Shown here: in pieces, positions 1 to 64,000 of the stretch
Layout: every line of letters begins with the position of its first letter
Position numbering within the stretch: the stretch's first letter is position 1
Position numbers and translations under genes: made by a program
NCBI RefSeq assembly: GCF_015207255.1
Contig: NZ_JADEXG010000019.1
Coordinates: 1-64,000 of the forward strand
DNA from: Vasconcelosia minhoensis LEGE 07310
GTDB lineage: Bacteria > Cyanobacteriota > Cyanobacteriia > Phormidesmidales > Phormidesmidaceae
DNA length: 64,000 bases
Direction: 5' to 3'
Notes under the pieces: model-generated
Seen by the model: the letters and a program-made list of their open reading frames with translations, nothing else
Databases searched by the model: none
What the model was told of the DNA's origin: nothing

Positions 1-350
1 GGGCTGTCCAGATCGGGGAGGGCTTCCCCAGTCAGGTGAAATGGCGTCACCTCAACTCCCGGTAGCACCGCCAGACTCAGGCTTAAAGCAGGCTGGTCCT
101 CCGCCTCTAGCGGGGTTTGAACCGGCTGCATACCAATCACCCCGCTGCCGCTACAGCCGACAATGGGAGACGTTTGAATCTGCTGGCGCAGCAGCGGCAG
201 CAGACGGGCATATTCGCTGGCAAAGGCGGTCGATACAAATACCATTGCCAAGTCTGGCTCCTCACCCAGCTGTGAGATCGCCTGGGATGCGACCTCCTGC
301 ACCGCCGCTTCTAGCGAAGGCTGAGTTGAGATTGCACTAGCCCATTTCAT
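1..350 (-). CDS. FIST N-terminal domain protein (partial, 3' part beyond window)
   Basis: The reading frame runs leftward off the window edge, so only about the first 116 residues are present. The protein opens MKWASAISTQPSLEAAVQEV and continues through a hydrophobic strand (LAMVFVSTAFASEYARLLP) to a glycine-rich turn, VGCSGSGVIG. This is the start of the FIST domain found in cyanobacterial sensory proteins thought to bind small ligands such as amino acids. I chose the ATG at 350 because the family usually begins with MKWAS; an in-frame ATG at 383 would add 11 residues with no better ribosome site. The role of the single-domain protein is unknown; the family name is fairly secure from the N-terminal pattern. 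Confidence 0.75.
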   Translation of the reverse strand, partial: MKWASAISTQPSLEAAVQEVASQAISQLGEEPDLAMVFVSTAFASEYARLLPLLRQQIQTSPIVGCSGSGVIGMQPVQTPLEAEDQPALSLSLAVLPGVEVTPFHLTGEALPDLDS

Positions 351-681
351 CGTTTGGGGAGGAGTTTGAGCAGCCGCTGCCATAATTGAAAAGATAGCTT
401 TTGAATCGCTACACCAGTCTAAGCCTGATGCCAGTCTAAAGCTGCCAGTCTAAAACTGATGGTAACGAAGCGGTTATCCGTACCGGGCAAAAAGTTAGCC
501 GTGATAAAATCAAGTCTGTCCAGCGCACTTCTAGCGCACTTTCTAGATAAATTCTAAAATTGACGCTTGTGATACGATAAGTACAAATGCTTAAGGTTAC
601 AATAGTCAATACAGCATATTCTGGATATTAAGCGTCCAGTCAGGTCAACCTCTCGATCATAGAACATTAGTACGGTTTGTT
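351..681. other. Intergenic region between FIST gene and cp12
   Basis: This AT-rich divergent spacer holds the promoters of the leftward FIST gene and the rightward cp12 gene. A weak candidate for the cp12 promoter is TTGACG at 560-565 followed 16 bases later by TACAAA at 582-587. No tRNA, repeat or long hairpin was seen. Confidence 0.35.
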
Positions 682-906
682 ATGAGCGATATTCAACAGC
701 AAATTGAATCTGAAAAGGAAGCGGCTCGGGCTGCTTGCAGTACCGACGGCAGTGATTCCGAAGCTTGCGCAGCGGCTTGGGATGCCGTTGAAGAGCTTCA
801 GGCGGAAGCGTCGCACCAGCGTCAAACAAAGCCCAAAAAGTCCTCATTCGAAGAGTACTGCGAAAATAACCCCGATGCCGATGAGTGCCGGGTTTACGAT
901 AACTAG
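682..906 (+). CDS. cp12: Calvin cycle regulatory protein CP12
   Basis: A 74-residue acidic protein with the full CP12 pattern. An N-terminal Cys pair (Cys19 in AACSTDG and Cys29 in SEACAAA) precedes the AWDAVEELQAEASHQ core, and a C-terminal Cys pair sits in FEEYCENNPDADECRVYD. CP12 is an intrinsically disordered redox switch that links glyceraldehyde-3-phosphate dehydrogenase and phosphoribulokinase into an inactive complex in the dark, when its disulfides form. All four cysteines are kept, so both loops should work. The gene appears monocistronic, with a stem-loop about 100 bases after its stop. Family assignment is secure. Confidence 0.96.
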   Translation: MSDIQQQIESEKEAARAACSTDGSDSEACAAAWDAVEELQAEASHQRQTKPKKSSFEEYCENNPDADECRVYDN

Positions 907-1010
907 GCCATCGGGCTCAACACTGGGCGATAGTATTCTCCGCTCGGGCAGCCGGATAGAAGTCGTATAGAGTTCCGATAATTTGATAGACTCAATAGTT
1001 CGATAGACTC

Positions 1011-1041
1011 AAGGGCCGAGCTTCAGCCGAAGTTCGGCCTT
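1011..1041 (+). terminator. Stem-loop downstream of cp12
   Basis: An imperfect inverted repeat pairs AAGGGCCGAGCTTC with GAAGTTCGGCCTT around a short AGCC loop, with one bulged G. It is GC-rich and lies between cp12 and the next gene. There is no clear T-run after it, so it may act as a 3'-end stabiliser instead of a classic terminator. Confidence 0.4.
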
Positions 1042-1151
1042 GGCTACTGTACGACCAAGCTCATGTGCCAACCTCAATGGGACCGTTTGGAGTGGTGCCG
1101 CATTCGAGTGATACTCACGAGTTCCTTGCCTAACCTCGCCGTCAGGTTGAT

Positions 1152-1748
1152 ATGTTAGACCCCTCAATTCTGCGCGCTTTAGTGTGGACGGACTATCGAT
1201 TAGCAGTACTGTTTACAGTCTTAGCACCGCTGGTGTTGCTGCTCTGGGCTGTAATCAGACGCGCTGATGCGATTCAGCAGCTGCTGATTATCTACTGGAA
1301 AGTAGCGAGCCTGCTAGCAATCACGGTCTATCTGATGATTGGCGGCTTTTCAATTAGCTTTGTCGCTGCGCTGATAGCCCATGCGCTGATTCCGCTCAGC
1401 CTCTGGTTTTGGGCCGACCTCAACGAAGAAATTAGAGAGCAGCCGAACAGCCTGCTGAAGCTGCTTTTTTCGGCCTGGCGCTGGGCGATCACCGTCTTTA
1501 GCAGCGTCAACATCGTTATTCAGCTGTTCTTCCTGCGCTGCGCTTTTTCAAACTCAGCCTTTAGTTCTGCGGCCTGCCAGACCTGGCTAGAGGCCCCAAG
1601 GCTATACCGCGACTATTTTCACGGCAGAACGACGAGCGGCTTTCTCGGCTTTTTTGGGATTGTCGGGCTGGTGATCTATATGGCCTGTCTGGGCTATTTC
1701 GTTCTGGTGAAGCTGGGGCGGCAGGGGCGCTCTGCGACCAATCAATAG
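1152..1748 (+). CDS. DUF3177-like multi-spanning membrane protein
   Basis: A 198-residue integral membrane protein. Hydrophobic segments are visible at about residues 17-36, 45-75, 78-86, 110-130 and 165-187, giving four to five spans, with conserved-looking polar turns DYR and WADLNEEI. The length and sequence style fit the uncharacterised cyanobacterial DUF3177 family. A short gene starts 17 bases after its stop and probably shares its transcript. No catalytic residues can be picked out and no function is known. The family call comes from recognition of the N-terminal region and is moderately secure. Confidence 0.65.
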   Translation: MLDPSILRALVWTDYRLAVLFTVLAPLVLLLWAVIRRADAIQQLLIIYWKVASLLAITVYLMIGGFSISFVAALIAHALIPLSLWFWADLNEEIREQPNSLLKLLFSAWRWAITVFSSVNIVIQLFFLRCAFSNSAFSSAACQTWLEAPRLYRDYFHGRTTSGFLGFFGIVGLVIYMACLGYFVLVKLGRQGRSATNQ

Positions 1749-1764
1749 CGCTTTGGGGAGAGTG

Positions 1765-2067
1765 ATGATCACCGAACCGATTGGTCAGCGGCTAGAGCAG
1801 TACAGCCTTAAGCATCCGCAGGAGGTTTTGCTGGTGCAGGCAAATATTGCTGGCGGTCTCGACCAGATTATTATTTTCAGAGGCTTCTCCAGCTCGCTGA
1901 TGCAGCCGACGGCCTTTGATCCAGATGTTCCTGTGCTACCAGACACCGCCGACATTTTGCAGATCGATCGGTTAGCTGGTCCCTATCGGCCCAACTCACC
2001 GGTTTACCTCGAGCAGGGGCTCAGCCTAGCTGAGTTTTTGTCTCGGCTAGACCAGGCTGGCGTCTGA
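1765..2067 (+). CDS. Conserved cyanobacterial protein of unknown function (possibly DUF7734)
   Basis: A soluble protein of 100 residues with the memorable block FRGFSSSLMQPTAFDPDVP followed by VLPDTADILQIDRL. Small proteins of this type are conserved in cyanobacteria and plastid-bearing plants, and I believe they are catalogued as DUF7734, but I could not check this. The start was set at the ATG at 1765 because GGGGAG lies just upstream at 1755-1760; the longer frame would need a TTG at 1753 overlapping that site. It follows the membrane-protein gene by 16 bases and is probably co-transcribed. No catalytic motif was recognised. Confidence 0.65.
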   Translation: MITEPIGQRLEQYSLKHPQEVLLVQANIAGGLDQIIIFRGFSSSLMQPTAFDPDVPVLPDTADILQIDRLAGPYRPNSPVYLEQGLSLAEFLSRLDQAGV

Positions 2068-2181
2068 AGCGCGAAGTTCATTGCGGTTCAGCATTGGCCT
2101 TACTCCCATTCGGGTCGAGACCTGTCACAATGGGGATGGTTTTAACCGTATCGGTCGATACTGAGCTGTCGGCTCACTGCT

Positions 2182-3270
2182 ATGCCTATCCATAACACCA
2201 TGCAAAAAACGCAAGATCTCCACGTGGTTGAGACCCGCCCGCTGGTCGCCCCCGACCTGCTACATCACCAGCTGCCGATCAGCGAGGCCGCTGCCGCGCT
2301 AGTGGCCCAGACGCGCGATCGCATTCGCAATATTCTCTACAACGAAGATCGTCGCCTGCTAGTGATTGTCGGTCCCTGCTCGGTGCATGACGTCAACGCC
2401 GCCTACGAGTATGGCAAGCGTCTGGTGAAGCTGCGGCAGGCGTTCTCCGACCAGCTGGAAATTGTCATGCGAGTGTACTTCGAGAAGCCCCGCACCAGCA
2501 TTGGTTGGAAAGGTCTGATTAACGATCCTCACCTCGATGGCAGCTATGACATCAACGCTGGTCTAGGACTCGCCCGTAAGCTGCTACTCGACCTGGCCGA
2601 CCTAGGGTTGCCCGCGGCGACTGAGCTGCTCGACCCGATTACGCCCCAGTACATCGCCGATGTGATTTCCTGGACGGCCATTGGCGCCCGCACGACCGAG
2701 AGCCAAACCCACCGTGAAATGGCCTCTGGGCTGTCAATGCCGATTGGCTTCAAGAACAGTACTGACGGCAGCCTTCAGGCGGCTTCTAACGCGATGTTGG
2801 CAGCCAGTCGTCCCCATCATTTTTTGGGGATTAATAAGAGCGGCCTGGCCAGCATTGTCGCCACGACCGGTAACCCCGACGGCCACCTAGTGCTGCGGGG
2901 CGGCAAGCAGGGGCCAAACTACAGTGTCCAGCATGTGGAGGCCGCGGCTCAGACTCTGGTCAAGCAGGGCCTGAACCCACGGCTGATGGTGGACTGTAGC
3001 CACGCCAACGCCAATAAGGACCACGGTCGTCAGGTAACGGTGCTCAATGACGTGGTGCAGCAGGTGATGAATGGCTCCAAACACCTGATTGGGGTAATGA
3101 TTGAGAGTCATCTGGTCGCCGGCAACCAGCCAATTCCCAGGGACTTGCAGCGTCTGATCTACGGCCAGAGCATTACCGATGCCTGCGTTGATATCGATAC
3201 GACGGCAGAGATGCTCCAGTCCCTCGCGGCGGCGGTGGGTCAGTCAGCAGAAGCCGTAGGTCGGCATTAG
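2182..3270 (+). CDS. 3-deoxy-7-phosphoheptulonate synthase (class I alpha, AroF/G/H type)
   Basis: This enzyme condenses phosphoenolpyruvate with erythrose 4-phosphate to make DAHP, the first step of the shikimate pathway. The 362-residue length is normal. Diagnostic blocks are VIVGPCSVHD near residue 65, EKPRTSIGWKGLINDPHLDG near 100-120 (PEP and metal site), the KNSTDG segment near 190, and MVDCSHANANKDH near 272, whose Cys and His are expected metal ligands. It is the type I-alpha class known from E. coli AroF, AroG and AroH; which amino acid inhibits it cannot be read from the sequence. The gene stands alone between a small plus-strand gene and a convergent gene. The start at 2182 is likely; an in-frame ATG at 2200 is an alternative. 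Confidence 0.95.
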   Translation: MPIHNTMQKTQDLHVVETRPLVAPDLLHHQLPISEAAAALVAQTRDRIRNILYNEDRRLLVIVGPCSVHDVNAAYEYGKRLVKLRQAFSDQLEIVMRVYFEKPRTSIGWKGLINDPHLDGSYDINAGLGLARKLLLDLADLGLPAATELLDPITPQYIADVISWTAIGARTTESQTHREMASGLSMPIGFKNSTDGSLQAASNAMLAASRPHHFLGINKSGLASIVATTGNPDGHLVLRGGKQGPNYSVQHVEAAAQTLVKQGLNPRLMVDCSHANANKDHGRQVTVLNDVVQQVMNGSKHLIGVMIESHLVAGNQPIPRDLQRLIYGQSITDACVDIDTTAEMLQSLAAAVGQSAEAVGRH

Positions 3271-3296
3271 GCTTTGACTGCGGCTTTAGACGACGG

Positions 3297-4754
3297 TCAA
3301 AACAGCGGTACGTTGAGGTTGAGGCCGATGCCGTAGATTAAATCGTCAAAGTCTACGCTGCTGCTAGTAGAGTTGCCAAACTTGACGCCGCCAAACAGCG
3401 TCAGCCGACTGTTGGGGGTGATGCTGTAGTTCATCAGTCCCATCACCTGATGATAGGTGTCGAAGCGCTCGATCTCAGTGTAGTCGTCAAAGTTAAGCTG
3501 GTAGAGCAGCGTGGCGCGCAAATCGGGGCTGAAGCCATAGTTCAACGAAAGCGTCAGGGTTTGGTGAAAGCGGCTAGAGCTGGTCGGTTCGACAAAGCTG
3601 ACAAAGGCCTGGTAGTAGCTGTCGAGCCACAGCCGTCGGTTCAGCACGTCGCGGCGGCTGAGCAGTAGGTCAATGTAGTTGGCTCGCAGCAGCTCTTTAC
3701 GCAAACCGTCCTGGTAGAGGTACCGGTTGCGCCAGCCCAACTGGGCATAGGCACGCTGGCTGAGACGCTGACGCAGTCCCAGCTGAAACTGAAGTTCGTT
3801 GTAGTCCACGCTGGAAAATTCGCTGTATCGGACCGCATTGCTCTCCGCGATCGCGTACAAACTCGTCCGCTCCGACAGCTTAGGAAAAGCGTAGAGCGCT
3901 AGCCCCAGCTGAGCCACCTGCTCATCCACGGAGACCGGCGAACGAAAAACGTTGTCGCTGTCAAACAAGCCGACTCGGCCGCCAATAAAGACGGTGGGGG
4001 CGGGCGGCTCAGCTGCGGCTTGGGCCTGCTCCAGCAGGCGCAAAATGCCCAGTTCTTCATCCCGGCGCGATCGCAGCGTCTGCAACCGCAAAATGCCCAG
4101 GTCTGGATCGGCCGTCGCTTCGGCCAGCGGCTCGGTCAGCCCAGCCAGCGGCTCAAGCCGCAGGGTACCCAGCTCGGGGTTGGGCGGAGGGCGGTCGGCC
4201 AGCAGCTGAGTCAGCTGATCTTCGTGGCCTACAGCCGACTCAGTAATATCCTCGGCAGGCGGAGAAATATGCTCAACGGACAGCGCAACGTCTGGACTTG
4301 ATGGGTTGCTATTGGCCTCTGCACTGGGCACAGCATCCGGATTTGGAGCTGGCATTTCAGCAGCCAGGGGCGCTGGCAGAGCGGGGGGCGCGATCGCGGA
4401 TTCAGCCTGCTCTAGAACTGGCAGCGGCTGAGCCAGGTCAATATCCAGCATTGGCTGAACCAGCGTTGCCGCTCGGTCGGGGTCGGGCTCCGCTAAATCC
4501 GCTTCTACTATTTCTGGTATTTCTGGATCGGCGATTGACTCGCTGGTACTTTCCGGATGAAAACGCCGGGTTTCAACTTCGAACTCAGCTTCAGCCGGAA
4601 GATTTTCGTAGAGCGCCATTACAGCTAGCAAAATGCTGAAGGCAATCCGCCAGCGCCGGGAACGGCGTCTGGTCTTAGAGCGGGTCATTTTACCGAGCCA
4701 GATCAGCGGCAGCAGCCCCCACCTCAGCCCAGTCCGATGTAAAGAATCTGTCAA
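3297..4754 (-). CDS. Predicted outer-membrane beta-barrel protein with proline-rich linker
   Basis: A 485-residue protein of no named family. A basic, hydrophobic N-terminus (RRWRIAFSILLAVMALYENL) looks like a signal sequence ending at AEA. A long Pro/Ala/Glu-rich, disordered stretch follows to about residue 265. It contains three imperfect repeats: ELGTLRLEPL, DLGILRLQTL and ELGILRLLEQ. The last 220 residues alternate hydrophobic and polar positions with many aromatic residues (for example AYAQLGWRNRYLYQDGL) and end in phenylalanine, typical of outer-membrane barrels. An ATG at 4688 (MTRSKTRRR) may be the true start. It is divergent from the FecR-domain gene at 5000, suggesting a shared envelope role. 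Function is unknown. Confidence 0.65.
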   Translation of the reverse strand: MTDSLHRTGLRWGLLPLIWLGKMTRSKTRRRSRRWRIAFSILLAVMALYENLPAEAEFEVETRRFHPESTSESIADPEIPEIVEADLAEPDPDRAATLVQPMLDIDLAQPLPVLEQAESAIAPPALPAPLAAEMPAPNPDAVPSAEANSNPSSPDVALSVEHISPPAEDITESAVGHEDQLTQLLADRPPPNPELGTLRLEPLAGLTEPLAEATADPDLGILRLQTLRSRRDEELGILRLLEQAQAAAEPPAPTVFIGGRVGLFDSDNVFRSPVSVDEQVAQLGLALYAFPKLSERTSLYAIAESNAVRYSEFSSVDYNELQFQLGLRQRLSQRAYAQLGWRNRYLYQDGLRKELLRANYIDLLLSRRDVLNRRLWLDSYYQAFVSFVEPTSSSRFHQTLTLSLNYGFSPDLRATLLYQLNFDDYTEIERFDTYHQVMGLMNYSITPNSRLTLFGGVKFGNSTSSSVDFDDLIYGIGLNLNVPLF

Positions 4755-4999
4755 AACTGACCCATCAGCAAATTGGGCACAGCAGCACAGACGGTAATAT
4801 ATAAGACAAAAGGCCGGTTATCAGACCGAATCTTACCCATCGTCCCTGCCCAAAGCTAAGTAAACCTATAGAGTCAAGCATATAGCGATACACTGCTCAG
4901 ACGCTTTTATACTTTTCAGTCAGCCCTATAAAACTTATCAGTCGGATCGATACCAGCACAATCCCAGCCTACCCTGGCCAGAAAAATCTCCAAACATCT

Positions 5000-6625
5000 A
5001 TGAATCGGCATCCCTTTAGACGAAGTCCCTCGACATGGCTATTCTCAGCGCTTTTGGCGGCAGCCGCAGTTTTGGGCCTGCCGAGTCAAGCCGCTGCCCA
5101 GCAAGCTCTGACCTGGGCTCGGATTGACTTTCTGCGCAATCGAGTGCAGCTGATTCCCCGTGGGAGAACTGCCCGGACAGCGCGACTGGCCGATGTGATG
5201 GGGATTGGCGATGCCCTCAGAACTGCGCCTGCCGCCCGGGCCGAGCTCAGGTTCAACGATGGCTCACTCGCACGGATTGGCGAACGAGCGACCTTTCGCT
5301 TTACGCCCAATACGCGAAATTTTCAGCTCTCAAACGGCACGATTTTGCTACTCATTCCACCGGGGCGAGGCCGCACCACAATCCAAACGCCTAACGCCGT
5401 TACCGGCATCCAGGGATCGGGGCTCTTCACCCGCTACATTCCAGAAACGGATACGACCATTGTTGGCGCGCTGCCGAACAATCCCCAGGGACCCATGGTG
5501 GTCTACAACCAGTCCGGCACAGAACAGCAGTCGCTCTATGCCCACCAGATGGTCGTCGTCGAAGGCGATCGGATCAGCCGCCTCTATAATTTCGACCTAG
5601 AGCTGTTTTACGAAACCAGCGGCCTAACCGAAGGGCTCAACCTCACCGATCCGGCGGCCTCGACCGGCTCAGACGCCCTAGACGGCGTCCGTCAGGAAAT
5701 TTTAGACGCGCTGGAGCAGCAGCCCCCGCTAGAGGGCGAGGGCATTATCGAAAATCCTGACTTCATTGCGCCCCCGCCCGCCGTCTCTTCTCTCCAGAAT
5801 GACGTCAGTCCTGCGGCAGCCCCGCCGACCGCAACCCCGCCAGGTGGGGATACGGCTGCCTCGGCTAGCCCGGTACCCGAGATGAATAGTCGCGAGCCGA
5901 TTGTCGCTCCACGGGAGGCCAATCCAATCGAGTCGTCAGCCCGAACCGCTCCGGCTGAAACGGCTCCGGACCCTGACAACGATGCAGTTGAACTACTGGA
6001 GCCAGAAGCCGCACTGTCGAGCGCCGACGCCGAGATTGATGCTGAATTTCCCGACTTTGAGGATTCTCCCGCCGATCAGTTTCTAGATACTGATCCTGAC
6101 CCGACTGCCCTCGAGTCCCCAACCGAAGTGCCGACGGCGGTCGATCAGCCGGCCCAGCCAGATGCGTCAATCACCAGCGATGCTCCCACAGACCCTGGTC
6201 TCGAGCCTGAAGTCTTCCCCGCCGACCCTGAGACAGCCGAGAATGTGCTACCCAGAACCGTCTTAGAAAATGCCACTACCGTTCCTGACAGTACAACCGA
6301 CCCCAGTTCGGTCTCACCGGTCGAGACCGGTATTCCCAGCGAAACGCTGACCGAAGCGCCGATGCCCAGCGAGGCCATGCCGCCAGCCGAGCCACCGCCA
6401 GCCGAGTCACCGCCAGCCGAGCCACCGCCAGCCGAGCCACCGCCAGCCGAGCCGCCAGCCGAGACGCCAGCCGAGCCGACTGAGGTCGTTCCCGAGGAGG
6501 CACCGCCCGCACCACCCGAGCCCACCCAGACCGTTCCCGAAATAATCGAGACGCCCGATCCAGAAACCGTAGAGTCAATAGAGGAGGAGGGTCAGCCAGA
6601 GACAGTCCCCCCGGAACCCCAGTAG
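5000..6625 (+). CDS. FecR-domain exported protein with long acidic/proline-rich tail
   Basis: A 541-residue protein. Residues 1-33 form a signal peptide ending AAAQQ. A FecR-type domain follows: DVMGIGDALRTAPAARAEL and FNDGSLARIGERATFRF near residues 65-105, then NGTILLLIPPG and a beta-rich region to about 200. The remainder is disordered, rich in Pro, Glu and Ala, with a tandem block of PPAE units near residues 455-490 encoded by 15-base DNA repeats. FecR domains are periplasmic sensors in iron transport and are also common in cyanobacterial envelope proteins. The gene is divergent from the barrel gene and convergent with the CHASE2 kinase, with 36 bases between the stops. The ligand is unknown. 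Confidence 0.8.
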   Translation: MNRHPFRRSPSTWLFSALLAAAAVLGLPSQAAAQQALTWARIDFLRNRVQLIPRGRTARTARLADVMGIGDALRTAPAARAELRFNDGSLARIGERATFRFTPNTRNFQLSNGTILLLIPPGRGRTTIQTPNAVTGIQGSGLFTRYIPETDTTIVGALPNNPQGPMVVYNQSGTEQQSLYAHQMVVVEGDRISRLYNFDLELFYETSGLTEGLNLTDPAASTGSDALDGVRQEILDALEQQPPLEGEGIIENPDFIAPPPAVSSLQNDVSPAAAPPTATPPGGDTAASASPVPEMNSREPIVAPREANPIESSARTAPAETAPDPDNDAVELLEPEAALSSADAEIDAEFPDFEDSPADQFLDTDPDPTALESPTEVPTAVDQPAQPDASITSDAPTDPGLEPEVFPADPETAENVLPRTVLENATTVPDSTTDPSSVSPVETGIPSETLTEAPMPSEAMPPAEPPPAESPPAEPPPAEPPPAEPPAETPAEPTEVVPEEAPPAPPEPTQTVPEIIETPDPETVESIEEEGQPETVPPEPQ

Positions 6626-6661
6626 CCTTCCTGATGCAGCTAGCGGGGCAAAGTCTTGCAG

Positions 6662-9070
6662 TTAGCTCTGCGACTGATGGCTGGACCGATACTGTTCCGG
6701 CCAGCTTTCGGGCAAAATTTCAGTCGGGGCCAGGTTTTCACTGGTTTCTGATGCTCCATCGGGTGCCGCTGGGTCGGTCAGCCCCAGGAAAACGGCTTGA
6801 TTGTGAGGCAGAGTAGCCAGGTTGAGCTGCTCTAAATTGGTCAAAGCTTCTTGGGTAGAGCGATAGCGCTGGTTGAAATCATAGCGCACCATACGGTTAA
6901 TCACCGCCGCTAGCTCAATCGACAGCCCCACAACTTTATAAGTCCAGATGATTTCACCGGTCGAACTTCGCTGAATGGCGTGGGGTGGGAGCCCGGTCAA
7001 GGCCTCAATGGCGGTGATACCCAGGGCATAGAGGTCGCTGCTAAAGTTTGGCAGACCGGCTGACTGCTCGCTGGGCATATAGCCCTGGGTGCCAATTCCA
7101 ATCGTTGAGGTCACCCGCGCGCTGGTATCAGCCAGCTGATTAGAAATCTGCTTAACAGCACCAAAATCAATCAGCACAAAGCGACCATCCGCAGTCCGGC
7201 GAATAATGTTTGAAGGTTTGATATCGCGATGGATGACACCCTGCTGATGGACAAAGCCAATCACCGGCAGCAGGTCGATCAGCATTTCAGTAACGGCACG
7301 CTGCGACATTGCCGACTGTTGACCTAGCAGCTCCCGCAGCAAGACGCCTTCGACCCGTTCCTGAACCAGATAAAAAGAATAGTTGACTTCGAAATAGGCC
7401 AGTAGCCGAGGAATTTGTTCATGCTCACCCAGTCGCTCCAGGGTATCGGCCTCAGCTCTAAAGAGCCGCTGAGCCATCTGGTGAGACTGGGGATTGTTGC
7501 TGACAATCTTCAGCTGCTTGACGACGCAGGTTGGCGCACCCGGACGTTGAGTATCTGAGGCCAGGTAGGTTTCACTAAAGCCACCCGCCCCTAAGACCTG
7601 AAGAATACGGTAGCGATCGCACAGCAGCGTGCCAATAATATCAGCCTGTCGCAGCACCAGCAAATCCTGAAAATCATCTTGTTGGCTGATAATTTCCTGC
7701 ACAATCGGCGAGGTCACATAGCGCGCCAGCGTGCTGCGGAACCGCTTACGCCTAGACTGCCCAGCTACAAAGCCTGAGCCCAGATCGACCAGCGCCATGC
7801 TGACGATGCCCATCATCGGCGTAGCCGTCATCAAGATCACCTGCCCTCCGACCAGAGCACCGTAGCCCACCAGCCCCCAGCAGACTAGGCTGGCCATGGC
7901 CCAGCTAAAGCGCTGCCAGGGCTTATGGGACAGCTGCATCAGCCCGATTACGCCAATTCCCAACAGCAGCACGGCAATCCCATTCAGCCATGGCAACCGA
8001 ATCAACGGCCGAATGGCCCGCCCAGCGGCGGCAGTCGCCACCGTATTAGCCAGGATCTCTACCCCTGCCATAGATTGGGGGTAGAGCAGCGTTTGGGAAA
8101 AGGGAGCCGAATGAAAATCCTGATGAATAGTTGCCGTCGTGCCAATCAGCACCGTCTTGTCTTTGAAGAAGGCACCAGAGTCCAGCTGATTTTGCCAGGG
8201 GTCAGGGTCAAGTACGTACCAGAACGGAATTTGGGTAAACGTCCCACCGGGGCCATAGAAATAGATGCTCTCTCCCACATCCGGTGGCGGCTCGATTTTG
8301 GCCGCGCTCAGCGTCGCCTGGGCGAAACTGAGAATTGAGCGATCGGAGCTAGGCCCTGAATCTATCTCTGGGCCAGGCGCTGCCCCGGTTAGCCGCTGTT
8401 CAGACTGATGGAGCGCCGATAGGAAAGCCTCACTAAGTCGATGAATCCTGCCATCGGGCTCAACCAGAAAATTGATGGCGCCGATCTGCACTGGCGTCTC
8501 TCGGAACCGGAGCAGCGGCAGTAGCGGCTGGATTAGCTCCCCCTGCCGGATATCGATATTGCCATATTCCGCCGCCAGGACGACGCGATCGCCATAGGTT
8601 TGCAGTGTCTGGGTCAGCGCTGCGTCATCGGCTTCGCCGTAGGTACTGGGTGCTGAAAAGACCACATCTAGAGCCACCGCCCTAGCTCCCGCCCGCAACA
8701 GTTTTTCAATCGCGGTGGCATAGGCCTGCCGCTGCCAGGGCCAGGCCTGAATGGACTGTAGCTGGGGATAGCGCTGGGGATCGTTGAGATAGTGCTGGCC
8801 CTGGGCTAAAGACTCTTCATCGATCGCCAGGATGACCACGTCATCAGGCGGCGACACCGGCCCTCTCAGTTCAAAAAAAAGGGTCTGTACCTGCCGCTCC
8901 CAAAGCGCCACTAGCCCCAAATTTAAGCCGGTTGCGGCCGCCGCTGCTGAGATACAGAAGCCCAACAGCGCCAATCGCCAATGGCGAGTCAGCAGGTTTC
9001 GTCGCCAGTAGTGAGCAAGCTTATCTTCCGGGGTCAGCGGTGTCGTTTCCCCATTCGGCGGCACATCCAT
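6662..9070 (-). CDS. CHASE2-domain serine/threonine protein kinase
   Basis: An 802-residue membrane receptor kinase. One transmembrane helix near residues 33-55 leads into a CHASE2 extracytoplasmic sensor domain to about residue 345 (DDVVILAIDEESL, AVALDVVFSAPS, VLIGTTA). Three more membrane helices lie near 355-445. The cytoplasmic kinase has the glycine loop GAGGFSETYLAS, the ATP lysine in CVVKQL, the catalytic loop HRDIKPSNII, the DFGAVK metal site and GTQGYMPSEQ, so it should be active. CHASE2 sensing coupled to Ser/Thr kinases or adenylyl cyclases is known from cyanobacteria; the stimulus is not. A signalling link with the neighbouring FecR protein is an inference from position. Confidence 0.93.
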   Translation of the reverse strand: MDVPPNGETTPLTPEDKLAHYWRRNLLTRHWRLALLGFCISAAAAATGLNLGLVALWERQVQTLFFELRGPVSPPDDVVILAIDEESLAQGQHYLNDPQRYPQLQSIQAWPWQRQAYATAIEKLLRAGARAVALDVVFSAPSTYGEADDAALTQTLQTYGDRVVLAAEYGNIDIRQGELIQPLLPLLRFRETPVQIGAINFLVEPDGRIHRLSEAFLSALHQSEQRLTGAAPGPEIDSGPSSDRSILSFAQATLSAAKIEPPPDVGESIYFYGPGGTFTQIPFWYVLDPDPWQNQLDSGAFFKDKTVLIGTTATIHQDFHSAPFSQTLLYPQSMAGVEILANTVATAAAGRAIRPLIRLPWLNGIAVLLLGIGVIGLMQLSHKPWQRFSWAMASLVCWGLVGYGALVGGQVILMTATPMMGIVSMALVDLGSGFVAGQSRRKRFRSTLARYVTSPIVQEIISQQDDFQDLLVLRQADIIGTLLCDRYRILQVLGAGGFSETYLASDTQRPGAPTCVVKQLKIVSNNPQSHQMAQRLFRAEADTLERLGEHEQIPRLLAYFEVNYSFYLVQERVEGVLLRELLGQQSAMSQRAVTEMLIDLLPVIGFVHQQGVIHRDIKPSNIIRRTADGRFVLIDFGAVKQISNQLADTSARVTSTIGIGTQGYMPSEQSAGLPNFSSDLYALGITAIEALTGLPPHAIQRSSTGEIIWTYKVVGLSIELAAVINRMVRYDFNQRYRSTQEALTNLEQLNLATLPHNQAVFLGLTDPAAPDGASETSENLAPTEILPESWPEQYRSSHQSQS

Positions 9071-9773
9071 TCAAACCAGGTCAAGCAAATTACACAAAGC
9101 CGAAGTCCGGCGATCTGACAGCCAGGCTCAATGCCTGTTGAGAAAAAAGAGCCTATAATAGTCAGAGTAGAAAAATGAGGCTATACAATTCTATCGAGAC
9201 TTGCGAGCGTTAGGGGTAGATTAGTATTGAATATTTGCATTCGATATTTTCATCTAGCATGTACCCAATATCGACGAACAGCTGATAGGCGTTTGCAAAG
9301 CAACGATTTAAGTCGAACGATTTAAGCCGATGGTGGGGGTTGTGAGCGAATTGGCTTAGCGTTTTTGAACTTTGGGTACTTTAAGATCGGCGATTGCAGA
9401 TATTTTCAATTATATAAAACTGGCTTGAGTTCGTCTATGCCATTTTAGTTCACCGACATAAATTCTCTATGCTTTTGACAAAACCGTGCGTGGGTCAAGA
9501 TCTAAGCAAGGCCACCTTTAGTTTAAAGCTCAACTCAATTCTATCCGACTGCTGCTGATGGACGCTCACAAAAATTAGGGCATTCTGAATAAGCGATGGG
9601 AGCGTTTTTGAACAGGGCTATGGCCTGCGCTTCCCAACCCAAGCTTTGCTCGCACCAAACTTTAGCTGCGACAAAAGCCTGATTTCAGAGCTGGCAAATG
9701 CCCTTTAAATCGGCAATTTCTGAAGCAGTTTTAGTTTGGCAGCGTTTATTTACTTTAAAGTTTAACCTAGTAT
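9071..9773. other. Long divergent intergenic region
   Basis: About 700 bases of AT-rich sequence separate the leftward CHASE2 kinase from the rightward LabA-like gene. It has several TATAAT-like strings, for example near 9153, but no convincing paired -35 element. No tRNA, terminator hairpin or coding frame of note was seen. Its size leaves room for an unrecognised small RNA. Confidence 0.3.
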
Positions 9774-10304
9774 ATGACCTCTTCATCAAATCGATTGTCG
9801 ATCTTTGTAGATGGCAATAACATGTTTTATGCCCAGCAAAAAAATGGCTGGTTCTTTGACCCCAAGCGGGTTTTAGAATATTTTTTAAATGAGTCAGGCG
9901 CGCTGAGTCTAGTCAATGCGTTCTGGTATACCGGCCTCAAAGATCCGCAGGATCAGCGAGGCTTTCGAGATGCGCTAATTAGTCTGGGCTATACCGTTAG
10001 ATATAAGATTCTGAAGGAGTATTATGACGATAGCTCAGGTCGCTATTCGCAAAAGGCTAACTTAGATATTGAGATCGTAATTGACATGTTCAATACGGTC
10101 GAGCAATATAATCGGGTTGTCTTGTTTAGCGGTGATGGAGACTTTGAGCGCGCCGTCGAGCTCCTACGGTCAAAAAACACTCACATCACGGTCGTTTCTA
10201 CCGAAGGAATGATTGCCCGCGAGCTGAGAAATGCGACTGACCGCTACATCGACCTCAATACAATTCGAAAAGATATCGAGAAGACCGACAGCTTTGCAGC
10301 CTGA
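9774..10304 (+). CDS. NYN-domain protein, LabA/DUF88 type
   Basis: A 176-residue protein that is essentially one NYN (PIN-like) nuclease domain. Acidic residues expected at the metal site are in SIFVDGNNMFYAQQ near residue 10, NLDIEIVIDMFN near residue 100 and VVLFSGDGDFERAVELL near residue 118. The family includes LabA of Synechococcus elongatus, a repressor in circadian output, and other proteins thought to cut RNA. Length fits the single-domain branch. It is monocistronic, downstream of a long intergenic region. Whether it is the LabA orthologue or a paralogue cannot be decided here, so no symbol is given. Confidence 0.88.
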   Translation: MTSSSNRLSIFVDGNNMFYAQQKNGWFFDPKRVLEYFLNESGALSLVNAFWYTGLKDPQDQRGFRDALISLGYTVRYKILKEYYDDSSGRYSQKANLDIEIVIDMFNTVEQYNRVVLFSGDGDFERAVELLRSKNTHITVVSTEGMIARELRNATDRYIDLNTIRKDIEKTDSFAA

Positions 10305-10324
10305 TGTTCACGCTTGCAGCTGAA

Positions 10325-10825
10325 CTACTCTAGGTCAGGCGACTGGGTCTCTTGGTTGACTGACGGAGTCCCTAACTGCAGCCAATCACCCAGCTCCAAT
10401 GGCGGACTGATAATACTGGTCAGAATGCCGATTACTACAGTCGAGACCGCGCAGAGCAGAGCGACAGCAATTGGACTTAGGCGCGGGTCCAGCTGATTCA
10501 GGGTCACCGTCGCTGGAGCATTAGTGTACTTTTTAGCGACCGGCTGGGCGGCTGGCGGAGCGGCCGGCTGGGCCACCGTCAAAGCTCGCAGCCCGCGCCG
10601 CAGCATTAGCTGTTGCTGATAGAGTTGCTGGGCCGCAACGTCGCTAGAGAGCCATTCGCTGACCCGCTGGCTTTCTTCGACGGAGACTTCACCGTCTAGA
10701 TAGGCACTCAGCAGCTCAAATTGGTCTTGGCTGATGGCTTTTGCCGGAGCTGATTGATCCTGCTGAGGAAAGGGAGAAGAGGGGGACGGATTGACAGGAA
10801 CAGAGCGGTCTGAATTAGATGTCAT
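10325..10825 (-). CDS. Anti-sigma factor, probable SigG partner (SapG-like)
   Basis: A 166-residue protein with a disordered N-terminus and an anti-sigma domain of the RseA-like kind (FELLSAYLDGEVSVEESQRV, then WLSSDVAAQQLYQQQL). A transmembrane helix near the C-terminus (IAVALLCAVSTVVIGILTSI) is followed by a short tail. It lies 213 bases downstream of an ECF sigma factor on the same strand. In Synechocystis the equivalent pair is sigG and its membrane anti-sigma factor SapG. The expected job is to hold the sigma factor at the membrane until a stress signal frees it. The start at 10825 matches the domain; an upstream ATG at 10879 would add 18 residues. No Cys/His zinc motif is present. Confidence 0.8.
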   Translation of the reverse strand: MTSNSDRSVPVNPSPSSPFPQQDQSAPAKAISQDQFELLSAYLDGEVSVEESQRVSEWLSSDVAAQQLYQQQLMLRRGLRALTVAQPAAPPAAQPVAKKYTNAPATVTLNQLDPRLSPIAVALLCAVSTVVIGILTSIISPPLELGDWLQLGTPSVNQETQSPDLE

Positions 10826-11038
10826 GGTGTAAGGACGACCAAGAATAAGTCGAGTAAACCCCAGATGTGGGAGCCGCATAGGTCAAACCCGCCAAAAAAA
10901 TTCAGCAGCTGCTAACTGCTGCTTAAGCCAGCGACCTTTGCTAAAGCTGCTTAAATCATAGACGCATAGAATTGAAAATGTGTCCAGATAAAGCTAAGGC
11001 CGCGATTAAATCAACAAAGTTTAACGCAATGATGAAGC

Positions 11039-11713
11039 TTACCCATCCAGATATTTGCTGAGCTCGGCCTGCAACCGATGCCGAGCCCGAGCAATTCGAG
11101 ACTTGACCGTACCCAGGGAAACCTGCGTGATTTCAGCAATTTCTTCATAGGACAGGCCCTGAAGCTCTCTCAGGATGATGGTTGTTCGGAATGCTTCGGG
11201 CAGTTCCGAGATCGCTTGGCGCAGCCGGTCGTAAAACTCCTGTGCCATCATATGCTCAACCGGGCTGGCATCTTCGGCCGCAATTTCCCAATCGACCTGG
11301 CCGTCACTCAGCAGTCGGGGCGCATCTAGGGAAAGGGGTAGCTCAACGCGCTTGCGCTTACGCAGCTCGTCGTAAAATAGATTGGTTGTAATCCGACCTA
11401 GCCAACCCTTAAACTTGATGGGCTCCTTCAATCGGCAGACATTTCGATAGACTCGAATCCAAACTTCCTGGGACAGATCGGCCCGATCGGTCCAGTCGGG
11501 CGCTAGGCGATAGAGCAGGCGCTCGACATGGGGCTGATAGCGACGCATCAGCTCAGAAAAGGCTGACTGATCCGGCCGAAGCTGGGTTTGACAGCAGAGC
11601 ACTAGGTCAAAGTTGGAGAGCTGCTCGGGACGATCTGCGATCGCGCCTGAGCCCGCTGCGGGGGAAGCCGATGAGACAGAAGACCAGGGTACAGATAGGC
11701 TCAACTTTATCAT
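11039..11713 (-). CDS. sigG: ECF-type RNA polymerase sigma factor SigG
   Basis: A 224-residue group 4 sigma factor. Region 2 is at about residues 50-125 (SAFSELMRRYQPHVERLLYR, DLSQEVWIRVYRN, FKGWLGRITTNLFYDELRKR). Region 4 is at about 165-215 (LPEAFRTTIILRELQGLSYE, then EIAEITQVSLGTVKSRIARA), with the helix-turn-helix that reads the -35 element. The sequence and the adjacent membrane anti-sigma gene match cyanobacterial SigG, which is essential in Synechocystis and linked to envelope and oxidative stress. Upstream AT-rich sequence probably carries an autoregulated promoter. The gene pair is isolated from flanking operons. Confidence 0.93.
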   Translation of the reverse strand: MIKLSLSVPWSSVSSASPAAGSGAIADRPEQLSNFDLVLCCQTQLRPDQSAFSELMRRYQPHVERLLYRLAPDWTDRADLSQEVWIRVYRNVCRLKEPIKFKGWLGRITTNLFYDELRKRKRVELPLSLDAPRLLSDGQVDWEIAAEDASPVEHMMAQEFYDRLRQAISELPEAFRTTIILRELQGLSYEEIAEITQVSLGTVKSRIARARHRLQAELSKYLDG

Positions 11714-12014
11714 AAGCAGTTCTTATACCCTCAAAGCGTACTGCAAAATTTGTTAGGTCATTGAAAAAGCAGGACTGCTTCAACCTGGAGCTAAAAAATT
11801 CCAGATTTCTTTGCAGTTTTAACATGAAATTTATTATGTAAGAGAATAGACTCCAAAGCTTTTCATTGTGCCTGTCATTTTTTTGTCACAGTATAGATGG
11901 AGTGGTTTCAATGGGGCTGTTACCCGAAACATCTGTGAGTAGCCATTTGAGCAAGATAGCTCAGGGTATACTCAGCTTGATCTGCGTCACATTTTCCGAA
12001 ACTCGGCGATGACC
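11714..12014. other. Divergent intergenic region, sigG / 12015 gene
   Basis: About 300 bases between the leftward sigG and the rightward gene at 12015. It must hold both promoters. It is AT-rich with the stretch TTTTTTTGTCACAGTATAG near 11878, but I saw no clear -35/-10 pair and no hairpin. Confidence 0.3.
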
Positions 12015-12446
12015 ATGCGATATCTGGCCAAAATTCATCAAAAATCTGCTACAGGCGAAGTGCTGATTCAGCTCTTAGCTCATCAGCGGGCCGAATATCT
12101 GTGGGAAACCGTTACCGAGGAAAAACTGGTGATGCTGGAAGCGGCCACTCCTTTCAACGAGGGACTGCTGGTCATCCTCGACCTGGACAGCCAGGAGGCG
12201 GTAACGGATCTTCAAGATGCGTCTGACTGGGTCATGGAGATCGTCTCTCAATACCTCAGTCAGGGCATGACGCCCGGCGCGCTGCGAGAAGAGTTCAATC
12301 GGGTGGAGCAGTGGCGTCAGTCGCTGACCTTACAAGGTCAAGAAGTCCGTCGCCGGGCGCTCGAAACGGCGGCCCGGCGAGATGAAATTCAGGAGCTTGA
12401 GAAAAATCTCAAGCGCAAGTATGAAGAGCTGGAGCAGCGCGAGTAG
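12015..12446 (+). CDS. Conserved cyanobacterial protein with C-terminal coiled coil
   Basis: A 143-residue soluble protein that I do not recognise by family name. The first half is compact and beta-rich (MRYLAKIHQKSATGEVLIQL, LVMLEAATPFNEGLLVILDL). The last 50 residues are highly charged with heptad-like spacing (ETAARRDEIQELEKNLKRKY), predicting a coiled coil. An ATG at 12009 would add two residues (MT). It ends five bases before the stop of the convergent ABC1 kinase gene. No catalytic or binding residues can be named; a structural or scaffolding role is only a guess from the coil. Confidence 0.7.
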   Translation: MRYLAKIHQKSATGEVLIQLLAHQRAEYLWETVTEEKLVMLEAATPFNEGLLVILDLDSQEAVTDLQDASDWVMEIVSQYLSQGMTPGALREEFNRVEQWRQSLTLQGQEVRRRALETAARRDEIQELEKNLKRKYEELEQRE

Positions 12447-12451
12447 CTACT

Positions 12452-14563
12452 CTACATGGCTGAGGGCAACGCCGCCGGTCGCGTTGCAACGGCGGATGGA
12501 GCCGCCGGAACGGCTTTTAGCGGAGGCGTTGCCGGTGGCCGGGCCAGTAGAAATTCGCGAATCATTCGGGCGGCGGCTCGCTGTGCCAGCCCACTGACGA
12601 TCCGGCGGCCCAGATCTCGGGTCTCGGGTTTAGCCACAATCTGAGGCAATAGAGCCGCCAGCGTAGAGGCATCGAACCCCTCTGTGTCGCGCAGAATACC
12701 CAGGATGCGAACGACATGTTCCCAGTTACTCGGCTGATTCGACTGGGCCTGGAAGGCAATCGTCGGTTCTGTCCGGCCGTTGAGCTGAACCTGACGATAG
12801 AGCCTTTGGATGAGGCCGTAGCCCAGCTTGTCGAGCTCCTTAACAAGTTCATCGGCCACTCGCACCCGGATAAACTCACCTCGCTCTGAAAATAGGAAAT
12901 CAACCGTTTGGTTGAGCACCTTATCCAGGTCATATTCGTCGCTGTTGCGCGCGTTCTTTAGCAGGTTTTCCAGCCGATTCCAGCGGAAGCCGCCCTCTTC
13001 GAACAGCAGCTCCTGCAGCGAAGCCCGCAGTTCGGGGGCCGGATCGGTCAGCAGGCGGCGCGCCACGTAGGGGTAGGCCTTACTCAGCACCTTGAATTCT
13101 GGGTCAACGCTGATGGCGATGCCGTCGAGGGTCACTAGGGAACGAATAATCAGCGCGTAGTAGGCCGGCACCCGGAAAGGATACTCATACATCAGCTCAG
13201 AAAATTCGTCGGTAATGCTCTTGAGGTTGAGCTCGGCGACGCTGGCCCCCAGGGCGTTATTAAAAACGCCAGCGAGGGCTGGAATAATCGGGGTGAGATC
13301 CGTCTCTGGGGTCAAAAACTCGAGCTTGATATAGTCCCTGGCCAGGCCGTCAAAGTCGCGGTTGACCATATGGACGATGGCTTCAATCAGGCCGTAGCGC
13401 TGGTAGGGCTGAACTTCGCACATCATGCCAAAGTCTAGATAGGCCAGCTTGCCTTCTGCGGTGACCAGCAGATTGCCGGGGTGGGGGTCAGCGTGGAAAA
13501 ATCCATGTTCTAACAGCTGGCGCAGGGAGCATTTGACGCCGACTTCAATCACGTGGGTAGCGTCGATGCCCTGGGCCTCTAATGCGTCTAGATTAGTTAA
13601 CTTAGTCCCCTCAATCCATTCCATCGTCAGCACGCGGCGATTGGTGAATTCAGGGTAGATATGCGGCACAATCACCTCGGGCAGGTAGCCGTACAGATCG
13701 GCAAAGCGCTCGGCGTTTTCACCCTCGTGGTTATAGTCAATCTCTTCGAAAATGCGGGCGCCAAACTCGTCCATGATGCTGACCAGGTCGCTGCGCACCT
13801 GGCTGACGTTGTTGGTAGCCCATTCGGCAATCCAGCGCAAAATCACAATATCTCGGGTAATCTGCTGCGCCAGTCCGGGCCGCTGCACCTTAACCGCAAC
13901 TGCTTCGCCGCTTTTCAACTGGCCCTTATAAACCTGCCCCAGCGAGGCGGCGGCAATCGGGTTAGGGGAAAGGCTGGCGTAGATTTTAGCCGGTGGCTGA
14001 CCGAGCTCTTCTTCAATAAAGCGGAAGGCAATCTCGTTAGAGAAGGGCGGCAGCTGGTCTTGCAGCTTGACTAGCTCTTCCATCACCAGCGGCGACACCA
14101 GGTCGGGGCGGGTCGATAGGGCCTGGCCTACTTTGATATAGGCAGGTCCCAGCTGGGTCAAAATTTCGCGCAGGCGGGCGGCTCGCTTGCGGGCATTGAT
14201 CGCCTGCTGCTTGAACTGACGATCCCACAGCAGCTGCAGGCCATAGCCCGCAAACAGCCAGAGAATTTCAGCTAGGCGAAAGACGATCTGAAAGGGACGG
14301 CGGCGATAGTAAGCCGCGATCGCGTCCGGATCGTAGACCAGAATATCTGCCAGCGACTGGGGCAGAGGCACCGAGCTGGGAACCTTAACCGCAGATTTTT
14401 CTATACTGGTTAAGCTCTCAGCCGCCGGTTCAGCCGTCTGCTCCAGCGGAGTGGGCTCAGACGACTGAGTCGGCAGCTGCCGACTTTGCGCCGAGTCATG
14501 CGGGCGGATTTCAGCCTCAAGGTCAGTCCTTTTCAGCGGGTTAGGCGTCACCGTTTTAGTCAT
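12452..14563 (-). CDS. ABC1/AarF/UbiB atypical kinase family protein
   Basis: A 703-residue protein. After about 90 low-complexity residues comes a full ABC1 (UbiB, ADCK) kinase-like domain: the KVGQALSTRPDLV motif, an Ala-rich nucleotide loop PIAAASLGQVYKG, the lysine in VAVKVQRPG, the catalytic block HADPHPGNLL and the metal site YLDFGMM. Family members support quinone biosynthesis or lipid transport; cyanobacteria have several copies, and plant plastoglobule ABC1K proteins are related. The C-terminal 200 residues are helical and end in an Ala/Pro-rich tail. It is longer than most relatives because of the two tails. Substrate and exact subfamily cannot be assigned. Confidence 0.92.
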   Translation of the reverse strand: MTKTVTPNPLKRTDLEAEIRPHDSAQSRQLPTQSSEPTPLEQTAEPAAESLTSIEKSAVKVPSSVPLPQSLADILVYDPDAIAAYYRRRPFQIVFRLAEILWLFAGYGLQLLWDRQFKQQAINARKRAARLREILTQLGPAYIKVGQALSTRPDLVSPLVMEELVKLQDQLPPFSNEIAFRFIEEELGQPPAKIYASLSPNPIAAASLGQVYKGQLKSGEAVAVKVQRPGLAQQITRDIVILRWIAEWATNNVSQVRSDLVSIMDEFGARIFEEIDYNHEGENAERFADLYGYLPEVIVPHIYPEFTNRRVLTMEWIEGTKLTNLDALEAQGIDATHVIEVGVKCSLRQLLEHGFFHADPHPGNLLVTAEGKLAYLDFGMMCEVQPYQRYGLIEAIVHMVNRDFDGLARDYIKLEFLTPETDLTPIIPALAGVFNNALGASVAELNLKSITDEFSELMYEYPFRVPAYYALIIRSLVTLDGIAISVDPEFKVLSKAYPYVARRLLTDPAPELRASLQELLFEEGGFRWNRLENLLKNARNSDEYDLDKVLNQTVDFLFSERGEFIRVRVADELVKELDKLGYGLIQRLYRQVQLNGRTEPTIAFQAQSNQPSNWEHVVRILGILRDTEGFDASTLAALLPQIVAKPETRDLGRRIVSGLAQRAAARMIREFLLARPPATPPLKAVPAAPSAVATRPAALPSAM

Positions 14564-14783
14564 ATTTAGAGATGATATATAGAGCGTCAGTCTGTCAGCA
14601 GAGCAAATCTTAGAACCTACCGGGGCCTACCCGAGTCTGATAGCACCTTTGTAAACTATTGTAACAACTGAGAGTAAAAATCGGACAGTTTTAGCTGTCG
14701 CGATCGCGCCTTCATCGAAGATAAACCATGGACATCCCTCTGCAATCGCCAAGAAGACACAGGCCCGAGCCGCCTAACGCGCC

Positions 14784-16607
14784 ATGCTAGTCTCCCTAAA
14801 GATTGAGAACTTTGCGCTGATTGAGCAGCTCGACCTGCGGCTGCAGCCGGGGCTAAACGTCCTGACGGGCGAAACCGGGGCGGGCAAGTCGATTATTTTA
14901 GACGCGATCGACGCGGTGCTGGGCGGTAAGGCGTCTGGCCGTTTGGTACGCACCGGTACCCCCAAGGCGCTGATCGAGGCAACCTTTCAGTCGCAGGCGG
15001 CGATCGACCAGTGGCTAGGCCAGCACGATCTGCCAGCGGCAGACGGGCAGCTGGTTTGCAGCCGCGAGCTAACGGCAGGGAAGGGGGCCGTCCGCAGCCG
15101 TTCGCGACTGAACGGCGTGGTGGTCAACAAACCCCAGCTGGAAGAGCTGAGGCGTCTGTTAATCGAGATTACGGCCCAGGGCCAGACCCTGCAGCTGGGT
15201 TCCGCCGACCTGCAGCGCGACTGGCTCGACGGCTTTGGCGGCCCAGAGCTGAGCGCCCAGCGACAGGCGGTGGCGGCAGCCTATGCTGCTGCGACGACGG
15301 CTAAGCAAAACCTGGATCGCCGACGGCGGGCCGAGCAGCAGCGCCAGCAGCAGCTCGACCTGTTTGAGTACCAGGGCCGGGAGCTGAGCGCGGCTCAAAT
15401 CGAAGATCCAGAGGAACTGGACCAGCTACAGGTCGAGCAGCAGCGGCTTAGCCACAGCGTCGAACTCCAGCAGCAGAGCTACCAGGTCTACCAGATTCTC
15501 TACGAAAACGACGGTTCTGCCGAAGCCTGCTCCGACCTGCTGGGTAAGGCAGAGGGCATTCTCAGCGACATGCTGCGCTACGACCCAGAAGTCGGCCCGG
15601 TGCTAGAGCTGGTCGGCGAGGCCCTGGCCCAGATTGAGGAAGCGGGCCGTCAGATCAATGCCTATGGCGAAAATATTGAAACCGATCCGGAGCGGCTGCA
15701 AACGGTTGAGCAGCGGATCGTTCAGCTCCAGCAGCTCTGCCGCAAGTATGGCCGCGACCTGCCCGATCTGGTTGACTATTACCAGGAAATTCAGCAGTCG
15801 CTGGCGGCGCTGAACGGCGATGGCCAGTCATTAGAGGCCCTGGAAGCCGCTTTTAAGGCTCGTCAGGCCGAGCTAGAGTTGGCTTGTGCCCAGCTTACTC
15901 AGTATCGCCAGGCCGCCGCGACCGTCTTAGAAAATAAGCTGGTCAACGAGCTGAAGCCGCTGGCGATGGAGCGAGTTAAGTTCAGGGCGGATCTCCAACC
16001 CCAGCCGCCGACCGCAGCCGGAGCCGACCAGGTATCGTTTTTATTCAGCCCTAACCCCGGTGAGCCGCTGCAGCCGCTGGCGGAAATTGCCTCGGGGGGT
16101 GAGATGAGCCGATTTCTGCTGGCGCTCAAAGCCTGCTTTTCCCAGGTTGACCCGGTGGGGACACTGATTTTCGATGAAATTGACGTCGGCGTCTCGGGTC
16201 GGGTGGCCCAGGCGATCGCGGAAAAGCTGCACGAGCTCAGCCGTCAGCATCAGGTGCTGTGCGTTACCCACCAGCCGCTGGTAGCGGCAATGGCCGATGC
16301 TCATTTCCAGGTGGGTAAGCAGGTGGTGATGCCGACCGGGACATCCCATAAATCAAAAGCCGAACGGCCCGATGAAGAAAGGACGATCGTGCAGGTGACG
16401 CCGCTGGATTCCCATTCGCGCCGAGAAGAGCTGGCCCAGCTGGCCGGGGGGCGATCGCACCAGGAAGCGATCGCGTTTGCCAACTCTCTGCTGGCCCAGG
16501 CTGAGACGATTCGCCAGTCAGCCCCCCAACCTGATAGCCAGTCTGGCCCCAAACCGAGCCGCCGGTCGGCCTCAAAATCAAACGGCAAGTCTCGCAAATC
16601 GGGTTAA
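14784..16607 (+). CDS. recN: DNA repair protein RecN
   Basis: An SMC-like ATPase that acts early in double-strand break repair. The 607-residue protein has Walker A GETGAGKS near residue 33, long coiled-coil arms through the middle (QRQAVAAAYAAATTAKQNLD and the region around residues 330-380), the ABC signature ASGGEMSRFLLALK near 436, Walker B TLIFDEIDVGVSG near 460 and a D-loop/His switch in CVTHQPLVAAMADAHF. It is longer than E. coli RecN because of a basic Ser/Lys/Arg-rich C-terminal tail of about 45 residues. The ATG at 14784 gives the conserved start MLVSLKIENFALIE. An antiporter gene follows 30 bases later. Confidence 0.96.
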   Translation: MLVSLKIENFALIEQLDLRLQPGLNVLTGETGAGKSIILDAIDAVLGGKASGRLVRTGTPKALIEATFQSQAAIDQWLGQHDLPAADGQLVCSRELTAGKGAVRSRSRLNGVVVNKPQLEELRRLLIEITAQGQTLQLGSADLQRDWLDGFGGPELSAQRQAVAAAYAAATTAKQNLDRRRRAEQQRQQQLDLFEYQGRELSAAQIEDPEELDQLQVEQQRLSHSVELQQQSYQVYQILYENDGSAEACSDLLGKAEGILSDMLRYDPEVGPVLELVGEALAQIEEAGRQINAYGENIETDPERLQTVEQRIVQLQQLCRKYGRDLPDLVDYYQEIQQSLAALNGDGQSLEALEAAFKARQAELELACAQLTQYRQAAATVLENKLVNELKPLAMERVKFRADLQPQPPTAAGADQVSFLFSPNPGEPLQPLAEIASGGEMSRFLLALKACFSQVDPVGTLIFDEIDVGVSGRVAQAIAEKLHELSRQHQVLCVTHQPLVAAMADAHFQVGKQVVMPTGTSHKSKAERPDEERTIVQVTPLDSHSRREELAQLAGGRSHQEAIAFANSLLAQAETIRQSAPQPDSQSGPKPSRRSASKSNGKSRKSG

Positions 16608-16637
16608 CCTATATCTTCTGTGTTTCATACTTAAACT

Positions 16638-18221
16638 ATGACCTGGTTAACCGCCGTCCAGCCTGCCCTGGAAGACCCCGCCATTGAGCAAAATCTCCGT
16701 CAGTTCCTGCTGGTGCTGTCGGTGTCTTTGGGTGTCGCGACGCTATCGCGAGTCCTCAGCTGGTTTCGCAATATTCCCTATACGCTGCTGCTGCTGCTGG
16801 TCGGGCTCGGACTCGCGGTCTTAGATGTGCGGCTGGTCAATCTGTCGCCCGAGCTGATTTTGTTTATCTTCCTGCCGCCGCTGCTGTTTGAAGCGGCCTG
16901 GAATATTAAGTGGAGCAATTTGCGGCGCGACCTAGTGCCAATTTGCCTATTCGCGATCGTCGGCGTGATGATCTGCGTCGGCGGGCTAGTGCTGGGGCTG
17001 CTCCAGTTTGCCACCGACTCGCTGGCGGTAGCGCTGCTGGTCGGGGCCAGCCTATCGGCGACGGATCCGGTGTCGGTGGTGGCGCTGTTTCGAGAGCTCG
17101 GAGTCGATAAGCGGCTGACGACGCTGATGGAAGGCGAAAGCCTATTCAACGACGGGGTCGCGGTGGTTGCTTTCAATCTGCTGCTGGGGATTGCCCTGGG
17201 CTACGAGCAGTTTGACCTTTCGGTGACGGTGGCGCGGTTTCTGGTGTTTGTCGGCGTCGGCGTCAGCATCGGCGGCCTAATTGGCTTTGGCATTTCGTTT
17301 TTAACCCAGCGGTTTGACCTGCCCCTAGTGGAGCAGTCGCTTACCCTGGTCTCGGCCTATGGCACTTACCTGGTGGCTGAAGAGCTGGGCGGCTCCGGCG
17401 TAATTGCGGTGGTCACGACCGGGCTAATTCTGGGTAACTTTGGCTCCCGGATTGGCATGAACCCGCGCACCCGGCTGGTGGTGTCGGAATTTTGGGATTT
17501 TCTAGCCTTTTTCGTCAACTCGATTGTGTTTCTGCTAATCGGCGACCAGGTCAAGTTTGACGGCCTGATTGAGCATCTGGACTCGATTGGAATCGCGATC
17601 GCGACCATCATCATCGCCCGGGCGGTCAGCATTTTTGGCCTGGGCTTCCTGAGCAATCAGGCGGTCGAGTCGGATCTTTCCTGGCAGGGGCAGACGCTGC
17701 TCTGGTGGGGCGGGCTGCGCGGATCGGTTTCAGTGGCGCTGGCGCTGAGCGTGCCGGTGGCCCTAGCCGAGCGGGAAGAAATTATCGCCGTGGTCTTTGG
17801 CGTCATGCTGTTTACCCTGCTGGTGCAGGGGCTAACCACTAAACCACTGCTGGCCTGGTTGAATCTGCTGGGCGACCAGCCGCTGCGGCAGGAGTACGTT
17901 CAGCTAATTGCCCATCGGGTAGCGCTGAATCGCGTTCTGGACCGGCTGCGGCAGCTGATCCAGCGGCAAGAAGTGGATGAGGAATATGCCAAGTATCAGA
18001 TTGCCCTAGTCGAAGGGCAGCTGGAGGAGCTGCAGGACGACGTACAGCAGCTGACGCGGCAGAACCCAGAAATACTGACCTTTGCGGCGGAACAGGTGCG
18101 GGATGAGCTGATGGCGATTGAGTCGGATACCTACGCCGAGTTTATTCGCGCCGGTCAGCTCAAGGACGAACTCTCACCACTTTTGCCCAATGTCCTGCCA
18201 GAAAAAGGGGCGGCTGCTTAG
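16638..18221 (+). CDS. Na+/H+ antiporter, CPA1 (NhaP/NhaS) family
   Basis: A 527-residue transporter with about 12 membrane helices. The ion site is visible in GASLSATDPVSVVALFRELG and in the following MEGESLFNDGVAVVAF, which holds the paired Asn-Asp typical of CPA1 antiporters. GGLRGSVSVALALS near residue 358 is another family hallmark. A helical cytoplasmic tail of about 110 residues follows (RVALNRVLDRLRQLIQRQEV), as in cyanobacterial NhaS proteins. It should export Na+ or Li+ for H+ and help pH and salt balance. It lies 30 bases after recN but has no evident functional link to it. Which NhaS paralogue it is cannot be read here. Confidence 0.93.
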   Translation: MTWLTAVQPALEDPAIEQNLRQFLLVLSVSLGVATLSRVLSWFRNIPYTLLLLLVGLGLAVLDVRLVNLSPELILFIFLPPLLFEAAWNIKWSNLRRDLVPICLFAIVGVMICVGGLVLGLLQFATDSLAVALLVGASLSATDPVSVVALFRELGVDKRLTTLMEGESLFNDGVAVVAFNLLLGIALGYEQFDLSVTVARFLVFVGVGVSIGGLIGFGISFLTQRFDLPLVEQSLTLVSAYGTYLVAEELGGSGVIAVVTTGLILGNFGSRIGMNPRTRLVVSEFWDFLAFFVNSIVFLLIGDQVKFDGLIEHLDSIGIAIATIIIARAVSIFGLGFLSNQAVESDLSWQGQTLLWWGGLRGSVSVALALSVPVALAEREEIIAVVFGVMLFTLLVQGLTTKPLLAWLNLLGDQPLRQEYVQLIAHRVALNRVLDRLRQLIQRQEVDEEYAKYQIALVEGQLEELQDDVQQLTRQNPEILTFAAEQVRDELMAIESDTYAEFIRAGQLKDELSPLLPNVLPEKGAAA

Positions 18222-18298
18222 TTGGGCTGGTTTTTGATAGGCGTTTACGGGGGCGTTGACAGGCGTTTACTAGGGGTCTGCGGGGCGGCTGCGGGGCA

Positions 18299-18553
18299 CT
18301 ACAGCTTGTCTTTTGTTTCAGGAGCGACTTCAATCCCCTGGGTGCGCTTGGCGATGGACTGATCGGTGATCAGGTCTTCGATTTCTTTGACCTCGACGCC
18401 CATATGGTCCGCTGCCTGCTTCAGCGCGGTCATAAATTTTTCCAGGTCGCTGCCATAGCCGCACTGTTCAGCCGCGACCCGACTTCCCTGGGGCGCGTTT
18501 GCTTTAGCACAGTCGATCAGATCTAAACCTTCTAAGGGTTTTGAAGCAGCCAT
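18299..18553 (-). CDS. Small conserved hypothetical protein
   Basis: An 84-residue soluble acidic protein of unknown family. It begins MAASKPLEGLDLIDCAKANA and has two cysteines (Cys15 and Cys31, the latter in AAEQCGYG). A helical middle (DLEKFMTALKQAADHMGVEV) leads to a charged C-terminus. The gene is separate from its convergent left neighbour and divergent right neighbour. The regular frame and typical codon use support a real gene, but I cannot name a function. Confidence 0.6.
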   Translation of the reverse strand: MAASKPLEGLDLIDCAKANAPQGSRVAAEQCGYGSDLEKFMTALKQAADHMGVEVKEIEDLITDQSIAKRTQGIEVAPETKDKL

Positions 18554-18694
18554 AGAGAAACCAAATATTACAGCGGGTGGGAGCAGTGCTAGCGCAGCTA
18601 ATCAAATTTTAACTACATTTAGGATCGGCTCACCAACCAGCCTTATTTTAGTACAGCTGGCGGTACCCCCTGAGCATTCTCTCTTAGCTAACCT

Positions 18695-20992
18695 ATGACT
18701 TCAATCCTAAATCCCCGGGCGCAGTTGCTCCAGACTATCAGTGAAGGACTGCGGCCTGGGCAGCGCGAGCTGGCTGACTGGAGCGGTGGGCCGCTGGCGG
18801 TGTCGGCGGTGCCGGGTTCGGGAAAATCCACCGGGATGGCGGCGGCGGCCGCGATCGCGATCGCCCGCCATCAGCTCCACGCCCGCCGTCAGCTGGTGCT
18901 AGTCACCTTTACCCGCTCTGCCGCCGCCAATCTCAAGGCCAAAGTGCGGCAGCATCTACGCCAGCTCAACCTGCCGCTAACCAGCTTTACCGTCCAGACG
19001 CTGCACGGGCTGGCGCTCAACATCGCCACCCGTAATCCCGAAATTTCGGGAATCAGCTTAGAAACGACAACGCTAATTTCGCCCAACCAGGGCCATCGCC
19101 TGATTCGCGCCGCCGTAGAGCAGTGGCTTGGGCTCAGCCCCGTTCTGTATCACCGGCTGATCGAAGGCCGCCAGTTCGACGGCGAAGCGGCCGAACGGCT
19201 GCGGCGGCAGTCGGTTTTACGGACGGAGGTGCTGCCGAGCCTGGCCTATACGGTGATTCACGAAGCCAAAAGCTCGGGCTTGCTGCCATCCGACCTGGCG
19301 ACGCTGGCGCAAAATTTTACCCAGCGGCTGAGCGACGATGTGGAGGACTACCAGGTGCTCGCGATCGCGGCGGGCCTCTACGAGCGCTACCAGGCGCTGC
19401 TAGGGGAGCGCAGCCTGATTGACTACGACGATATGATTTTAGCGGCGCTGCGGGTGCTGGCCGATGATGACATTCGGCGGCTGTGGCAGACTCGCGTTTT
19501 TGCTATTTTTGAAGACGAAGCCCAGGATTCTTCGCCCCTGCAAACGCAGCTGCTGGAGGTGCTCGCCGCCGATCCTGAAGGTTTGGCCCCGGCGAACCTG
19601 TTGCGGGTGGGCGATCCGAACCAGGCGATTAACTCCACCTTTACCCCAGCGGACCCGGTCTTTTTCAACCAGTTCTGCGATCGCTGCCAGCAGCAGGGCC
19701 GTCTGGCGACCATTGAGCAGGCCGGTCGAAGTACGGAGCGGATTATGGCGGCGGCGAACTTTGCCCTAGACTGGATGAATCGCTCTGGCCTCAGCGGCGG
19801 CGAGCAGCCCTTCCGACCGCAGGCGATTGTGCCGGTGGGGCCAGACGACCCGCAGCCCCAGGCCAATCCGGCACCGCTGGGCCAAGGGGTAGAGCTGGCC
19901 CGACCCGAGCAGGTGACGGATACCGTGAAGCGGATTGCAGCGCGGGTAATGGAGCTATTTCAAGCGGAGCCGAACCTGAGTATGGCCGTGCTGGTGCGAG
20001 AGAATCGGCAGGGTCGATTTCTCCGCGCTCTGCTGGAAGACCCGGAGCGGCTGGGATTCGACTTTAGCCACGGGCCGCCGATCTATGACGTGGGGCAGCG
20101 CGATCGCAACAATCAAATTCCTACCGAAATGCTGGCCCTGCTGCAGTTCATCGAGCGACCCCATTCGCCCGATGCGTTGAAGGCAGCTTTGCGCGTGCTG
20201 GTCAGCCGCGATCTCCTGCCCAAGCAAGACCTCAACCCGCTGACCCCAACCCCAGAGCAGTTTCTCTACCCCGGCCCGCTGGAACCGCCGCTCCAGGCAG
20301 AACCGGCAATCCAGGCTCGGCGCTACTGTACGGGGCTGCTGCGATCGCGGCTAGAGCTGCCACCCTATCAGCTGATTCCCTTTCTAGGGCTGACCCTGAG
20401 CTATAACCAGAGCGAACTCGCTACCGCCGATAAGCTCGCCGCTCGGATTGCTCAGCAAACGGCGGAAGACAGCAGCCTGGCAGCGATGCTCCAGGCGCTG
20501 CAAGAAATTGTCGGCAGCGAGCAGTTCAGCCCGATCGAGGCGGAAGATACCGAATCTCAGTACATGCGACCTGGCCAGCTGACCATCATCACCATGCATA
20601 AGGCTAAGGGCCTCGACTGGGACGCGGTCTTTCTCCCCTTCCTACATGAGCGGATGATTCCCGGCAAAGTCTGGATTCCGCCGCAGATGGAGTTTTTGGG
20701 AGATTTTGACCTTGCCGAAGTGGCCCGCGCCCAGCTCCGCGCCCATATTCACGCCGAGCATCAGTCCCAGGCCCAGCCCATCCCCGATATCTGGGACGCC
20801 TGGCAGCAGGCGGGCAATCTCAAAAAGGCAGAAGAATTTCGCCTACTCTATGTCGCTATGACCCGGGCCAAACGCCTGCTGTGGATGTCTGCCGCTAAGC
20901 AAGCTCCCTTCAGCTGGAGCAATCCTGACAATTTACAGGCCGCCGAACCCTGCCCGCTGCTGCCAGCCCTCCAGCGATCGCTTAAGTCCTGA
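18695..20992 (+). CDS. UvrD/Rep-type superfamily 1 DNA helicase
   Basis: A 765-residue ATP-dependent 3'-5' helicase. Motif I is AVPGSGKST near residue 38, motif Ia QLVLVTFTRSAAANLKAKV, motif II IFEDEAQDSSPLQ near 272, motif III LLRVGDPNQAIN near 305, motif V TIITMHKAKGLDWDAVFLP near 630 and motif VI LLYVAMTRAKRLLWMSA near 725. The domain order 1A-1B-2A-2B of UvrD/PcrA is present, but overall similarity looks distant, so it is probably a cyanobacterial paralogue and not UvrD itself. The C-terminus stops soon after motif VI, with no Tudor-like tail. It may act in repair or in removing bound proteins from DNA. Confidence 0.92.
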   Translation: MTSILNPRAQLLQTISEGLRPGQRELADWSGGPLAVSAVPGSGKSTGMAAAAAIAIARHQLHARRQLVLVTFTRSAAANLKAKVRQHLRQLNLPLTSFTVQTLHGLALNIATRNPEISGISLETTTLISPNQGHRLIRAAVEQWLGLSPVLYHRLIEGRQFDGEAAERLRRQSVLRTEVLPSLAYTVIHEAKSSGLLPSDLATLAQNFTQRLSDDVEDYQVLAIAAGLYERYQALLGERSLIDYDDMILAALRVLADDDIRRLWQTRVFAIFEDEAQDSSPLQTQLLEVLAADPEGLAPANLLRVGDPNQAINSTFTPADPVFFNQFCDRCQQQGRLATIEQAGRSTERIMAAANFALDWMNRSGLSGGEQPFRPQAIVPVGPDDPQPQANPAPLGQGVELARPEQVTDTVKRIAARVMELFQAEPNLSMAVLVRENRQGRFLRALLEDPERLGFDFSHGPPIYDVGQRDRNNQIPTEMLALLQFIERPHSPDALKAALRVLVSRDLLPKQDLNPLTPTPEQFLYPGPLEPPLQAEPAIQARRYCTGLLRSRLELPPYQLIPFLGLTLSYNQSELATADKLAARIAQQTAEDSSLAAMLQALQEIVGSEQFSPIEAEDTESQYMRPGQLTIITMHKAKGLDWDAVFLPFLHERMIPGKVWIPPQMEFLGDFDLAEVARAQLRAHIHAEHQSQAQPIPDIWDAWQQAGNLKKAEEFRLLYVAMTRAKRLLWMSAAKQAPFSWSNPDNLQAAEPCPLLPALQRSLKS

Positions 20993-21127
20993 ATCTGGCG
21001 ACGTCAGCTGGTTAACTGAACAACGGGGAAGTTTTTTTGTTTTCATTGCTACTGGCCATAGTGTTTGGGAATGCTGAGGCCGTAGTCAGAAGCAGATGTA
21101 TTAGCAAGGAAAGCATTTTTCACTCGC

Positions 21128-21793
21128 ATGTCTAGCCAAAACCCGTACCATCAAACACTCATCCCCATGGGTCTATTCCTGATCCTGACGGTCACGGCCT
21201 GTGGAGGATCTCCAAATGCCGTCGATGCAAATAGTGAACCCGCTAGCTTGGATCCGAAGACAGAGGTTTCCGAAACGGCATCAGCAGATGCGGCTAATGG
21301 TGCAGAAGGCGCTGTCGCCACAAATTCGGCAGAAGTAACGCTGACTCTAGCTGGGGACGGCGTTCGAGCAACCAACGCTCAGACTGGGGAAACTCAAGAT
21401 GTAGCGTTTGAATCTGATATTGCTCTAGCCCAAACAGCCGTCGCTGCCGCTCTGGAAGAATCCGCCGAGATGGGTACGAATGCTGAATGTGGTGCTGGGC
21501 CAATGACGTTTGCGACCTACCCAAATGGCTTTACCTTAAATGCTATGCAAGATCAGTTTGTTGGCTGGAGTGTTCGTGACGAGATGGGAAGTGCGGAGCT
21601 GACGACGGCTGAAGGGATTCGCGTTGGTAAGACGCTCGCAGAGTTAGAAAAGGCCTATCAGGTTGAAGTTTTTGAAAGTTCTTTGGGAACAGAGTTTAAT
21701 GCGGAGGATCAGCTATTCGGACTGCTTTCCTCGAATCAGCCGGATGCTGTCATCACCTATCTCTGGGCTGGAATAGGCTGCAATTTCCGGTAG
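21128..21793 (+). CDS. Predicted lipoprotein of unknown function
   Basis: A 221-residue exported protein. The N-terminus has a hydrophobic core (IPMGLFLILTVTAC) with a lipobox-like site, Cys at residue 25, followed by GGSPNA and a disordered Ala/Glu/Ser linker to about residue 60. The rest is mixed alpha/beta with three further cysteines at most, including AECGAG near 120 and WAGIGCNFR at the C-terminal end. Codon use is slightly less GC-rich than in its neighbours. The gene stands alone between the helicase and the accessory island. I recognise no family. Confidence 0.7.
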   Translation: MSSQNPYHQTLIPMGLFLILTVTACGGSPNAVDANSEPASLDPKTEVSETASADAANGAEGAVATNSAEVTLTLAGDGVRATNAQTGETQDVAFESDIALAQTAVAAALEESAEMGTNAECGAGPMTFATYPNGFTLNAMQDQFVGWSVRDEMGSAELTTAEGIRVGKTLAELEKAYQVEVFESSLGTEFNAEDQLFGLLSSNQPDAVITYLWAGIGCNFR

Positions 21794-21932
21794 TGAGAGC
21801 AGATTGATTTGCCAGAGAATCTATAAAGATGTCGGCATCAAAGCCGCCAGAGTGAGACAACTGACTAGGATTTGGCTGCAAGGGGCGATGGGCGAGTGCC
21901 GGATTATTCATAGCAGAAGACAGAACCGAAGC

Positions 21933-22496
21933 TCACTCAACTGGCCATAGTCTACTTTTATCAGTGGTCTGGAAACTGGTCGAAACTGCCTTGTGATAGA
22001 CCCGATCGCAGCGGTCAGTCTCCACACCATTTGCCGCCACATAGCCATTTTGCTCATACAGCGCCACCGCCTGCTTGAGCACGCTGGCGGTTTCTATCCA
22101 GACCTCTTCAAAGCCTTTTTCGACAGCGGCGGCTTCGAGCTGGCTAAGTAAAAACCGACCCAGCTGCTGACCCCGAGCTTCTGGTAGGAGATACATCTTG
22201 CGAATTTCAGCTGCTTTTTCGCCCCGAGCAATCGGGTAGTAGCCACCCGTTCCCACAATCTGCCCCTGGGACTCAACTACCCAAAATTCGCCGCCGGTCG
22301 CCCAGTAGTATTTTTCGACCTCGACCGCATCTCGATCGGTACATTGGCCGCAGTCAACTTCCCAACCCAGGCCATACTCTGCCAGCACCGAGCGGATGAC
22401 GTTAGCGGCGGCGGCGCGATCGCGCTCCTGCCAGTCTCGAATTAGAAACCCTTTGAAGGAAGTTGATTTAGTCACACGCTGACCATACGCAGACAT
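21933..22496 (-). CDS. GNAT family N-acetyltransferase
   Basis: A 187-residue acetyltransferase. The acetyl-CoA binding region is visible as IRKMYLLPEARGQQLGRFLL, with the RxxGxG/A-like loop and following helix, preceded by strands FWVVESQGQIVGTGGYYP and followed by ALYEQNGYVAA. GNAT enzymes move an acetyl group from acetyl-CoA to an amine; the substrate is unknown. The protein lies at the outer edge of the integron-like island. It has no attC-like site after its stop, so I treat it as flanking chromosome and not as a proven cassette. The alternative start, MYLLPEARG, is internal to the domain. Confidence 0.88.
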   Translation of the reverse strand: MSAYGQRVTKSTSFKGFLIRDWQERDRAAAANVIRSVLAEYGLGWEVDCGQCTDRDAVEVEKYYWATGGEFWVVESQGQIVGTGGYYPIARGEKAAEIRKMYLLPEARGQQLGRFLLSQLEAAAVEKGFEEVWIETASVLKQAVALYEQNGYVAANGVETDRCDRVYHKAVSTSFQTTDKSRLWPVE

Positions 22497-22669
22497 CCGA
22501 ATGAAGAACCGAATCAGTTACCCTCATTGTACTGGTCAGTACTGATAGTCAAAACTACGCTCGGCACCTCCGGCATCAGGCTAAAAATCGGTAACCGTTC
22601 AGGGAGTAATGAGAGAATCGGGGTTTTAGGCTATAAAATTGGGTGTGCCCTAGAGGTAATAACTTTGGA

Positions 22670-22712
22670 GTAAGGATGTGCCGCACTCCGCGCTGCGCAT
22701 CCTTACTTTTTA
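22670..22712 (+). repeat. Hairpin with T-run in degenerate cassette-array DNA
   Basis: AGTAAGGATG at 22670-22679 pairs perfectly with CATCCTTACT at 22699-22708, and TTTTT follows at 22708-22712. The form is that of an intrinsic terminator read on the plus strand, yet no plus-strand gene precedes it. It lies beyond the second attC-like site, where a further cassette would be expected, so it may be the remains of a non-coding cassette. Confidence 0.45.
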
Positions 22713-22740
22713 GGGCTATCCATCGTTAAACACTCTTGCC

Positions 22741-22817
22741 AGCTAACGCCGCCATCACCGGTGACAAAATCGCAGCGAAGCGGAGATTTTGGCATCCGGT
22801 GCATGGCCTTGTTAGAA
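22741..22817 (-). other. attC-like integron recombination site (attC2)
   Basis: A 77-base imperfect palindrome. On the minus strand it opens with TTCTAAC and ends with GTTAGCT, the places of the R'' and R' boxes. Inside, GGCCATGCACCGG pairs with CCGGTGATGGC leaving unpaired bases, and AAAATC pairs with GATTTT around a short loop. This is the architecture of an attC site: outer simple site, inner simple site with extrahelical bases, variable end. The outer boxes depart by one or two bases from RYYYAAC and GTTRRRY. It would close the restriction-modification cassette; an insertion sequence now separates the two. Confidence 0.6.
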
Positions 22818-22819
22818 CC
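22811..22819. repeat. Left copy of 9-bp direct repeat flanking the insertion sequence
   Basis: GTTAGAACC here is repeated exactly at 24578-24586, immediately outside the two inverted ends of the transposon. This is the expected footprint of target duplication on insertion. The left copy overlaps the outer box of the attC-like site. Confidence 0.8.
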
Positions 22820-24577
22820 GACATTCCGCAGGTTGACAGGGAATAAAAAATGTGGGGTTAGTCTAGGCTAGAAAACGTTCCTTCTGGCGGTAGCGACTTC
22901 CCTTGCAGATTGAGAATCTAGACCATCTGGGCTTAGTAGCCGGACTCATTGATGAACTTGGCCTAGTAGAGCTGACCGATGAGCAGATTGAGCCCCATTG
23001 CTTGGAGCACGTCAGTGCTGGCCAAGTGGTGAAAGCAATGATTTTGAACGCACTAGGCTTTCTCAGTGCACCGTTGTATCTGTTCAGCGAATTTTTCGAA
23101 AGTAAAGCGGTCTCTCACTTATTGGGAGCGGAGGTCGAGGCTCATCACTTGAATGATGACCGTTTGGGTCGTGTCTTAGATGAACTCTACGCGGCGGGCA
23201 CCACCTCATTTTTTCTGAAGGTGGCCCTGCAGGCAGTCAAACGCTTTGAAATTGACATTCAGCAGCGCCATCTCGATGCCACCTCTATTTCGGTGCAGGG
23301 TGAGTATCCGCCCCCCTGCGAAGCCGGAGCGGAAGCCAGGCCTGAGTTGAAGCCCTCCAGTGAGACCCTGGCAGAACCGACTCCCCTGCGGCTCTGTCGC
23401 GGGTATTCCCGAGACCATCGTCCGGATTTGAAACAGTTTTTGATGACCCTGGTGTGTGCTGCCGATGGCGGCGTGCCGTTGTGGTTGCAGGTGGCCAGCG
23501 GCAATGAACATGACACTCAGCAGTTTGCCAGGGTGATGAAAGCGTTTGGAGACCAGTGGACCAGCGATGGCATCTTTGTCATGGATGCGGCCTTCTATAG
23601 CGAGCCTAATTTGCAGCAGGTAGGCTCGCTGGGCTGGTTATCGCGGGTGCCGCTGACGCTGAGCGCGGCTCAAGACCTGGTGCACTGCGAGGTTACAACG
23701 CTGGTTGAGGTGCCCACAGGCCGCAAGGATTACCGAATGTGGGAGGTAGAGCAGACCTATGGCGAGGTGCCCCAGCGCTGGATACTAGTGGAAAGCCAGA
23801 CCCGCAAAGCCAATGCCGCCCTCTGGCAACCCGAATTAGACAAGCTCGAGAGCCGGCTCAATCGCCAGCTGAAATCGCTTACTCAGCAGGTGTTTGCCTG
23901 TAAACCCGATGCCCTAGAGGCCTTGATGCAGTTTCAAGATGGCCTAGAGATACATCAACTCACTCAGGTTTCCGTCCAGAGCGTGCGAGCCAAGCGCCCC
24001 CCCGGTCGTCCGGCCAAATCCGCCGAACTTACCCCGGTGCAGGGCTATCGGCTGCAGGCCACGCTAGCGCGTACCGCCACGGCTGAAGACACCTTAAGCC
24101 GTCAGCGCAGTCGCTTCATTCTCGCCACCAATCAACTCGACAAAACCCTTTGGCCAGCTCCAAAGTGCTTGAGCGAATACAAAGGGCAACAGTCCGTAGA
24201 ACGAGGGTTTCGCTTCCTCAAAGACCCGCTCTTCTTTGCCAGTAGCGTCTTTGTCAAAAAGCCGCAGCGCGTCGAAGCCTTGGCTCTCATCATGGCCCTT
24301 ACCCTGATGGTCTATACCCTCGCCGAACGGAAACTGCGACAGGCTCTGGCAGCCCAGCACCAAACCGTGCACGACCAACGCAAACAGCCCACCGCCAAGC
24401 CGACCTTCCGCTGGATTATGCAGAAGTTTCAAGGCATCCACTGGGTCACCCTGGACGGGCAACGGCTGATTAGCAATCTGAATGATGAGCGGCGGTTGAT
24501 TATTCACCTCTTGGGACCACCCGTTGAACGCTATTATCATGCATCCGGTTAATTATTTGTCAACCTGCGGAATGTAG
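22820..24577 (+). mobile_element. Apparently intact IS1634-type insertion sequence
   Basis: An element of 1,758 bases bounded by matching inverted ends: ACATTCCGCAGGTTGACA at 22821-22838 and its exact reverse complement at 24558-24575. Both ends are followed on the outside by the 9-base repeat GTTAGAACC. It encodes one full-length transposase. The perfect 18-base match of the ends and the matching direct repeats suggest that it inserted recently. It landed at the junction of the restriction-modification gene stop and the attC2 site. Confidence 0.9.
22903..24552 (+). CDS. IS1634 family transposase (DUF4277 N-terminal domain)
   Basis: A 549-residue DDE transposase. The N-terminal region (IENLDHLGLVAGLIDELGLV, then HVSAGQVVKAMILNALGFL) is the DUF4277 type found in the IS1634 group. 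Likely catalytic acids are the Asp in LDATSISVQGEY, the Asp in VMDAAFYSEPNL and the Glu in QQSVERGFRFLKDP. No frameshift or stop interrupts it. The start is the TTG at 22903, because a stop codon lies only four codons upstream and the family begins near MEIENLDHLG. It should catalyse excision and insertion of its own element. Confidence 0.93.
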   Translation: MQIENLDHLGLVAGLIDELGLVELTDEQIEPHCLEHVSAGQVVKAMILNALGFLSAPLYLFSEFFESKAVSHLLGAEVEAHHLNDDRLGRVLDELYAAGTTSFFLKVALQAVKRFEIDIQQRHLDATSISVQGEYPPPCEAGAEARPELKPSSETLAEPTPLRLCRGYSRDHRPDLKQFLMTLVCAADGGVPLWLQVASGNEHDTQQFARVMKAFGDQWTSDGIFVMDAAFYSEPNLQQVGSLGWLSRVPLTLSAAQDLVHCEVTTLVEVPTGRKDYRMWEVEQTYGEVPQRWILVESQTRKANAALWQPELDKLESRLNRQLKSLTQQVFACKPDALEALMQFQDGLEIHQLTQVSVQSVRAKRPPGRPAKSAELTPVQGYRLQATLARTATAEDTLSRQRSRFILATNQLDKTLWPAPKCLSEYKGQQSVERGFRFLKDPLFFASSVFVKKPQRVEALALIMALTLMVYTLAERKLRQALAAQHQTVHDQRKQPTAKPTFRWIMQKFQGIHWVTLDGQRLISNLNDERRLIIHLLGPPVERYYHASG

Positions 24578-24586
24578 GTTAGAACC
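24578..24586. repeat. Right copy of 9-bp direct repeat flanking the insertion sequence
   Basis: GTTAGAACC, identical to 22811-22819. Its last base is also the last base of the stop codon of the leftward restriction-modification gene, so the original gene end abutted the attC site directly. Confidence 0.8.
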
Positions 24587-27282
24587 TATTCTTCGTCCAC
24601 TGAGTCATCCGCTGTTACTTGTGGTAACTCGTAGTCACGGCCATCAATTACATGATCAAACTCTCTCCAGGCTTCCTTTAGAGCATGGTTTGATTCTTTT
24701 AGGTCACTTCTCGCCCCAACAATCTCACTAACCAACCTTTTTTGCGTATCGATGTTTTCTGGAAAACAAATCTCCAGACTCTCAAAATCGCCTACCTGGG
24801 TCCTGCGTCTATTGCTATGTCCAGTCGTGATAGCTCGAAATGCCCTTTGGTAGTACCGACTTCTCAACAAGCAAGATAGGAAATCAGGGTCTATTCGTTC
24901 ATCTACCACTTGGTATATGGGGAACTCTTTAGTAACTAATGCACCATTGAAGTCAGTTGGCACCACCGATATACAACCTTTCCAGAGGTCAATCCCAGAA
25001 AAAACGACATCGCCGGCAGTAGCTGCATACCAAATTGAAGAGCTATCACCAAAGTACATGCCCAGCCACTCAGGAGGATTGTTTCCCTTGCCGGCTTCAC
25101 GCGGTCGAATGTCTCCAGTTTGAGACAAAGTCATTACAACTACTGGCTCATCGGGATAATCCTCGGGATGAACGATATTTTCTCGACGAACCATGACCTC
25201 GGAGATAGGAACCTTGATCCATCCCTCAGGAACATGGCTCTGCTCCTCCTTCTTAAAGAGAAAATATTTTGGGTCCATTCTGTGGCTGCAGTGTGCTTCC
25301 CACATATCAAGGACGTCAATTGACATGCAGTCAGGAAGCTCCGAGCCGTCGTAGCCCTCACTATTCTCTGAGAACCTTAAATACTCACCGTATATGGTGC
25401 CTTGCTGATCATCCTCTAGTCGTCCATCCTGATGTGCTTTGTATAGATCATTTTTTGCGCTAAGAACGCCGGTTGTTGTGTAGCCAACATTGATGGCCTC
25501 CGCCAGAAAAACATGATACCGGATACCATTTAACGCTGCGCGGATAGCTATATCTTCATCAACCCCTGACGCCACCTCCCTGTCAAAAACTCTATCAAAA
25601 CGAGCTTTTTCTTCTAATGAGAATTTTCTGAAGAATAAGATAGATGTTTTATTCTGCGCACCAGATTTCCTAAAAGCATGATCAGGGAGTGAAACAATCG
25701 CTTCTATTTGTCCGTTTTTAACGAGAAACCTTCTAGTTTTCGGACAATTAGAAAGTTCTCCATGGTTGTTGAATAGACCGTCAGGAAGAATCAAGCCGAA
25801 CCTACCATTGGGCTCAAGGAAATCTACACAACGCTCAATTATCGCATGCTCTGATGGGACTTTAGACCTGCCATCCGCCACTTGAAAGTTTTCTAGTGTG
25901 TTGCTTCCAAGTAAGTCGTCATCACCGTCAGCTACTTCGTCTCCAAACGGTGGATTTCCTACGACCTTTGTAAATTTGTTTCCGAATGGCGACAGTCTAG
26001 TTAGATTAAAACGTTGATCGAGACAACTCCTATCACCTTCGATATTTGTATGACCGTCATGATGTAATAATAGGTTTATTTTACAAATTCTGGCCAATAT
26101 CTCATGTATTTCAATACCAAAAACTTTGTGGAGAGCAAAGTCATTTTTATAACGGGATAGCTCTGCTCGGCCTGCATACTTAATGTCAAGCGAGTGCCAA
26201 ACTTGCAGCAAGACCTCTAGCAGGAAACCACCACTGCCAGATGTGGGGTCAATAACGTAATCATTATTGTCGATGTCAAGCATAGCAACCGTAAACCTGG
26301 CGAGTTGGCGCATAGTAAAATACTGCCCTAGCTCACCTCGGAAAACAGATCCAAAAAAGCTTTCAAATGCTGCTCCAATACTATCGGCAGAAGCATCTGT
26401 GATGCTTACCGCTTGCAGCACTTTCACCACTTCAAATATTTTGCCATCAGACAATTCGAGCTTTGTACCTTCAGGAAAGATAGTGCGGTCATTTCTACAC
26501 GCCTGCTCAAATAGAGAATGAATCTTAGTTGCAACGGAAGCTGTGGTCTCGCTGCTCCCAACTTGAAATTGCCTAGGGGCATCATTCGGTGTGGTTCGCT
26601 CATCCTCCACCTTTGCAAAAAGCAACTTGCTCCATTGATCAAAAGCGGTCAGCGGGTCTCTCTTCCCGCCTGCCCAAATAATGGAGTGGGCTCGTTTTAT
26701 TTTTGCTTCTAACTGCCTGGCGCTGACCGGAGCAATATCGTTATTTCCAGGGCCAGCTATGTAGGTAAACTCAGAAACCTCACCATATTGTTCCGGAAGA
26801 TGTCGCCTACTCCCTTTGATATTCTCCGCTCGCTCACCCGCTGGATAATTCTGAACATCAAAAACGGTAGAATTCTCATAATCCTCGTAAAGACCGAATT
26901 CTGCTCTCAAGGAGTTAGAGTTGCCAAAAAGCTGCTCTACTCCCTGCGCTACGTTCGTTGCGTTTTGGCCCGTCGATTTGCATTCAACAACAATATAGGG
27001 GGTTCTGCATGCGTCCTCTTTGTAAACGACAATATCCGCCCAGTCGTTTGGTGTTCGCCTCGGGACCTTCACTTCAGTTTTTATTCGAGTGGCAGGATAG
27101 CCCTTCTCAAGCACGAGAAAGCTGATAGTGAAAGCTCTTACCCACTCTTCGGGATCAGACCATACGTATTTCTTACGCTGTTTGACATTATAGGTGATCG
27201 AGTTCCCGTCTATCTCGATGATACCCCGTGCCAACGCCTTGATTATAAGTTCATTTCCTTCTGCTTCTTGCTTCGAGTACAT
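24586..27282 (-). CDS. Single-chain restriction-modification enzyme (nuclease-N6-adenine methylase-specificity fusion, type IIG-like)
   Basis: An 898-residue fusion. Residues about 30-180 form a type I HsdR-like nuclease domain with Asp83, Glu100 and Lys102 (the last two in ECK) as a PD-(D/E)xK centre. Residues about 250-600 are an HsdM-type methylase: motif I DPTSGSGGF near 345 and motif IV NPPF near 443. From about 670 a HsdS-like target recognition domain follows (PEGWIKVPISEV), ending in a long helix (RLVSEIVGARSDLKESNHAL). No helicase or translocase motor is present, so it is not a classical type I system; the domain order is that of type IIG enzymes. Codons are clearly more AT-rich than in the flanking genes, suggesting transfer. 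It occupies the second position of the integron-like array and ends directly at an attC-type site. Confidence 0.88.
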   Translation of the reverse strand: MYSKQEAEGNELIIKALARGIIEIDGNSITYNVKQRKKYVWSDPEEWVRAFTISFLVLEKGYPATRIKTEVKVPRRTPNDWADIVVYKEDACRTPYIVVECKSTGQNATNVAQGVEQLFGNSNSLRAEFGLYEDYENSTVFDVQNYPAGERAENIKGSRRHLPEQYGEVSEFTYIAGPGNNDIAPVSARQLEAKIKRAHSIIWAGGKRDPLTAFDQWSKLLFAKVEDERTTPNDAPRQFQVGSSETTASVATKIHSLFEQACRNDRTIFPEGTKLELSDGKIFEVVKVLQAVSITDASADSIGAAFESFFGSVFRGELGQYFTMRQLARFTVAMLDIDNNDYVIDPTSGSGGFLLEVLLQVWHSLDIKYAGRAELSRYKNDFALHKVFGIEIHEILARICKINLLLHHDGHTNIEGDRSCLDQRFNLTRLSPFGNKFTKVVGNPPFGDEVADGDDDLLGSNTLENFQVADGRSKVPSEHAIIERCVDFLEPNGRFGLILPDGLFNNHGELSNCPKTRRFLVKNGQIEAIVSLPDHAFRKSGAQNKTSILFFRKFSLEEKARFDRVFDREVASGVDEDIAIRAALNGIRYHVFLAEAINVGYTTTGVLSAKNDLYKAHQDGRLEDDQQGTIYGEYLRFSENSEGYDGSELPDCMSIDVLDMWEAHCSHRMDPKYFLFKKEEQSHVPEGWIKVPISEVMVRRENIVHPEDYPDEPVVVMTLSQTGDIRPREAGKGNNPPEWLGMYFGDSSSIWYAATAGDVVFSGIDLWKGCISVVPTDFNGALVTKEFPIYQVVDERIDPDFLSCLLRSRYYQRAFRAITTGHSNRRRTQVGDFESLEICFPENIDTQKRLVSEIVGARSDLKESNHALKEAWREFDHVIDGRDYELPQVTADDSVDEE

Positions 27283-27419
27283 GGTAACCTTTTTTTTCGG
27301 AGTGCAATGCTCTGAATCCTATATTCACCCGAACCTCGAGTCAAATCCTATTTCAGAGCGTGGCACTCTAAAAAAATAAATTCGGTAGTTTGCAGGATAG
27401 CTAGGCGGATGAGGGAGGG

Positions 27420-27506
27420 TTCTAACGCCTGAGTTGAGGGGCTTTTGTGGAGCGTAGCGCGAAGCGCGTAGCGGAACAAAAGTCCCTCTCCAACGATTTG
27501 TTGGGC
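27420..27506 (-). other. attC-like integron recombination site (attC1)
   Basis: An 87-base imperfect palindrome lying 33 bases after the stop of the GNAT gene. On the minus strand it starts with GCCCAAC, a perfect RYYYAAC box, and ends with GTTAGAA, one base off GTTRRRY. Inner arms GTTGGAGAGGG and CCCCTCAAC pair leaving extrahelical bases, CTTTTG pairs with CAAAAG, and a self-complementary centre of GCGCTTCGCGC type closes the structure. Length and box layout fit attC sites. It marks the boundary between cassette 1 (GNAT) and cassette 2 (restriction-modification). Confidence 0.75.
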
Positions 27507-27539
27507 GGCAATTTCGCCGACTCGTACTGTTGCTGGAGA

Positions 27540-28022
27540 TTATCCAATTGAACTCTTCCTTTTTTCGAGCCGATAACGCAAGAACGTTTTATCTGCGACC
27601 TCTAATTGCCCATTTTTACGGAAGCCTAACCGCAGCAAGCCTTTAATATTCTTCCTCGTGGGCGGGAGCAGCACCGTGACCGCCTCGAAACCCATTTCTC
27701 CAAAAGCTCGACGAATTATTTCGCTGTAGAGGATTTTCCCTAATCCCCAATGATCCGGGTGCAGTACTAATCCCAAGTCAGCTTCCCCGTTCTCGCGTTG
27801 TAATCCACCCCAGCCGACAAACTGACCATCAACGACAAACGCCCAGGGACCGTAACCATCTTCTTTCCATAGCCGTTCTTTTGCAGCAATAAATTCCTCG
27901 CACTCGCTTTCCCCGAAACAACTGGTTGCCAAAGGCATATGCCGCCGCACCAACGGATTATTCATTAGTTCGATAATGTCAGAGCTATCGACTTCCGTTA
28001 GCCGCTTAAATTCAGTAGTCAT
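27540..28022 (-). CDS. GNAT family N-acetyltransferase (integron cassette 1)
   Basis: A 160-residue acetyltransferase of the RimJ/RimL-like branch: ELMNNPLVRRHMPLA near the start, then WAFVVDGQFVGWGGLQ, the acetyl-CoA segment LHPDHWGLGKILYSEIIRRA and GLLRLGFRKNGQLEV. Acetyltransferases are among the commonest products of integron cassettes. The start is the ATG at 28022; a GTG at 28025 is also in frame. The gene sits between a candidate attI boundary (GTTGGGC read leftward from 28045) and attC1, giving a cassette of about 620 bases, and it is transcribed away from intI. The substrate is unknown. Confidence 0.88.
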   Translation of the reverse strand: MTTEFKRLTEVDSSDIIELMNNPLVRRHMPLATSCFGESECEEFIAAKERLWKEDGYGPWAFVVDGQFVGWGGLQRENGEADLGLVLHPDHWGLGKILYSEIIRRAFGEMGFEAVTVLLPPTRKNIKGLLRLGFRKNGQLEVADKTFLRYRLEKRKSSIG

Positions 28023-28038
28023 CACTGTTCACTTTGCC

Positions 28039-28063
28039 GCCCAACTATTGATTAGAGGGAAAG
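28039..28063 (-). other. Candidate attI/cassette 1 junction
   Basis: On the minus strand the box GTTGGGC (28045-28039) matches GTTRRRY exactly and is followed by GGC, the same GTTGGGCGGC string found at the other end of cassette 1 (27500-27509, plus strand). It lies between the integrase gene and the first cassette, where attI belongs. The left half of attI is not recognisable by eye, since attI sites vary between integrons. Confidence 0.5.
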
Positions 28064-28183
28064 TTTCCACCTAAGATCCCAACACGGGTAAATAGGTGGA
28101 AATGTTTCAGCCTAAGATCCTTTCTGGGGTAAATAGGTGGAATTACGTCCGCCTAAGATCCCGATACAGGTAAATAGGCGGAA
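28064..28183 (+). repeat. Three 41-bp tandem repeats next to intI promoter
   Basis: The core CTAAGATCC begins at 28071, 28112 and 28153, an exact 41-base period. Each copy continues with a variable five or six bases and then GGTAAATAGG. Copies 1 and 3 are also inverted repeats: TTCCACCTA with TAGGTGGAA in copy 1, and TCCGCCTA with TAGGCGGA in copy 3, so the A-to-G change is matched by a T-to-C change on the other arm. They lie between cassette 1 and the integrase -10 box. They could be integrase-binding repeats of attI or operators. Confidence 0.85.
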
Positions 28184-28191
28184 TGTTTCAG

Positions 28192-28197
28192 TATAAT
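28192..28197 (+). promoter_or_regulatory. Candidate -10 box of the intI promoter
   Basis: A perfect TATAAT lies 66 bases before the intI start and right after the last 41-bp repeat. No good -35 element is present at the usual spacing; the third repeat covers that position, so activation or repression through the repeat is plausible. Confidence 0.45.
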
Positions 28198-28263
28198 CAG
28201 CCCTCCGGTTCTAGGTCGCATCTGCTTAAGATTTATTTGTCATCTTTTTTCAGGTGCCTCCCA

Positions 28264-29286
28264 ATGCCGGCAGAGCCTCGTTCCAAAAAGTTACTCGACC
28301 AGGTTCGAGACGCTGTTCGCCTAAAGCATTATTCGTATCGCACGGAGCAAACCTATGTGCAGTGGATTCGTCGCTACATCCTGTTTCATAGCAAGCGCCA
28401 TCCCCAAGAGATGGGTGTCCCCCACATTGAAGCCTTTCTTACCCATCTAGCCGTTCAAGGGCAGGTTTGCGGCCTCCACTCAGAATCAGGCATTGAGTGC
28501 CCTGCTCTTCTTGTATCGACTGGTTTTGCAGATGCCCCTGGACGATCGGATTGATGCTATTCGAGCAAAGCCTTCGCGTAAGCTTCCAACCGTTTTAACC
28601 CCTGAAGAAGTGCGGGCAGTGATTCAGCAAATGTCAGGGGTGCATCGACTAATTGTGCAGTTGCTCTATGGTAGTGGCTTGCGCTTGCGGGAGGCGATGC
28701 AGCTCCGCATCAAGGATTTGGATTTTCCTCAGTCTCAGGTCGTTGTGCGAGACGCTAAGGGTCAGGAAAGCCGAGTCACGATGTTACCTAGCAGCGTGCA
28801 GACAGCGCTTAAGGAACACCTCCAGCAGGTCAAGCGCATCCATCAGCAAGATTTAAGTCAGGGATATGGAGCAGTCACTCTACCCTTTGCGTTAGCTCGA
28901 AAGTATCCGAATGCCAATCGTCAGTGGATTTGGCAGTTTGTCTTTCCCGCCTCCTTGCGATGTAAAGATCCTCGCAGTGGAGCGATTGTCCGCTTTCACC
29001 TGCATGAAAGCGGATTGCAAAAGGCTGTAAAGCAAGCTGTGCGAAATGCTGGAGTAGAAAAACGAGTCGGCTGCCACACCTTTCGCCATAGCTTTGCGAC
29101 CCACCTATTGGAAAGTGGCTACGATATCCGCACGATTCAAGAGTTGCTGGGGCACAAAGATGTTAAGACCACAATGATTTATACCAAAGGTATTTCAGAG
29201 CACGAGACAACATTGTCAGGTCTGAAATGCCTTTGAATGTCCTCAATCGTGGTGGGCGTGGAGTGCGGAGCCCTCTGGATATCTAG
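28264..29286 (+). pseudogene. intI: Integron integrase IntI, inactivated by a frameshift and an insertion
   Basis: The first frame from ATG 28264 encodes a typical IntI N-terminus (KLLDQVRDAVRLKHYSYRTE, YVQWIRRYILFHSKRHP). At 28466-28468 one extra T shifts the frame; without it the text would read [19 protein letters not shown]. The second frame carries the catalytic domain: Arg in [10 protein letters not shown], the IntI-specific extra segment ([20 protein letters not shown]), [27 protein letters not shown] and the nucleophile in MIYT. About 50 bases are then inserted at 29186, and the expected end VLNRGGRGVRSPLDI is read out of frame at 29239-29286. Removing both lesions restores 323 codons, a normal IntI length. 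The integrase-only segment makes the IntI identity firm against XerC/D. It is divergent from the cassettes, as in known integrons. Confidence 0.92.
29186..29238 (+). repeat. Small palindromic insertion in the 3' end of intI
   Basis: AAAGGTATTTCAGA (29186-29199) and TCTGAAATGCCTTT (29221-29234) are inverted repeats with one mismatch around a 21-base loop. The block separates the catalytic tyrosine codon region from the displaced intI C-terminus and adds a net 50 bases. No target duplication is evident, and no second copy was seen in the window. Confidence 0.7.
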
Positions 29287-29435
29287 CCGAATAGATTCGT
29301 ATAGGTTATCTGAGTCGGATTTAAGCCCTGCTCTCCAGCAATTTCGTTGACCGTTTTGAGTCCTTCAATGGCTTCGAAGACGATCTCAACGTTGAGTTCT
29401 GCACTGTATCGTTTGCGCTGTATGAGTTTTATTGC
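29283..29435 (-). pseudogene. Fragment of IS3-family transposase OrfA
   Basis: The minus-strand frame has no start codon and reads QRKRYSAELNVEIVFEAIEG then LKTVNEIAGEQGLNPTQIT, the helix-turn-helix start of IS3-family OrfA proteins. Similarity stops after NPTQIT, near 29303, and a stop follows. Only about 45 codons of the transposase survive and no inverted end was found. It lies just outside the 3' end of intI and shows that the island edge has been hit by more than one element. Confidence 0.7.
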
Positions 29436-29459
29436 TCAGCATTTTCAAGCGGGTATCGA

Positions 29460-30062
29460 TTAGCTATGTACCCGAGGTTCAGGATGTAAGGTAGCGAGCA
29501 GCTCGCTTTCCACAGTCGCCAGCTCTTGCAGCCGCTGATTGACCTCATCGGTTTCAAAATAGGTGGTCGCTAACACCCAGTAAGCGCCGTAGTGGCGGGC
29601 TTCTGACGACATCAGGCTGCGGTAGAAGCTGGCGAGTTCGGGGGCTGGGCAGTGGTCGGCAAGGAGGCCCAAGCGCTCATGGCTGCGGGCCTCGATCAGG
29701 GCTGAGACCAGCAGCATGTCTAGCATCCGGCAAGGCTCATCCCGCCGTACCTGAGCCTTGAGCCCAGCGCCGTAGGGTGACGGGGCCAGCGGCCCCAGCG
29801 GGATGCCGCGCCGGTCTAGCCACTGGTTGACCTGCTCAAAATGGCTGAGTTCTTCTTGAGCAATGGCGGTTAGCGATCGCACCAGCGCCGCGCTAGAGGG
29901 ATAGCGAAACATGAGATTGAGCGCTACCCCGGCTGCCTTGCGTTCGCAGTGGGAATGGTCGAGCAGCACAGTGTCGAGGTTAGCGACGGCCTGGTCAATC
30001 CAGTCGGGGCGGGTAGGCGACTGGAGGAAGCGGATGGTTTGAGGGCGAGTCGCGGTAGTCAT
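29460..30062 (-). CDS. miaE: tRNA-(ms2io6A)-hydroxylase MiaE
   Basis: A 200-residue ferritin-like diiron monooxygenase that hydroxylates the isopentenyl group of ms2i6A at position 37 of certain tRNAs. Probable iron ligands are Glu and His in HSHCERKAAG, EELSHFEQV, EARSHERL and SSEARHYGAYW. The length matches the family. The start was set at the ATG at 30062; a TTG at 30065 would add one residue. It is followed upstream on the same strand by aroQ with a gap of 30 bases, so the two may be co-transcribed, although they share no pathway. Confidence 0.93.
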   Translation of the reverse strand: MTTATRPQTIRFLQSPTRPDWIDQAVANLDTVLLDHSHCERKAAGVALNLMFRYPSSAALVRSLTAIAQEELSHFEQVNQWLDRRGIPLGPLAPSPYGAGLKAQVRRDEPCRMLDMLLVSALIEARSHERLGLLADHCPAPELASFYRSLMSSEARHYGAYWVLATTYFETDEVNQRLQELATVESELLATLHPEPRVHS

Positions 30063-30092
30063 CAAAAATGGGCTAAACGTCGCTGTCCCATT

Positions 30093-30548
30093 TTAGACCG
30101 GTTTGTCAGGCTGACGGCGCAGCTGGGTGACCAGCGCATCCAGGCCGAGCCGATAGCTGTCAGCCCCAAATCCGCAGATTTGCCCCACCGCGACCGGGGC
30201 AATGTAGGAGTGGTGGCGGAAGGTTTCGCGCTGGTGAATATTGCTGAGATGCACCTCAACCGTGGGTAGAGCCACCGCCGAGATCGCGTCGCGGATGGCC
30301 ACGCTGGTGTGGGTATAGGCCCCCGGATTGATCAAAATACCCTGGTGGAGATCCAGCGATGCCTGAATCCGGTCCACCAGGGTACCTTCGTGATTGGATT
30401 GAAAAATTTCAAGCTGGGCATTCAACCGTTCTGCTTGGGAACGGAGAGCCGTGTTGATGTCGTCTAGCGTTAGCAGGCCATAAACCCCCGGCTCGCGCCG
30501 CCCCAATAGGTTGAGGTTAGGACCGTGCAAGACCAGCAAGCTGAGCAA
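30093..30548 (-). CDS. aroQ: 3-dehydroquinate dehydratase, type II
   Basis: This enzyme removes water from 3-dehydroquinate to form 3-dehydroshikimate, step three of the shikimate pathway. The 151-residue protein has [18 protein letters not shown] at the start, with the Arg and Tyr of the lid and active site, then [15 protein letters not shown] and [18 protein letters not shown], which holds the catalytic His. Type II enzymes are dodecamers. A small gene and cinA lie upstream on the same strand and miaE lies downstream. Together with the DAHP synthase at 2182 it is the second shikimate enzyme of the window. Confidence 0.95.
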
Positions 30549-30562
30549 TGACAGGCTCCGAA

Positions 30563-30694
30563 TTAGCGTCGGCGCTCGTCTACCGGCAACGGGATCGGCT
30601 CGCGCTCAGGCTCAGACTGGGGACCAAATAGGGCATCCATAATCCTATCTACCCATTCTCCAAGTCTTTCTAGAGCCTTTTCGATGTAATCCAT
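30563..30694 (-). CDS. Small conserved-looking protein, 43 residues
   Basis: A short frame upstream of aroQ. It encodes [20 protein letters not shown] followed by [20 protein letters not shown] and a basic end RRR. The first half is an amphipathic helix and the second half is a Pro/Glu-rich tail. The start at 30694 has GGAG about 11 bases upstream; an ATG at 30739 would give 58 residues but lacks a ribosome site. Proteins with this helix-plus-tail form seem familiar from cyanobacteria, but I cannot name the family. It lies 14 bases before aroQ and may be translated from the same message. Confidence 0.5.
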
Positions 30695-30940
30695 CAGCCG
30701 GGTTACTCCTTCTCTTTTCTGCTGAGTCCGCTTTCCCATCTAAAACCCGTCCCAAACACGGTATAGATGAGGATAATCTAGCTTGCCCAGAACGAAGATA
30801 TAGACAACTTATGTATTTATAATAACGAATTGCCGGGAATGGTCAAGAACGCATTAGTCATATAAATTAAAATTAATCATTCTACCGCTAGATAGAATTT
30901 CACTGCGATCCCCGAACCTTTCATTGGCCGCAGGTTAGAG

Positions 30941-32206
30941 CTAGGTCGGCGTAAACACATCTAAAAGCGTTCGGCGAAGAAAATCCAGCGCGCTGCAGGC
31001 GCTGATGTAACGAATCCAGTCGCGATCGCCATAGCCGCCGAACTGCCGCTCCAGGCTCTGCACAGCCGAGCCATCGGCCAGACCGATATACACTAGCCCC
31101 ACCGGCTTGGCCGCCGTACCGCCATCGGGGCCAGCAATCCCGGTAATGCTGAGGCCCCAGTCGGTGCCCATGCGCTCGCGCACGCCCAGGGCCATCTGTT
31201 CAGCCACCTCCGCGCTGACCGCGCCGACGGTCGCCAGCGTTTGGGGATTGACCCCGAGCCAGTTTTCCTTAATCCGATTGTCATAGGAGATGATGCCGCC
31301 CCAAAAGTAGCTGGAGCTGCCGGGTACGGCGGTAATCATCTGCCCCAGGCCGCCGCCGGTGCAGGATTCGGCGACGCTGAGAGTCTGCTGCCGAGCCTTG
31401 AGCAGTCCGACGACGACTGAAGCTAGCGTATCGTCGTCCTGGCCGTAGCAATCGACGCTAGTAATGTGCCGCAGCTCGGCTTCGATCGGGGCAATCAGGC
31501 TAGCCGCCTGCTCGGGAGAGGCCGCGCGGGCTGAAATCCGCAGCTTCACCTCGCCGCCCCCGGCATAGGGCGCTACCGTCGGATTCTCCAGCTCAAAGAA
31601 AGGGGCCACCTTCTCAGCCAGACTCGACTCGCCAATCCCCCAAAATTTTAGCGTCCGGCTGTGGATGATACTGCTGGACCAGCCTTTAGCTTCCAGGTAG
31701 GGAGCGGCAGTGGTTTCCCACATCGCCTGCATTTCCCTCGGTACGCCGGGGAAGGTCATCACCAGCAGCCCTGGGCGCGGTTCCCAAATCAGGCCCGGAG
31801 CCGTGCCTCCCTGGTTTGGCAGCACCTCGGCTCCGGCAGGCAGCAGCGCCTGCTTGCGATTGTTCGCCGTCATCGTCCGGCCCCGCTGGGCAAACTTTTG
31901 CTCGATGTCGGCAATCAGCTCGGGTCGCTCCACCAGGGGCACACCGAAGAATTCGGCCAGGGCCGCCACCGTCAGGTCGTCCGGGGTGGGACCCAGGCCG
32001 CCGGTCAGCAGCAGCAGCCGCGATCGCTCGCAGGCAATCGCCACCGCCCGCTGTAATCGCAGTGAATTGTCACCAACGACGGTTTGATAGTAGTGCGGAA
32101 TGCCCAGCTGAGCGAGCTGCTGGGCCAGATACTGAGCGTTGCTGTTGAGGATATCGCCCAGCAGCAGCTCTGTCCCTACGCAGATAATCTCGGCGCTCGC
32201 GTCCAT
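30941..32206 (-). CDS. cinA: CinA family protein (competence/damage-inducible)
   Basis: A 421-residue two-domain protein. The N-terminal molybdopterin-binding-like (COG1058) domain, about residues 1-170, has EIICVGTELLLGDILNSNAQ and LLLTGGLGPTPDDLT. The C-terminal CinA deamidase domain, about 260-415, has SVAESCTGGGLGQMITAVPG and LSITGIAGPDGGTAAKPVG. CinA proteins hydrolyse ADP-ribose and deamidate NMN in NAD recycling; the name comes from competence operons. Full length and both domains are intact. It is separated from the small gene at 30563 by about 250 bases and divergent from the glycosyltransferase on its right. Confidence 0.95.
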   Translation of the reverse strand: MDASAEIICVGTELLLGDILNSNAQYLAQQLAQLGIPHYYQTVVGDNSLRLQRAVAIACERSRLLLLTGGLGPTPDDLTVAALAEFFGVPLVERPELIADIEQKFAQRGRTMTANNRKQALLPAGAEVLPNQGGTAPGLIWEPRPGLLVMTFPGVPREMQAMWETTAAPYLEAKGWSSSIIHSRTLKFWGIGESSLAEKVAPFFELENPTVAPYAGGGEVKLRISARAASPEQAASLIAPIEAELRHITSVDCYGQDDDTLASVVVGLLKARQQTLSVAESCTGGGLGQMITAVPGSSSYFWGGIISYDNRIKENWLGVNPQTLATVGAVSAEVAEQMALGVRERMGTDWGLSITGIAGPDGGTAAKPVGLVYIGLADGSAVQSLERQFGGYGDRDWIRYISACSALDFLRRTLLDVFTPT

Positions 32207-32334
32207 GCGATTTCTAGCTGATACGTTAATAACGGATATGGCTCGATATTAGTCCATTTCAGGCGACCAGGGCCGATGCTCCGGTAGCCCAGTAGCAAAT
32301 TAGCAGGGTCGCTTGACAGTTTGTGAGAATTCCA

Positions 32335-33945
32335 ATGGCGCAGATAAGCTTTAAGCCGTCTCATCAAACAATTAGATGGATTGGGCCGTGGCTCCTGGGC
32401 GGACTCCTCTATCGCAGCGTCATCGCCTGGGCAATGCCGCCGGGGTTTGATGAAGCCTACTACTACCTCTACACTCGCCATCTTGACTGGAGCTACTTTG
32501 ACCATCCGCTGATGGTGGCGCTGACCAGCGGCTTTGGCCTCTGGCTGACGGGAATGGTGTCGCCGCTAACGCTGCGGCTGGGCGCTCTGGGGCTGTTTAC
32601 CGGCAGCCTGTATCTGCTGTACCGAACCGGGCAGCGACTGCTGGGAGAATCTGCCGGGCGGTGGAGTTTAGCGATCGCGAGTCTAATCCCAATTTTCTTC
32701 CTGGCGCTGGGCACCTTCGCCGCGCCGGACAACGGGCTAATTTTCTTCTGGACGGCGGTGCTCTGGGTATCGGCCTGCGAGTTTTTCCCCAGTGGCCCCT
32801 ATCGTCCGACGGCTAGGATTGTTCTGATTGGATTACTGCTGGGGCTGGCCTGCCTGAGCAAGTATCACGGCTTTGTTTTCGGGCTGAGCCTGGTGGGTTT
32901 CTGCGCAACTAGCCCAGAGCATCGGCGGGCGCTGCGATCGCCCTGGACGGCTCTAAGCCTGCTGCTGTTTGGCCTGGTGCTGCTGCCCCTGCTGTACTGG
33001 AATGCGACCCACGGCTGGATTTCGTTTCGATTTCATCTGTCCAGCCGATTTGATAGTTCTCTCACCTCGACCTATTCGCTGTCCAATCTGCTGGGCGTAT
33101 TAGCGGCGGAGCTGGGCTACCTGTTTCCAACCCTGGGACTGCCGCTGTGGTGGGTGAGCGTTCGAGAGACCCTGGCGCAGCTGCGGCGGATGGTGGCAGT
33201 CAAACCGCACAAGCCCGACCCGCTTCTGGCTCAGAAACGGTTTTTGCTCTGGTGCGGCCTGCCCACGGCGGTGGGGTTTACCCTGCTGGGCGGGCTGACG
33301 CCGATCTATCCGGCCTGGCCGACGCCGGGGCTGTGGAGCCTGACGCCGCTGCTGGGTCAGACGGTGGGGGAATGGCAGGCGCGATCGCGGCCCGCCGTCC
33401 GGCGCTGGCTCGGCGGCAGCGGTCTTGCCATTGGCAGCCTGCTGCTGTTTGCGCTATTACATATCACTTTGGGCACGCTGCAAAAGCCCAGCCAGTATGC
33501 CCTGTTCGGCGGCCTGATTGCGCCCCAGGCCGATCCTTCGACGACGCTGATCGACGTCATGCAGCTGCGGCAGCGGCTGATAGAAGATAGTGAGGTGAGA
33601 AGCGCGATCGCGGCGGCGGACTTCCTGGTAACGCCGGAATTTTGGCTGAGTGGCTATGTGGCGATCGCGGTTGAACCGCTGACAGAGGCACCGGTGATGG
33701 CCTTTAGTCAGGACCCGCGCGGCCATGCCCTGTGGTTTCAACCAGCGGACTGGCTGGGACAGGATGCGATTTTTATCAGCATTGCCGACTTTTCCCAGGC
33801 TGAGACGATTGAAACCTATCAGCCCTACTTTGAAACATTTAAAGAAATTGCTCAGGTGAAGACCCGGCGCGGCGGTGCTGTAAGTGAGGTCTTTTATCTC
33901 TATCGCGCCGCCAACCTGGTCAAAGCCTATGAATACCCTTACTGA
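32335..33945 (+). CDS. Glycosyltransferase family 39 (ArnT/PMT-like) membrane protein
   Basis: A 536-residue integral membrane protein with about ten hydrophobic segments. The first periplasmic loop has DEAYYYLYTRHLDWSYFDHP, the acidic pair and pattern typical of GT-C enzymes that use polyprenyl-phosphate sugars (GT39 / PMT_2). The C-terminal 120 residues are soluble (LWFQPADWLGQDAIFISIAD). Such enzymes glycosylate lipids or exported proteins; acceptor and donor are unknown. The start was set at ATG 32335; GTG 32323 would add four residues. It is convergent with a WecA-like gene, which makes polyprenyl-linked sugars, so a shared cell-surface pathway is possible. Confidence 0.85.
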   Translation: MAQISFKPSHQTIRWIGPWLLGGLLYRSVIAWAMPPGFDEAYYYLYTRHLDWSYFDHPLMVALTSGFGLWLTGMVSPLTLRLGALGLFTGSLYLLYRTGQRLLGESAGRWSLAIASLIPIFFLALGTFAAPDNGLIFFWTAVLWVSACEFFPSGPYRPTARIVLIGLLLGLACLSKYHGFVFGLSLVGFCATSPEHRRALRSPWTALSLLLFGLVLLPLLYWNATHGWISFRFHLSSRFDSSLTSTYSLSNLLGVLAAELGYLFPTLGLPLWWVSVRETLAQLRRMVAVKPHKPDPLLAQKRFLLWCGLPTAVGFTLLGGLTPIYPAWPTPGLWSLTPLLGQTVGEWQARSRPAVRRWLGGSGLAIGSLLLFALLHITLGTLQKPSQYALFGGLIAPQADPSTTLIDVMQLRQRLIEDSEVRSAIAAADFLVTPEFWLSGYVAIAVEPLTEAPVMAFSQDPRGHALWFQPADWLGQDAIFISIADFSQAETIETYQPYFETFKEIAQVKTRRGGAVSEVFYLYRAANLVKAYEYPY

Positions 33946-33961
33946 TGGGCCCAGATCGAGC

Positions 33962-34036
33962 AGGTTGGGTTAAGTCCACGAAACCCAACCGCGACACAAG
34001 TTTCGTTGGGTTAGCGAATGCGCAACCCCAACCTAC
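33962..34036. repeat. Double palindromic repeat between convergent genes
   Basis: GGTTGGGTT at 33963-33971 pairs perfectly with AACCCAACC at 33982-33990. A second, similar stem follows: GTTGGGTT at 34005-34012 with AACCCCAAC at 34024-34032. Elements built from GTTGGGTT and AACCCAAC are dispersed repeats in many cyanobacterial genomes. Placed between two gene ends, the pair could also terminate both transcripts. Confidence 0.7.
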
Positions 34037-34052
34037 GGCTGATGGTGTCTTG

Positions 34053-35108
34053 CTAGCGGGCGTGGCGCAGGGCTCGCCAGCCGGTGTAGCTGAGCAGCGC
34101 GGTCGAACCCAGGGCGTAGACGATGCCGCTGGGCATACCCGAGAAGGCTAGGGCCAGGCTGCCGACCCACAGCGTCAGGGCATAGATAAACAGCACCGTA
34201 AACCGGTGGGAAAAACCTGCCTGAAGCAGCCGGTGATGCAGATGGCGCTTATCGGCGACAAAGGGCGACAGGCCCTGACGCATCCGCAGCAGGATGACTG
34301 CCGACATGTCTAAAATCGGTACGGCCAAAATCAGGTAGGGCAGCAGCACCGCCGCCGTCGTCACTCCCTTAACCAGGCCAATCACGCCGACCCCGGCCAG
34401 AGTAAAGCCCATATAGTAGGCCCCGCCGTCGCCCATAAAGATCTGAGCCGGGTTGAAGTTGTAGCGCAAGAAGCCCAGCGCTCCGCCCGCCAGGGCTGCT
34501 GCCACCAGGGCGGCGGCGGGCTGATTCATAAACAGACTGACCACCAGCATGACCACTGCTGCAATTCCCGAAACGCCAGCCGCCAGACCGTCGAGCCCAT
34601 CAATCCAGTTGATCGCGTTAGCCATACCGACCAGCCAAACGACCGTCACCGGCAGGCTGAGCAGCCCCGGCAGCTGCACTAGGCCAAAAAAGGGAATGGT
34701 CAAGAATTCAATATCTACGCCGACCTTCCAGGCCAGGCCGGCAGCCACCGACTGCATCACCAGCCGACTAATCGCTGACAGGCCAAACAGATCATCGAGC
34801 AGGCCAATCAGAAAAAAGACCAGCCCGCCAATCGTCACGCCCCAAATCTCGTATTCCGCCACCGGGTCGAGGGCATCGCCTGCAGCGTCAATAAAGCCAC
34901 CCGAGGCCCAAACGGTGAGCAGCGCCACCAGCGTCCCCAAAAAAATAGAAACTCCACCCAGGCGCACCATGGGCTGCTGATGAACTTTGCGGCCTCCCGG
35001 TAAATCGACGCGACCGCTGTGGAGACCAATTCTTTTAACAATGGGCGTCGTGATCAGGACGACAATGGCCGAGAGGATAAAGGCAAGCAGATGGTACGGC
35101 TGAAGCAT
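34053..35108 (-). CDS. MraY/WecA family polyprenyl-phosphate sugar-1-phosphate transferase
   Basis: A 351-residue membrane enzyme with about ten helices. Cytoplasmic motifs are clear: DLPGGRKVHQQPMVRLGG near residue 37, the Asp-rich NAINWIDGLDGLAAG near 165, FMGDGGAYYMG near 225, and the HLHHR-containing loop FVADKRHLHHRLLQAGF near 288. The motif set matches WecA/TagO more than MraY, so it probably moves a HexNAc-1-phosphate from UDP to undecaprenyl phosphate to begin an envelope polysaccharide. The exact sugar cannot be read. It is convergent with the GT39 gene, with a palindromic repeat between. Confidence 0.9.
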   Translation of the reverse strand: MLQPYHLLAFILSAIVVLITTPIVKRIGLHSGRVDLPGGRKVHQQPMVRLGGVSIFLGTLVALLTVWASGGFIDAAGDALDPVAEYEIWGVTIGGLVFFLIGLLDDLFGLSAISRLVMQSVAAGLAWKVGVDIEFLTIPFFGLVQLPGLLSLPVTVVWLVGMANAINWIDGLDGLAAGVSGIAAVVMLVVSLFMNQPAAALVAAALAGGALGFLRYNFNPAQIFMGDGGAYYMGFTLAGVGVIGLVKGVTTAAVLLPYLILAVPILDMSAVILLRMRQGLSPFVADKRHLHHRLLQAGFSHRFTVLFIYALTLWVGSLALAFSGMPSGIVYALGSTALLSYTGWRALRHAR

Positions 35109-35410
35109 CTGAACTGACTCTATAGAGGTTGACAGGGCCTGCCGTCGAGCAACGAAGCCAAAGGATTAAAGTCGTTTAGGCCAATTTTGGGCCGTAAATC
35201 AGGGTCGAGGCCAGAGCCGGTCGGTGCAGATAATCTGGAGGATGCGGATAGCTGTACAGACATAAAAACTCCATCCAGAGAACGATAGACCTAGCCCGGT
35301 TCGGCGCTAGTATACCTCGGTTATTCTCTAGATGGAATACTGAATTTAAGCGGTCTTCTGTCTCCAATACCCGGTTCCAAAGGCCGAGGTTGTGTCGGCC
35401 AAACGCGAGC
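35109..35410. other. Intergenic region between glyA and the WecA-like gene
   Basis: About 300 bases between two minus-strand genes. It should hold the terminator of glyA and the promoter of the WecA-like gene. I saw no strong hairpin with T-run and no RNA gene. The only open frame here (about 63 codons) lacks coding character. Confidence 0.3.
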
Positions 35411-36694
<1,284 letters not shown>

Positions 36695-36916
36695 ACGCTT
36701 TTGGGTATCTAGGGCAGGTGTCTGGGCGATTCGCTTGCAGATCTCTATCATATGCGGTTTCGCTCAGCCGTTTAATCGTGACTATCGAAGTTAAAGCTCG
36801 GCTCGATCAGGCCACCGCGCTGACAGGAAGTCGATAGTTTCGCCAAAATGTAAGGCTTTGAAACCTATAATGAAAAACTGAGACCATTGACAAAGCAAGT
36901 GAGGAATTGAGTTTAG

Positions 36917-38326
<1,410 letters not shown>

Positions 38327-38438
38327 GTCGCCCAGTCAGATCGCTCAGCCACATTGCTCAGCTAATAATTGGCCGAGTCAATAGTAAACTGACAAATTAA
38401 CCCGTCAGCTTCGTCCAAGTTTCCAGTTTGAGGCATTA

Positions 38439-39368
38439 ATGCTGCAACTGACTCAATCCCCCTCTGCCCGCGTACTGGCGTCTCTCGAAGAGTCGTACGA
38501 GCGCTGCCGGCAAATTACCGCGAAATATTCCAAGACGTTTTACCTCGGGACGCGGTTAATGCCAGAGGCCAAGCGACGCGCAATCTGGGCGATCTACGTC
38601 TGGTGTCGGCGGACGGACGAGCTGATTGACGGGCCACAGAGCGAGTTTACGACGGAAGAAACCCTGGACGACTGGGCCGCTCACCTCGAATCGCTATTTC
38701 AGGGACAGCCGCTGGACGACCTGGATGTGGCCTTAGTCGATACGCTTCAGCGCTTTCCGCTAGATATGCAGCCCTTTTGCGACATGATCGAAGGCCAGCG
38801 GATGGACCTGCATCGGTCGCGCTACGAGACGTTTGAAGAGCTCCAGCTCTACTGCTATCGGGTGGCGGGAACGGTAGGCCTGATGTCTACTGTTGTGATG
38901 GGAATTGACCCAGCGGTGAATACAGCCCCTTGGATGCAGGCTCAGCCGCTGCCCAACCCAGCGGAGGAAGCGATCGCGCTAGGCATTGCTAACCAGCTCA
39001 CTAATATTCTGCGCGACATCGGCGAAGATGCCCAGCGAGGACGGATCTACCTACCGCTAGAAGACCTGGAGCGCTTTAACTACAGTGAGCAAGACCTGTT
39101 TGACAACGTCATTGACGACCGCTGGCGGGCGCTGATGCAGTTTCAAATCCAACGCGCCCACCGGTTTTACGAATCGGCAGAAAGCGGTATCAGCGTCCTC
39201 AGTCCCGATGCTCGCTGGCCTGTATGGTCGGCACTGATCCTCTATCGAAAAATTTTGGATGTGATCGTCGAAAACGACTACGACGTTTTCAATCGGCGAG
39301 CCTTTGTTCCTAAGGTGCGCAAGGCGCTCTGTCTACCCAAGGCGCTGCTGCGAGCCCGCGTTTCGTAG
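38439..39368 (+). CDS. crtB: Phytoene synthase
   Basis: Joins two geranylgeranyl diphosphates into 15-cis-phytoene, the first committed carotenoid step. The 309-residue protein has YSKTFYLGTRLMPEAKRRAI, then the first Asp-rich motif WCRRTDELIDG and the second motif ANQLTNILRDIGEDAQRGRI, with GMRMDL-like text as EGQRMDLHRSRYETFEELQL. All substrate-binding Asp residues are present. It lies directly downstream of crtP and ends about 40 bases before a strong bidirectional terminator. Confidence 0.97.
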   Translation: MLQLTQSPSARVLASLEESYERCRQITAKYSKTFYLGTRLMPEAKRRAIWAIYVWCRRTDELIDGPQSEFTTEETLDDWAAHLESLFQGQPLDDLDVALVDTLQRFPLDMQPFCDMIEGQRMDLHRSRYETFEELQLYCYRVAGTVGLMSTVVMGIDPAVNTAPWMQAQPLPNPAEEAIALGIANQLTNILRDIGEDAQRGRIYLPLEDLERFNYSEQDLFDNVIDDRWRALMQFQIQRAHRFYESAESGISVLSPDARWPVWSALILYRKILDVIVENDYDVFNRRAFVPKVRKALCLPKALLRARVS

Positions 39369-39407
39369 GGGGATTGCTTTGAGTCTGATTAATCTTCGTT
39401 TTCCGAA

Positions 39408-39449
39408 AAGCAAAAAGGGGACTGTCTGTAGAGAGTCCCCTTTTTGCTT
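39408..39449. terminator. Strong bidirectional intrinsic terminator
   Basis: AAGCAAAAAGGGGACT (39408-39423) pairs perfectly over 16 bases with AGTCCCCTTTTTGCTT (39434-39449), with a ten-base loop. GC-rich near the loop and T-rich on the right arm in both directions, it lies between the ends of convergent crtB and rbp and should stop both. Confidence 0.88.
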
Positions 39450-39478
39450 CAAACCCTATCCCAGGCGAGCCGACACAG

Positions 39479-39910
39479 CTAGGAAGCAGTCGTTTGGGTC
39501 GCCAGCATTTCCTTGAGCTTGGCCAGATCCTGCGCCCAGCGCGGATCGGGCTGCGCTGCCGCAGCGCTATCTGCGGGGCTTGACGAGCTGCTGCGCCGAT
39601 CGCTGCCTTTCTTACTGCTGCGCCGACTACCGCCGCGATCGCTACTTTCGCTGCTATCACTGCGGGGCATAGCTTTTTCAACCTTCAGGGCCGAATCTTG
39701 AACCGTATGCCCGTTATATTTTTCAACTAGGGCATCGGCGACTTCTTCGGTTTTGGCAGTGACAAAGCCAAACCCCCGACATTTGCCGGTTTTGCGGTCG
39801 GCAATTAGTTTAATTGAAACCAAATTTTCTGACTCTTCAGCAAAAACGGCTTCAAACTCTTCCCGCTCTAAATCCTTTGGCAAATTACCCACGTACAGAC
39901 GAATTGACAT
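39479..39910 (-). CDS. RRM-type RNA-binding protein (Rbp)
   Basis: A 143-residue protein. Residues 1-82 are one RNA recognition motif with RNP2 LYVGNL and RNP1 KCRGFGFV. The tail is Ser/Arg-rich (SDSSESSDRGGSRRSSKKGS), then Ala-rich, ending QTTAS. Cyanobacterial Rbp proteins bind mRNA, are often cold-induced, and some help place thylakoid-protein mRNAs at the membrane. This one is longer than the 80-100 residues common in the family because of its tail, which resembles the Ser-rich type and not the Gly-rich type. A long upstream region may hold a regulated 5' leader. Confidence 0.9.
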   Translation of the reverse strand: MSIRLYVGNLPKDLEREEFEAVFAEESENLVSIKLIADRKTGKCRGFGFVTAKTEEVADALVEKYNGHTVQDSALKVEKAMPRSDSSESSDRGGSRRSSKKGSDRRSSSSSPADSAAAAQPDPRWAQDLAKLKEMLATQTTAS

Positions 39911-40490
39911 TTAGATACCTCTAACTTTTGTTTCAAAAATGGAGCTTGGACGGCTCATTGACTAAGGGCTGACAGACAACGTTGGGTGCGAAGCTTCTGT
40001 TCAAAGCTGCGGACAATTCTCTATCTGATTTCACCCTAGCTGAGGGCTTTTTTTGAGTACCTGAGTCATTGTTCCAATCGCAAAAGACAGGCTTAAACAA
40101 CTGACAACCCAACTCGAGTGAGCCTTACAGCGCACGTTTGAGGTCGCGACTCAGCCCTCAATCAGTAAGACCGCTGTAAAGCAACCCGCCCAATTAGAAA
40201 CTCTTATGCTGCTTAAATGCTTTTCCAAAGTAAACATTCATACCTTTAATTAAGGTATCACGCCCGCTGACTCCAGACTAGGGCAAAAAGGCAGATCTTT
40301 ATTTATCCTATTTGAGGATGCATGACCCACGGAAAAGTTGCCCAAACCCCCTCTGAGCTATTGGAATTGAGAATCAAATTCCAAAGCGAATCAAACCAAA
40401 GCAGCCAAAGCAATCAACGATATAGCTTCAAGAATCAGCCCGATAAAACCAGCCGGCTGCTCCCGCCACAATGCACAGCGCAACTAGAGG
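39911..40490. other. Long upstream region of rbp
   Basis: About 580 bases without a convincing gene. Its left side is the leader and promoter of rbp. It holds an AT-rich inverted repeat, ATACCTT and AAGGTAT at 40240-40258 around TTAATT-type bases, and a weak hairpin CCCT/AGGG with a following T-run at about 40034-40054. The open frame at 40322 has unlikely composition. Confidence 0.4.
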
Positions 40491-42839
40491 CTAGGCCGAT
40501 CCGCGGACTAAAATCCACAGTCCGCTGCCGCAGGCAGCCGCTAGAATTAGCGCTGACCAAATCGGTGCTTGGGCCGGAATAAATCGGCCTGGCGCGGTCT
40601 GAATTTGACTGACGTCAAGCCAAATCAGACAGCCGCGACGAAACCAACCCCGGACCTGTACTGTCTGGCCCAGATATTCAATCGGCTTGGGCGCGTTCCC
40701 CAGGCTGTTACCGATGCTGCCCCAGGCTGAGAAAAAGTGCAGCTTGAGCAGACCGTGGGCCGTCTGGAGCAGTAGGTCCTGCCCCAGCCAGTTGGCCGCG
40801 CCGGGTCTGCCCAATAGGCGGCCCGAAATGTTAGCAGCTGAGCTATCCAACGGAAGTTGCTGCGGCGCGTTGATCCAGGTCGGTAGAGCGTCATCCGTCG
40901 GCGGCTGGGCCGGCGGCAGGTCTGGGAAAAAGCGGTTAATCCGCAGCAGGATGCCTATACCCAGCCCCAGCAGAAGCGCACTTTTGATCAGGCTCAAGTC
41001 GTGATAGAGCCAATCTAAAAAGGCCCAGCCAATGGCATCGGCAAAGGCTCCCAGGCTCCAGAGTAAGAGCGCCGCACCCAGCCCAATCAGCAATCCAAAG
41101 TAAGGTGCCCCCTGAGCGAGCAGCGTTCTCCACTGCTGGGCTGACAAGGCCCGATGTTTGGGCCGAGCGGGCAGGTCAAGCTCGGGCTCTAGCCGCCAGT
41201 GACGGGCAATCGCCATCAGCAGCTGCAGCCGGTCGCCCAGCGGCGGGTGGCTATTATTCAAACTCAGCCAGCTGCGATAGGGATTCTGGCAGTCCCAAGC
41301 AAATAGGTCGGCCAGTGGTACCTGACCATAGAGGGCCTGGCGGCTGGGGCTGCCGCTAACGGGCAGAAGCAGGTCAAGGCTTTCTACCCAGGGCGGCGTA
41401 TAGCCCTGCCGAGCGACGCCCTGGGCTAAGCCAAAGGAGAGTTTGGCCAAGGCCCGGGTCAGGCCGTTGGGGTTGCCGGTGAGCACGACGGCGGCGCGAT
41501 CGCTTTCGTAGGTACGCCGCCGCGCGACCCAAAGCCCCGATTTCTGTACTAGCCAGAACAGGCCGTAGCTGACGTTGGCCAATACACCTGTGGCCAGCTT
41601 CACCATTCGCGGCTGGCGATTGCTCTGGAGGGCTAGACTCCAATAGAGCTGGTGAAACCCCTGGGCAATCAGGCCGTGCCAGGAGAGCACTGTCCAGTCC
41701 CAGCGTCGCCAGTGGCTGATTTCATAGGCGCAAAGCGCGGCAATTTCGTCTGGCTGAAGCTGGTCCAGCAGCCCTTGGCTGACAACTAGCCGAGCGGTTC
41801 GGGGCAGACTGCCGTAGGAAAAAATCAGCGGCAGGTCGGTGGGCAGGCACTTCAGGCTAGGAAACGGCCAGCGCCGCTGTAGGCACTGCTTCCGCAGCAG
41901 GGCCAGGGCTTCCGCAGAGGAGGCAGAGAGCTGTCTAGGAGCGAGGGGTTTGAGGCCAACCGTAAGACCCAGCAACCGCTCCCACAGCCAGGGCAAAATC
42001 ACCAGCATGGCCACCAATAGCGCTACCAGCGGCCAGGTCAAGTCGCGGCTCAAGGCTGAAATGGGGCCGATGCCAATCGGTAAAATTCGCCCCATCATTC
42101 CTAGATAGCCGTTGACCAGGGCCAGAAAATGGTGCAGCAGCCAGCGTAGCAGCCCGAAGGTCAGCAGCGGCGTCGCCAGCTGGGCGACCCAAAGCCAAAA
42201 TTTGCAGCCCTCGCCCAGCCGCCGCCCTTTTTCTAACCGGCCTGCCGATCGCCAGTGATGAATGTCAGCAGAGACGGCTAGCGGATCGTTATCCAGCCGG
42301 GCAGCATTCTGGTTTAAAGCCTCATAGTGAAATAGCGAAGGCGGGCTGTCGGCGGGCGCCGCTGCGGTTTCGGCGATAGCAGACGGACTGCTGGGGGCAG
42401 AAACCAGCGGCGGGTCGGCTGGACGGATCGCAGCAGGCGGGCTAGCGGCGGGAGATAACGGCACAAAGCCTGACTGGTCTAGGGGAGAGGTCGGCGAGTT
42501 AGCAGGCGGTGGGGTCATCGCCGCGACCGGCAGCGGCTGGAATCCGCTGTCAGGAACCGTAGTCGTCTGCTGCGCTAGCCGCGATCGCATCGCCTTGGCC
42601 CAGCCCTGCAGCGCTGAATTTTTCGACCGCAGCAGCGGCTCGCATAGCGCGATCGCGGCGGCCCAATCTGCCTGCGCCGCCCGCACTTGAATCTGCCCCA
42701 TCCGAGCTTTGACCTGGTAAGACGGCGGCACCTCGGCCTGGGACAGTGTGGTCAAAGCAGTCATGGCCTGCTCATAGGCCCGCTGCTTGAGGGCGCTGAG
42801 CCCGGCCTGTAGCAGCTGTTCTGGATCGGTCTCCGGCAT
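40491..42839 (-). CDS. M48 peptidase-like membrane protein with altered zinc motif
   Basis: A 782-residue protein. Residues 1-75 look like TPR-type helices (LLQAGLSALKQRAYEQAMTA), followed by a Pro/Ala-rich linker to about 170. An M48 (HtpX-like) domain with membrane helices follows, then further helices and a C-terminal beta-rich region (LLGRPGAANWLGQDLLLQ). The M48 site, normally HExxH, reads YEISH in ALCAYEISHWRRWDW, so the first zinc His is Tyr. The second His and the downstream acidic ligand region TYESDRAAVV remain. It may be an inactive pseudo-protease or may bind metal differently. The start was set at ATG 42839 (MPETDPEQ). Confidence 0.8.
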   Translation of the reverse strand: MPETDPEQLLQAGLSALKQRAYEQAMTALTTLSQAEVPPSYQVKARMGQIQVRAAQADWAAAIALCEPLLRSKNSALQGWAKAMRSRLAQQTTTVPDSGFQPLPVAAMTPPPANSPTSPLDQSGFVPLSPAASPPAAIRPADPPLVSAPSSPSAIAETAAAPADSPPSLFHYEALNQNAARLDNDPLAVSADIHHWRSAGRLEKGRRLGEGCKFWLWVAQLATPLLTFGLLRWLLHHFLALVNGYLGMMGRILPIGIGPISALSRDLTWPLVALLVAMLVILPWLWERLLGLTVGLKPLAPRQLSASSAEALALLRKQCLQRRWPFPSLKCLPTDLPLIFSYGSLPRTARLVVSQGLLDQLQPDEIAALCAYEISHWRRWDWTVLSWHGLIAQGFHQLYWSLALQSNRQPRMVKLATGVLANVSYGLFWLVQKSGLWVARRRTYESDRAAVVLTGNPNGLTRALAKLSFGLAQGVARQGYTPPWVESLDLLLPVSGSPSRQALYGQVPLADLFAWDCQNPYRSWLSLNNSHPPLGDRLQLLMAIARHWRLEPELDLPARPKHRALSAQQWRTLLAQGAPYFGLLIGLGAALLLWSLGAFADAIGWAFLDWLYHDLSLIKSALLLGLGIGILLRINRFFPDLPPAQPPTDDALPTWINAPQQLPLDSSAANISGRLLGRPGAANWLGQDLLLQTAHGLLKLHFFSAWGSIGNSLGNAPKPIEYLGQTVQVRGWFRRGCLIWLDVSQIQTAPGRFIPAQAPIWSALILAAACGSGLWILVRGSA

Positions 42840-42968
42840 AGCTCCCCTGCCAAAGGTCCCATTGGCCTTTGGAATGCGCAATCGATGCAGTCAGGGTACG
42901 CAAATTTGCCGAAGATATAACGCTTTCGGTGAAATTAGGCTGAGCGTTATGGCGAAAGCTGGGCGAAA

Positions 42969-44234
42969 TCAGTCTGAAGTATCGGCCAGCAGCGTATCAA
43001 TCCAGTCATAGAGCGCTGCTTCAGTCTCGCCTTCGAGCTGTCGCTGCTTCAGGTCGATCAGGCCGTAGGCCAGGTCGCTGGCTCGCTTTTTGTAGACCGC
43101 ATTGCCAGCCAGCAGGTCGGTGAAGACCTCCTGCTCGATCTCCAGGCGGCTAGCCTCTTCTGAAAGCGGCGAGGCGAAAGCAGCTTCGTCTACGTCGTAC
43201 TTTAGCAAAAAGATTAGGGCCTGGCTGCGGTCTTGCAGGGTCTGGCGCAGCTGGCGAATGTCCAGCTCCAATCGGTCAAAGCCGACGGTACCGGTGATTT
43301 TAAGCTCGACGATGGGCTGCTCAGCAGGAATTAGACGCTGGCTTTGGATGGCGGTTTCTAGGGTTGCGATCGCGCCCGATTCTACCAACTCCATCGGGTC
43401 CTGGCTGCGAGCCACGTACTCCAGGCGCACGATCGGTCGTTGAATATAGTCTGTTTTCAGCTCAGCCTGAATACCTTGTTCGGTCAGCTCCACCAGATAG
43501 GCGCCACGCTGGAACTGGCCTTCCTCCACATTGTTAGCCTCCAGCGAACCGGGATTAAAAATCCAGCCCTCGACCGCGTAGTGCTTGTGGATGTGACCCA
43601 GGGCCAGATAGTCCACACCGACCCGCTGCAGGGGCACCAGATCGCTGTAGCGCAGTGCCCCTGCATAGCGGGCAATCTGCCCTTCTAAGCCGTGATGAAA
43701 CAGCAGCAGCTTGTGCGCTGGTCCCGGCGGCAGTGCCTGGATGGCTTCAGCAATCTGCTCGATCGCTTTGGGCGCAGCGGCCCCATACCAGTTAGAGCCG
43801 AGCACCCGGACGCCGCAGTCTAAGTCAATATAGCCACCCCGCCCAGTTGGCTCATCCCAGGGCGCATAAAACGGCTCGCCTTGAGAAATGTTGCCCGGCT
43901 CCAGCAGCTTCAGCAGCTTCCAGTCAGACAGATAGCGCAGCCAGCTGGTTTTGGTGCCGTAGGGACAGCTGTCGTGGTTGCCCTCGATTGCCAACACCGG
44001 AATCTGGGCCTGCTGGAGCATTTGCAGACAGAGCTGGGCCTGGTTGAGAATCGCGGGCTTAATCGTGCGGTGCTCAAACAGGTCTCCCGCAATCACGACA
44101 AAATCTACCCGTTCGTCGATTGCATAGCGCTGGACGACGTCCCGCAGCGCCATAAAAAAGTCGCGGGTGCGGATGGGGCTGTCGTAGCGGTCAAACCCCA
44201 GGTGAATGTCAGAGATATGTAGGAAACGGGCCAT
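42969..44234 (-). CDS. sbcD: SbcD-type DNA repair exonuclease (metallophosphoesterase)
   Basis: A 421-residue Mre11/SbcD-like phosphoesterase. The metal motifs are FLHISDIHLGFDR at the start, VIAGDLFEHRTIKP near 50, IEGNHDSCPYG near 84, FHHGLEG near 178 and ALGHIHKHYAV near 207. These enzymes process DNA ends and hairpins with the ATPase SbcC/Rad50. No sbcC lies nearby, so its partner is encoded elsewhere or absent. The C-terminal half (about residues 270-421) is the capping and partner-binding region. It ends close to prfA, eight bases away, and is read in the same direction. Confidence 0.88.
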   Translation of the reverse strand: MARFLHISDIHLGFDRYDSPIRTRDFFMALRDVVQRYAIDERVDFVVIAGDLFEHRTIKPAILNQAQLCLQMLQQAQIPVLAIEGNHDSCPYGTKTSWLRYLSDWKLLKLLEPGNISQGEPFYAPWDEPTGRGGYIDLDCGVRVLGSNWYGAAAPKAIEQIAEAIQALPPGPAHKLLLFHHGLEGQIARYAGALRYSDLVPLQRVGVDYLALGHIHKHYAVEGWIFNPGSLEANNVEEGQFQRGAYLVELTEQGIQAELKTDYIQRPIVRLEYVARSQDPMELVESGAIATLETAIQSQRLIPAEQPIVELKITGTVGFDRLELDIRQLRQTLQDRSQALIFLLKYDVDEAAFASPLSEEASRLEIEQEVFTDLLAGNAVYKKRASDLAYGLIDLKQRQLEGETEAALYDWIDTLLADTSD

Positions 44235-44242
44235 GGGCGGGG

Positions 44243-45340
44243 CTATACCGAGGTAGCGGCGGCCAGCTCCTCCAGGCGCTCCTGCTGGTCTTGAGAAATG
44301 CAGGACTGGACAATCGTTTCCAGGTCTCCCTCAAGAATCGGCGCGAGGCTAAAGTTCTGGTTCAGGCGATGGTCGGTAATCCGGTTGTCCTTGTAGTTGT
44401 AGGTGCGAATTTTTTCTGAGCGCGAGCCGGTGCCGACCTGCGATCGCCGCATCGAAGTCACTTCGGCCTGCTGCTCTTGCAGCTTAATTTCATAGAGCTT
44501 GGCCCGCAAAATCTGCATCGCCCGCTCGCGGTTTTGCAGCTGCGATCGCTCCTCCGTACAAAAGACGCGAATCCCGGTCGGCTTGTGGAACAGGTCTACC
44601 GCCGTCTCCACCTTGTTGACGTTCTGGCCGCCCGCCCCGCCGGAGCGAGCCGTACTCATCTCAATATCTTTAGGGTCGATTTCAACTTCGACGTCATCGA
44701 CTTCGGGCATAATCGCCACTGTTGCCGTTGAGGTATGTACCCGACCACTGGCCTCCGTCATCGGCACCCGCTGGACCCGGTGCACCCCCGCCTCAAACTT
44801 CATCTTGCTGTAGACCTGGTCGCCCTGGATTTCGAGGATAGTTTCCTTTACCCCGCCCATGTCGGCAGCGGATTCGCTCACCAGCTTGGGCCGCCAGCCC
44901 TGACCTTCGGCATAGCGGGTATACATCCGCACCAGGTCGCCCGCCCAGATGCCCGCCTCGTCGCCGCCCGTTCCAGCCCGAATTTCGAGCATGACGTTCT
45001 TGTCATCGTTAGGGTCGCGGGGCAGGAGCAGCACCTTCAGCCGCTGCTCCAGGGTGACGCTTTGTTCTTCCAGCGTTTCCACCTCCAGCGCCGCCATTTC
45101 GTGCAGCTCCGGGTCATTCGCCGACTCCTTATAGACCTCCCGAGCGCCGCGCAGCTCTTCCTGCGTGTCTTTCCACTCGTGGTAGGTGGTGACCGTTTCC
45201 TCTAGTGAAGCGCGCAGCTTAGCAATCTCTTGAAACTCGTCCGGGTCGCTGGCCACATCGGGGTCGGCCATCCGCCGGGTGAGTTCGTGGAAGGTCTGCT
45301 CGACGGACTTGAGTTTTTCTAGCAGGTAGGCTTCAGCCAT
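44243..45340 (-). CDS. prfA: Peptide chain release factor 1
   Basis: Reads UAA and UAG stop codons and releases the finished peptide. The 365-residue protein has the catalytic GGQ in [15 protein letters not shown] and the RF1-type region [20 protein letters not shown], where PMT occupies the place of the codon-reading PxT motif. [20 protein letters not shown] is also RF1-like. It closes the minus-strand rpmJ-to-prfA gene run, the usual cyanobacterial place for prfA after rpmE. Confidence 0.96.
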
Positions 45341-45385
45341 GGGAAAGCTCCGGTCTAGCGAGCAAAAATCGCTTAGAGATCAAAA

Positions 45386-45415
45386 TATCCGAGTAATCAG
45401 GGGACTACTCGGATA
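45386..45415. terminator. Stem-loop between rpmE and prfA
   Basis: TATCCGAGTA (45386-45395) pairs perfectly with TACTCGGATA (45406-45415) around a ten-base loop. It lies after the rpmE stop on the minus strand and just before prfA. Without a T-run it may attenuate or process the transcript instead of ending it. Confidence 0.45.
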
Positions 45416-45431
45416 GGGAGAAGCGCGTTCG

Positions 45432-45671
45432 CTATTTCTCGTCGCTGCCGGTGGCATTGCTCGTATCGGTCATGCCGTACTTCCGCAGGAAGCGCTCTAC
45501 CCGGCCCTCAGTGTCAATGATTTTCTGAGTACCGGTGTAGAAGGGGTGATTACCCGACCACACGTCAACATGGAGTTCTGGCTTGGTCGAGCCGATCGTC
45601 ATGACCTGCTCGCCATTACAGAACACCTTTGCTTCTGGGTACCATTCGGGATGAATATCAGACTTAGCCAT
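45432..45671 (-). CDS. rpmE: 50S ribosomal protein L31
   Basis: A 79-residue ribosomal protein: IHPEWYPEAKVFCNGEQVMT, DVWSGNHPFYTGTQ and VERFLRKYGM are the L31 pattern. Only one Cys is present, so this is the zinc-free form. The C-terminus has a short acidic tail. It follows rpsI on the same strand by 58 bases, within the conserved rplM-rpsI-rpmE-prfA order. Confidence 0.96.
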   Translation of the reverse strand: MAKSDIHPEWYPEAKVFCNGEQVMTIGSTKPELHVDVWSGNHPFYTGTQKIIDTEGRVERFLRKYGMTDTSNATGSDEK

Positions 45672-45729
45672 GGGTGTTAGATAGGGATATGATCTGTAAG
45701 CAATTTTAGCGTACGCCGATGAAAGCGTT

Positions 45730-46143
45730 TTACCGCTTCGAGAACTGAGGGGCCTTACGGGCTTTCTTCAGGCCGTACTTCTTCCGCTCCTTCTTGCGCG
45801 GATCGCGAGTCAGGTAGCCTTCGATCTTCAGCGGCGCGCGGTTGTCGGGATCGAGCTCGCACAGCGCCCGAGCGACGCCCAGCTTAATCGAGTCAGCCTG
45901 GCCGGTGAGGCCGCCGCCCCGCACGTTCACCAGGATATCGTAGTCGCCTTCTAGCCCCAGGGTCTCCAGCGGCGCTTTGCTGGCGTCGAGGTAAGCCGGG
46001 TTGAACTGGAGATATTCTTCTCCCGCCCTGCCGTTGACAACGAGCTTGCCGCTGCCAGGAACAAGGCGCACCCGCGCTACCGAAGACTTGCGGCGGCCCG
46101 TCCCCCAGTAGACGGCGCGGTTGGACTGATCGGTTGCCTGCAT
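45730..46143 (-). CDS. rpsI: 30S ribosomal protein S9
   Basis: A 137-residue protein with [20 protein letters not shown] near the start and the basic end [17 protein letters not shown], which reaches the decoding centre and contacts P-site tRNA. Its start overlaps the rplM stop by one base, indicating translational coupling with L13, its usual partner. Confidence 0.97.
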
Positions 46144-46598
46144 TAGCGAGTACCTCCAGGAATCGTGTTGATGGTCAGGGTTTCAGGCTGCTGAGCCTGG
46201 TGGGGATGGTCTGGGCCAGCATAGACGTTGAGCTTGGTAAAGAGCTTCCGGCCCAGGGCGTTCTTGGGCAGCATTCCCTTCACGGCCTTTTCAACAATCC
46301 GCTCGGGAATCCGATTCTGAAGCTGCTCGAAGGTCTCTGTCTTCATGCCGCCGGGCCGGCCCGAGTGACGGCGATAGACCTTTTGAAAGCGCTTTTTGCC
46401 GGTTACCACCACCTTATCGGCGTTGATAATCACCACAAAATCGCCCGTATCCATGTGGGGGGCGTAGTTGGGCTTGTTTTTGCCCCGTAGCACCTTGGCA
46501 ACTTCGGTCGCCAGCCGCCCCAGGCGCTGGTCAGCGGCATCTACTACGTACCAGCTGCGTTCGACCTCCAGGGGGGGAGTCAGATAGGTTTTAGTCAT
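46143..46598 (-). CDS. rplM: 50S ribosomal protein L13
   Basis: A 151-residue protein with [19 protein letters not shown] and the [17 protein letters not shown] block typical of L13. The start was set at ATG 46598 (MTKTYLTPP), matching cyanobacterial proteins; an ATG/GTG four codons upstream is also in frame. It is coupled to rpsI downstream and follows truA by 59 bases. Confidence 0.97.
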
Positions 46599-46656
46599 CG
46601 CGGTCACCATAGTCTTGAAATCAGGTTAGAAAAACGGCAGATTGATTGGGGTTGGC

Positions 46657-47541
46657 TCAAACAGCGCTCGCTAGCTCAGCTGAGTCCGGTAAAAAAAACT
46701 GGGGCTGGGTATCGACCCAGACTGCGGGTGGGAACGGAAAGTTGGGATAGCCCACGCGCAGCAGGCACAGGCCCTGAGGTGGGGCGGAATACCGGACCAG
46801 ATCTCGCCGCCGATCTTGCCAAATCTGCGTGAAATCAGCTGGCGACAGCTGCCCATTCCCAACCTGCACCAGCAGTCCCATAATCAGCCGCACCATGCCG
46901 TAGAGAAACCCTTTGGCCTGGAGCTCTACTTGCACAAAAACGCCTCGCCGATCGCAGGCCGCCGCCTGTAGCTCAACCCCAGAGTGAGATCGCCCCGACC
47001 CGGTCCGCTGAAACGCAGCTAGATCATGATAGCCCACCAGCGGCTCAAGTGCCGACTGCATCAGGGCAGCATTCAGGGGATGGTGGTAGTAATGCCAGAC
47101 GTAGGGCTGCACAAATAGGTTGGGGTAGGGCTGGGTATAGAGGGTATAGCGATAGCGTCGCCACAGGGCCGAAAATCGGGCGTGCCAGTCGTCGGCCACC
47201 CGGGCTGCGGCCCGAATCACAATGCCTGCGGGCAGACGATGGTTGAGAATGTCAGCCCAGCGCTCCGCCGGAATCAGGGCCGGAGCGTCAAAGTGGGCTA
47301 CCTGCGCTGCGGCATGGACGCCGCTGTCGGTGCGACCTGCCCCATGTAGCCCGGTCTTCATACCAATGACGTCGCTCAGAACCGCCTCAATCTCAGCCTG
47401 CACCGTCCGCTGGTTCGGCTGCCACTGCCAGCCGTGGAAGGCCGTACCACGATACTGGATCACCAGGGCCACGCGCTGCCGCCGCTGCGCTTTATCAACT
47501 GGCGCAGCGGCTAGGTTTTGCGATAGGGAGCGGTTTGCCAT
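46657..47541 (-). CDS. truA: tRNA pseudouridine synthase A
   Basis: Makes pseudouridine at positions 38-40 of the tRNA anticodon stem. The 294-residue protein has IQYRGTAFHGWQWQPNQRT, the catalytic Asp in GAGRTDSGVHAAAQVAHFD, and GFLYGMVRLIMGLLVQVG near the end. N- and C-terminal tails make it a little longer than average. It lies between rplQ and rplM, its conserved cyanobacterial position. Confidence 0.96.
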   Translation of the reverse strand: MANRSLSQNLAAAPVDKAQRRQRVALVIQYRGTAFHGWQWQPNQRTVQAEIEAVLSDVIGMKTGLHGAGRTDSGVHAAAQVAHFDAPALIPAERWADILNHRLPAGIVIRAAARVADDWHARFSALWRRYRYTLYTQPYPNLFVQPYVWHYYHHPLNAALMQSALEPLVGYHDLAAFQRTGSGRSHSGVELQAAACDRRGVFVQVELQAKGFLYGMVRLIMGLLVQVGNGQLSPADFTQIWQDRRRDLVRYSAPPQGLCLLRVGYPNFPFPPAVWVDTQPQFFLPDSAELASAV

Positions 47542-47578
47542 AGGTCAATAAATTTGAGCGGGCTATCAAAGACTGGCC

Positions 47579-47929
47579 CTAGGTCAGCTCAATAATCGCC
47601 ATGCTGGCATTGTCGCCCCGACGGCTGACTGTCCGCACGATGCGGGTGTAGCCGCCGTTGCGATCGCCATAGCGCTCGGGAGCCTGGTCGAACAGGGCAT
47701 GAACAAGCTGCTTGTCGTAGATATAGCCGATCGCCCGCCGCCGCGCCGACAGCGTCCCCGCTTTGGCCAGGGTGATCATGCGCTCGACCTCGCAGCGAAC
47801 CGCCTTGGCCCGGGTCTGGGTAGTGGTGATCCGGCCATTGCGGATGAGCTCTGTGGTCAGCGATCGCAGCAGGGCGCGACGCTGGTCGGCGGGTTTGCCG
47901 AGCTGGGGAACACGACGACGGTGACGCAT
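47579..47929 (-). CDS. rplQ: 50S ribosomal protein L17
   Basis: A 116-residue protein with the L17 opening [20 protein letters not shown] and [16 protein letters not shown]. It follows rpoA on the same strand, separated by about 120 bases with two hairpins. Confidence 0.97.
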
Positions 47930-47993
47930 GACATTTCCTCTTAATGGACGATGAAACTTGAACAGTGGATAAGGATGGATTTGAAATTAAAAA

Positions 47994-48045
47994 CTCCGGA
48001 GCGATCGCTCCGGAGAGAGGCTTCTGGGCGACATAGCCCAGAAGC
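47994..48045. promoter_or_regulatory. Twin stem-loops between rpoA and rplQ
   Basis: CTCCGGAGCGA and TCGCTCCGGAG form a perfect 22-base palindrome at 47994-48015 centred on the HIP1 octamer GCGATCGC. A second hairpin follows, GCTTCTGGGC (48020-48029) with GCCCAGAAGC (48036-48045). They lie right after the rpoA stop on the minus strand. They could adjust the level of L17 relative to RpoA or protect the rpoA 3' end. Confidence 0.5.
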
Positions 48046-48052
48046 GCTAAGG

Positions 48053-49000
48053 CTAGGCGGTCTTAGCAGGCTTCTCCAGCGGCAGGGTAATTCCCAACCG
48101 CTCCTGAAGGGCCTCAACCACTTCTTCTGCTGACTTTTGACCAAAATTCTTGATCTCCAGCAGGTCTTCCTGGCTGTAGTCCAGCAGGTCAGACACCGAG
48201 TTAATCTGAGCCCGCTTCAGGCAGTTATAGGCCCGCACCGACAGCTGCAGCTCCTCAATTGGAATTTGGTAGGTCGGGTCTTCGTCCTTGGTCTCATCGT
48301 CGCGCTTGGGCTCCAAGGTAACGTCCTTGAGCGGGCTAAACATCTCGACTAGCATCAGCGCCGCCTCGCTCATCGCCTGCTGAGGCGTGAGACTGCCATT
48401 GGTCGAAACCTCTATCGTCAGCCGGTCCTTTCGCAGGGAACCGCTGCTGATAATATCTTCGACGCTGTAGTTGACCTTGCGGACAGGCATAAAAATGGCA
48501 TCGATCTGCATGAAGTCAATCGCGCTGCCGTCTTCCTTACTCCGGTCAATCGCCCGATAGCCCTGCCCCTGCTCGATCCGAAACTCCATCTCCAGCTTGT
48601 GTCCAGCCGCAACCGAAGCCACATACTGATCGGGGTTAATCAAATCGACTTCAGAAGACAGGTCAAAATCGGCTGCGGTCACCCGAGCGGGTCCATGCAC
48701 CTCCAGCCGACCAATCTGGGGCTGCGGCGAATAGCTTTTGACGACAATTTCTTTCATATTTAAGAGAATGTCGAGCACGTCTTCTCGAACGCCGGGAATC
48801 GTCGAAAACTCATGGCTCGCGCCCTCAATTCGCACCGCAGTCACCGCCGAACCCTCCAAATTGGAGAGCAGCACACGACGCAGGGCATTACCAACCGTAA
48901 TCCCTTGATTCCGCTCTAACGGCTCGATTACAAATCGGCTAAACTGACTCTGATCGTCTTCAATCACCGACTCTACGCATTCAACCTGGAACTGTGCCAC
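48053..49000 (-). CDS. rpoA: DNA-directed RNA polymerase subunit alpha
   Basis: A 315-residue subunit. The N-terminal dimerisation domain (about 1-230) includes FVIEPLERNQGITVGNALRR and LLSNLEGSAVTAVRIEG. The C-terminal DNA-binding domain (about 245-315) has LQLSVRAYNCLKRAQINSVS and LLEIKNFGQKSAEEVVEAL. It assembles the polymerase and contacts upstream promoter DNA and activators. It lies between rpsK and rplQ as in most bacteria. Confidence 0.98.
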   Translation of the reverse strand: MAQFQVECVESVIEDDQSQFSRFVIEPLERNQGITVGNALRRVLLSNLEGSAVTAVRIEGASHEFSTIPGVREDVLDILLNMKEIVVKSYSPQPQIGRLEVHGPARVTAADFDLSSEVDLINPDQYVASVAAGHKLEMEFRIEQGQGYRAIDRSKEDGSAIDFMQIDAIFMPVRKVNYSVEDIISSGSLRKDRLTIEVSTNGSLTPQQAMSEAALMLVEMFSPLKDVTLEPKRDDETKDEDPTYQIPIEELQLSVRAYNCLKRAQINSVSDLLDYSQEDLLEIKNFGQKSAEEVVEALQERLGITLPLEKPAKTA

Positions 49001-49146
49001 TAGAAACCTCCCTACTTCCTCTTAATCCTTGGCGCTGCCTGTAATGTCGCGCCCTGCTGCCCGCGCCCTAAGTCCCACTTCGTTTTTCTAAGGCTTTGCT
49101 CAAGCTAAACCCTTAGAGTCAAACGCTGGACTATCGGCCCAAACGC

Positions 49147-49539
49147 CTACACCCGTCGCCGCTTGGGGGGCCGACAGCCATTATGCGGGATGGGCGTAAC
49201 ATCGCGGATTACCGTGATTTCTAGCCCGGCTCCCTGCAGAGCCCGAATGGCCGTTTCTCGACCAGAACCCGGGCCGCTGACCTGCACCTCGATCTGTCGC
49301 ATGCCCTGATCCATCGCCCGTCTAGCTGCGCCATCCGCCGCCGTCTGAGCCGCAAAAGGCGTTCCTTTTTTGGCTCCCTTAAAGCCGCTAGAACCTGCCG
49401 AGGCCCAAGATACGGTACCGCCGTTAGCGTCGGTAATCGTGACGATCGTGTTGTTGAAGGTAGACTGAATATGAGCAACGCCGTTGGGAATATTTTTCTT
49501 CTGCTTCCGCGGGCCTGTTTTTCTAACGGGTTTTGCCAT
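49147..49539 (-). CDS. rpsK: 30S ribosomal protein S11
   Basis: A 130-residue protein with [34 protein letters not shown] and the conserved end [17 protein letters not shown]. It sits on the platform of the 30S subunit. It follows rpsM after about 130 bases that include a long palindrome, a wider gap than usual for this pair. Confidence 0.97.
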
Positions 49540-49631
49540 GGGTTATTTCCAATAAAACGTTCAAAGAACTGCTGACACACCAAAAATCCGGAACGGTTCG
49601 CTGGAACAGCGCCACACCTGACCGGACAGCC

Positions 49632-49667
49632 GTATTTAGGCGAACTCAGCTGAGTTCGCCTAAATAC
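49632..49667. repeat. 36-bp perfect palindrome between rpsM and rpsK
   Basis: GTATTTAGGCGAACTCAG is followed directly by its reverse complement, ending just before the rpsM stop codon. In RNA it would form an 18-bp stem with a minimal loop. It has no T-run. It may set the relative output of S13 and the genes after it, or be a mobile palindromic repeat. Position may be off by one base. Confidence 0.75.
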
Positions 49668-49668
49668 A

Positions 49669-50049
49669 TTATTTCCTGGGTGCTTTTTTCTTGCCGGCGA
49701 CGGTCCGCTTCCCGGCCCGCCGGGTACGGCTGTTGGTGCGGGTCCGCTGACCGCGAACGGGCAATCCAACCCGGTGCCGACGCCCGCGATAGCAGCCGAT
49801 TTCCATCAGCCGGTTGATGTTCATCCGCTGCAAGCGGCGTAGATCACCTTCAATCTCGTAGTCAGTTTCAACCGTCTCACGCAGCTTTACAACATCAGCG
49901 TCGCTGAGGTCTTTGACGCGAATATCAGGGCTGACGCCCGTTTTTTGCAAAATCTGTTGCGAACGGCTGAGTCCAATTCCGTAAATATAGGTCAGCCCAA
50001 TTTCAATTCGTTTATCTCTTGGCAGGTCAACGCCAGCAATCCGTGCCAC
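49669..50049 (-). CDS. rpsM: 30S ribosomal protein S13
   Basis: A 126-residue protein with [34 protein letters not shown] and the basic end [20 protein letters not shown]. It contacts the 50S subunit and P-site tRNA. The start codon is GTG. It follows rpmJ by about 200 bases on the same strand. Confidence 0.97.
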
Positions 50050-50251
50050 CGATTATTTCTCCCTCAATTTGCCAATTCGCTCTGGGCGAATTCAGTCTAT
50101 CTACTGCCGACCAATACGCTTTGCCCCCAACGGGGCTAGCTGAATTCTAGCGCTTCACGATTTTGTGCGAATACACTAGAATCTGAGCCCAGTCCTGAAG
50201 ACCAGGCTCGGGGAACAGATTAAATCTTCGCATCCCCCACCGCATCTACTG

Positions 50252-50365
50252 CTAACCCTGACGCTGCTTATGCTTGGGGTTAGAGCAGATCACCATGACC
50301 CGACCTCGACGGCGGATCACGCGGCACTTCTCACACATTTTTCGAACGGACGCGCGGACTTTCAT
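50252..50365 (-). CDS. rpmJ: 50S ribosomal protein L36
   Basis: A 37-residue protein, [20 protein letters not shown] then [17 protein letters not shown]. The zinc-type ligands Cys11, Cys14, Cys27 and His32 are all present. It is the first gene of the minus-strand ribosomal run and would normally follow infA, which is not here; psb27 lies upstream instead. Confidence 0.96.
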
Positions 50366-50486
50366 GTCCCAAAACTTTTTCTTTACTACAGAATCGCTAT
50401 GTTAGCAAAACCCAAGGAAGTTAGCAAATTAAATTTACTTGTCAACCGATGAACTGATCCTCTAGCCAGCAGAGCAAACCTAAACC

Positions 50487-50504
50487 CCGCTGCTTAGGCA
50501 GCGG
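50487..50504. terminator. Short hairpin between psb27 and rpmJ
   Basis: CCGCTGC (50487-50493) pairs with GCAGCGG (50498-50504) with a four-base loop; CATTTTTAG follows on the plus strand. On the minus strand it lies about 45 bases after the psb27 stop but is followed only by GGGTTTAGG, so it would be a weak terminator for psb27. Confidence 0.35.
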
Positions 50505-50549
50505 CATTTTTAGCACTGTAGGGTTCGTTCAGTCCCTAATTGGCTTAAG

Positions 50550-50954
50550 CTAAGCGCCTCTTTTCAGAGCAGATTCTACCTGCTTAAACTCCTGATTCAG
50601 CCGATCTTGAAGCTTTTGCGGAACGGGCCGATTGGGATATGAACTGTAATGACCGGCCAGAGCGTTGAGCGCGGTTCGCATGGTTGAAAACGAGCTAAGG
50701 CCAGCAATTTCGCGATCGCGGCGGTAGCGAGAGGCAAAGTCGTTGATCTGCTGCTTGGCTTCGGCCTGGAGGGCCATCTTGTCGGGGGCATCATCGGGTA
50801 GCGCGATCGCCTTTTGCAAGCTGTCGATCAGCGTCAGCGTGTCCTGGCGATAGTCGCCCGACAGGCCATCCGCCGGACCAAGGGCACTACAGCCGCTGAG
50901 GCCAATTACAGCCACCAGCATCAGGGCAAATAAGCGAGACAAAAGGCTTCTCAT
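50550..50954 (-). CDS. psb27: Photosystem II assembly lipoprotein Psb27
   Basis: A 134-residue lipoprotein of the thylakoid lumen. The signal peptide ends at a lipobox (VIGLSGCSA, Cys22). The mature four-helix protein carries the family text SGDYRQDTLTLIDSLQKAIA, DFASRYRRDREIAGLSSFST and LAGHYSSYPNRPVPQKLQDR. Psb27 binds CP43 in assembling and repairing photosystem II before the oxygen-evolving cluster is built. It lies alone, upstream of rpmJ and downstream of the R3H ATPase gene on the same strand. Confidence 0.96.
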   Translation of the reverse strand: MRSLLSRLFALMLVAVIGLSGCSALGPADGLSGDYRQDTLTLIDSLQKAIALPDDAPDKMALQAEAKQQINDFASRYRRDREIAGLSSFSTMRTALNALAGHYSSYPNRPVPQKLQDRLNQEFKQVESALKRGA

Positions 50955-51089
50955 AAAACTCGTTTCCTACCAAATAAATCTAGCTGCCAGCACTTTTGAG
51001 CCCAAAAGCACCAACCTGCCGCTCATTTTATCTGAAGAAGGAACCGGGATAAATACGTCGGAAGATAGGAAAGGGCTGCCGCCAGAGTT

Positions 51090-52913
51090 CTAGGCCGGGT
51101 AAATCCGCAGTCGCCGATTGGGCTCGTCGCCAAAGCTTAGGGACTTGAGCCGGTAGTGCTCAGCCAGCTCATGCTGCATCTTACGAATTTTGGGAGAGCG
51201 AGGCAGCAGCTCCACCGGCTGGCCCTGGGGAATGACGATCTGCTCAACCGCCAGCCGGGCTTCTTCCAAAGCTTCGAGCTCGTCGTTGTCGCCGCTGCGG
51301 GAGAACAGCTCTAAATTGATTGCCTCAGGGCTAGATTCATCCAGATCGAGCAGGTGACGCAGGGAGCGAGTAATTTGCGGAATGCTGTTGGCCTTAACCG
51401 TGTAGATCGGAATCTGACGGGCTTTGGCCACATGCCTGAGCTTGGAGTGGTTTTTGACGTGCGATCGCAGCGCCAGCACCGCATCGGCGGTTTCCAGATC
51501 CTTAGTCAGCAGCACCGGCAGATTCAGGGTGCTGACCACATGGTCGAGCTGCTGGCGGCTGATGCCGTAGGGATAGATTTGGGTCAGCTCCTCACCATTG
51601 GGACCAAAGGCGCTCTGCGTCCCTTCGGCCTGGGCGACCAGGTCGGTCGGGGCGCTGAGGGAACGGTCGAGCAGGGCTTCGAACTGCTGCTCAGGGCTTT
51701 CGACGACGACCGGTCGGCTGGCGGCGCGAAAGCGGCTGGGCTCGCTATCGAGGGACACCATCCGGCCCGCCGATCGCCAGCCGCGCGGGGCCTTGGATCG
51801 CGACCGGGAAGGCCCACGGCGGGGCGGGCCCGCCAGCTCTGAGCCGCTGGGCAGTTCGTGGGTCACCAGGGTCTGGCCAGACTCGCCCATGGTCCGCACC
51901 TGGAGTTCGGGCAGCCGTCCCCGCAGCAGGGCGTCAACCGTGTCTGCCACTTTTTCATGCACTACCCAGCGCTGGCGCTCCAGCATTTCAATGGCAATAT
52001 CAAAGGTGGGCGGCGCCTTGCGCTCCAGTACGCTCTTCTGGCTGCCGCGCCGCCGGGCTTCGTCATCGCCCAGCGTCACCGACTGAATGCCGCCGACTAG
52101 GTCAGACAGGGTGGGGTTTTTGATCAGGTTGGCCAGCCGGTTGCCGTGGGCCGTTCCTACCAACTGCACGCCCCGTTCGGCAATCGTGCGGGCAGCCAAG
52201 GCCTCCAGCTCAGTGCCAATTTCATCGATCACAATTACCTCGGGCATGTGGTTTTCCACCGCCTCGATCATCACCTGGTGCTGCTGCTCGGGGCGGGGCA
52301 CCTGCATCCGCCGCGCCCGACCAATCGCCGGGTGGGGGATATCGCCGTCGCCCGCGATCTCGTTGGAGGTGTCAATAATGACGACGCGCTTCAGCAGGTC
52401 ATCGGCCAGCACCCGGGCAATTTCTCGCAGCGCCGTCGTTTTGCCCACGCCGGGCCGTCCCAGCAGCAGGATGGACTCGCCGGTCTCTACTAGGTCGCGA
52501 ATCATGCCAATCGTGCCAAAAACGGCCCGGCCCACCCGGCAGGTCAGACCGATCACCTCTCCTGCCCGGTTGCGCAGGGCGCTAATTCGATGGAGGGTCT
52601 TCTCCAGCCCGGCCCGATTATCGCCGCCAAAATGGCTCACTCGCTCGATGCAGTACTGTAGGTCTGCCTGGGAAACGACGGTTTCAGCAAGGTATTCGGC
52701 GCCGTCTGAGAATCGCGCTTCGGGCCGTCTGCCCAGATCTAAAATCACCTCGATTAGCTGATTTTTCTGGGGGTGCCGGTCTAACTTTTGACGAATTTGC
52801 TCGGGCAGAATTGCCAGCAGCAGCGGCAGGTCGTCAATCGGCTGGGGTGGGGAAGAAGGCGGGGCTGAAGCGGGAGAACGGTCGTCGAGCGGACTGTCGT
52901 TGAGACTCACCAT
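51090..52913 (-). CDS. AAA ATPase with C-terminal R3H domain (Ycf45/SpoIIIAA-like)
   Basis: A 607-residue protein. After a Pro/Ser-rich start, the central ATPase domain (about 85-330) has Walker A LLLGRPGVGKTTALRE and Walker B VIVIDEIGTELEALA, with TAHGNRLANLIKNPT following, as in the stage III sporulation AA and plastid Ycf45 proteins. A linker and a conserved domain at about 420-530 come next. The end is an R3H nucleic-acid binding motif, RKMQHELAEHYRLKSLSFGD, finishing RRLRIYP. Conserved in cyanobacteria, its role is not established; ATP-driven action on single-stranded nucleic acid is likely from the domains. ldpA lies 83 bases upstream. Confidence 0.9.
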   Translation of the reverse strand: MVSLNDSPLDDRSPASAPPSSPPQPIDDLPLLLAILPEQIRQKLDRHPQKNQLIEVILDLGRRPEARFSDGAEYLAETVVSQADLQYCIERVSHFGGDNRAGLEKTLHRISALRNRAGEVIGLTCRVGRAVFGTIGMIRDLVETGESILLLGRPGVGKTTALREIARVLADDLLKRVVIIDTSNEIAGDGDIPHPAIGRARRMQVPRPEQQHQVMIEAVENHMPEVIVIDEIGTELEALAARTIAERGVQLVGTAHGNRLANLIKNPTLSDLVGGIQSVTLGDDEARRRGSQKSVLERKAPPTFDIAIEMLERQRWVVHEKVADTVDALLRGRLPELQVRTMGESGQTLVTHELPSGSELAGPPRRGPSRSRSKAPRGWRSAGRMVSLDSEPSRFRAASRPVVVESPEQQFEALLDRSLSAPTDLVAQAEGTQSAFGPNGEELTQIYPYGISRQQLDHVVSTLNLPVLLTKDLETADAVLALRSHVKNHSKLRHVAKARQIPIYTVKANSIPQITRSLRHLLDLDESSPEAINLELFSRSGDNDELEALEEARLAVEQIVIPQGQPVELLPRSPKIRKMQHELAEHYRLKSLSFGDEPNRRLRIYPA

Positions 52914-52995
52914 AGAACGTTGGTTACAAACGTTAGTTACAAAAGAACGGCAGAGAAATTGGGCTGAGGGCGTGGCAGCCTGGAGCTGGCCAGCT

Positions 52996-54075
52996 CTACC
53001 GACCGACTTGAGCAGCCGGTCGGGCGACCAGCTTCAGCGGTTGAACCAGGGACCGGGCCAGGCGAACGGTTGGCCAGAGCAGATCGGGCATCGTTTCTAG
53101 GGTGGTGAAGGTTTCCAGGTGCGGCATCAGTAAGCTGCGGGCAAAGCTGCCGTAGGCAATGCCCGCGATGTGGGGTGGACGATCGGGAGTGGTCTGGGCT
53201 GGGCCTAACAAGCCCAGATCTTGCAATTTTTCAACCGTATGCCGGTTCGTACCCCCTGCCAGCTGAACATAGCCGGGTAAACCTGCGGTTAAGAGCTTCT
53301 GACCCAGTCGAATGGCGGCGTGGGTAGTGCCTTTACCGATATCACCGCTCATCGGGCGACCGTCAGCTTGCCAGATTAGGATGGCAGGTCGGGGCTGTAT
53401 CTGAGCGTAGAGCTGGCGCAGGTAGTCAGTCACGCCCGCCCCATCTGGGCAGCTAACCGAGACGAGCTGAAGCTGACGTACCCAGGGCCGCAGCTGGTTC
53501 CAAAGCTGGGTGAACTCGACTACGCGGCCGACCTGGGTGTGAATTTCAACGGCATCTACCTGGGGCAGCAGGGTCGGGGCCAGCGTTGCCAGCGGGACAG
53601 TCTGAGATCGCGTCTCAATCTGCCCAATCGGACAGACCGGCAGACAGCGGCCGCAGCCGTAGCAGCGTTCCGCCGTGACACCGCCGTTGGCAAACCCCGA
53701 TTTAGGATTAAAGACAATGGCTCCGGCCGGGCAGATCGCCTCACAGGGCCGGGCACAGTCGGCCGGACAGCGCGCCGGGTCAAACACCGCTTTGCGGAAG
53801 TGTGGGTCTTCCCCGTCATTGAGGCTGACCATTAGCCAGGGACGGGCAAGCGCGCTGCCCTTCTCAGCTGCAATCTGAATAGCGGCCTGCACGCCGGCAC
53901 GCGCTTCCGCGACGACTGCCGCATCGGCGGCCACATCAATGCAGTCGGCACCGGCTAGACTATAGGCCAGCGCCAGATTTCTAACCGCAGGCAGGTGCTG
54001 ATAGCTGGCACCGCAGATCAGCTTGAACCAATGACCCGACTGAAGGGACTGTAAAGGGTTAGGTAAATTCCTCAC
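52996..54075 (-). CDS. ldpA: Circadian input iron-sulfur protein LdpA
   Basis: A 359-residue protein with two cysteine-rich ferredoxin-like motifs: CPADCARPCEAICPAG near residue 105 and CYGCGRCLPVCPIG near residue 138, enough for two 4Fe-4S clusters. A TIM-like N-terminal part (LALAYSLAGADCIDVAADAA) and a C-terminal LdpA domain (LAGGTNRHTVEKLQDLGLLG) flank them. In Synechococcus elongatus LdpA senses the cellular redox state and adjusts the clock period. It lies between ndhN and the R3H ATPase on the same strand, a neighbourhood common in cyanobacteria. Confidence 0.94.
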   Translation of the reverse strand: MRNLPNPLQSLQSGHWFKLICGASYQHLPAVRNLALAYSLAGADCIDVAADAAVVAEARAGVQAAIQIAAEKGSALARPWLMVSLNDGEDPHFRKAVFDPARCPADCARPCEAICPAGAIVFNPKSGFANGGVTAERCYGCGRCLPVCPIGQIETRSQTVPLATLAPTLLPQVDAVEIHTQVGRVVEFTQLWNQLRPWVRQLQLVSVSCPDGAGVTDYLRQLYAQIQPRPAILIWQADGRPMSGDIGKGTTHAAIRLGQKLLTAGLPGYVQLAGGTNRHTVEKLQDLGLLGPAQTTPDRPPHIAGIAYGSFARSLLMPHLETFTTLETMPDLLWPTVRLARSLVQPLKLVARPAAQVGR

Positions 54076-54179
54076 CCTTCTATGCTAATGGGTTCAAATC
54101 TAAATGACGAGTTGGGCTAAAAAACTTTGCGATGCTCAGACCCGGTCAGGCGGAGCGATCCTCCGCAGCCCGGATGAAC

Positions 54180-54650
54180 TCAGGCGGCCGCTAGCGCATC
54201 CTTGAGGGGAAACCACTTGAAGGCGCGATCGCCGCCGAGCTCAACGACGACCTTGACTCGAGGCTCGATCTGCGGCAGCGATACCAAGAACTCCAGTTCC
54301 TGATTCGTCAGGACGTAGCCCTCTAGCAGCCAGAGCAGCAGTCCCTTGTTTTCAGCGGGCAGATGTTCTAGCCGATAGCTGACGACCGGCGGTAGAAAGT
54401 AGCGATAGCCCACCGCCGCGTCCTTACTTTTCTTGCCCAGGTGGGGCGGTCGGACGCCGTGAATGTCTAGTAAATAGGCCGAAAGATCGCCCAGCCCCCG
54501 GGCTGACATATGGACGCACTCATACCCTGCGGTCCGGATGCGACGGCGAAAACGGCCCTCGAATCCCCCTTCAGGCGGCACTCGGACGGCCAGCGCCCCG
54601 TGCTGCTCTACGTCGCGAACTATTTTGTTGCCAGCTACCAGCAGTACCAT
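54180..54650 (-). CDS. ndhN: NAD(P)H-quinone oxidoreductase subunit N
   Basis: A 156-residue subunit of the cyanobacterial NDH-1 complex, which moves electrons from ferredoxin to plastoquinone in respiration and cyclic electron flow. Recognisable blocks are GRFRRRIRTAGYECVHMSAR, YLLDIHGVRPPHLGKKS and LLWLLEGYVLTNQELEFLV. NdhN has no homologue in E. coli complex I. It is divergent from rplC and upstream of ldpA, an arrangement found in several cyanobacteria. Confidence 0.96.
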   Translation of the reverse strand: MVLLVAGNKIVRDVEQHGALAVRVPPEGGFEGRFRRRIRTAGYECVHMSARGLGDLSAYLLDIHGVRPPHLGKKSKDAAVGYRYFLPPVVSYRLEHLPAENKGLLLWLLEGYVLTNQELEFLVSLPQIEPRVKVVVELGGDRAFKWFPLKDALAAA

Positions 54651-55086
54651 AGGGCCTCAAGATTAAGCGTCGGGATGATTGGGATGATTAACCGATATCG
54701 TACTGTATTATTCGGCATTGTTTTGGCGCGATGTCGTCGGCTAACCCCAGCTGAATCTGAATCATCAAAATCATTTTGCAGAAACGGTGGACAAAGCCAG
54801 ATTATCTGTGTAACATGCTTAATTGTCGCCAAAATTTAGATACTGGATGGCAGGCTGCTACAGTGAGCTGTTCAAGTCTAGGCTGATTTATCGACTGGGA
54901 CTCACTGAGCTAGAGTTCTAAAGTGTCGAAAACGGTTTAAGTATCAGTTTGGGTCTATCGCGATCGCGGCCATTTGCTTGGGCAGCGCGATTTTGTTCCC
55001 GTGTGAGCTGAGTCCTCTAGCAGGATTTTCGGGCAGGGTGTTCAATCCCTGCCGTTTCAGGCGTGTTAATTTTCGGAGACGTTGCT
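54651..55086. other. Divergent promoter and leader region, ndhN / rplC
   Basis: About 435 bases hold the promoters of ndhN and of the large ribosomal cluster. The rplC leader includes a HIP1 site near 54960 and ends with a GGAG ribosome site at about 55075. A stem of GCAGGGTGTTCAATCCCTGC type lies at about 55032-55051, close enough to the start to be a possible feedback site for L4, but this is only a positional guess. Confidence 0.35.
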
Positions 55087-55734
55087 GTGTCTGTCGGTAT
55101 TCTTGGTACCAAGCTGGGTATGACCCAGATTTTTGACGAGGCTGGAAATGCGGTGCCAGTCACCGTCGTCCAGGCGGGACCCTGCGTGGTGACCCAGGTT
55201 AAGACCGAGCAAACGGATGGCTATGCCGCCGTTCAAATCGGCTATGGAGAGGTTGCTGAAAAGGCGCTAAACCGGCCCAAGCTGGGACACCTGTCTAAGT
55301 CCAGCGCCCCGGCCCTGCGGCATCTGCGGGAGTATCGAGTCAGCAACCCCAGTGAATTTGAGCTGGGCCAGTCGATTACCGCAGACCAGTTTGCCGCTGG
55401 CGAGCTGGTTGACGTTAGTGGCAAGAGCATTGGCCGCGGCTTTGCGGGCTATCAGAAGCGCCACAACTTTAAGCGAGGGCCAATGGCTCACGGCTCTAAG
55501 AATCACCGGCTACCCGGTTCAACCGGTGCCGGTACCACGCCGGGCCGGGTTTACCCCGGCAAGCGGATGGCCGGGCGGATGGGCGACGAGCGCGTCACCA
55601 CCCGCAAGCTGAGCATCGTGCGAGTAGACGATGAGCGCAATCTGTTACTGATCAAGGGCTGCGTCCCCGGCAAACCCGGGGCGCTGTTGAGTATTGCGCC
55701 AGCGACCATCGTAGGCCAGCAGGTAGGGAGATAG
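55087..55734 (+). CDS. rplC: 50S ribosomal protein L3
   Basis: A 215-residue protein, first gene of the S10-type cluster here. [20 protein letters not shown] and the central loop [20 protein letters not shown] are diagnostic. The start was placed at GTG 55087 because GGAG lies about eight bases upstream and the family begins at this point; an ATG at 55063 would add eight atypical residues. rpsJ is not upstream, as is usual in cyanobacteria. Confidence 0.97.
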
Positions 55735-55736
55735 TC

Positions 55737-56372
55737 ATGGTTGATTGTATTGTTCGAGACTGGCAAGGAAACGAAGCGGGCAGTGCCTCCTTCGAGCTGA
55801 AGGTCGCCAAGGAAGAAAATGCGTCCCATATTGTTCATCGGGCGCTGGTGCGGCAGATGAATAACGGTCGCCAGGGCACCGCTGCGGCAAAAACCCGGGC
55901 CGAGGTGCGCGGCGGCGGTCGCAAGCCCTGGCGGCAAAAAGGCACGGGCCGGGCCCGAGCAGGCTCTAACCGCTCGCCTCTCTGGCGGGGCGGCGGCGTC
56001 ATCTTTGGTCCCAAGCCCCGGGACTACAGTACCAAGATGAATCGCAAGGAGCGGCGGCTGGCGCTGCGCACAGCGTTCCAAAGCCGAGCAGAAGATTTGA
56101 CTGTAGTAGAGAATTTTGCCGCTCAGCTGACCCAGCCGAAGACAAAAGAAGTTCTCAGTGCGCTCGAACGGTGGGGCCTTAACGCCGGTGAAGAAAAGGT
56201 GCTGATCATCATCGACGAAAAAAACGAGACGATCTATCGCTCGGTGCGCAACGTGCCTAACATCAAGCTAATCTCAGCGATTGGCCTGAACGTCTACGAC
56301 CTGCTGGCCGCCGATCGGCTGGTAGTGACCGCTGCGGCACTGGAGAAAATTCAGGAGGTATACGGTGAGTAA
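55737..56372 (+). CDS. rplD: 50S ribosomal protein L4
   Basis: A 211-residue protein with [38 protein letters not shown] and [20 protein letters not shown]. In E. coli L4 represses its own operon; whether it does so here cannot be seen. It starts two bases after the rplC stop and overlaps rplW by eight bases. Confidence 0.97.
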
Positions 56373-56670
56373 GCCAGTCGATACGCGCGACCTGCCCGAC
56401 ATCATTCGACGCCCGATTGTGACCGAAAAGGCAACGCTGCTGCTCGAAAACAATCAGTACACCTTTGAGGTGGCCCCGAAGGCAACTAAGCCGCAGATCA
56501 AGGCCGCCGTCGAAAGCCTGTTTGATGTCAAAGTGCAGGGGGTGAGCACGCTCAATCCGCCCCGTAAAAAACGCCGTGTAGGCCGTTTTATGGGATATCG
56601 GCCGGTCTATAAGCGAGCCATTGTGACACTGGCTCCCGGCGATACAATTACTCTCTTCCCTGACGTTTAG
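56365..56670 (+). CDS. rplW: 50S ribosomal protein L23
   Basis: A 101-residue protein with [20 protein letters not shown] and [21 protein letters not shown]23 lies at the tunnel exit and docks trigger factor and SRP. The start codon is GTG, inside the end of rplD, so the two are translationally coupled. Confidence 0.97.
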
Positions 56671-56685
56671 ACGATTTGATTAGCC

Positions 56686-57549
56686 ATGGGTATTCGTTCC
56701 TATCGACCGCTGACTCCCGGCACCCGCGAGCGCACCGTCTCCGACTTTGCCACGATTACGCGGGATACGCCTGAAAAGTCTTTGACCCAGTCGGTCCATC
56801 GCCCTAAAGGGCGAAACAACCGCGGGGTGATTACCTGCCGCCATCGCGGCGGCGGTCACAAGCGGCTCTACCGCACCATTGACTTTCGCCGGAACAAGCA
56901 CGACATTCCCGCGAAGGTAGCGACGATTGAGTATGACCCCAATCGGAATGCACGGATTGCCCTGCTGCACTATCAGGACGGCGAAAAGCGCTACATCCTG
57001 CATCCGCTCAATCTAGAGGTCGGAACTACGGTCATCTCTGGTCCAGACGCCCCGTTTGAAGTTGGCAACGCCCTGCCGCTGCACCGGATTCCCCTAGGTA
57101 CGACGGTTCACAACGTGGAGCTGACACCGGGCAAAGGCGGACAGATTGTTCGGGCTGCTGGGGCTGCTGCCCAGCTAGTGGCAAAAGAGGGGGGCTACGT
57201 CACCCTGAAGCTGCCTTCTGGTGAGGTGCGGATGATCCTACGGGACTGCTACGCCACGATTGGTCAGGTTGGCAATATCGAATCGCGCAATACCACCATG
57301 GGTAAGGCTGGTCGCAAGCGCTGGGCCGGTCGTCGGCCCGAGGTGCGCGGCAGCGTCATGAACCCGGTTGACCATCCCCACGGCGGCGGTGAGGGCAAGG
57401 CCCCGATTGGCCGCAGCGGTCCGGTAACGCCCTGGGGTAAGCCGGCCCTGGGCTACAAGACCCGGAAGAAGAAAAAGGCCAGCGACGCCCTGATTGTACG
57501 GCGACGACGACGGGCTTCGAAACGCGGTCGCGGCGGGCGCAACGCCTAA
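56686..57549 (+). CDS. rplB: 50S ribosomal protein L2
   Basis: A 287-residue protein near the peptidyl transferase centre. Hallmarks are [40 protein letters not shown] and the region [20 protein letters not shown] with the functionally important His. The basic C-terminus ends RGRGGRNA. It follows rplW by 15 bases. Confidence 0.98.
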
Positions 57550-57607
57550 GCTAGCGGCTCAACCTCACTTAATGTATGTTTACAGTTTTTGCACGGTAGG
57601 TCGGACT

Positions 57608-57886
57608 ATGGCTCGCTCCTTAAAAAAAGGCCCCTTCGTGGCAGACCATCTGCTGACAAAGGTAGAAAATCTCAACGCCAAAGGCGATAAGCAGGTCATT
57701 AAGACCTGGTCGCGGGCGTCCACAATCATTCCTCAGATGATTGGTCATACCATTGCGGTGCACAACGGTCGTCAGCATGTGCCGGTGTTTATTAACGAGC
57801 AGATGGTGGGCCATAAGCTAGGGGAGTTTGCGCCGACGAGAACGTTCCGCGGCCATGCCAAAAGCGATAAGAAAGTGCGCCGTTAG
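57608..57886 (+). CDS. rpsS: 30S ribosomal protein S19
   Basis: A 92-residue protein beginning [20 protein letters not shown] with [18 protein letters not shown] and the end [19 protein letters not shown]. The start is ATG 57608; an upstream frame extension to 57494 overlaps rplB and is not real coding. Confidence 0.97.
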
Positions 57887-57897
57887 GAAAGGAAATC

Positions 57898-58257
57898 ATG
57901 GTTGAAGTTGATACGAGTGCTCAGGTGAAGGCTACTGCTAAATATGTTCGAATGTCTCCCCGCAAGGTGCGCCGCGTTCTCGATCAGATTCGCGGTCGCT
58001 CCTATCGGGAAGCGCTGATTATTCTGGAGTTTATGCCCTACAAGTCCTGCGAGCCGATTCTGAAGGTGCTGCGCTCGGCCGTTGCCAACGCTGAGCATAA
58101 CAACGGTCTCGATCCGGTTGATTTGGTAGTGAGTGAAGCCTACGCCGATCAGGGTCCCGTGCTCAAACGCTATCGGCCCCGGGCTCAGGGCCGAGCCTAT
58201 CAGATTCGTAAGCCGACCTGCCATATTGCGATCGCGGTGGCCCCTGCGACCGAATAA
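57898..58257 (+). CDS. rplV: 50S ribosomal protein L22
   Basis: A 119-residue protein with [20 protein letters not shown] and the loop that lines the exit tunnel, [19 protein letters not shown]. It starts 11 bases after rpsS, with GGAAAGGAAA as a strong ribosome site. Confidence 0.97.
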
Positions 58258-58299
58258 ACCCTTATTCAGTTCATTTTTCCGTCAGCCATAGGAGTACTC

Positions 58300-59031
58300 G
58301 TGGGACAGAAGATTCATCCAGTCGGGCTTCGCCTCGGCATTACGCAGGAGCATCGCTCCCGCTGGTATGCCGACTCGAACCGCTATCCCGAACTGCTGCA
58401 AGAAGACCATAAGATTCGTCAGTACGTTGAGAAAAATCTCAGCAATGCGGGCATTTCGGAAGTGCGCATCGAGCGTAAAGCCGATCAGATCGACCTGGAA
58501 GTGCATACGGCCCGACCCGGTGTTGTCGTCGGTCGCGGCGGCAGCGGCATCGATTCGCTACGGGTTGGGCTACAGCAGGAGCTGAACGATCCCAACCGCC
58601 AGATTCGGATTAACGTCATCGAGGTGGCCCGGGTCGATGCTGACGCTGGCCTGATTGCCGAATATATTATTCAGCAGCTCGAGCGACGGGTGTCCTTTAG
58701 ACGGGTGGTGCGGCAGGCCATTCAGCGAGCCCAGCGAGCCGGTGTTGAGGGGATCAAGATTCAGGTAGGCGGTCGCTTAAATGGGGCCGAGATTGCCCGC
58801 AGTGAGTGGACCCGTGAGGGCCGTGTGCCGCTACATACGCTGCGCGCCAACATCGACTACGCCTATAAGACCGCTCAGACGACCTACGGCATCCTTGGCG
58901 TGAAGGTCTGGATTTTCAAAGGCGAAGTGATCCCGGGGCAGGAAGAGCAGCCCGTCAACGCCAATGCCCAGCCACGCCGCCGTCAGCCGCGTCGTCGTCA
59001 GCAGTTTGAAGACCGCTCTAATGAGTCTTAA
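58300..59031 (+). CDS. rpsC: 30S ribosomal protein S3
   Basis: A 243-residue protein with the KH domain [20 protein letters not shown] and the C-terminal domain [20 protein letters not shown]. It forms part of the mRNA entry channel. The start is GTG with GGAG upstream. The tail is basic ([16 protein letters not shown]). Confidence 0.97.
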
Positions 59032-59095
59032 GGCCCAGAGAAGATTCTGGTGTTATCGAGTTCTGGCTGTCGAGTTTTGTAAGTAGTAACCCACC

Positions 59096-59512
59096 ATGCT
59101 AAGTCCGAAGAGAACCAAATTTAGAAAGCAGCATCGGGGCCGCATGCGGGGCATGGCCCACCGGGGCAACGAGATCAACTTTGGTCAGTTTGCCCTCCAG
59201 GCGACCGAGCCTTCCTGGATGACCTCACGGCAGATTGAAGCCGGACGGCGAGCGATGACCCGCTACATTCGCCGGGGTGGCAAAATCTGGATTCGCGTTT
59301 TCCCCGATAAGCCGGTGACGATGCGCCCGGCTGAGACCCGAATGGGTTCCGGTAAGGGCAACCCAGAATTCTGGGTAGCGGTAGTCAAGCCCGGTCGGAT
59401 CATTTTTGAGATTGCCGGTGTGTCTGAAGAAATTGCCCGCGAGGCGATGCGGCTAGCCGCGTTCAAGCTGCCATTTAAGACCAAATTTATTGCAAAACAG
59501 GAGGAGGTCTAA
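59096..59512 (+). CDS. rplP: 50S ribosomal protein L16
   Basis: A 138-residue protein with [20 protein letters not shown] and VRFGQ-type text here as [20 protein letters not shown], plus [20 protein letters not shown]. It helps bind tRNA at the A site. The gap of 64 bases after rpsC is the longest in this part of the cluster. Confidence 0.97.
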
Positions 59513-59514
59513 AC

Positions 59515-59823
59515 ATGCCCCTGGCTAAGATTGCAGACGCCAGAAATCTCAGCGATGAGGAGCTGGCAGAGGAAATCGCGGCGGCGAAGCGATCGCTGTT
59601 TGACCTGCGCTTTCAAAAGGCGACCCGGCAGCTCGAGACCGGCTTTCATCAGTTCAAGCACACGCGCCATCGCCTGGCCCAGCTGATGACCGTCGAGCGA
59701 GAGCGCCAGCTGGCGGCGGCTCAGGCGGCCCAGACTGAGCCGGCTCAGGCAGCGGCAGGGCCAGGCACCGAGACTGAGTCGGATACCGAGACGGCTATTG
59801 AGACAGAGAGCGAGCAGGAGTAG
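59515..59823 (+). CDS. rpmC: 50S ribosomal protein L29 with acidic C-terminal extension
   Basis: Residues 1-70 are normal L29 (DLRFQKATRQLETGFHQFKH). The remaining 32 residues are an added Ala/Glu/Thr tail (AAAGPGTETESDTETAIETE). L29 is commonly 65-75 residues, so the 102 here is long. It starts two bases after the rplP stop. An acidic tail also occurs on the next gene product, S17. Confidence 0.95.
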   Translation: MPLAKIADARNLSDEELAEEIAAAKRSLFDLRFQKATRQLETGFHQFKHTRHRLAQLMTVERERQLAAAQAAQTEPAQAAAGPGTETESDTETAIETESEQE

Positions 59824-59831
59824 TGGGTTAG

Positions 59832-60392
59832 ATGGCAGCGAAGGAAAGGGTTGGCCAGGTGGTCAGCGACAAAATGAATAAGACAGTGGTGGTCGCGGTT
59901 GAAAGCCGGGTCCCCCATCCCAAGTACGGCAAGATTATGGTGCGGACGCGGCGATTCAAGGCGCATGACGAAGAGAACAAATGCAAGACGGGCGACCAGG
60001 TCAAAATCCGCGAAACCCGTCCGCTCAGCCGCACCAAGCATTGGATCGTCACCGACATTCTGAATCAGGTCTCTGAGGCTGTTTCTGAAGTCGTCGCCCA
60101 GGTCGAGGCGATCCCCTCGACCCAGTCGGCAGAGACAGCTCAGGTCGAAGAAGCGGCGGCTCCACCAGAAGCGCTGGCTACTCAGCCGCTTGAGGAAGCC
60201 GTTCAGGTTGATGAAGAACAGATGGCGGCGGCCCCAGCGGCTCAGGCTCCTGAGCCAGAAACTCAGGATGTGGCCCCAGAAGACACTCCAGAAGATACCC
60301 CAGAAGATACCCCAGAAGATGCTTCAGAGGAAGCCTCGGTTGAATTGAGCCAAGCACCTGAGGCAGACCAGCCGGAGGAGACCGAATCATGA
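59832..60392 (+). CDS. rpsQ: 30S ribosomal protein S17 with very long acidic tail
   Basis: Residues 1-80 are S17 ([47 protein letters not shown]). About 105 extra residues follow, rich in Glu, Ala, Pro and Gln, with a PEDT repeat (three copies then PEDA) coded by 12-base DNA repeats near 60284-60326. S17 is usually 80-90 residues. The tail is in frame up to the rplN overlap, so it is translated unless cleaved. Its role is unknown. Confidence 0.95.
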
Positions 60393-60754
60393 TCCAGCAG
60401 GAAACCTACCTCAATGTCGCCGACAATAGCGGTGCCCGCAAGCTCATGTGCATTCGGGTACTGGGCGGCAACCGCCAGTATGCGGGCGTCGGCGACGTGA
60501 TCGTCGCCGTCGTGAAAGACGCACTGCCCAATATGGCGGTGAAAAAGTCAGATGTTGTTCGGGCGGTCGTGGTGCGTACGCGCAAGGGAATGCGCCGCAA
60601 CAGCGGTATGAGCATCCGGTTTGACGATAACGCCGCAGTGCTGATCAACCCCGACGGTAACCCCCGTGGCACCCGGGTCTTTGGTCCAGTGGCGCGGGAG
60701 CTGCGGGATAAGAACTTTACCAAGATTGTGTCGCTCGCGCCGGAGGTACTGTAG
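60389..60754 (+). CDS. rplN: 50S ribosomal protein L14
   Basis: A 121-residue protein, [20 protein letters not shown] with [20 protein letters not shown]. It overlaps the rpsQ stop by four bases (ATGA), so translation is coupled, and its normal start requires the rpsQ tail to be read. Confidence 0.97.
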
Positions 60755-61099
60755 ATGGCCGTTAAGTCAAAGCCAATTCGCCAAAAAATGCACGTCAGGA
60801 AGGGAGACACCGTCCAGGTGATCACCGGCCGTGACAAGGGCAAAGTCGGCGAGATTGTGGCAATTAAGCCGAAGCGATCGCAGGTGATCGTCGAGGGCGT
60901 CAACGTTCGCACCAAGCATGTCAAGCCGCAGCAGGAAGGCGAATCGGGTCAAATTCTGACCAAGGAATTTCCCATCCACAGCTCCAATGTGATGCTGTAC
61001 TCCACTAAGGAAAAGGTGGCGAGCCGGGTGGCCTACTCCTTTACCGAAGACGGTCGCAAAGTCCGGATGCTGAAAAAGACCGGCGAAATCATCGACTAG
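60755..61099 (+). CDS. rplX: 50S ribosomal protein L24
   Basis: A 114-residue KOW protein: [20 protein letters not shown] and [20 protein letters not shown]. It starts immediately after the rplN stop. L24 begins 50S assembly. Confidence 0.97.
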
Positions 61100-61190
61100 G
61101 GCTGCCGTCAGCCCCATTTTCAGCTTAATCTCATTCACCGTTCACCCCTCGTTCCTGACCCAGCCCAGGAACCTTCAATCAGAGAAAACC

Positions 61191-61736
61191 ATGGCCGAGC
61201 AACTCAAAACCTTCTACGCCGAAAAGGTAGTGCCGAAGCTGTTGGAGCAGTTTAATTACCAAAACATCCATCAGGTTCCCAAAATTACCAAAGTCACCGT
61301 CAACCGAGGTCTGGGAGAGGCGTCTCAAAACGCCAAAGCCCTAGAGTCTTCGATTAGCGAACTCGCCCTGATTACCGGTCAGCGACCGGTGGTGACCCGG
61401 GCTAAGCGCGCGATCGCGGGCTTCAAAATTCGCGAAGGGATGCCGGTTGGCGTCATGGTGACGCTGCGCTCTGAGCGCATGTATGCCTTCGTCAACCGGC
61501 TGGTCAACCTGACCCTGCCGCGCATCCGCGACTTTCGCGGCGTCAGCCCTCGCAGCTTTGATGGACGGGGCAATTACACCTTGGGACTGCGCGAGCAGCT
61601 GATTTTTCCCGAGGTGGACTACGACAACATTGACCAGGTTCGCGGCATGGACATCAGTATTGTCACCAGCGCGAACACCGACGAAGAAGGGCGGGCCCTG
61701 TTAAAAGAGCTGGGTATGCCGTTCCGGGATAACTGA
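61191..61736 (+). CDS. rplE: 50S ribosomal protein L5
   Basis: A 181-residue protein with [40 protein letters not shown] and [20 protein letters not shown]. It binds 5S rRNA. The usual bacterial neighbour rpsN is missing between it and rpsH, as in other cyanobacteria. Confidence 0.97.
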
Positions 61737-61761
61737 GGCAGGTTTAGCAAAAAAGAGGATT

Positions 61762-62163
61762 ATGGCGTCTAACGATACAATTTCAGACATGCTGACGCGC
61801 ATTCGGAATGCTACCCTTGTGCGCCACCAGACGGTGGATATCCCGTCAACGAAAGTCACCCGCAATATTGCTTCCGTACTCAAAGAAGAGGGCTTTATTG
61901 TCGATACGGCTGACCGGCAAGAGGGCGTTCGGCGAACGCTGACGATTACCCTAAAGTACAAGGGAAAAACCCGCGAACCGATTATTCGCAACCTGACCCG
62001 CGTGAGCAAGCCGGGGCTGCGAGTCTACTCGAACCGTAAGGATCTGCCCAGAGTGCTCGGCGGCATCGGCATCGCCATCATCTCGACCTCCAGCGGCATT
62101 ATGACCGACCGCGATGCGCGGCGGCAGGGCGTTGGTGGCGAAGTGCTCTGCTACGTTTGGTAG
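61762..62163 (+). CDS. rpsH: 30S ribosomal protein S8
   Basis: A 133-residue protein with [20 protein letters not shown] and the conserved end [20 protein letters not shown]. In E. coli S8 represses the spc operon by binding the L5 region; no such site was identified here. Confidence 0.97.
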
Positions 62164-62219
62164 CTCACGGCTATCAAGCACAGCGATTGGGCAGCAGTGA
62201 TTAGGTTAGGAGGTTAACT

Positions 62220-62759
62220 ATGTCTCGTATTGGCAAACAGCCGATTGTCGTTCCCAGCCAGGTGACCGTTACGATTGACGGCCAGCGGGTGACGGTCAAA
62301 GGGCCGAAAGGCGAACTATTCCGAGAAATCCCCCCGGAGATCTCAGTCGAGCAGGAGGAGGGTACCATCGTCGTCCGGCGGCGAAATGAATCGCGTAATG
62401 CGCGGCAGCGGCACGGCCTGGCGAGGACGCTGGTGGCCAATATGGTGCAGGGCGTCTCCCAGGGCTACGAAAAGCGGCTGGCGATCCAGGGCATCGGCTA
62501 TCGGGCCGCCGTCCAAGGCCAGAAGCTAACCATGAACCTGGGCTATAGCCACCCGGTCGAGTTTGACCCGCCGGCGGGGATTCAGTTTGCGGTGGAGGGC
62601 AACACCAACGTCACCGTATCGGGTATTGATAAAGAAATCGTCGGCAACACCGCCGCCAGAGTCCGGGCGGCTCGCCCCCCGGAACCCTACAAAGGCAAAG
62701 GGGTACGCTATGCCGACGAGGTCGTCAGACGTAAGGCTGGTAAAGCAGGTAAGAAGTAA
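62220..62759 (+). CDS. rplF: 50S ribosomal protein L6
   Basis: A 179-residue protein with [40 protein letters not shown] and [24 protein letters not shown] lies seven bases before the start. Confidence 0.97.
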
Positions 62760-62762
62760 GCT

Positions 62763-63119
62763 ATGAAAACAACTCGTCGCGAATCCACCCGTCGCCGCCA
62801 TGGGCGCATCCGTCGTCGGATTAAGGGGACATCGGAGCGGCCCCGGCTGGCTGTTTTTCGCTCCCACCAGCATATCTATGCCCAGGTGATAGACGATACG
62901 CAGCACCAAACTCTGGCTGCTGCGTCTACCCTGGAGAAAGACGTCACCGAGGGCCAGGGTTCGACCCAGGTGGCTTCGGCAGCGGTCGGCAAGCTGATCG
63001 CCCAGCGGGCGATTGAGAAGGGCGTGTCTCAGGTCGTGTTTGACCGCGGCGGCAAGCTCTACCACGGTCGCGTCGCCGCCCTAGCCGAAGCGGCGCGGGA
63101 AGCAGGTTTAGATTTTTAA
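62763..63119 (+). CDS. rplR: 50S ribosomal protein L18
   Basis: A 118-residue 5S rRNA-binding protein: [40 protein letters not shown] and the end REAGLDF. It starts three bases after rplF. Confidence 0.97.
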
Positions 63120-63147
63120 GCAGTAAGGTTGTAATCGAGATAGAGCT

Positions 63148-63669
63148 ATGGCGAACCGTCGTAAAAATAATAAGAGCCGCGAGAAGGACTCCGAATGGCA
63201 GGAGCGAGTCGTCCAGATTCGCCGCGTCACCAAGGTGGTCAAGGGCGGTAAAAAGCTAAGCTTTCGGGCCATCGTCGTCGTGGGCAATGAGAAGGGACAG
63301 GTCGGCGTCGGCGTCGGCAAGGCCAGCGACGTGATTGGCGCGGTTAAAAAAGGCGTTGCCGACGGCAAAAAGCATATCGTCGATGTGCCGCTGAACAAAT
63401 CCTTTTCAATTCCCCACCCCTCCACCGGCGTAGCCGGGGGCGCGAGAGTCTTCATGCGGCCTGCGGCCCCAGGAACTGGGGTAATCGCCGGGGGTGCGGT
63501 GCGCACCGTGCTAGAGCTGGCCGGGGTACGGAATATTCTAGCGAAGCAGCTGGGCTCCGACAATCCCTTGAACAACGCCCGAGCCGCAGCAGAGGCCCTG
63601 GATTCGCTCCGCACGCTATCCGACGTGGCCGAAGAGCGCGGCGTTGCGATTGAAAAACTGTACGCTTGA
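63148..63669 (+). CDS. rpsE: 30S ribosomal protein S5
   Basis: A 173-residue protein with [40 protein letters not shown] and [20 protein letters not shown]. It helps set decoding accuracy and lines the mRNA entry. Confidence 0.97.
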
Positions 63670-63679
63670 GGAAGAGACG

Positions 63680-64000
63680 ATGAGATTAGAAGACGCCAGA
63701 CCGAAACCGGGGTCCAAACGTCGCCGCCGCCGGGTGGGCCGTGGAATTTCCGCTGGGCAGGGAGCCAGCTGCGGCTTCGGCATGCGAGGTCAAAAGTCTC
63801 GCTCGGGCCGGGGCACTCGCCCGGGCTTTGAGGGGGGCCAGCTACCGCTGTACCGTCGCATTCCCAAGCTGAAGCATTTTCCACTGGTCAATCAAAAAAA
63901 CTATACGATTATTAACGTCGAAGACCTGAACGATCTGGCAGCGGATAGCGAAGTGACTCTGGAGACCTTGCTTGAGGCCGGTATCTTGACCACCAGTGAC
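63680..64000 (+). CDS. rplO: 50S ribosomal protein L15 (partial, 3' end beyond window)
   Basis: The first 107 codons are present: [20 protein letters not shown] then [20 protein letters not shown] and [20 protein letters not shown], the L15 pattern. It starts ten bases after rpsE. secY would be expected next. Confidence 0.95.

What the first reader, a model, noticed from the sequence alone, without database searches (positions are those of the whole stretch)
24586..27282. A complete one-gene restriction-modification system as an integron cassette
Nuclease (Asp83, Glu100, Lys102), N6-adenine methylase (DPTSGSGGF, NPPF) and specificity domain are fused in a single 898-residue chain with no motor domain. 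The gene is AT-rich, fills almost all of the space between two attC-type sites and ends directly at one. At about 2.8 kb it is a large cassette and would deliver full phage defence in one step.
Basis: partly seen in the sequence, partly recalled or inferred. Interest (0 to 1): 0.72.

Follow-up and report, generated by a model that had tools for sequence, protein, structure and literature searches.

The report
One-gene restriction-modification integron cassette
A cyanobacterium carries, as the second cassette of a small broken integron, one gene that fuses a DNA cutter, a DNA methylator and a DNA-reading domain; it is a new, widely scattered member of a known class of restriction enzymes, with a conserved pair of possible control sites in its promoter.

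Summary
24586-27282(-) encodes 898 aa: PD-(D/E)XK nuclease (E70/D83/E100/K102, matching BsaXI's four proven REase-domain residues), gamma-class N6-adenine methylase (DPTSGSGGF, NPPF), one C-terminal half-S specificity domain, no motor. It is the second cassette of a chromosomal integron inserted between miaE and a GNAT gene that are adjacent in relatives. Corrections: the "attC" at the stop codon is only a duplicated 8-bp core; an IS1634-family element split it off, and the complete attC lies 1.77 kb further on. The cassette is 2.9 kb without the IS. The integrase carries a frameshift and a 3' insertion, so the platform is probably dead. The gene family is not integron-specific: full-length relatives (48-67%) lie in Nostoc, a Thermoplasmata archaeon, Collinsella and two tailed-phage contigs, none seen beside intI, in varied contexts. 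Their specificity domain is as conserved as the methylase, suggesting a shared target. Window and Nostoc promoters share two palindromes, AGAG-N7-CTCT-like, exactly 56 bp apart. Best reading: a HaeIV-like single-chain Type IIG/IIB enzyme acting as a homodimer on a symmetric bipartite site, possibly GAG-N7-CTC, which would make it self-regulating (untested). New member of a known kind; restriction cassettes are already known.

The parts
24586..27282 (-). single-chain restriction-modification gene, 898 aa: nuclease ~1-187, helical connector ~188-313, N6-adenine methylase ~314-565, linker ~566-680, one target recognition domain ~685-842, one long C-terminal helix 844-880
   Evidence: full-length relatives
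27283..27425 (-). 5' leader of the RM cassette, with a promoter-like stretch (TTGACT -35-like) between two palindromes
27355..27369 (.). upstream palindrome AGAGTGCCACGCTCT (GAG-N7-CTC)
27299..27313 (.). downstream palindrome AGAGCATTGCACTCC (GAG-N7-CTC), 56 bp from the first; same spacing in Nostoc L072
27420..27506 (-). attC of cassette 1 (GNAT); crossover G27426|T27425 starts the RM cassette
24578..24585 (-). GTTCTAAC, R'' core of the RM cassette's attC, one copy of the 8-bp target duplication, directly after the stop codon
22819..24577 (+). IS1634-family insertion sequence inside the RM cassette's attC (transposase 22903-24552)
22741..22818 (-). complete attC of the RM cassette with the second copy of the core; crossover G22747|T22746
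   Evidence: z -5.9
27426..28044 (-). cassette 1, GNAT acetyltransferase gene 27540-28025
28045..28185 (-). attI-like region with three 41-bp direct repeats (28057-28179)
28183..29236 (+). integron integrase intI, disrupted: one extra T shifts the frame; palindromic insert near the 3' end

Best explanation
It is a single-chain Type IIG (Type IIB-like) restriction-modification enzyme captured as an integron cassette. The C-terminal half-S domain reads one half-site. Two chains pair, probably through the C-terminal helix, to read a symmetric bipartite site, as HaeIV is thought to do. The gamma-class methylase puts m6A on one adenine per half-site, and the N-terminal PD-(D/E)XK domain cuts nearby when sites are unmethylated; no ATP-driven translocation is involved. 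The gene has a promoter of its own, flanked by two conserved palindromes that probably serve as operators. Shown here: domains, catalytic residues, cassette borders, insertion site, relatives, palindromes. Inferred: dimerisation, cutting, phage defence, promoter and operator function.
For: Best PDB match by sequence is RM.BsaXI (E 2e-28 single sequence, 2e-46 with a 4-row profile, residues 25-573), also the top fold match (E 1e-25, probability 1.00, though TM only ~0.4). All four REase-domain residues needed for cleavage by BsaXI (E73, D90, E105, K107; PMC11997821) align to E70, D83, E100, K102, invariant in all 10 sequences of A4. Methylase family hits. Half-S: matches residues 5-196 of the 412-aa S subunit 3okg. 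HaeIV precedent: single chain, symmetric bipartite site, acts as homodimer (PMC4081073, PMC3874165). Half-S homodimers give symmetric sites, e.g. EcoDXXI deltaC, TCA-N8-TGA. Integron: intI, attI-like repeats, two attCs with matched cores, miaE-GNAT adjacent in relatives. Low GC.
Against: No activity data. The model has mean pLDDT 75 and global TM to BsaXI near 0.4, so only domain-level similarity is shown. NCBIfam gives no hit over any cut-off. The BsaXI 'paddle', which carries two residues needed for BsaXI cleavage, has no counterpart in the sequence alignment. Dimerisation and site symmetry are inferred only from the single half-S domain; MmeI-like monomer binding is not excluded.
Confidence: 0.78

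Rival explanations
1. MmeI/BpuSI-like Type IIG enzyme: the single recognition domain reads one continuous asymmetric site, methylates one strand and cuts on one side; the promoter palindromes belong to an unrelated regulator.
For: Same domain order with one recognition module; BpuSI is among the fold matches.
Against: The recognition domain matches Type I S subunits; the sequence is nearest BsaXI and HsdM; MmeI_Mtase is below its Pfam cut-off.
Confidence: 0.25
2. An active methylase with a silent or lost nuclease function: an orphan or regulatory methyltransferase.
For: The nuclease is less conserved than methylase and recognition domain (53-61% against 64-76% for the methylase).
Against: E70, D83, E100 and K102 are invariant in all ten aligned proteins, including an archaeon and phages.
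Confidence: 0.12
3. Part of a multi-gene system (Type I, BREX or MADS) that lost its partners.
For: Similarity to HsdM and MAD2 (MAD2 E 1e-54).
Against: In the window and in the relatives read, the gene stands without an S, R or helicase partner; MAD2 score 185 against a cut-off of 720.
Confidence: 0.05

Closest known systems
HaeIV (single-chain Type IIB/IIG)
   Same: One chain with nuclease, gamma methylase and one specificity domain; proposed homodimer on a symmetric bipartite site (PMC4081073, PMC3874165)
BsaXI (Type IIB, RM + S)
   Same: Closest solved relative over nuclease and methylase; all four proven REase-domain residues conserved
   Different: BsaXI has a separate S subunit with two recognition domains and a paddle; here half an S is fused and no paddle is evident in the alignment
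AloI/TstI type (R-M-S with two recognition domains, ~1250 aa)
   Same: Single-chain fusion in the order R-M-S
   Different: Only one recognition domain; 898 aa. Cyanobacterial relatives of two-domain length (1141-1201 aa) exist at 31-32%
Restriction and antiphage cassettes of integrons (Xanthomonas, archaeal integrons, Vibrio)
   Same: Restriction/methylation genes as cassettes are reported (PMC12444791, PMC9668308)
   Different: Cyanobacterial integron, one-gene enzyme, own promoter-like leader with paired palindromes, broken integrase

Membership tests
Type IIG/IIC combined RM enzymes | N-terminal PD-(D/E)XK cleavage domain | tested here: met
   HSDR_N_2 hit; E70/D83/E100/K102 align with BsaXI catalytic residues; fitting strands and helices in the model
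Type IIG/IIC combined RM enzymes | gamma-class N6-adenine methylase (NPPY/F/W) in the same chain | tested here: met
   N6_Mtase E 5e-29; DPTSGSGGF then NPPF
Type IIG/IIC combined RM enzymes | specificity module at the C-terminus or as a separate subunit | tested here: met
   half-S at 665-867 matches S subunits
Type IIG/IIC combined RM enzymes | AdoMet-dependent or stimulated cleavage at a fixed distance | not testable with these tools
   needs purified protein
Type IIB | bipartite site, cleavage on both sides | not testable with these tools
   the GAG-N7-CTC palindromes in the promoter are only a hint
Type IIB, AloI/TstI subgroup | two recognition domains (TRD1-CR1-TRD2-CR2) | tested here: not met
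   only one recognition domain and one long C-terminal helix
Type IIB, HaeIV-like | one specificity domain, homodimer, symmetric site | tested here: inconclusive
   one domain confirmed; dimer and site untested; HaeIV sequence not available
Type I / Type ISP | ATP-dependent motor (helicase) domain | tested here: not met
   no helicase family hit; no neighbouring hsdR
MADS (MAD2) | NCBIfam NF047738 above cut-off 720 and partner genes | tested here: not met
   185.5 bits; no partners
Integron gene cassette | bounded by attC sites whose cores match, next to attI and intI | tested here: met
   attC1, attC2, core pairing, intI TIGR02249 344 bits
Integron gene cassette | currently mobile | tested here: inconclusive
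   intI frameshifted and 3'-disrupted; second copy truncated; IS inside attC; recombination cannot be assayed here

The most novel reading that the evidence does not exclude
The two promoter palindromes are the enzyme's own recognition sites: a half-S homodimer recognises, methylates and cuts GAG-N7-CTC (9 bp between the adenines, the same as Type I EcoAI) and represses its own promoter by binding its two sites 56 bp apart, so a one-gene cassette arrives with a built-in delay and dose control. A common target would be kept across cyanobacteria, an archaeon and phages, because the recognition domain is as conserved as the methylase.
Probability: 0.25. Interest if true: 0.65.

Novelty: new member of a known kind. 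Interest (0 to 1): 0.42.

Why it matters
A complete restriction-modification function in one cassette-sized gene would be easy to pass on by integrons, phages and plasmids, and this family is found in two domains of life and in phages. If the promoter sites are its own target, it would be a one-protein case of the old question how a self-contained restriction system avoids killing a new host, and its target could be read from its promoter.

Tried and rejected
Single-sequence scan of genome contigs found no relative; the two-row alignment did. Viral scan with A2 found none, with A3 two, with the recognition domain only the same two records. Nucleotide search of plasmids: no match. A host regulon for the palindrome: the own genome has 3 sites at <=1 mismatch, two of them here, and the reversed control gives 4, so there is no sign of a regulon; Nostoc has one further exact site, 13 bp before a WecG/TagA-like glycosyltransferase gene, about what I estimate chance allows, so neither supported nor excluded. 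The palindrome pair is absent upstream of the archaeal, Collinsella and phage copies, so it is not a family-wide feature. MADS, BREX, Type I and Type ISP membership rejected (see tests). GAG-N7-CTC counts in window and loci show no clear avoidance.

Full report
Observation. The ORF at 24586-27282 on the minus strand is 898 aa. Pfam finds HSDR_N_2 at 44-145 and N6_Mtase at 299-555 and no helicase. The nearest solved structure by sequence is RM.BsaXI, also the top fold match of the AlphaFold2 model (mean pLDDT 75). In BsaXI, alanine at E73, D90, E105 or K107 abolishes cleavage (PMC11997821); in the alignment these are E70, D83, E100 and K102 here, invariant in ten aligned relatives. The methylase motifs DPTSGSGGF and NPPF are as stated. 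The C-terminus matches only the first half of Type I S subunits (3okg 5-196 of 412) and ends in one long helix (844-880): half an S subunit.

Integron. IntI (TIGR02249, 344 bits) lies at 28183-29236 with an attI-like region of three 41-bp repeats. Cassette 1 (28044-27426) encodes a GNAT acetyltransferase; cassette 2 (27425-22747) is the RM gene. The attCs fold better than shuffles (z -3.0 and -5.9), and each R'' core pairs with the first bases of its own cassette, which fixes the borders (sequence read). Next to the stop codon stands only GTTCTAAC: an IS1634-family element (22819-24577) inserted there and duplicated these 8 bp; the complete attC follows beyond it. Without the IS and the duplication the cassette is 2912 bp. 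In eight relatives miaE and the 187-aa GNAT gene are neighbours; in the two read directly, 56 and 35 bp separate the aligned parts. Here the integron lies between them. IntI has one extra T against the second copy of this genome, giving two frames, and, read by eye, a roughly 50-bp palindromic insert interrupts the usual C-terminus. The second copy (contig C69) lacks an internal part. So the cassette is probably stranded, unless an intact integrase acts in trans.

Relatives. Full-length single-chain relatives: Nostoc sp. WHI (67%), a Thermoplasmata archaeon (57-58%), two viral contigs (62%), Collinsella aerofaciens (48-49%). No intI was seen beside any of them in the DNA read; attC sites were looked for by eye only. 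Contexts differ: Nostoc beside a TrbI-like gene; the archaeal copy between 63-bp direct repeats, 89% alike; Collinsella directly after a RelB antitoxin gene among transposases; the phage copies between terminase and portal genes, directly after a ParD/ParE pair whose stop overlaps the RM start. The gene is rare in cyanobacteria: only the own genome in 386 phylum and 390 class genomes (the samples overlap), one of 218 in the family of G149 (that is the Nostoc genome of L072). More distant cyanobacterial relatives are RM plus separate S, or fusions of two-domain length.

Domain conservation. Against the window protein, the recognition domain is 72, 62, 73 and 72% identical in Nostoc, the archaeon and the two phages, close to the methylase (76, 64, 70, 71%) and above the nuclease (61, 55, 54, 53%); in Collinsella 53, 57 and 38%. 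Specificities of MmeI-family enzymes are described as widely diverged (PMC4081073), so a common target is the simplest reading here (inference).

Promoter. The leader carries two palindromes, TTAGAGTGCCACGCTCTGA and TCAGAGCATTGCACTCCGA, at -92 and -36; Nostoc has TCAGAGTATGCTACTCTGA and TTAGAGTACATTACTCTAA at -89 and -33. The spacing is 56 bp in both, while the DNA between does not align well. A TTGAC -35-like element lies between the palindromes in both (read by eye). Only three sites at <=1 mismatch of the 19-mer occur in the 5.26-Mb genome, two of them here. All four share GAG-N7-CTC, against about 0.2 such sites per kb in the loci held. A half-S homodimer should read a symmetric bipartite site (HaeIV; EcoDXXI deltaC), and 9 bp between the adenines equals EcoAI (GAG-N7-GTCA). 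Hence the self-regulation hypothesis; it rests on two promoters and no binding data, and the sites are absent from the other relatives.

Mechanism. Most likely a HaeIV-like homodimer: methylation of both half-sites, cutting of unmethylated DNA near the site, no motor. Shown: sequence, domains, catalytic residues, borders. Inferred: dimer, cleavage, defence, operators.

Novelty. Single-chain R-M-S enzymes, including one with a single specificity domain, are known, and restriction genes as cassettes are reported (PMC12444791, PMC9668308). This is a new member of a known kind; the conserved recognition domain, the spread over two domains of life and phages, and the paired promoter sites are the interesting parts.

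Noticed in passing
window 28045-28185; L103-L106: The 143-bp attI-like stretch (three 41-bp repeats) recurs at many places in relatives and at contig C125 of this genome; four copies examined have no intI within about 2.5 kb. Orphan attI-like sites or a dispersed repeat.
   Followed up: partly
L002 (contig C69 of the same genome): A second integron platform with the same attI-like repeats, an attC-like site and a ParA-like gene; its integrase lacks an internal part.
   Followed up: partly
L080:1354-4772, L081:4287-7706, L039:7752-10607: The single-chain RM gene directly follows toxin-antitoxin genes (ParD/ParE in two phage contigs, RelB antitoxin in Collinsella), with overlapping or abutting reading frames; the antitoxin may control the RM gene.
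   Followed up: partly
L073:5843-5905 and 8842-8904: 63-bp direct repeats (89% alike) flank the RM gene in a Thermoplasmata archaeon, 3.0 kb apart, as if left by an insertion.
   Followed up: no
window 29180-29235: A roughly 50-bp imperfect palindrome interrupts the conserved C-terminus of intI; no second copy found in the genome.
   Followed up: partly
L111:2781-2799: In Nostoc sp. WHI one further exact copy of the promoter palindrome lies just before a WecG/TagA-like glycosyltransferase gene.
   Followed up: partly
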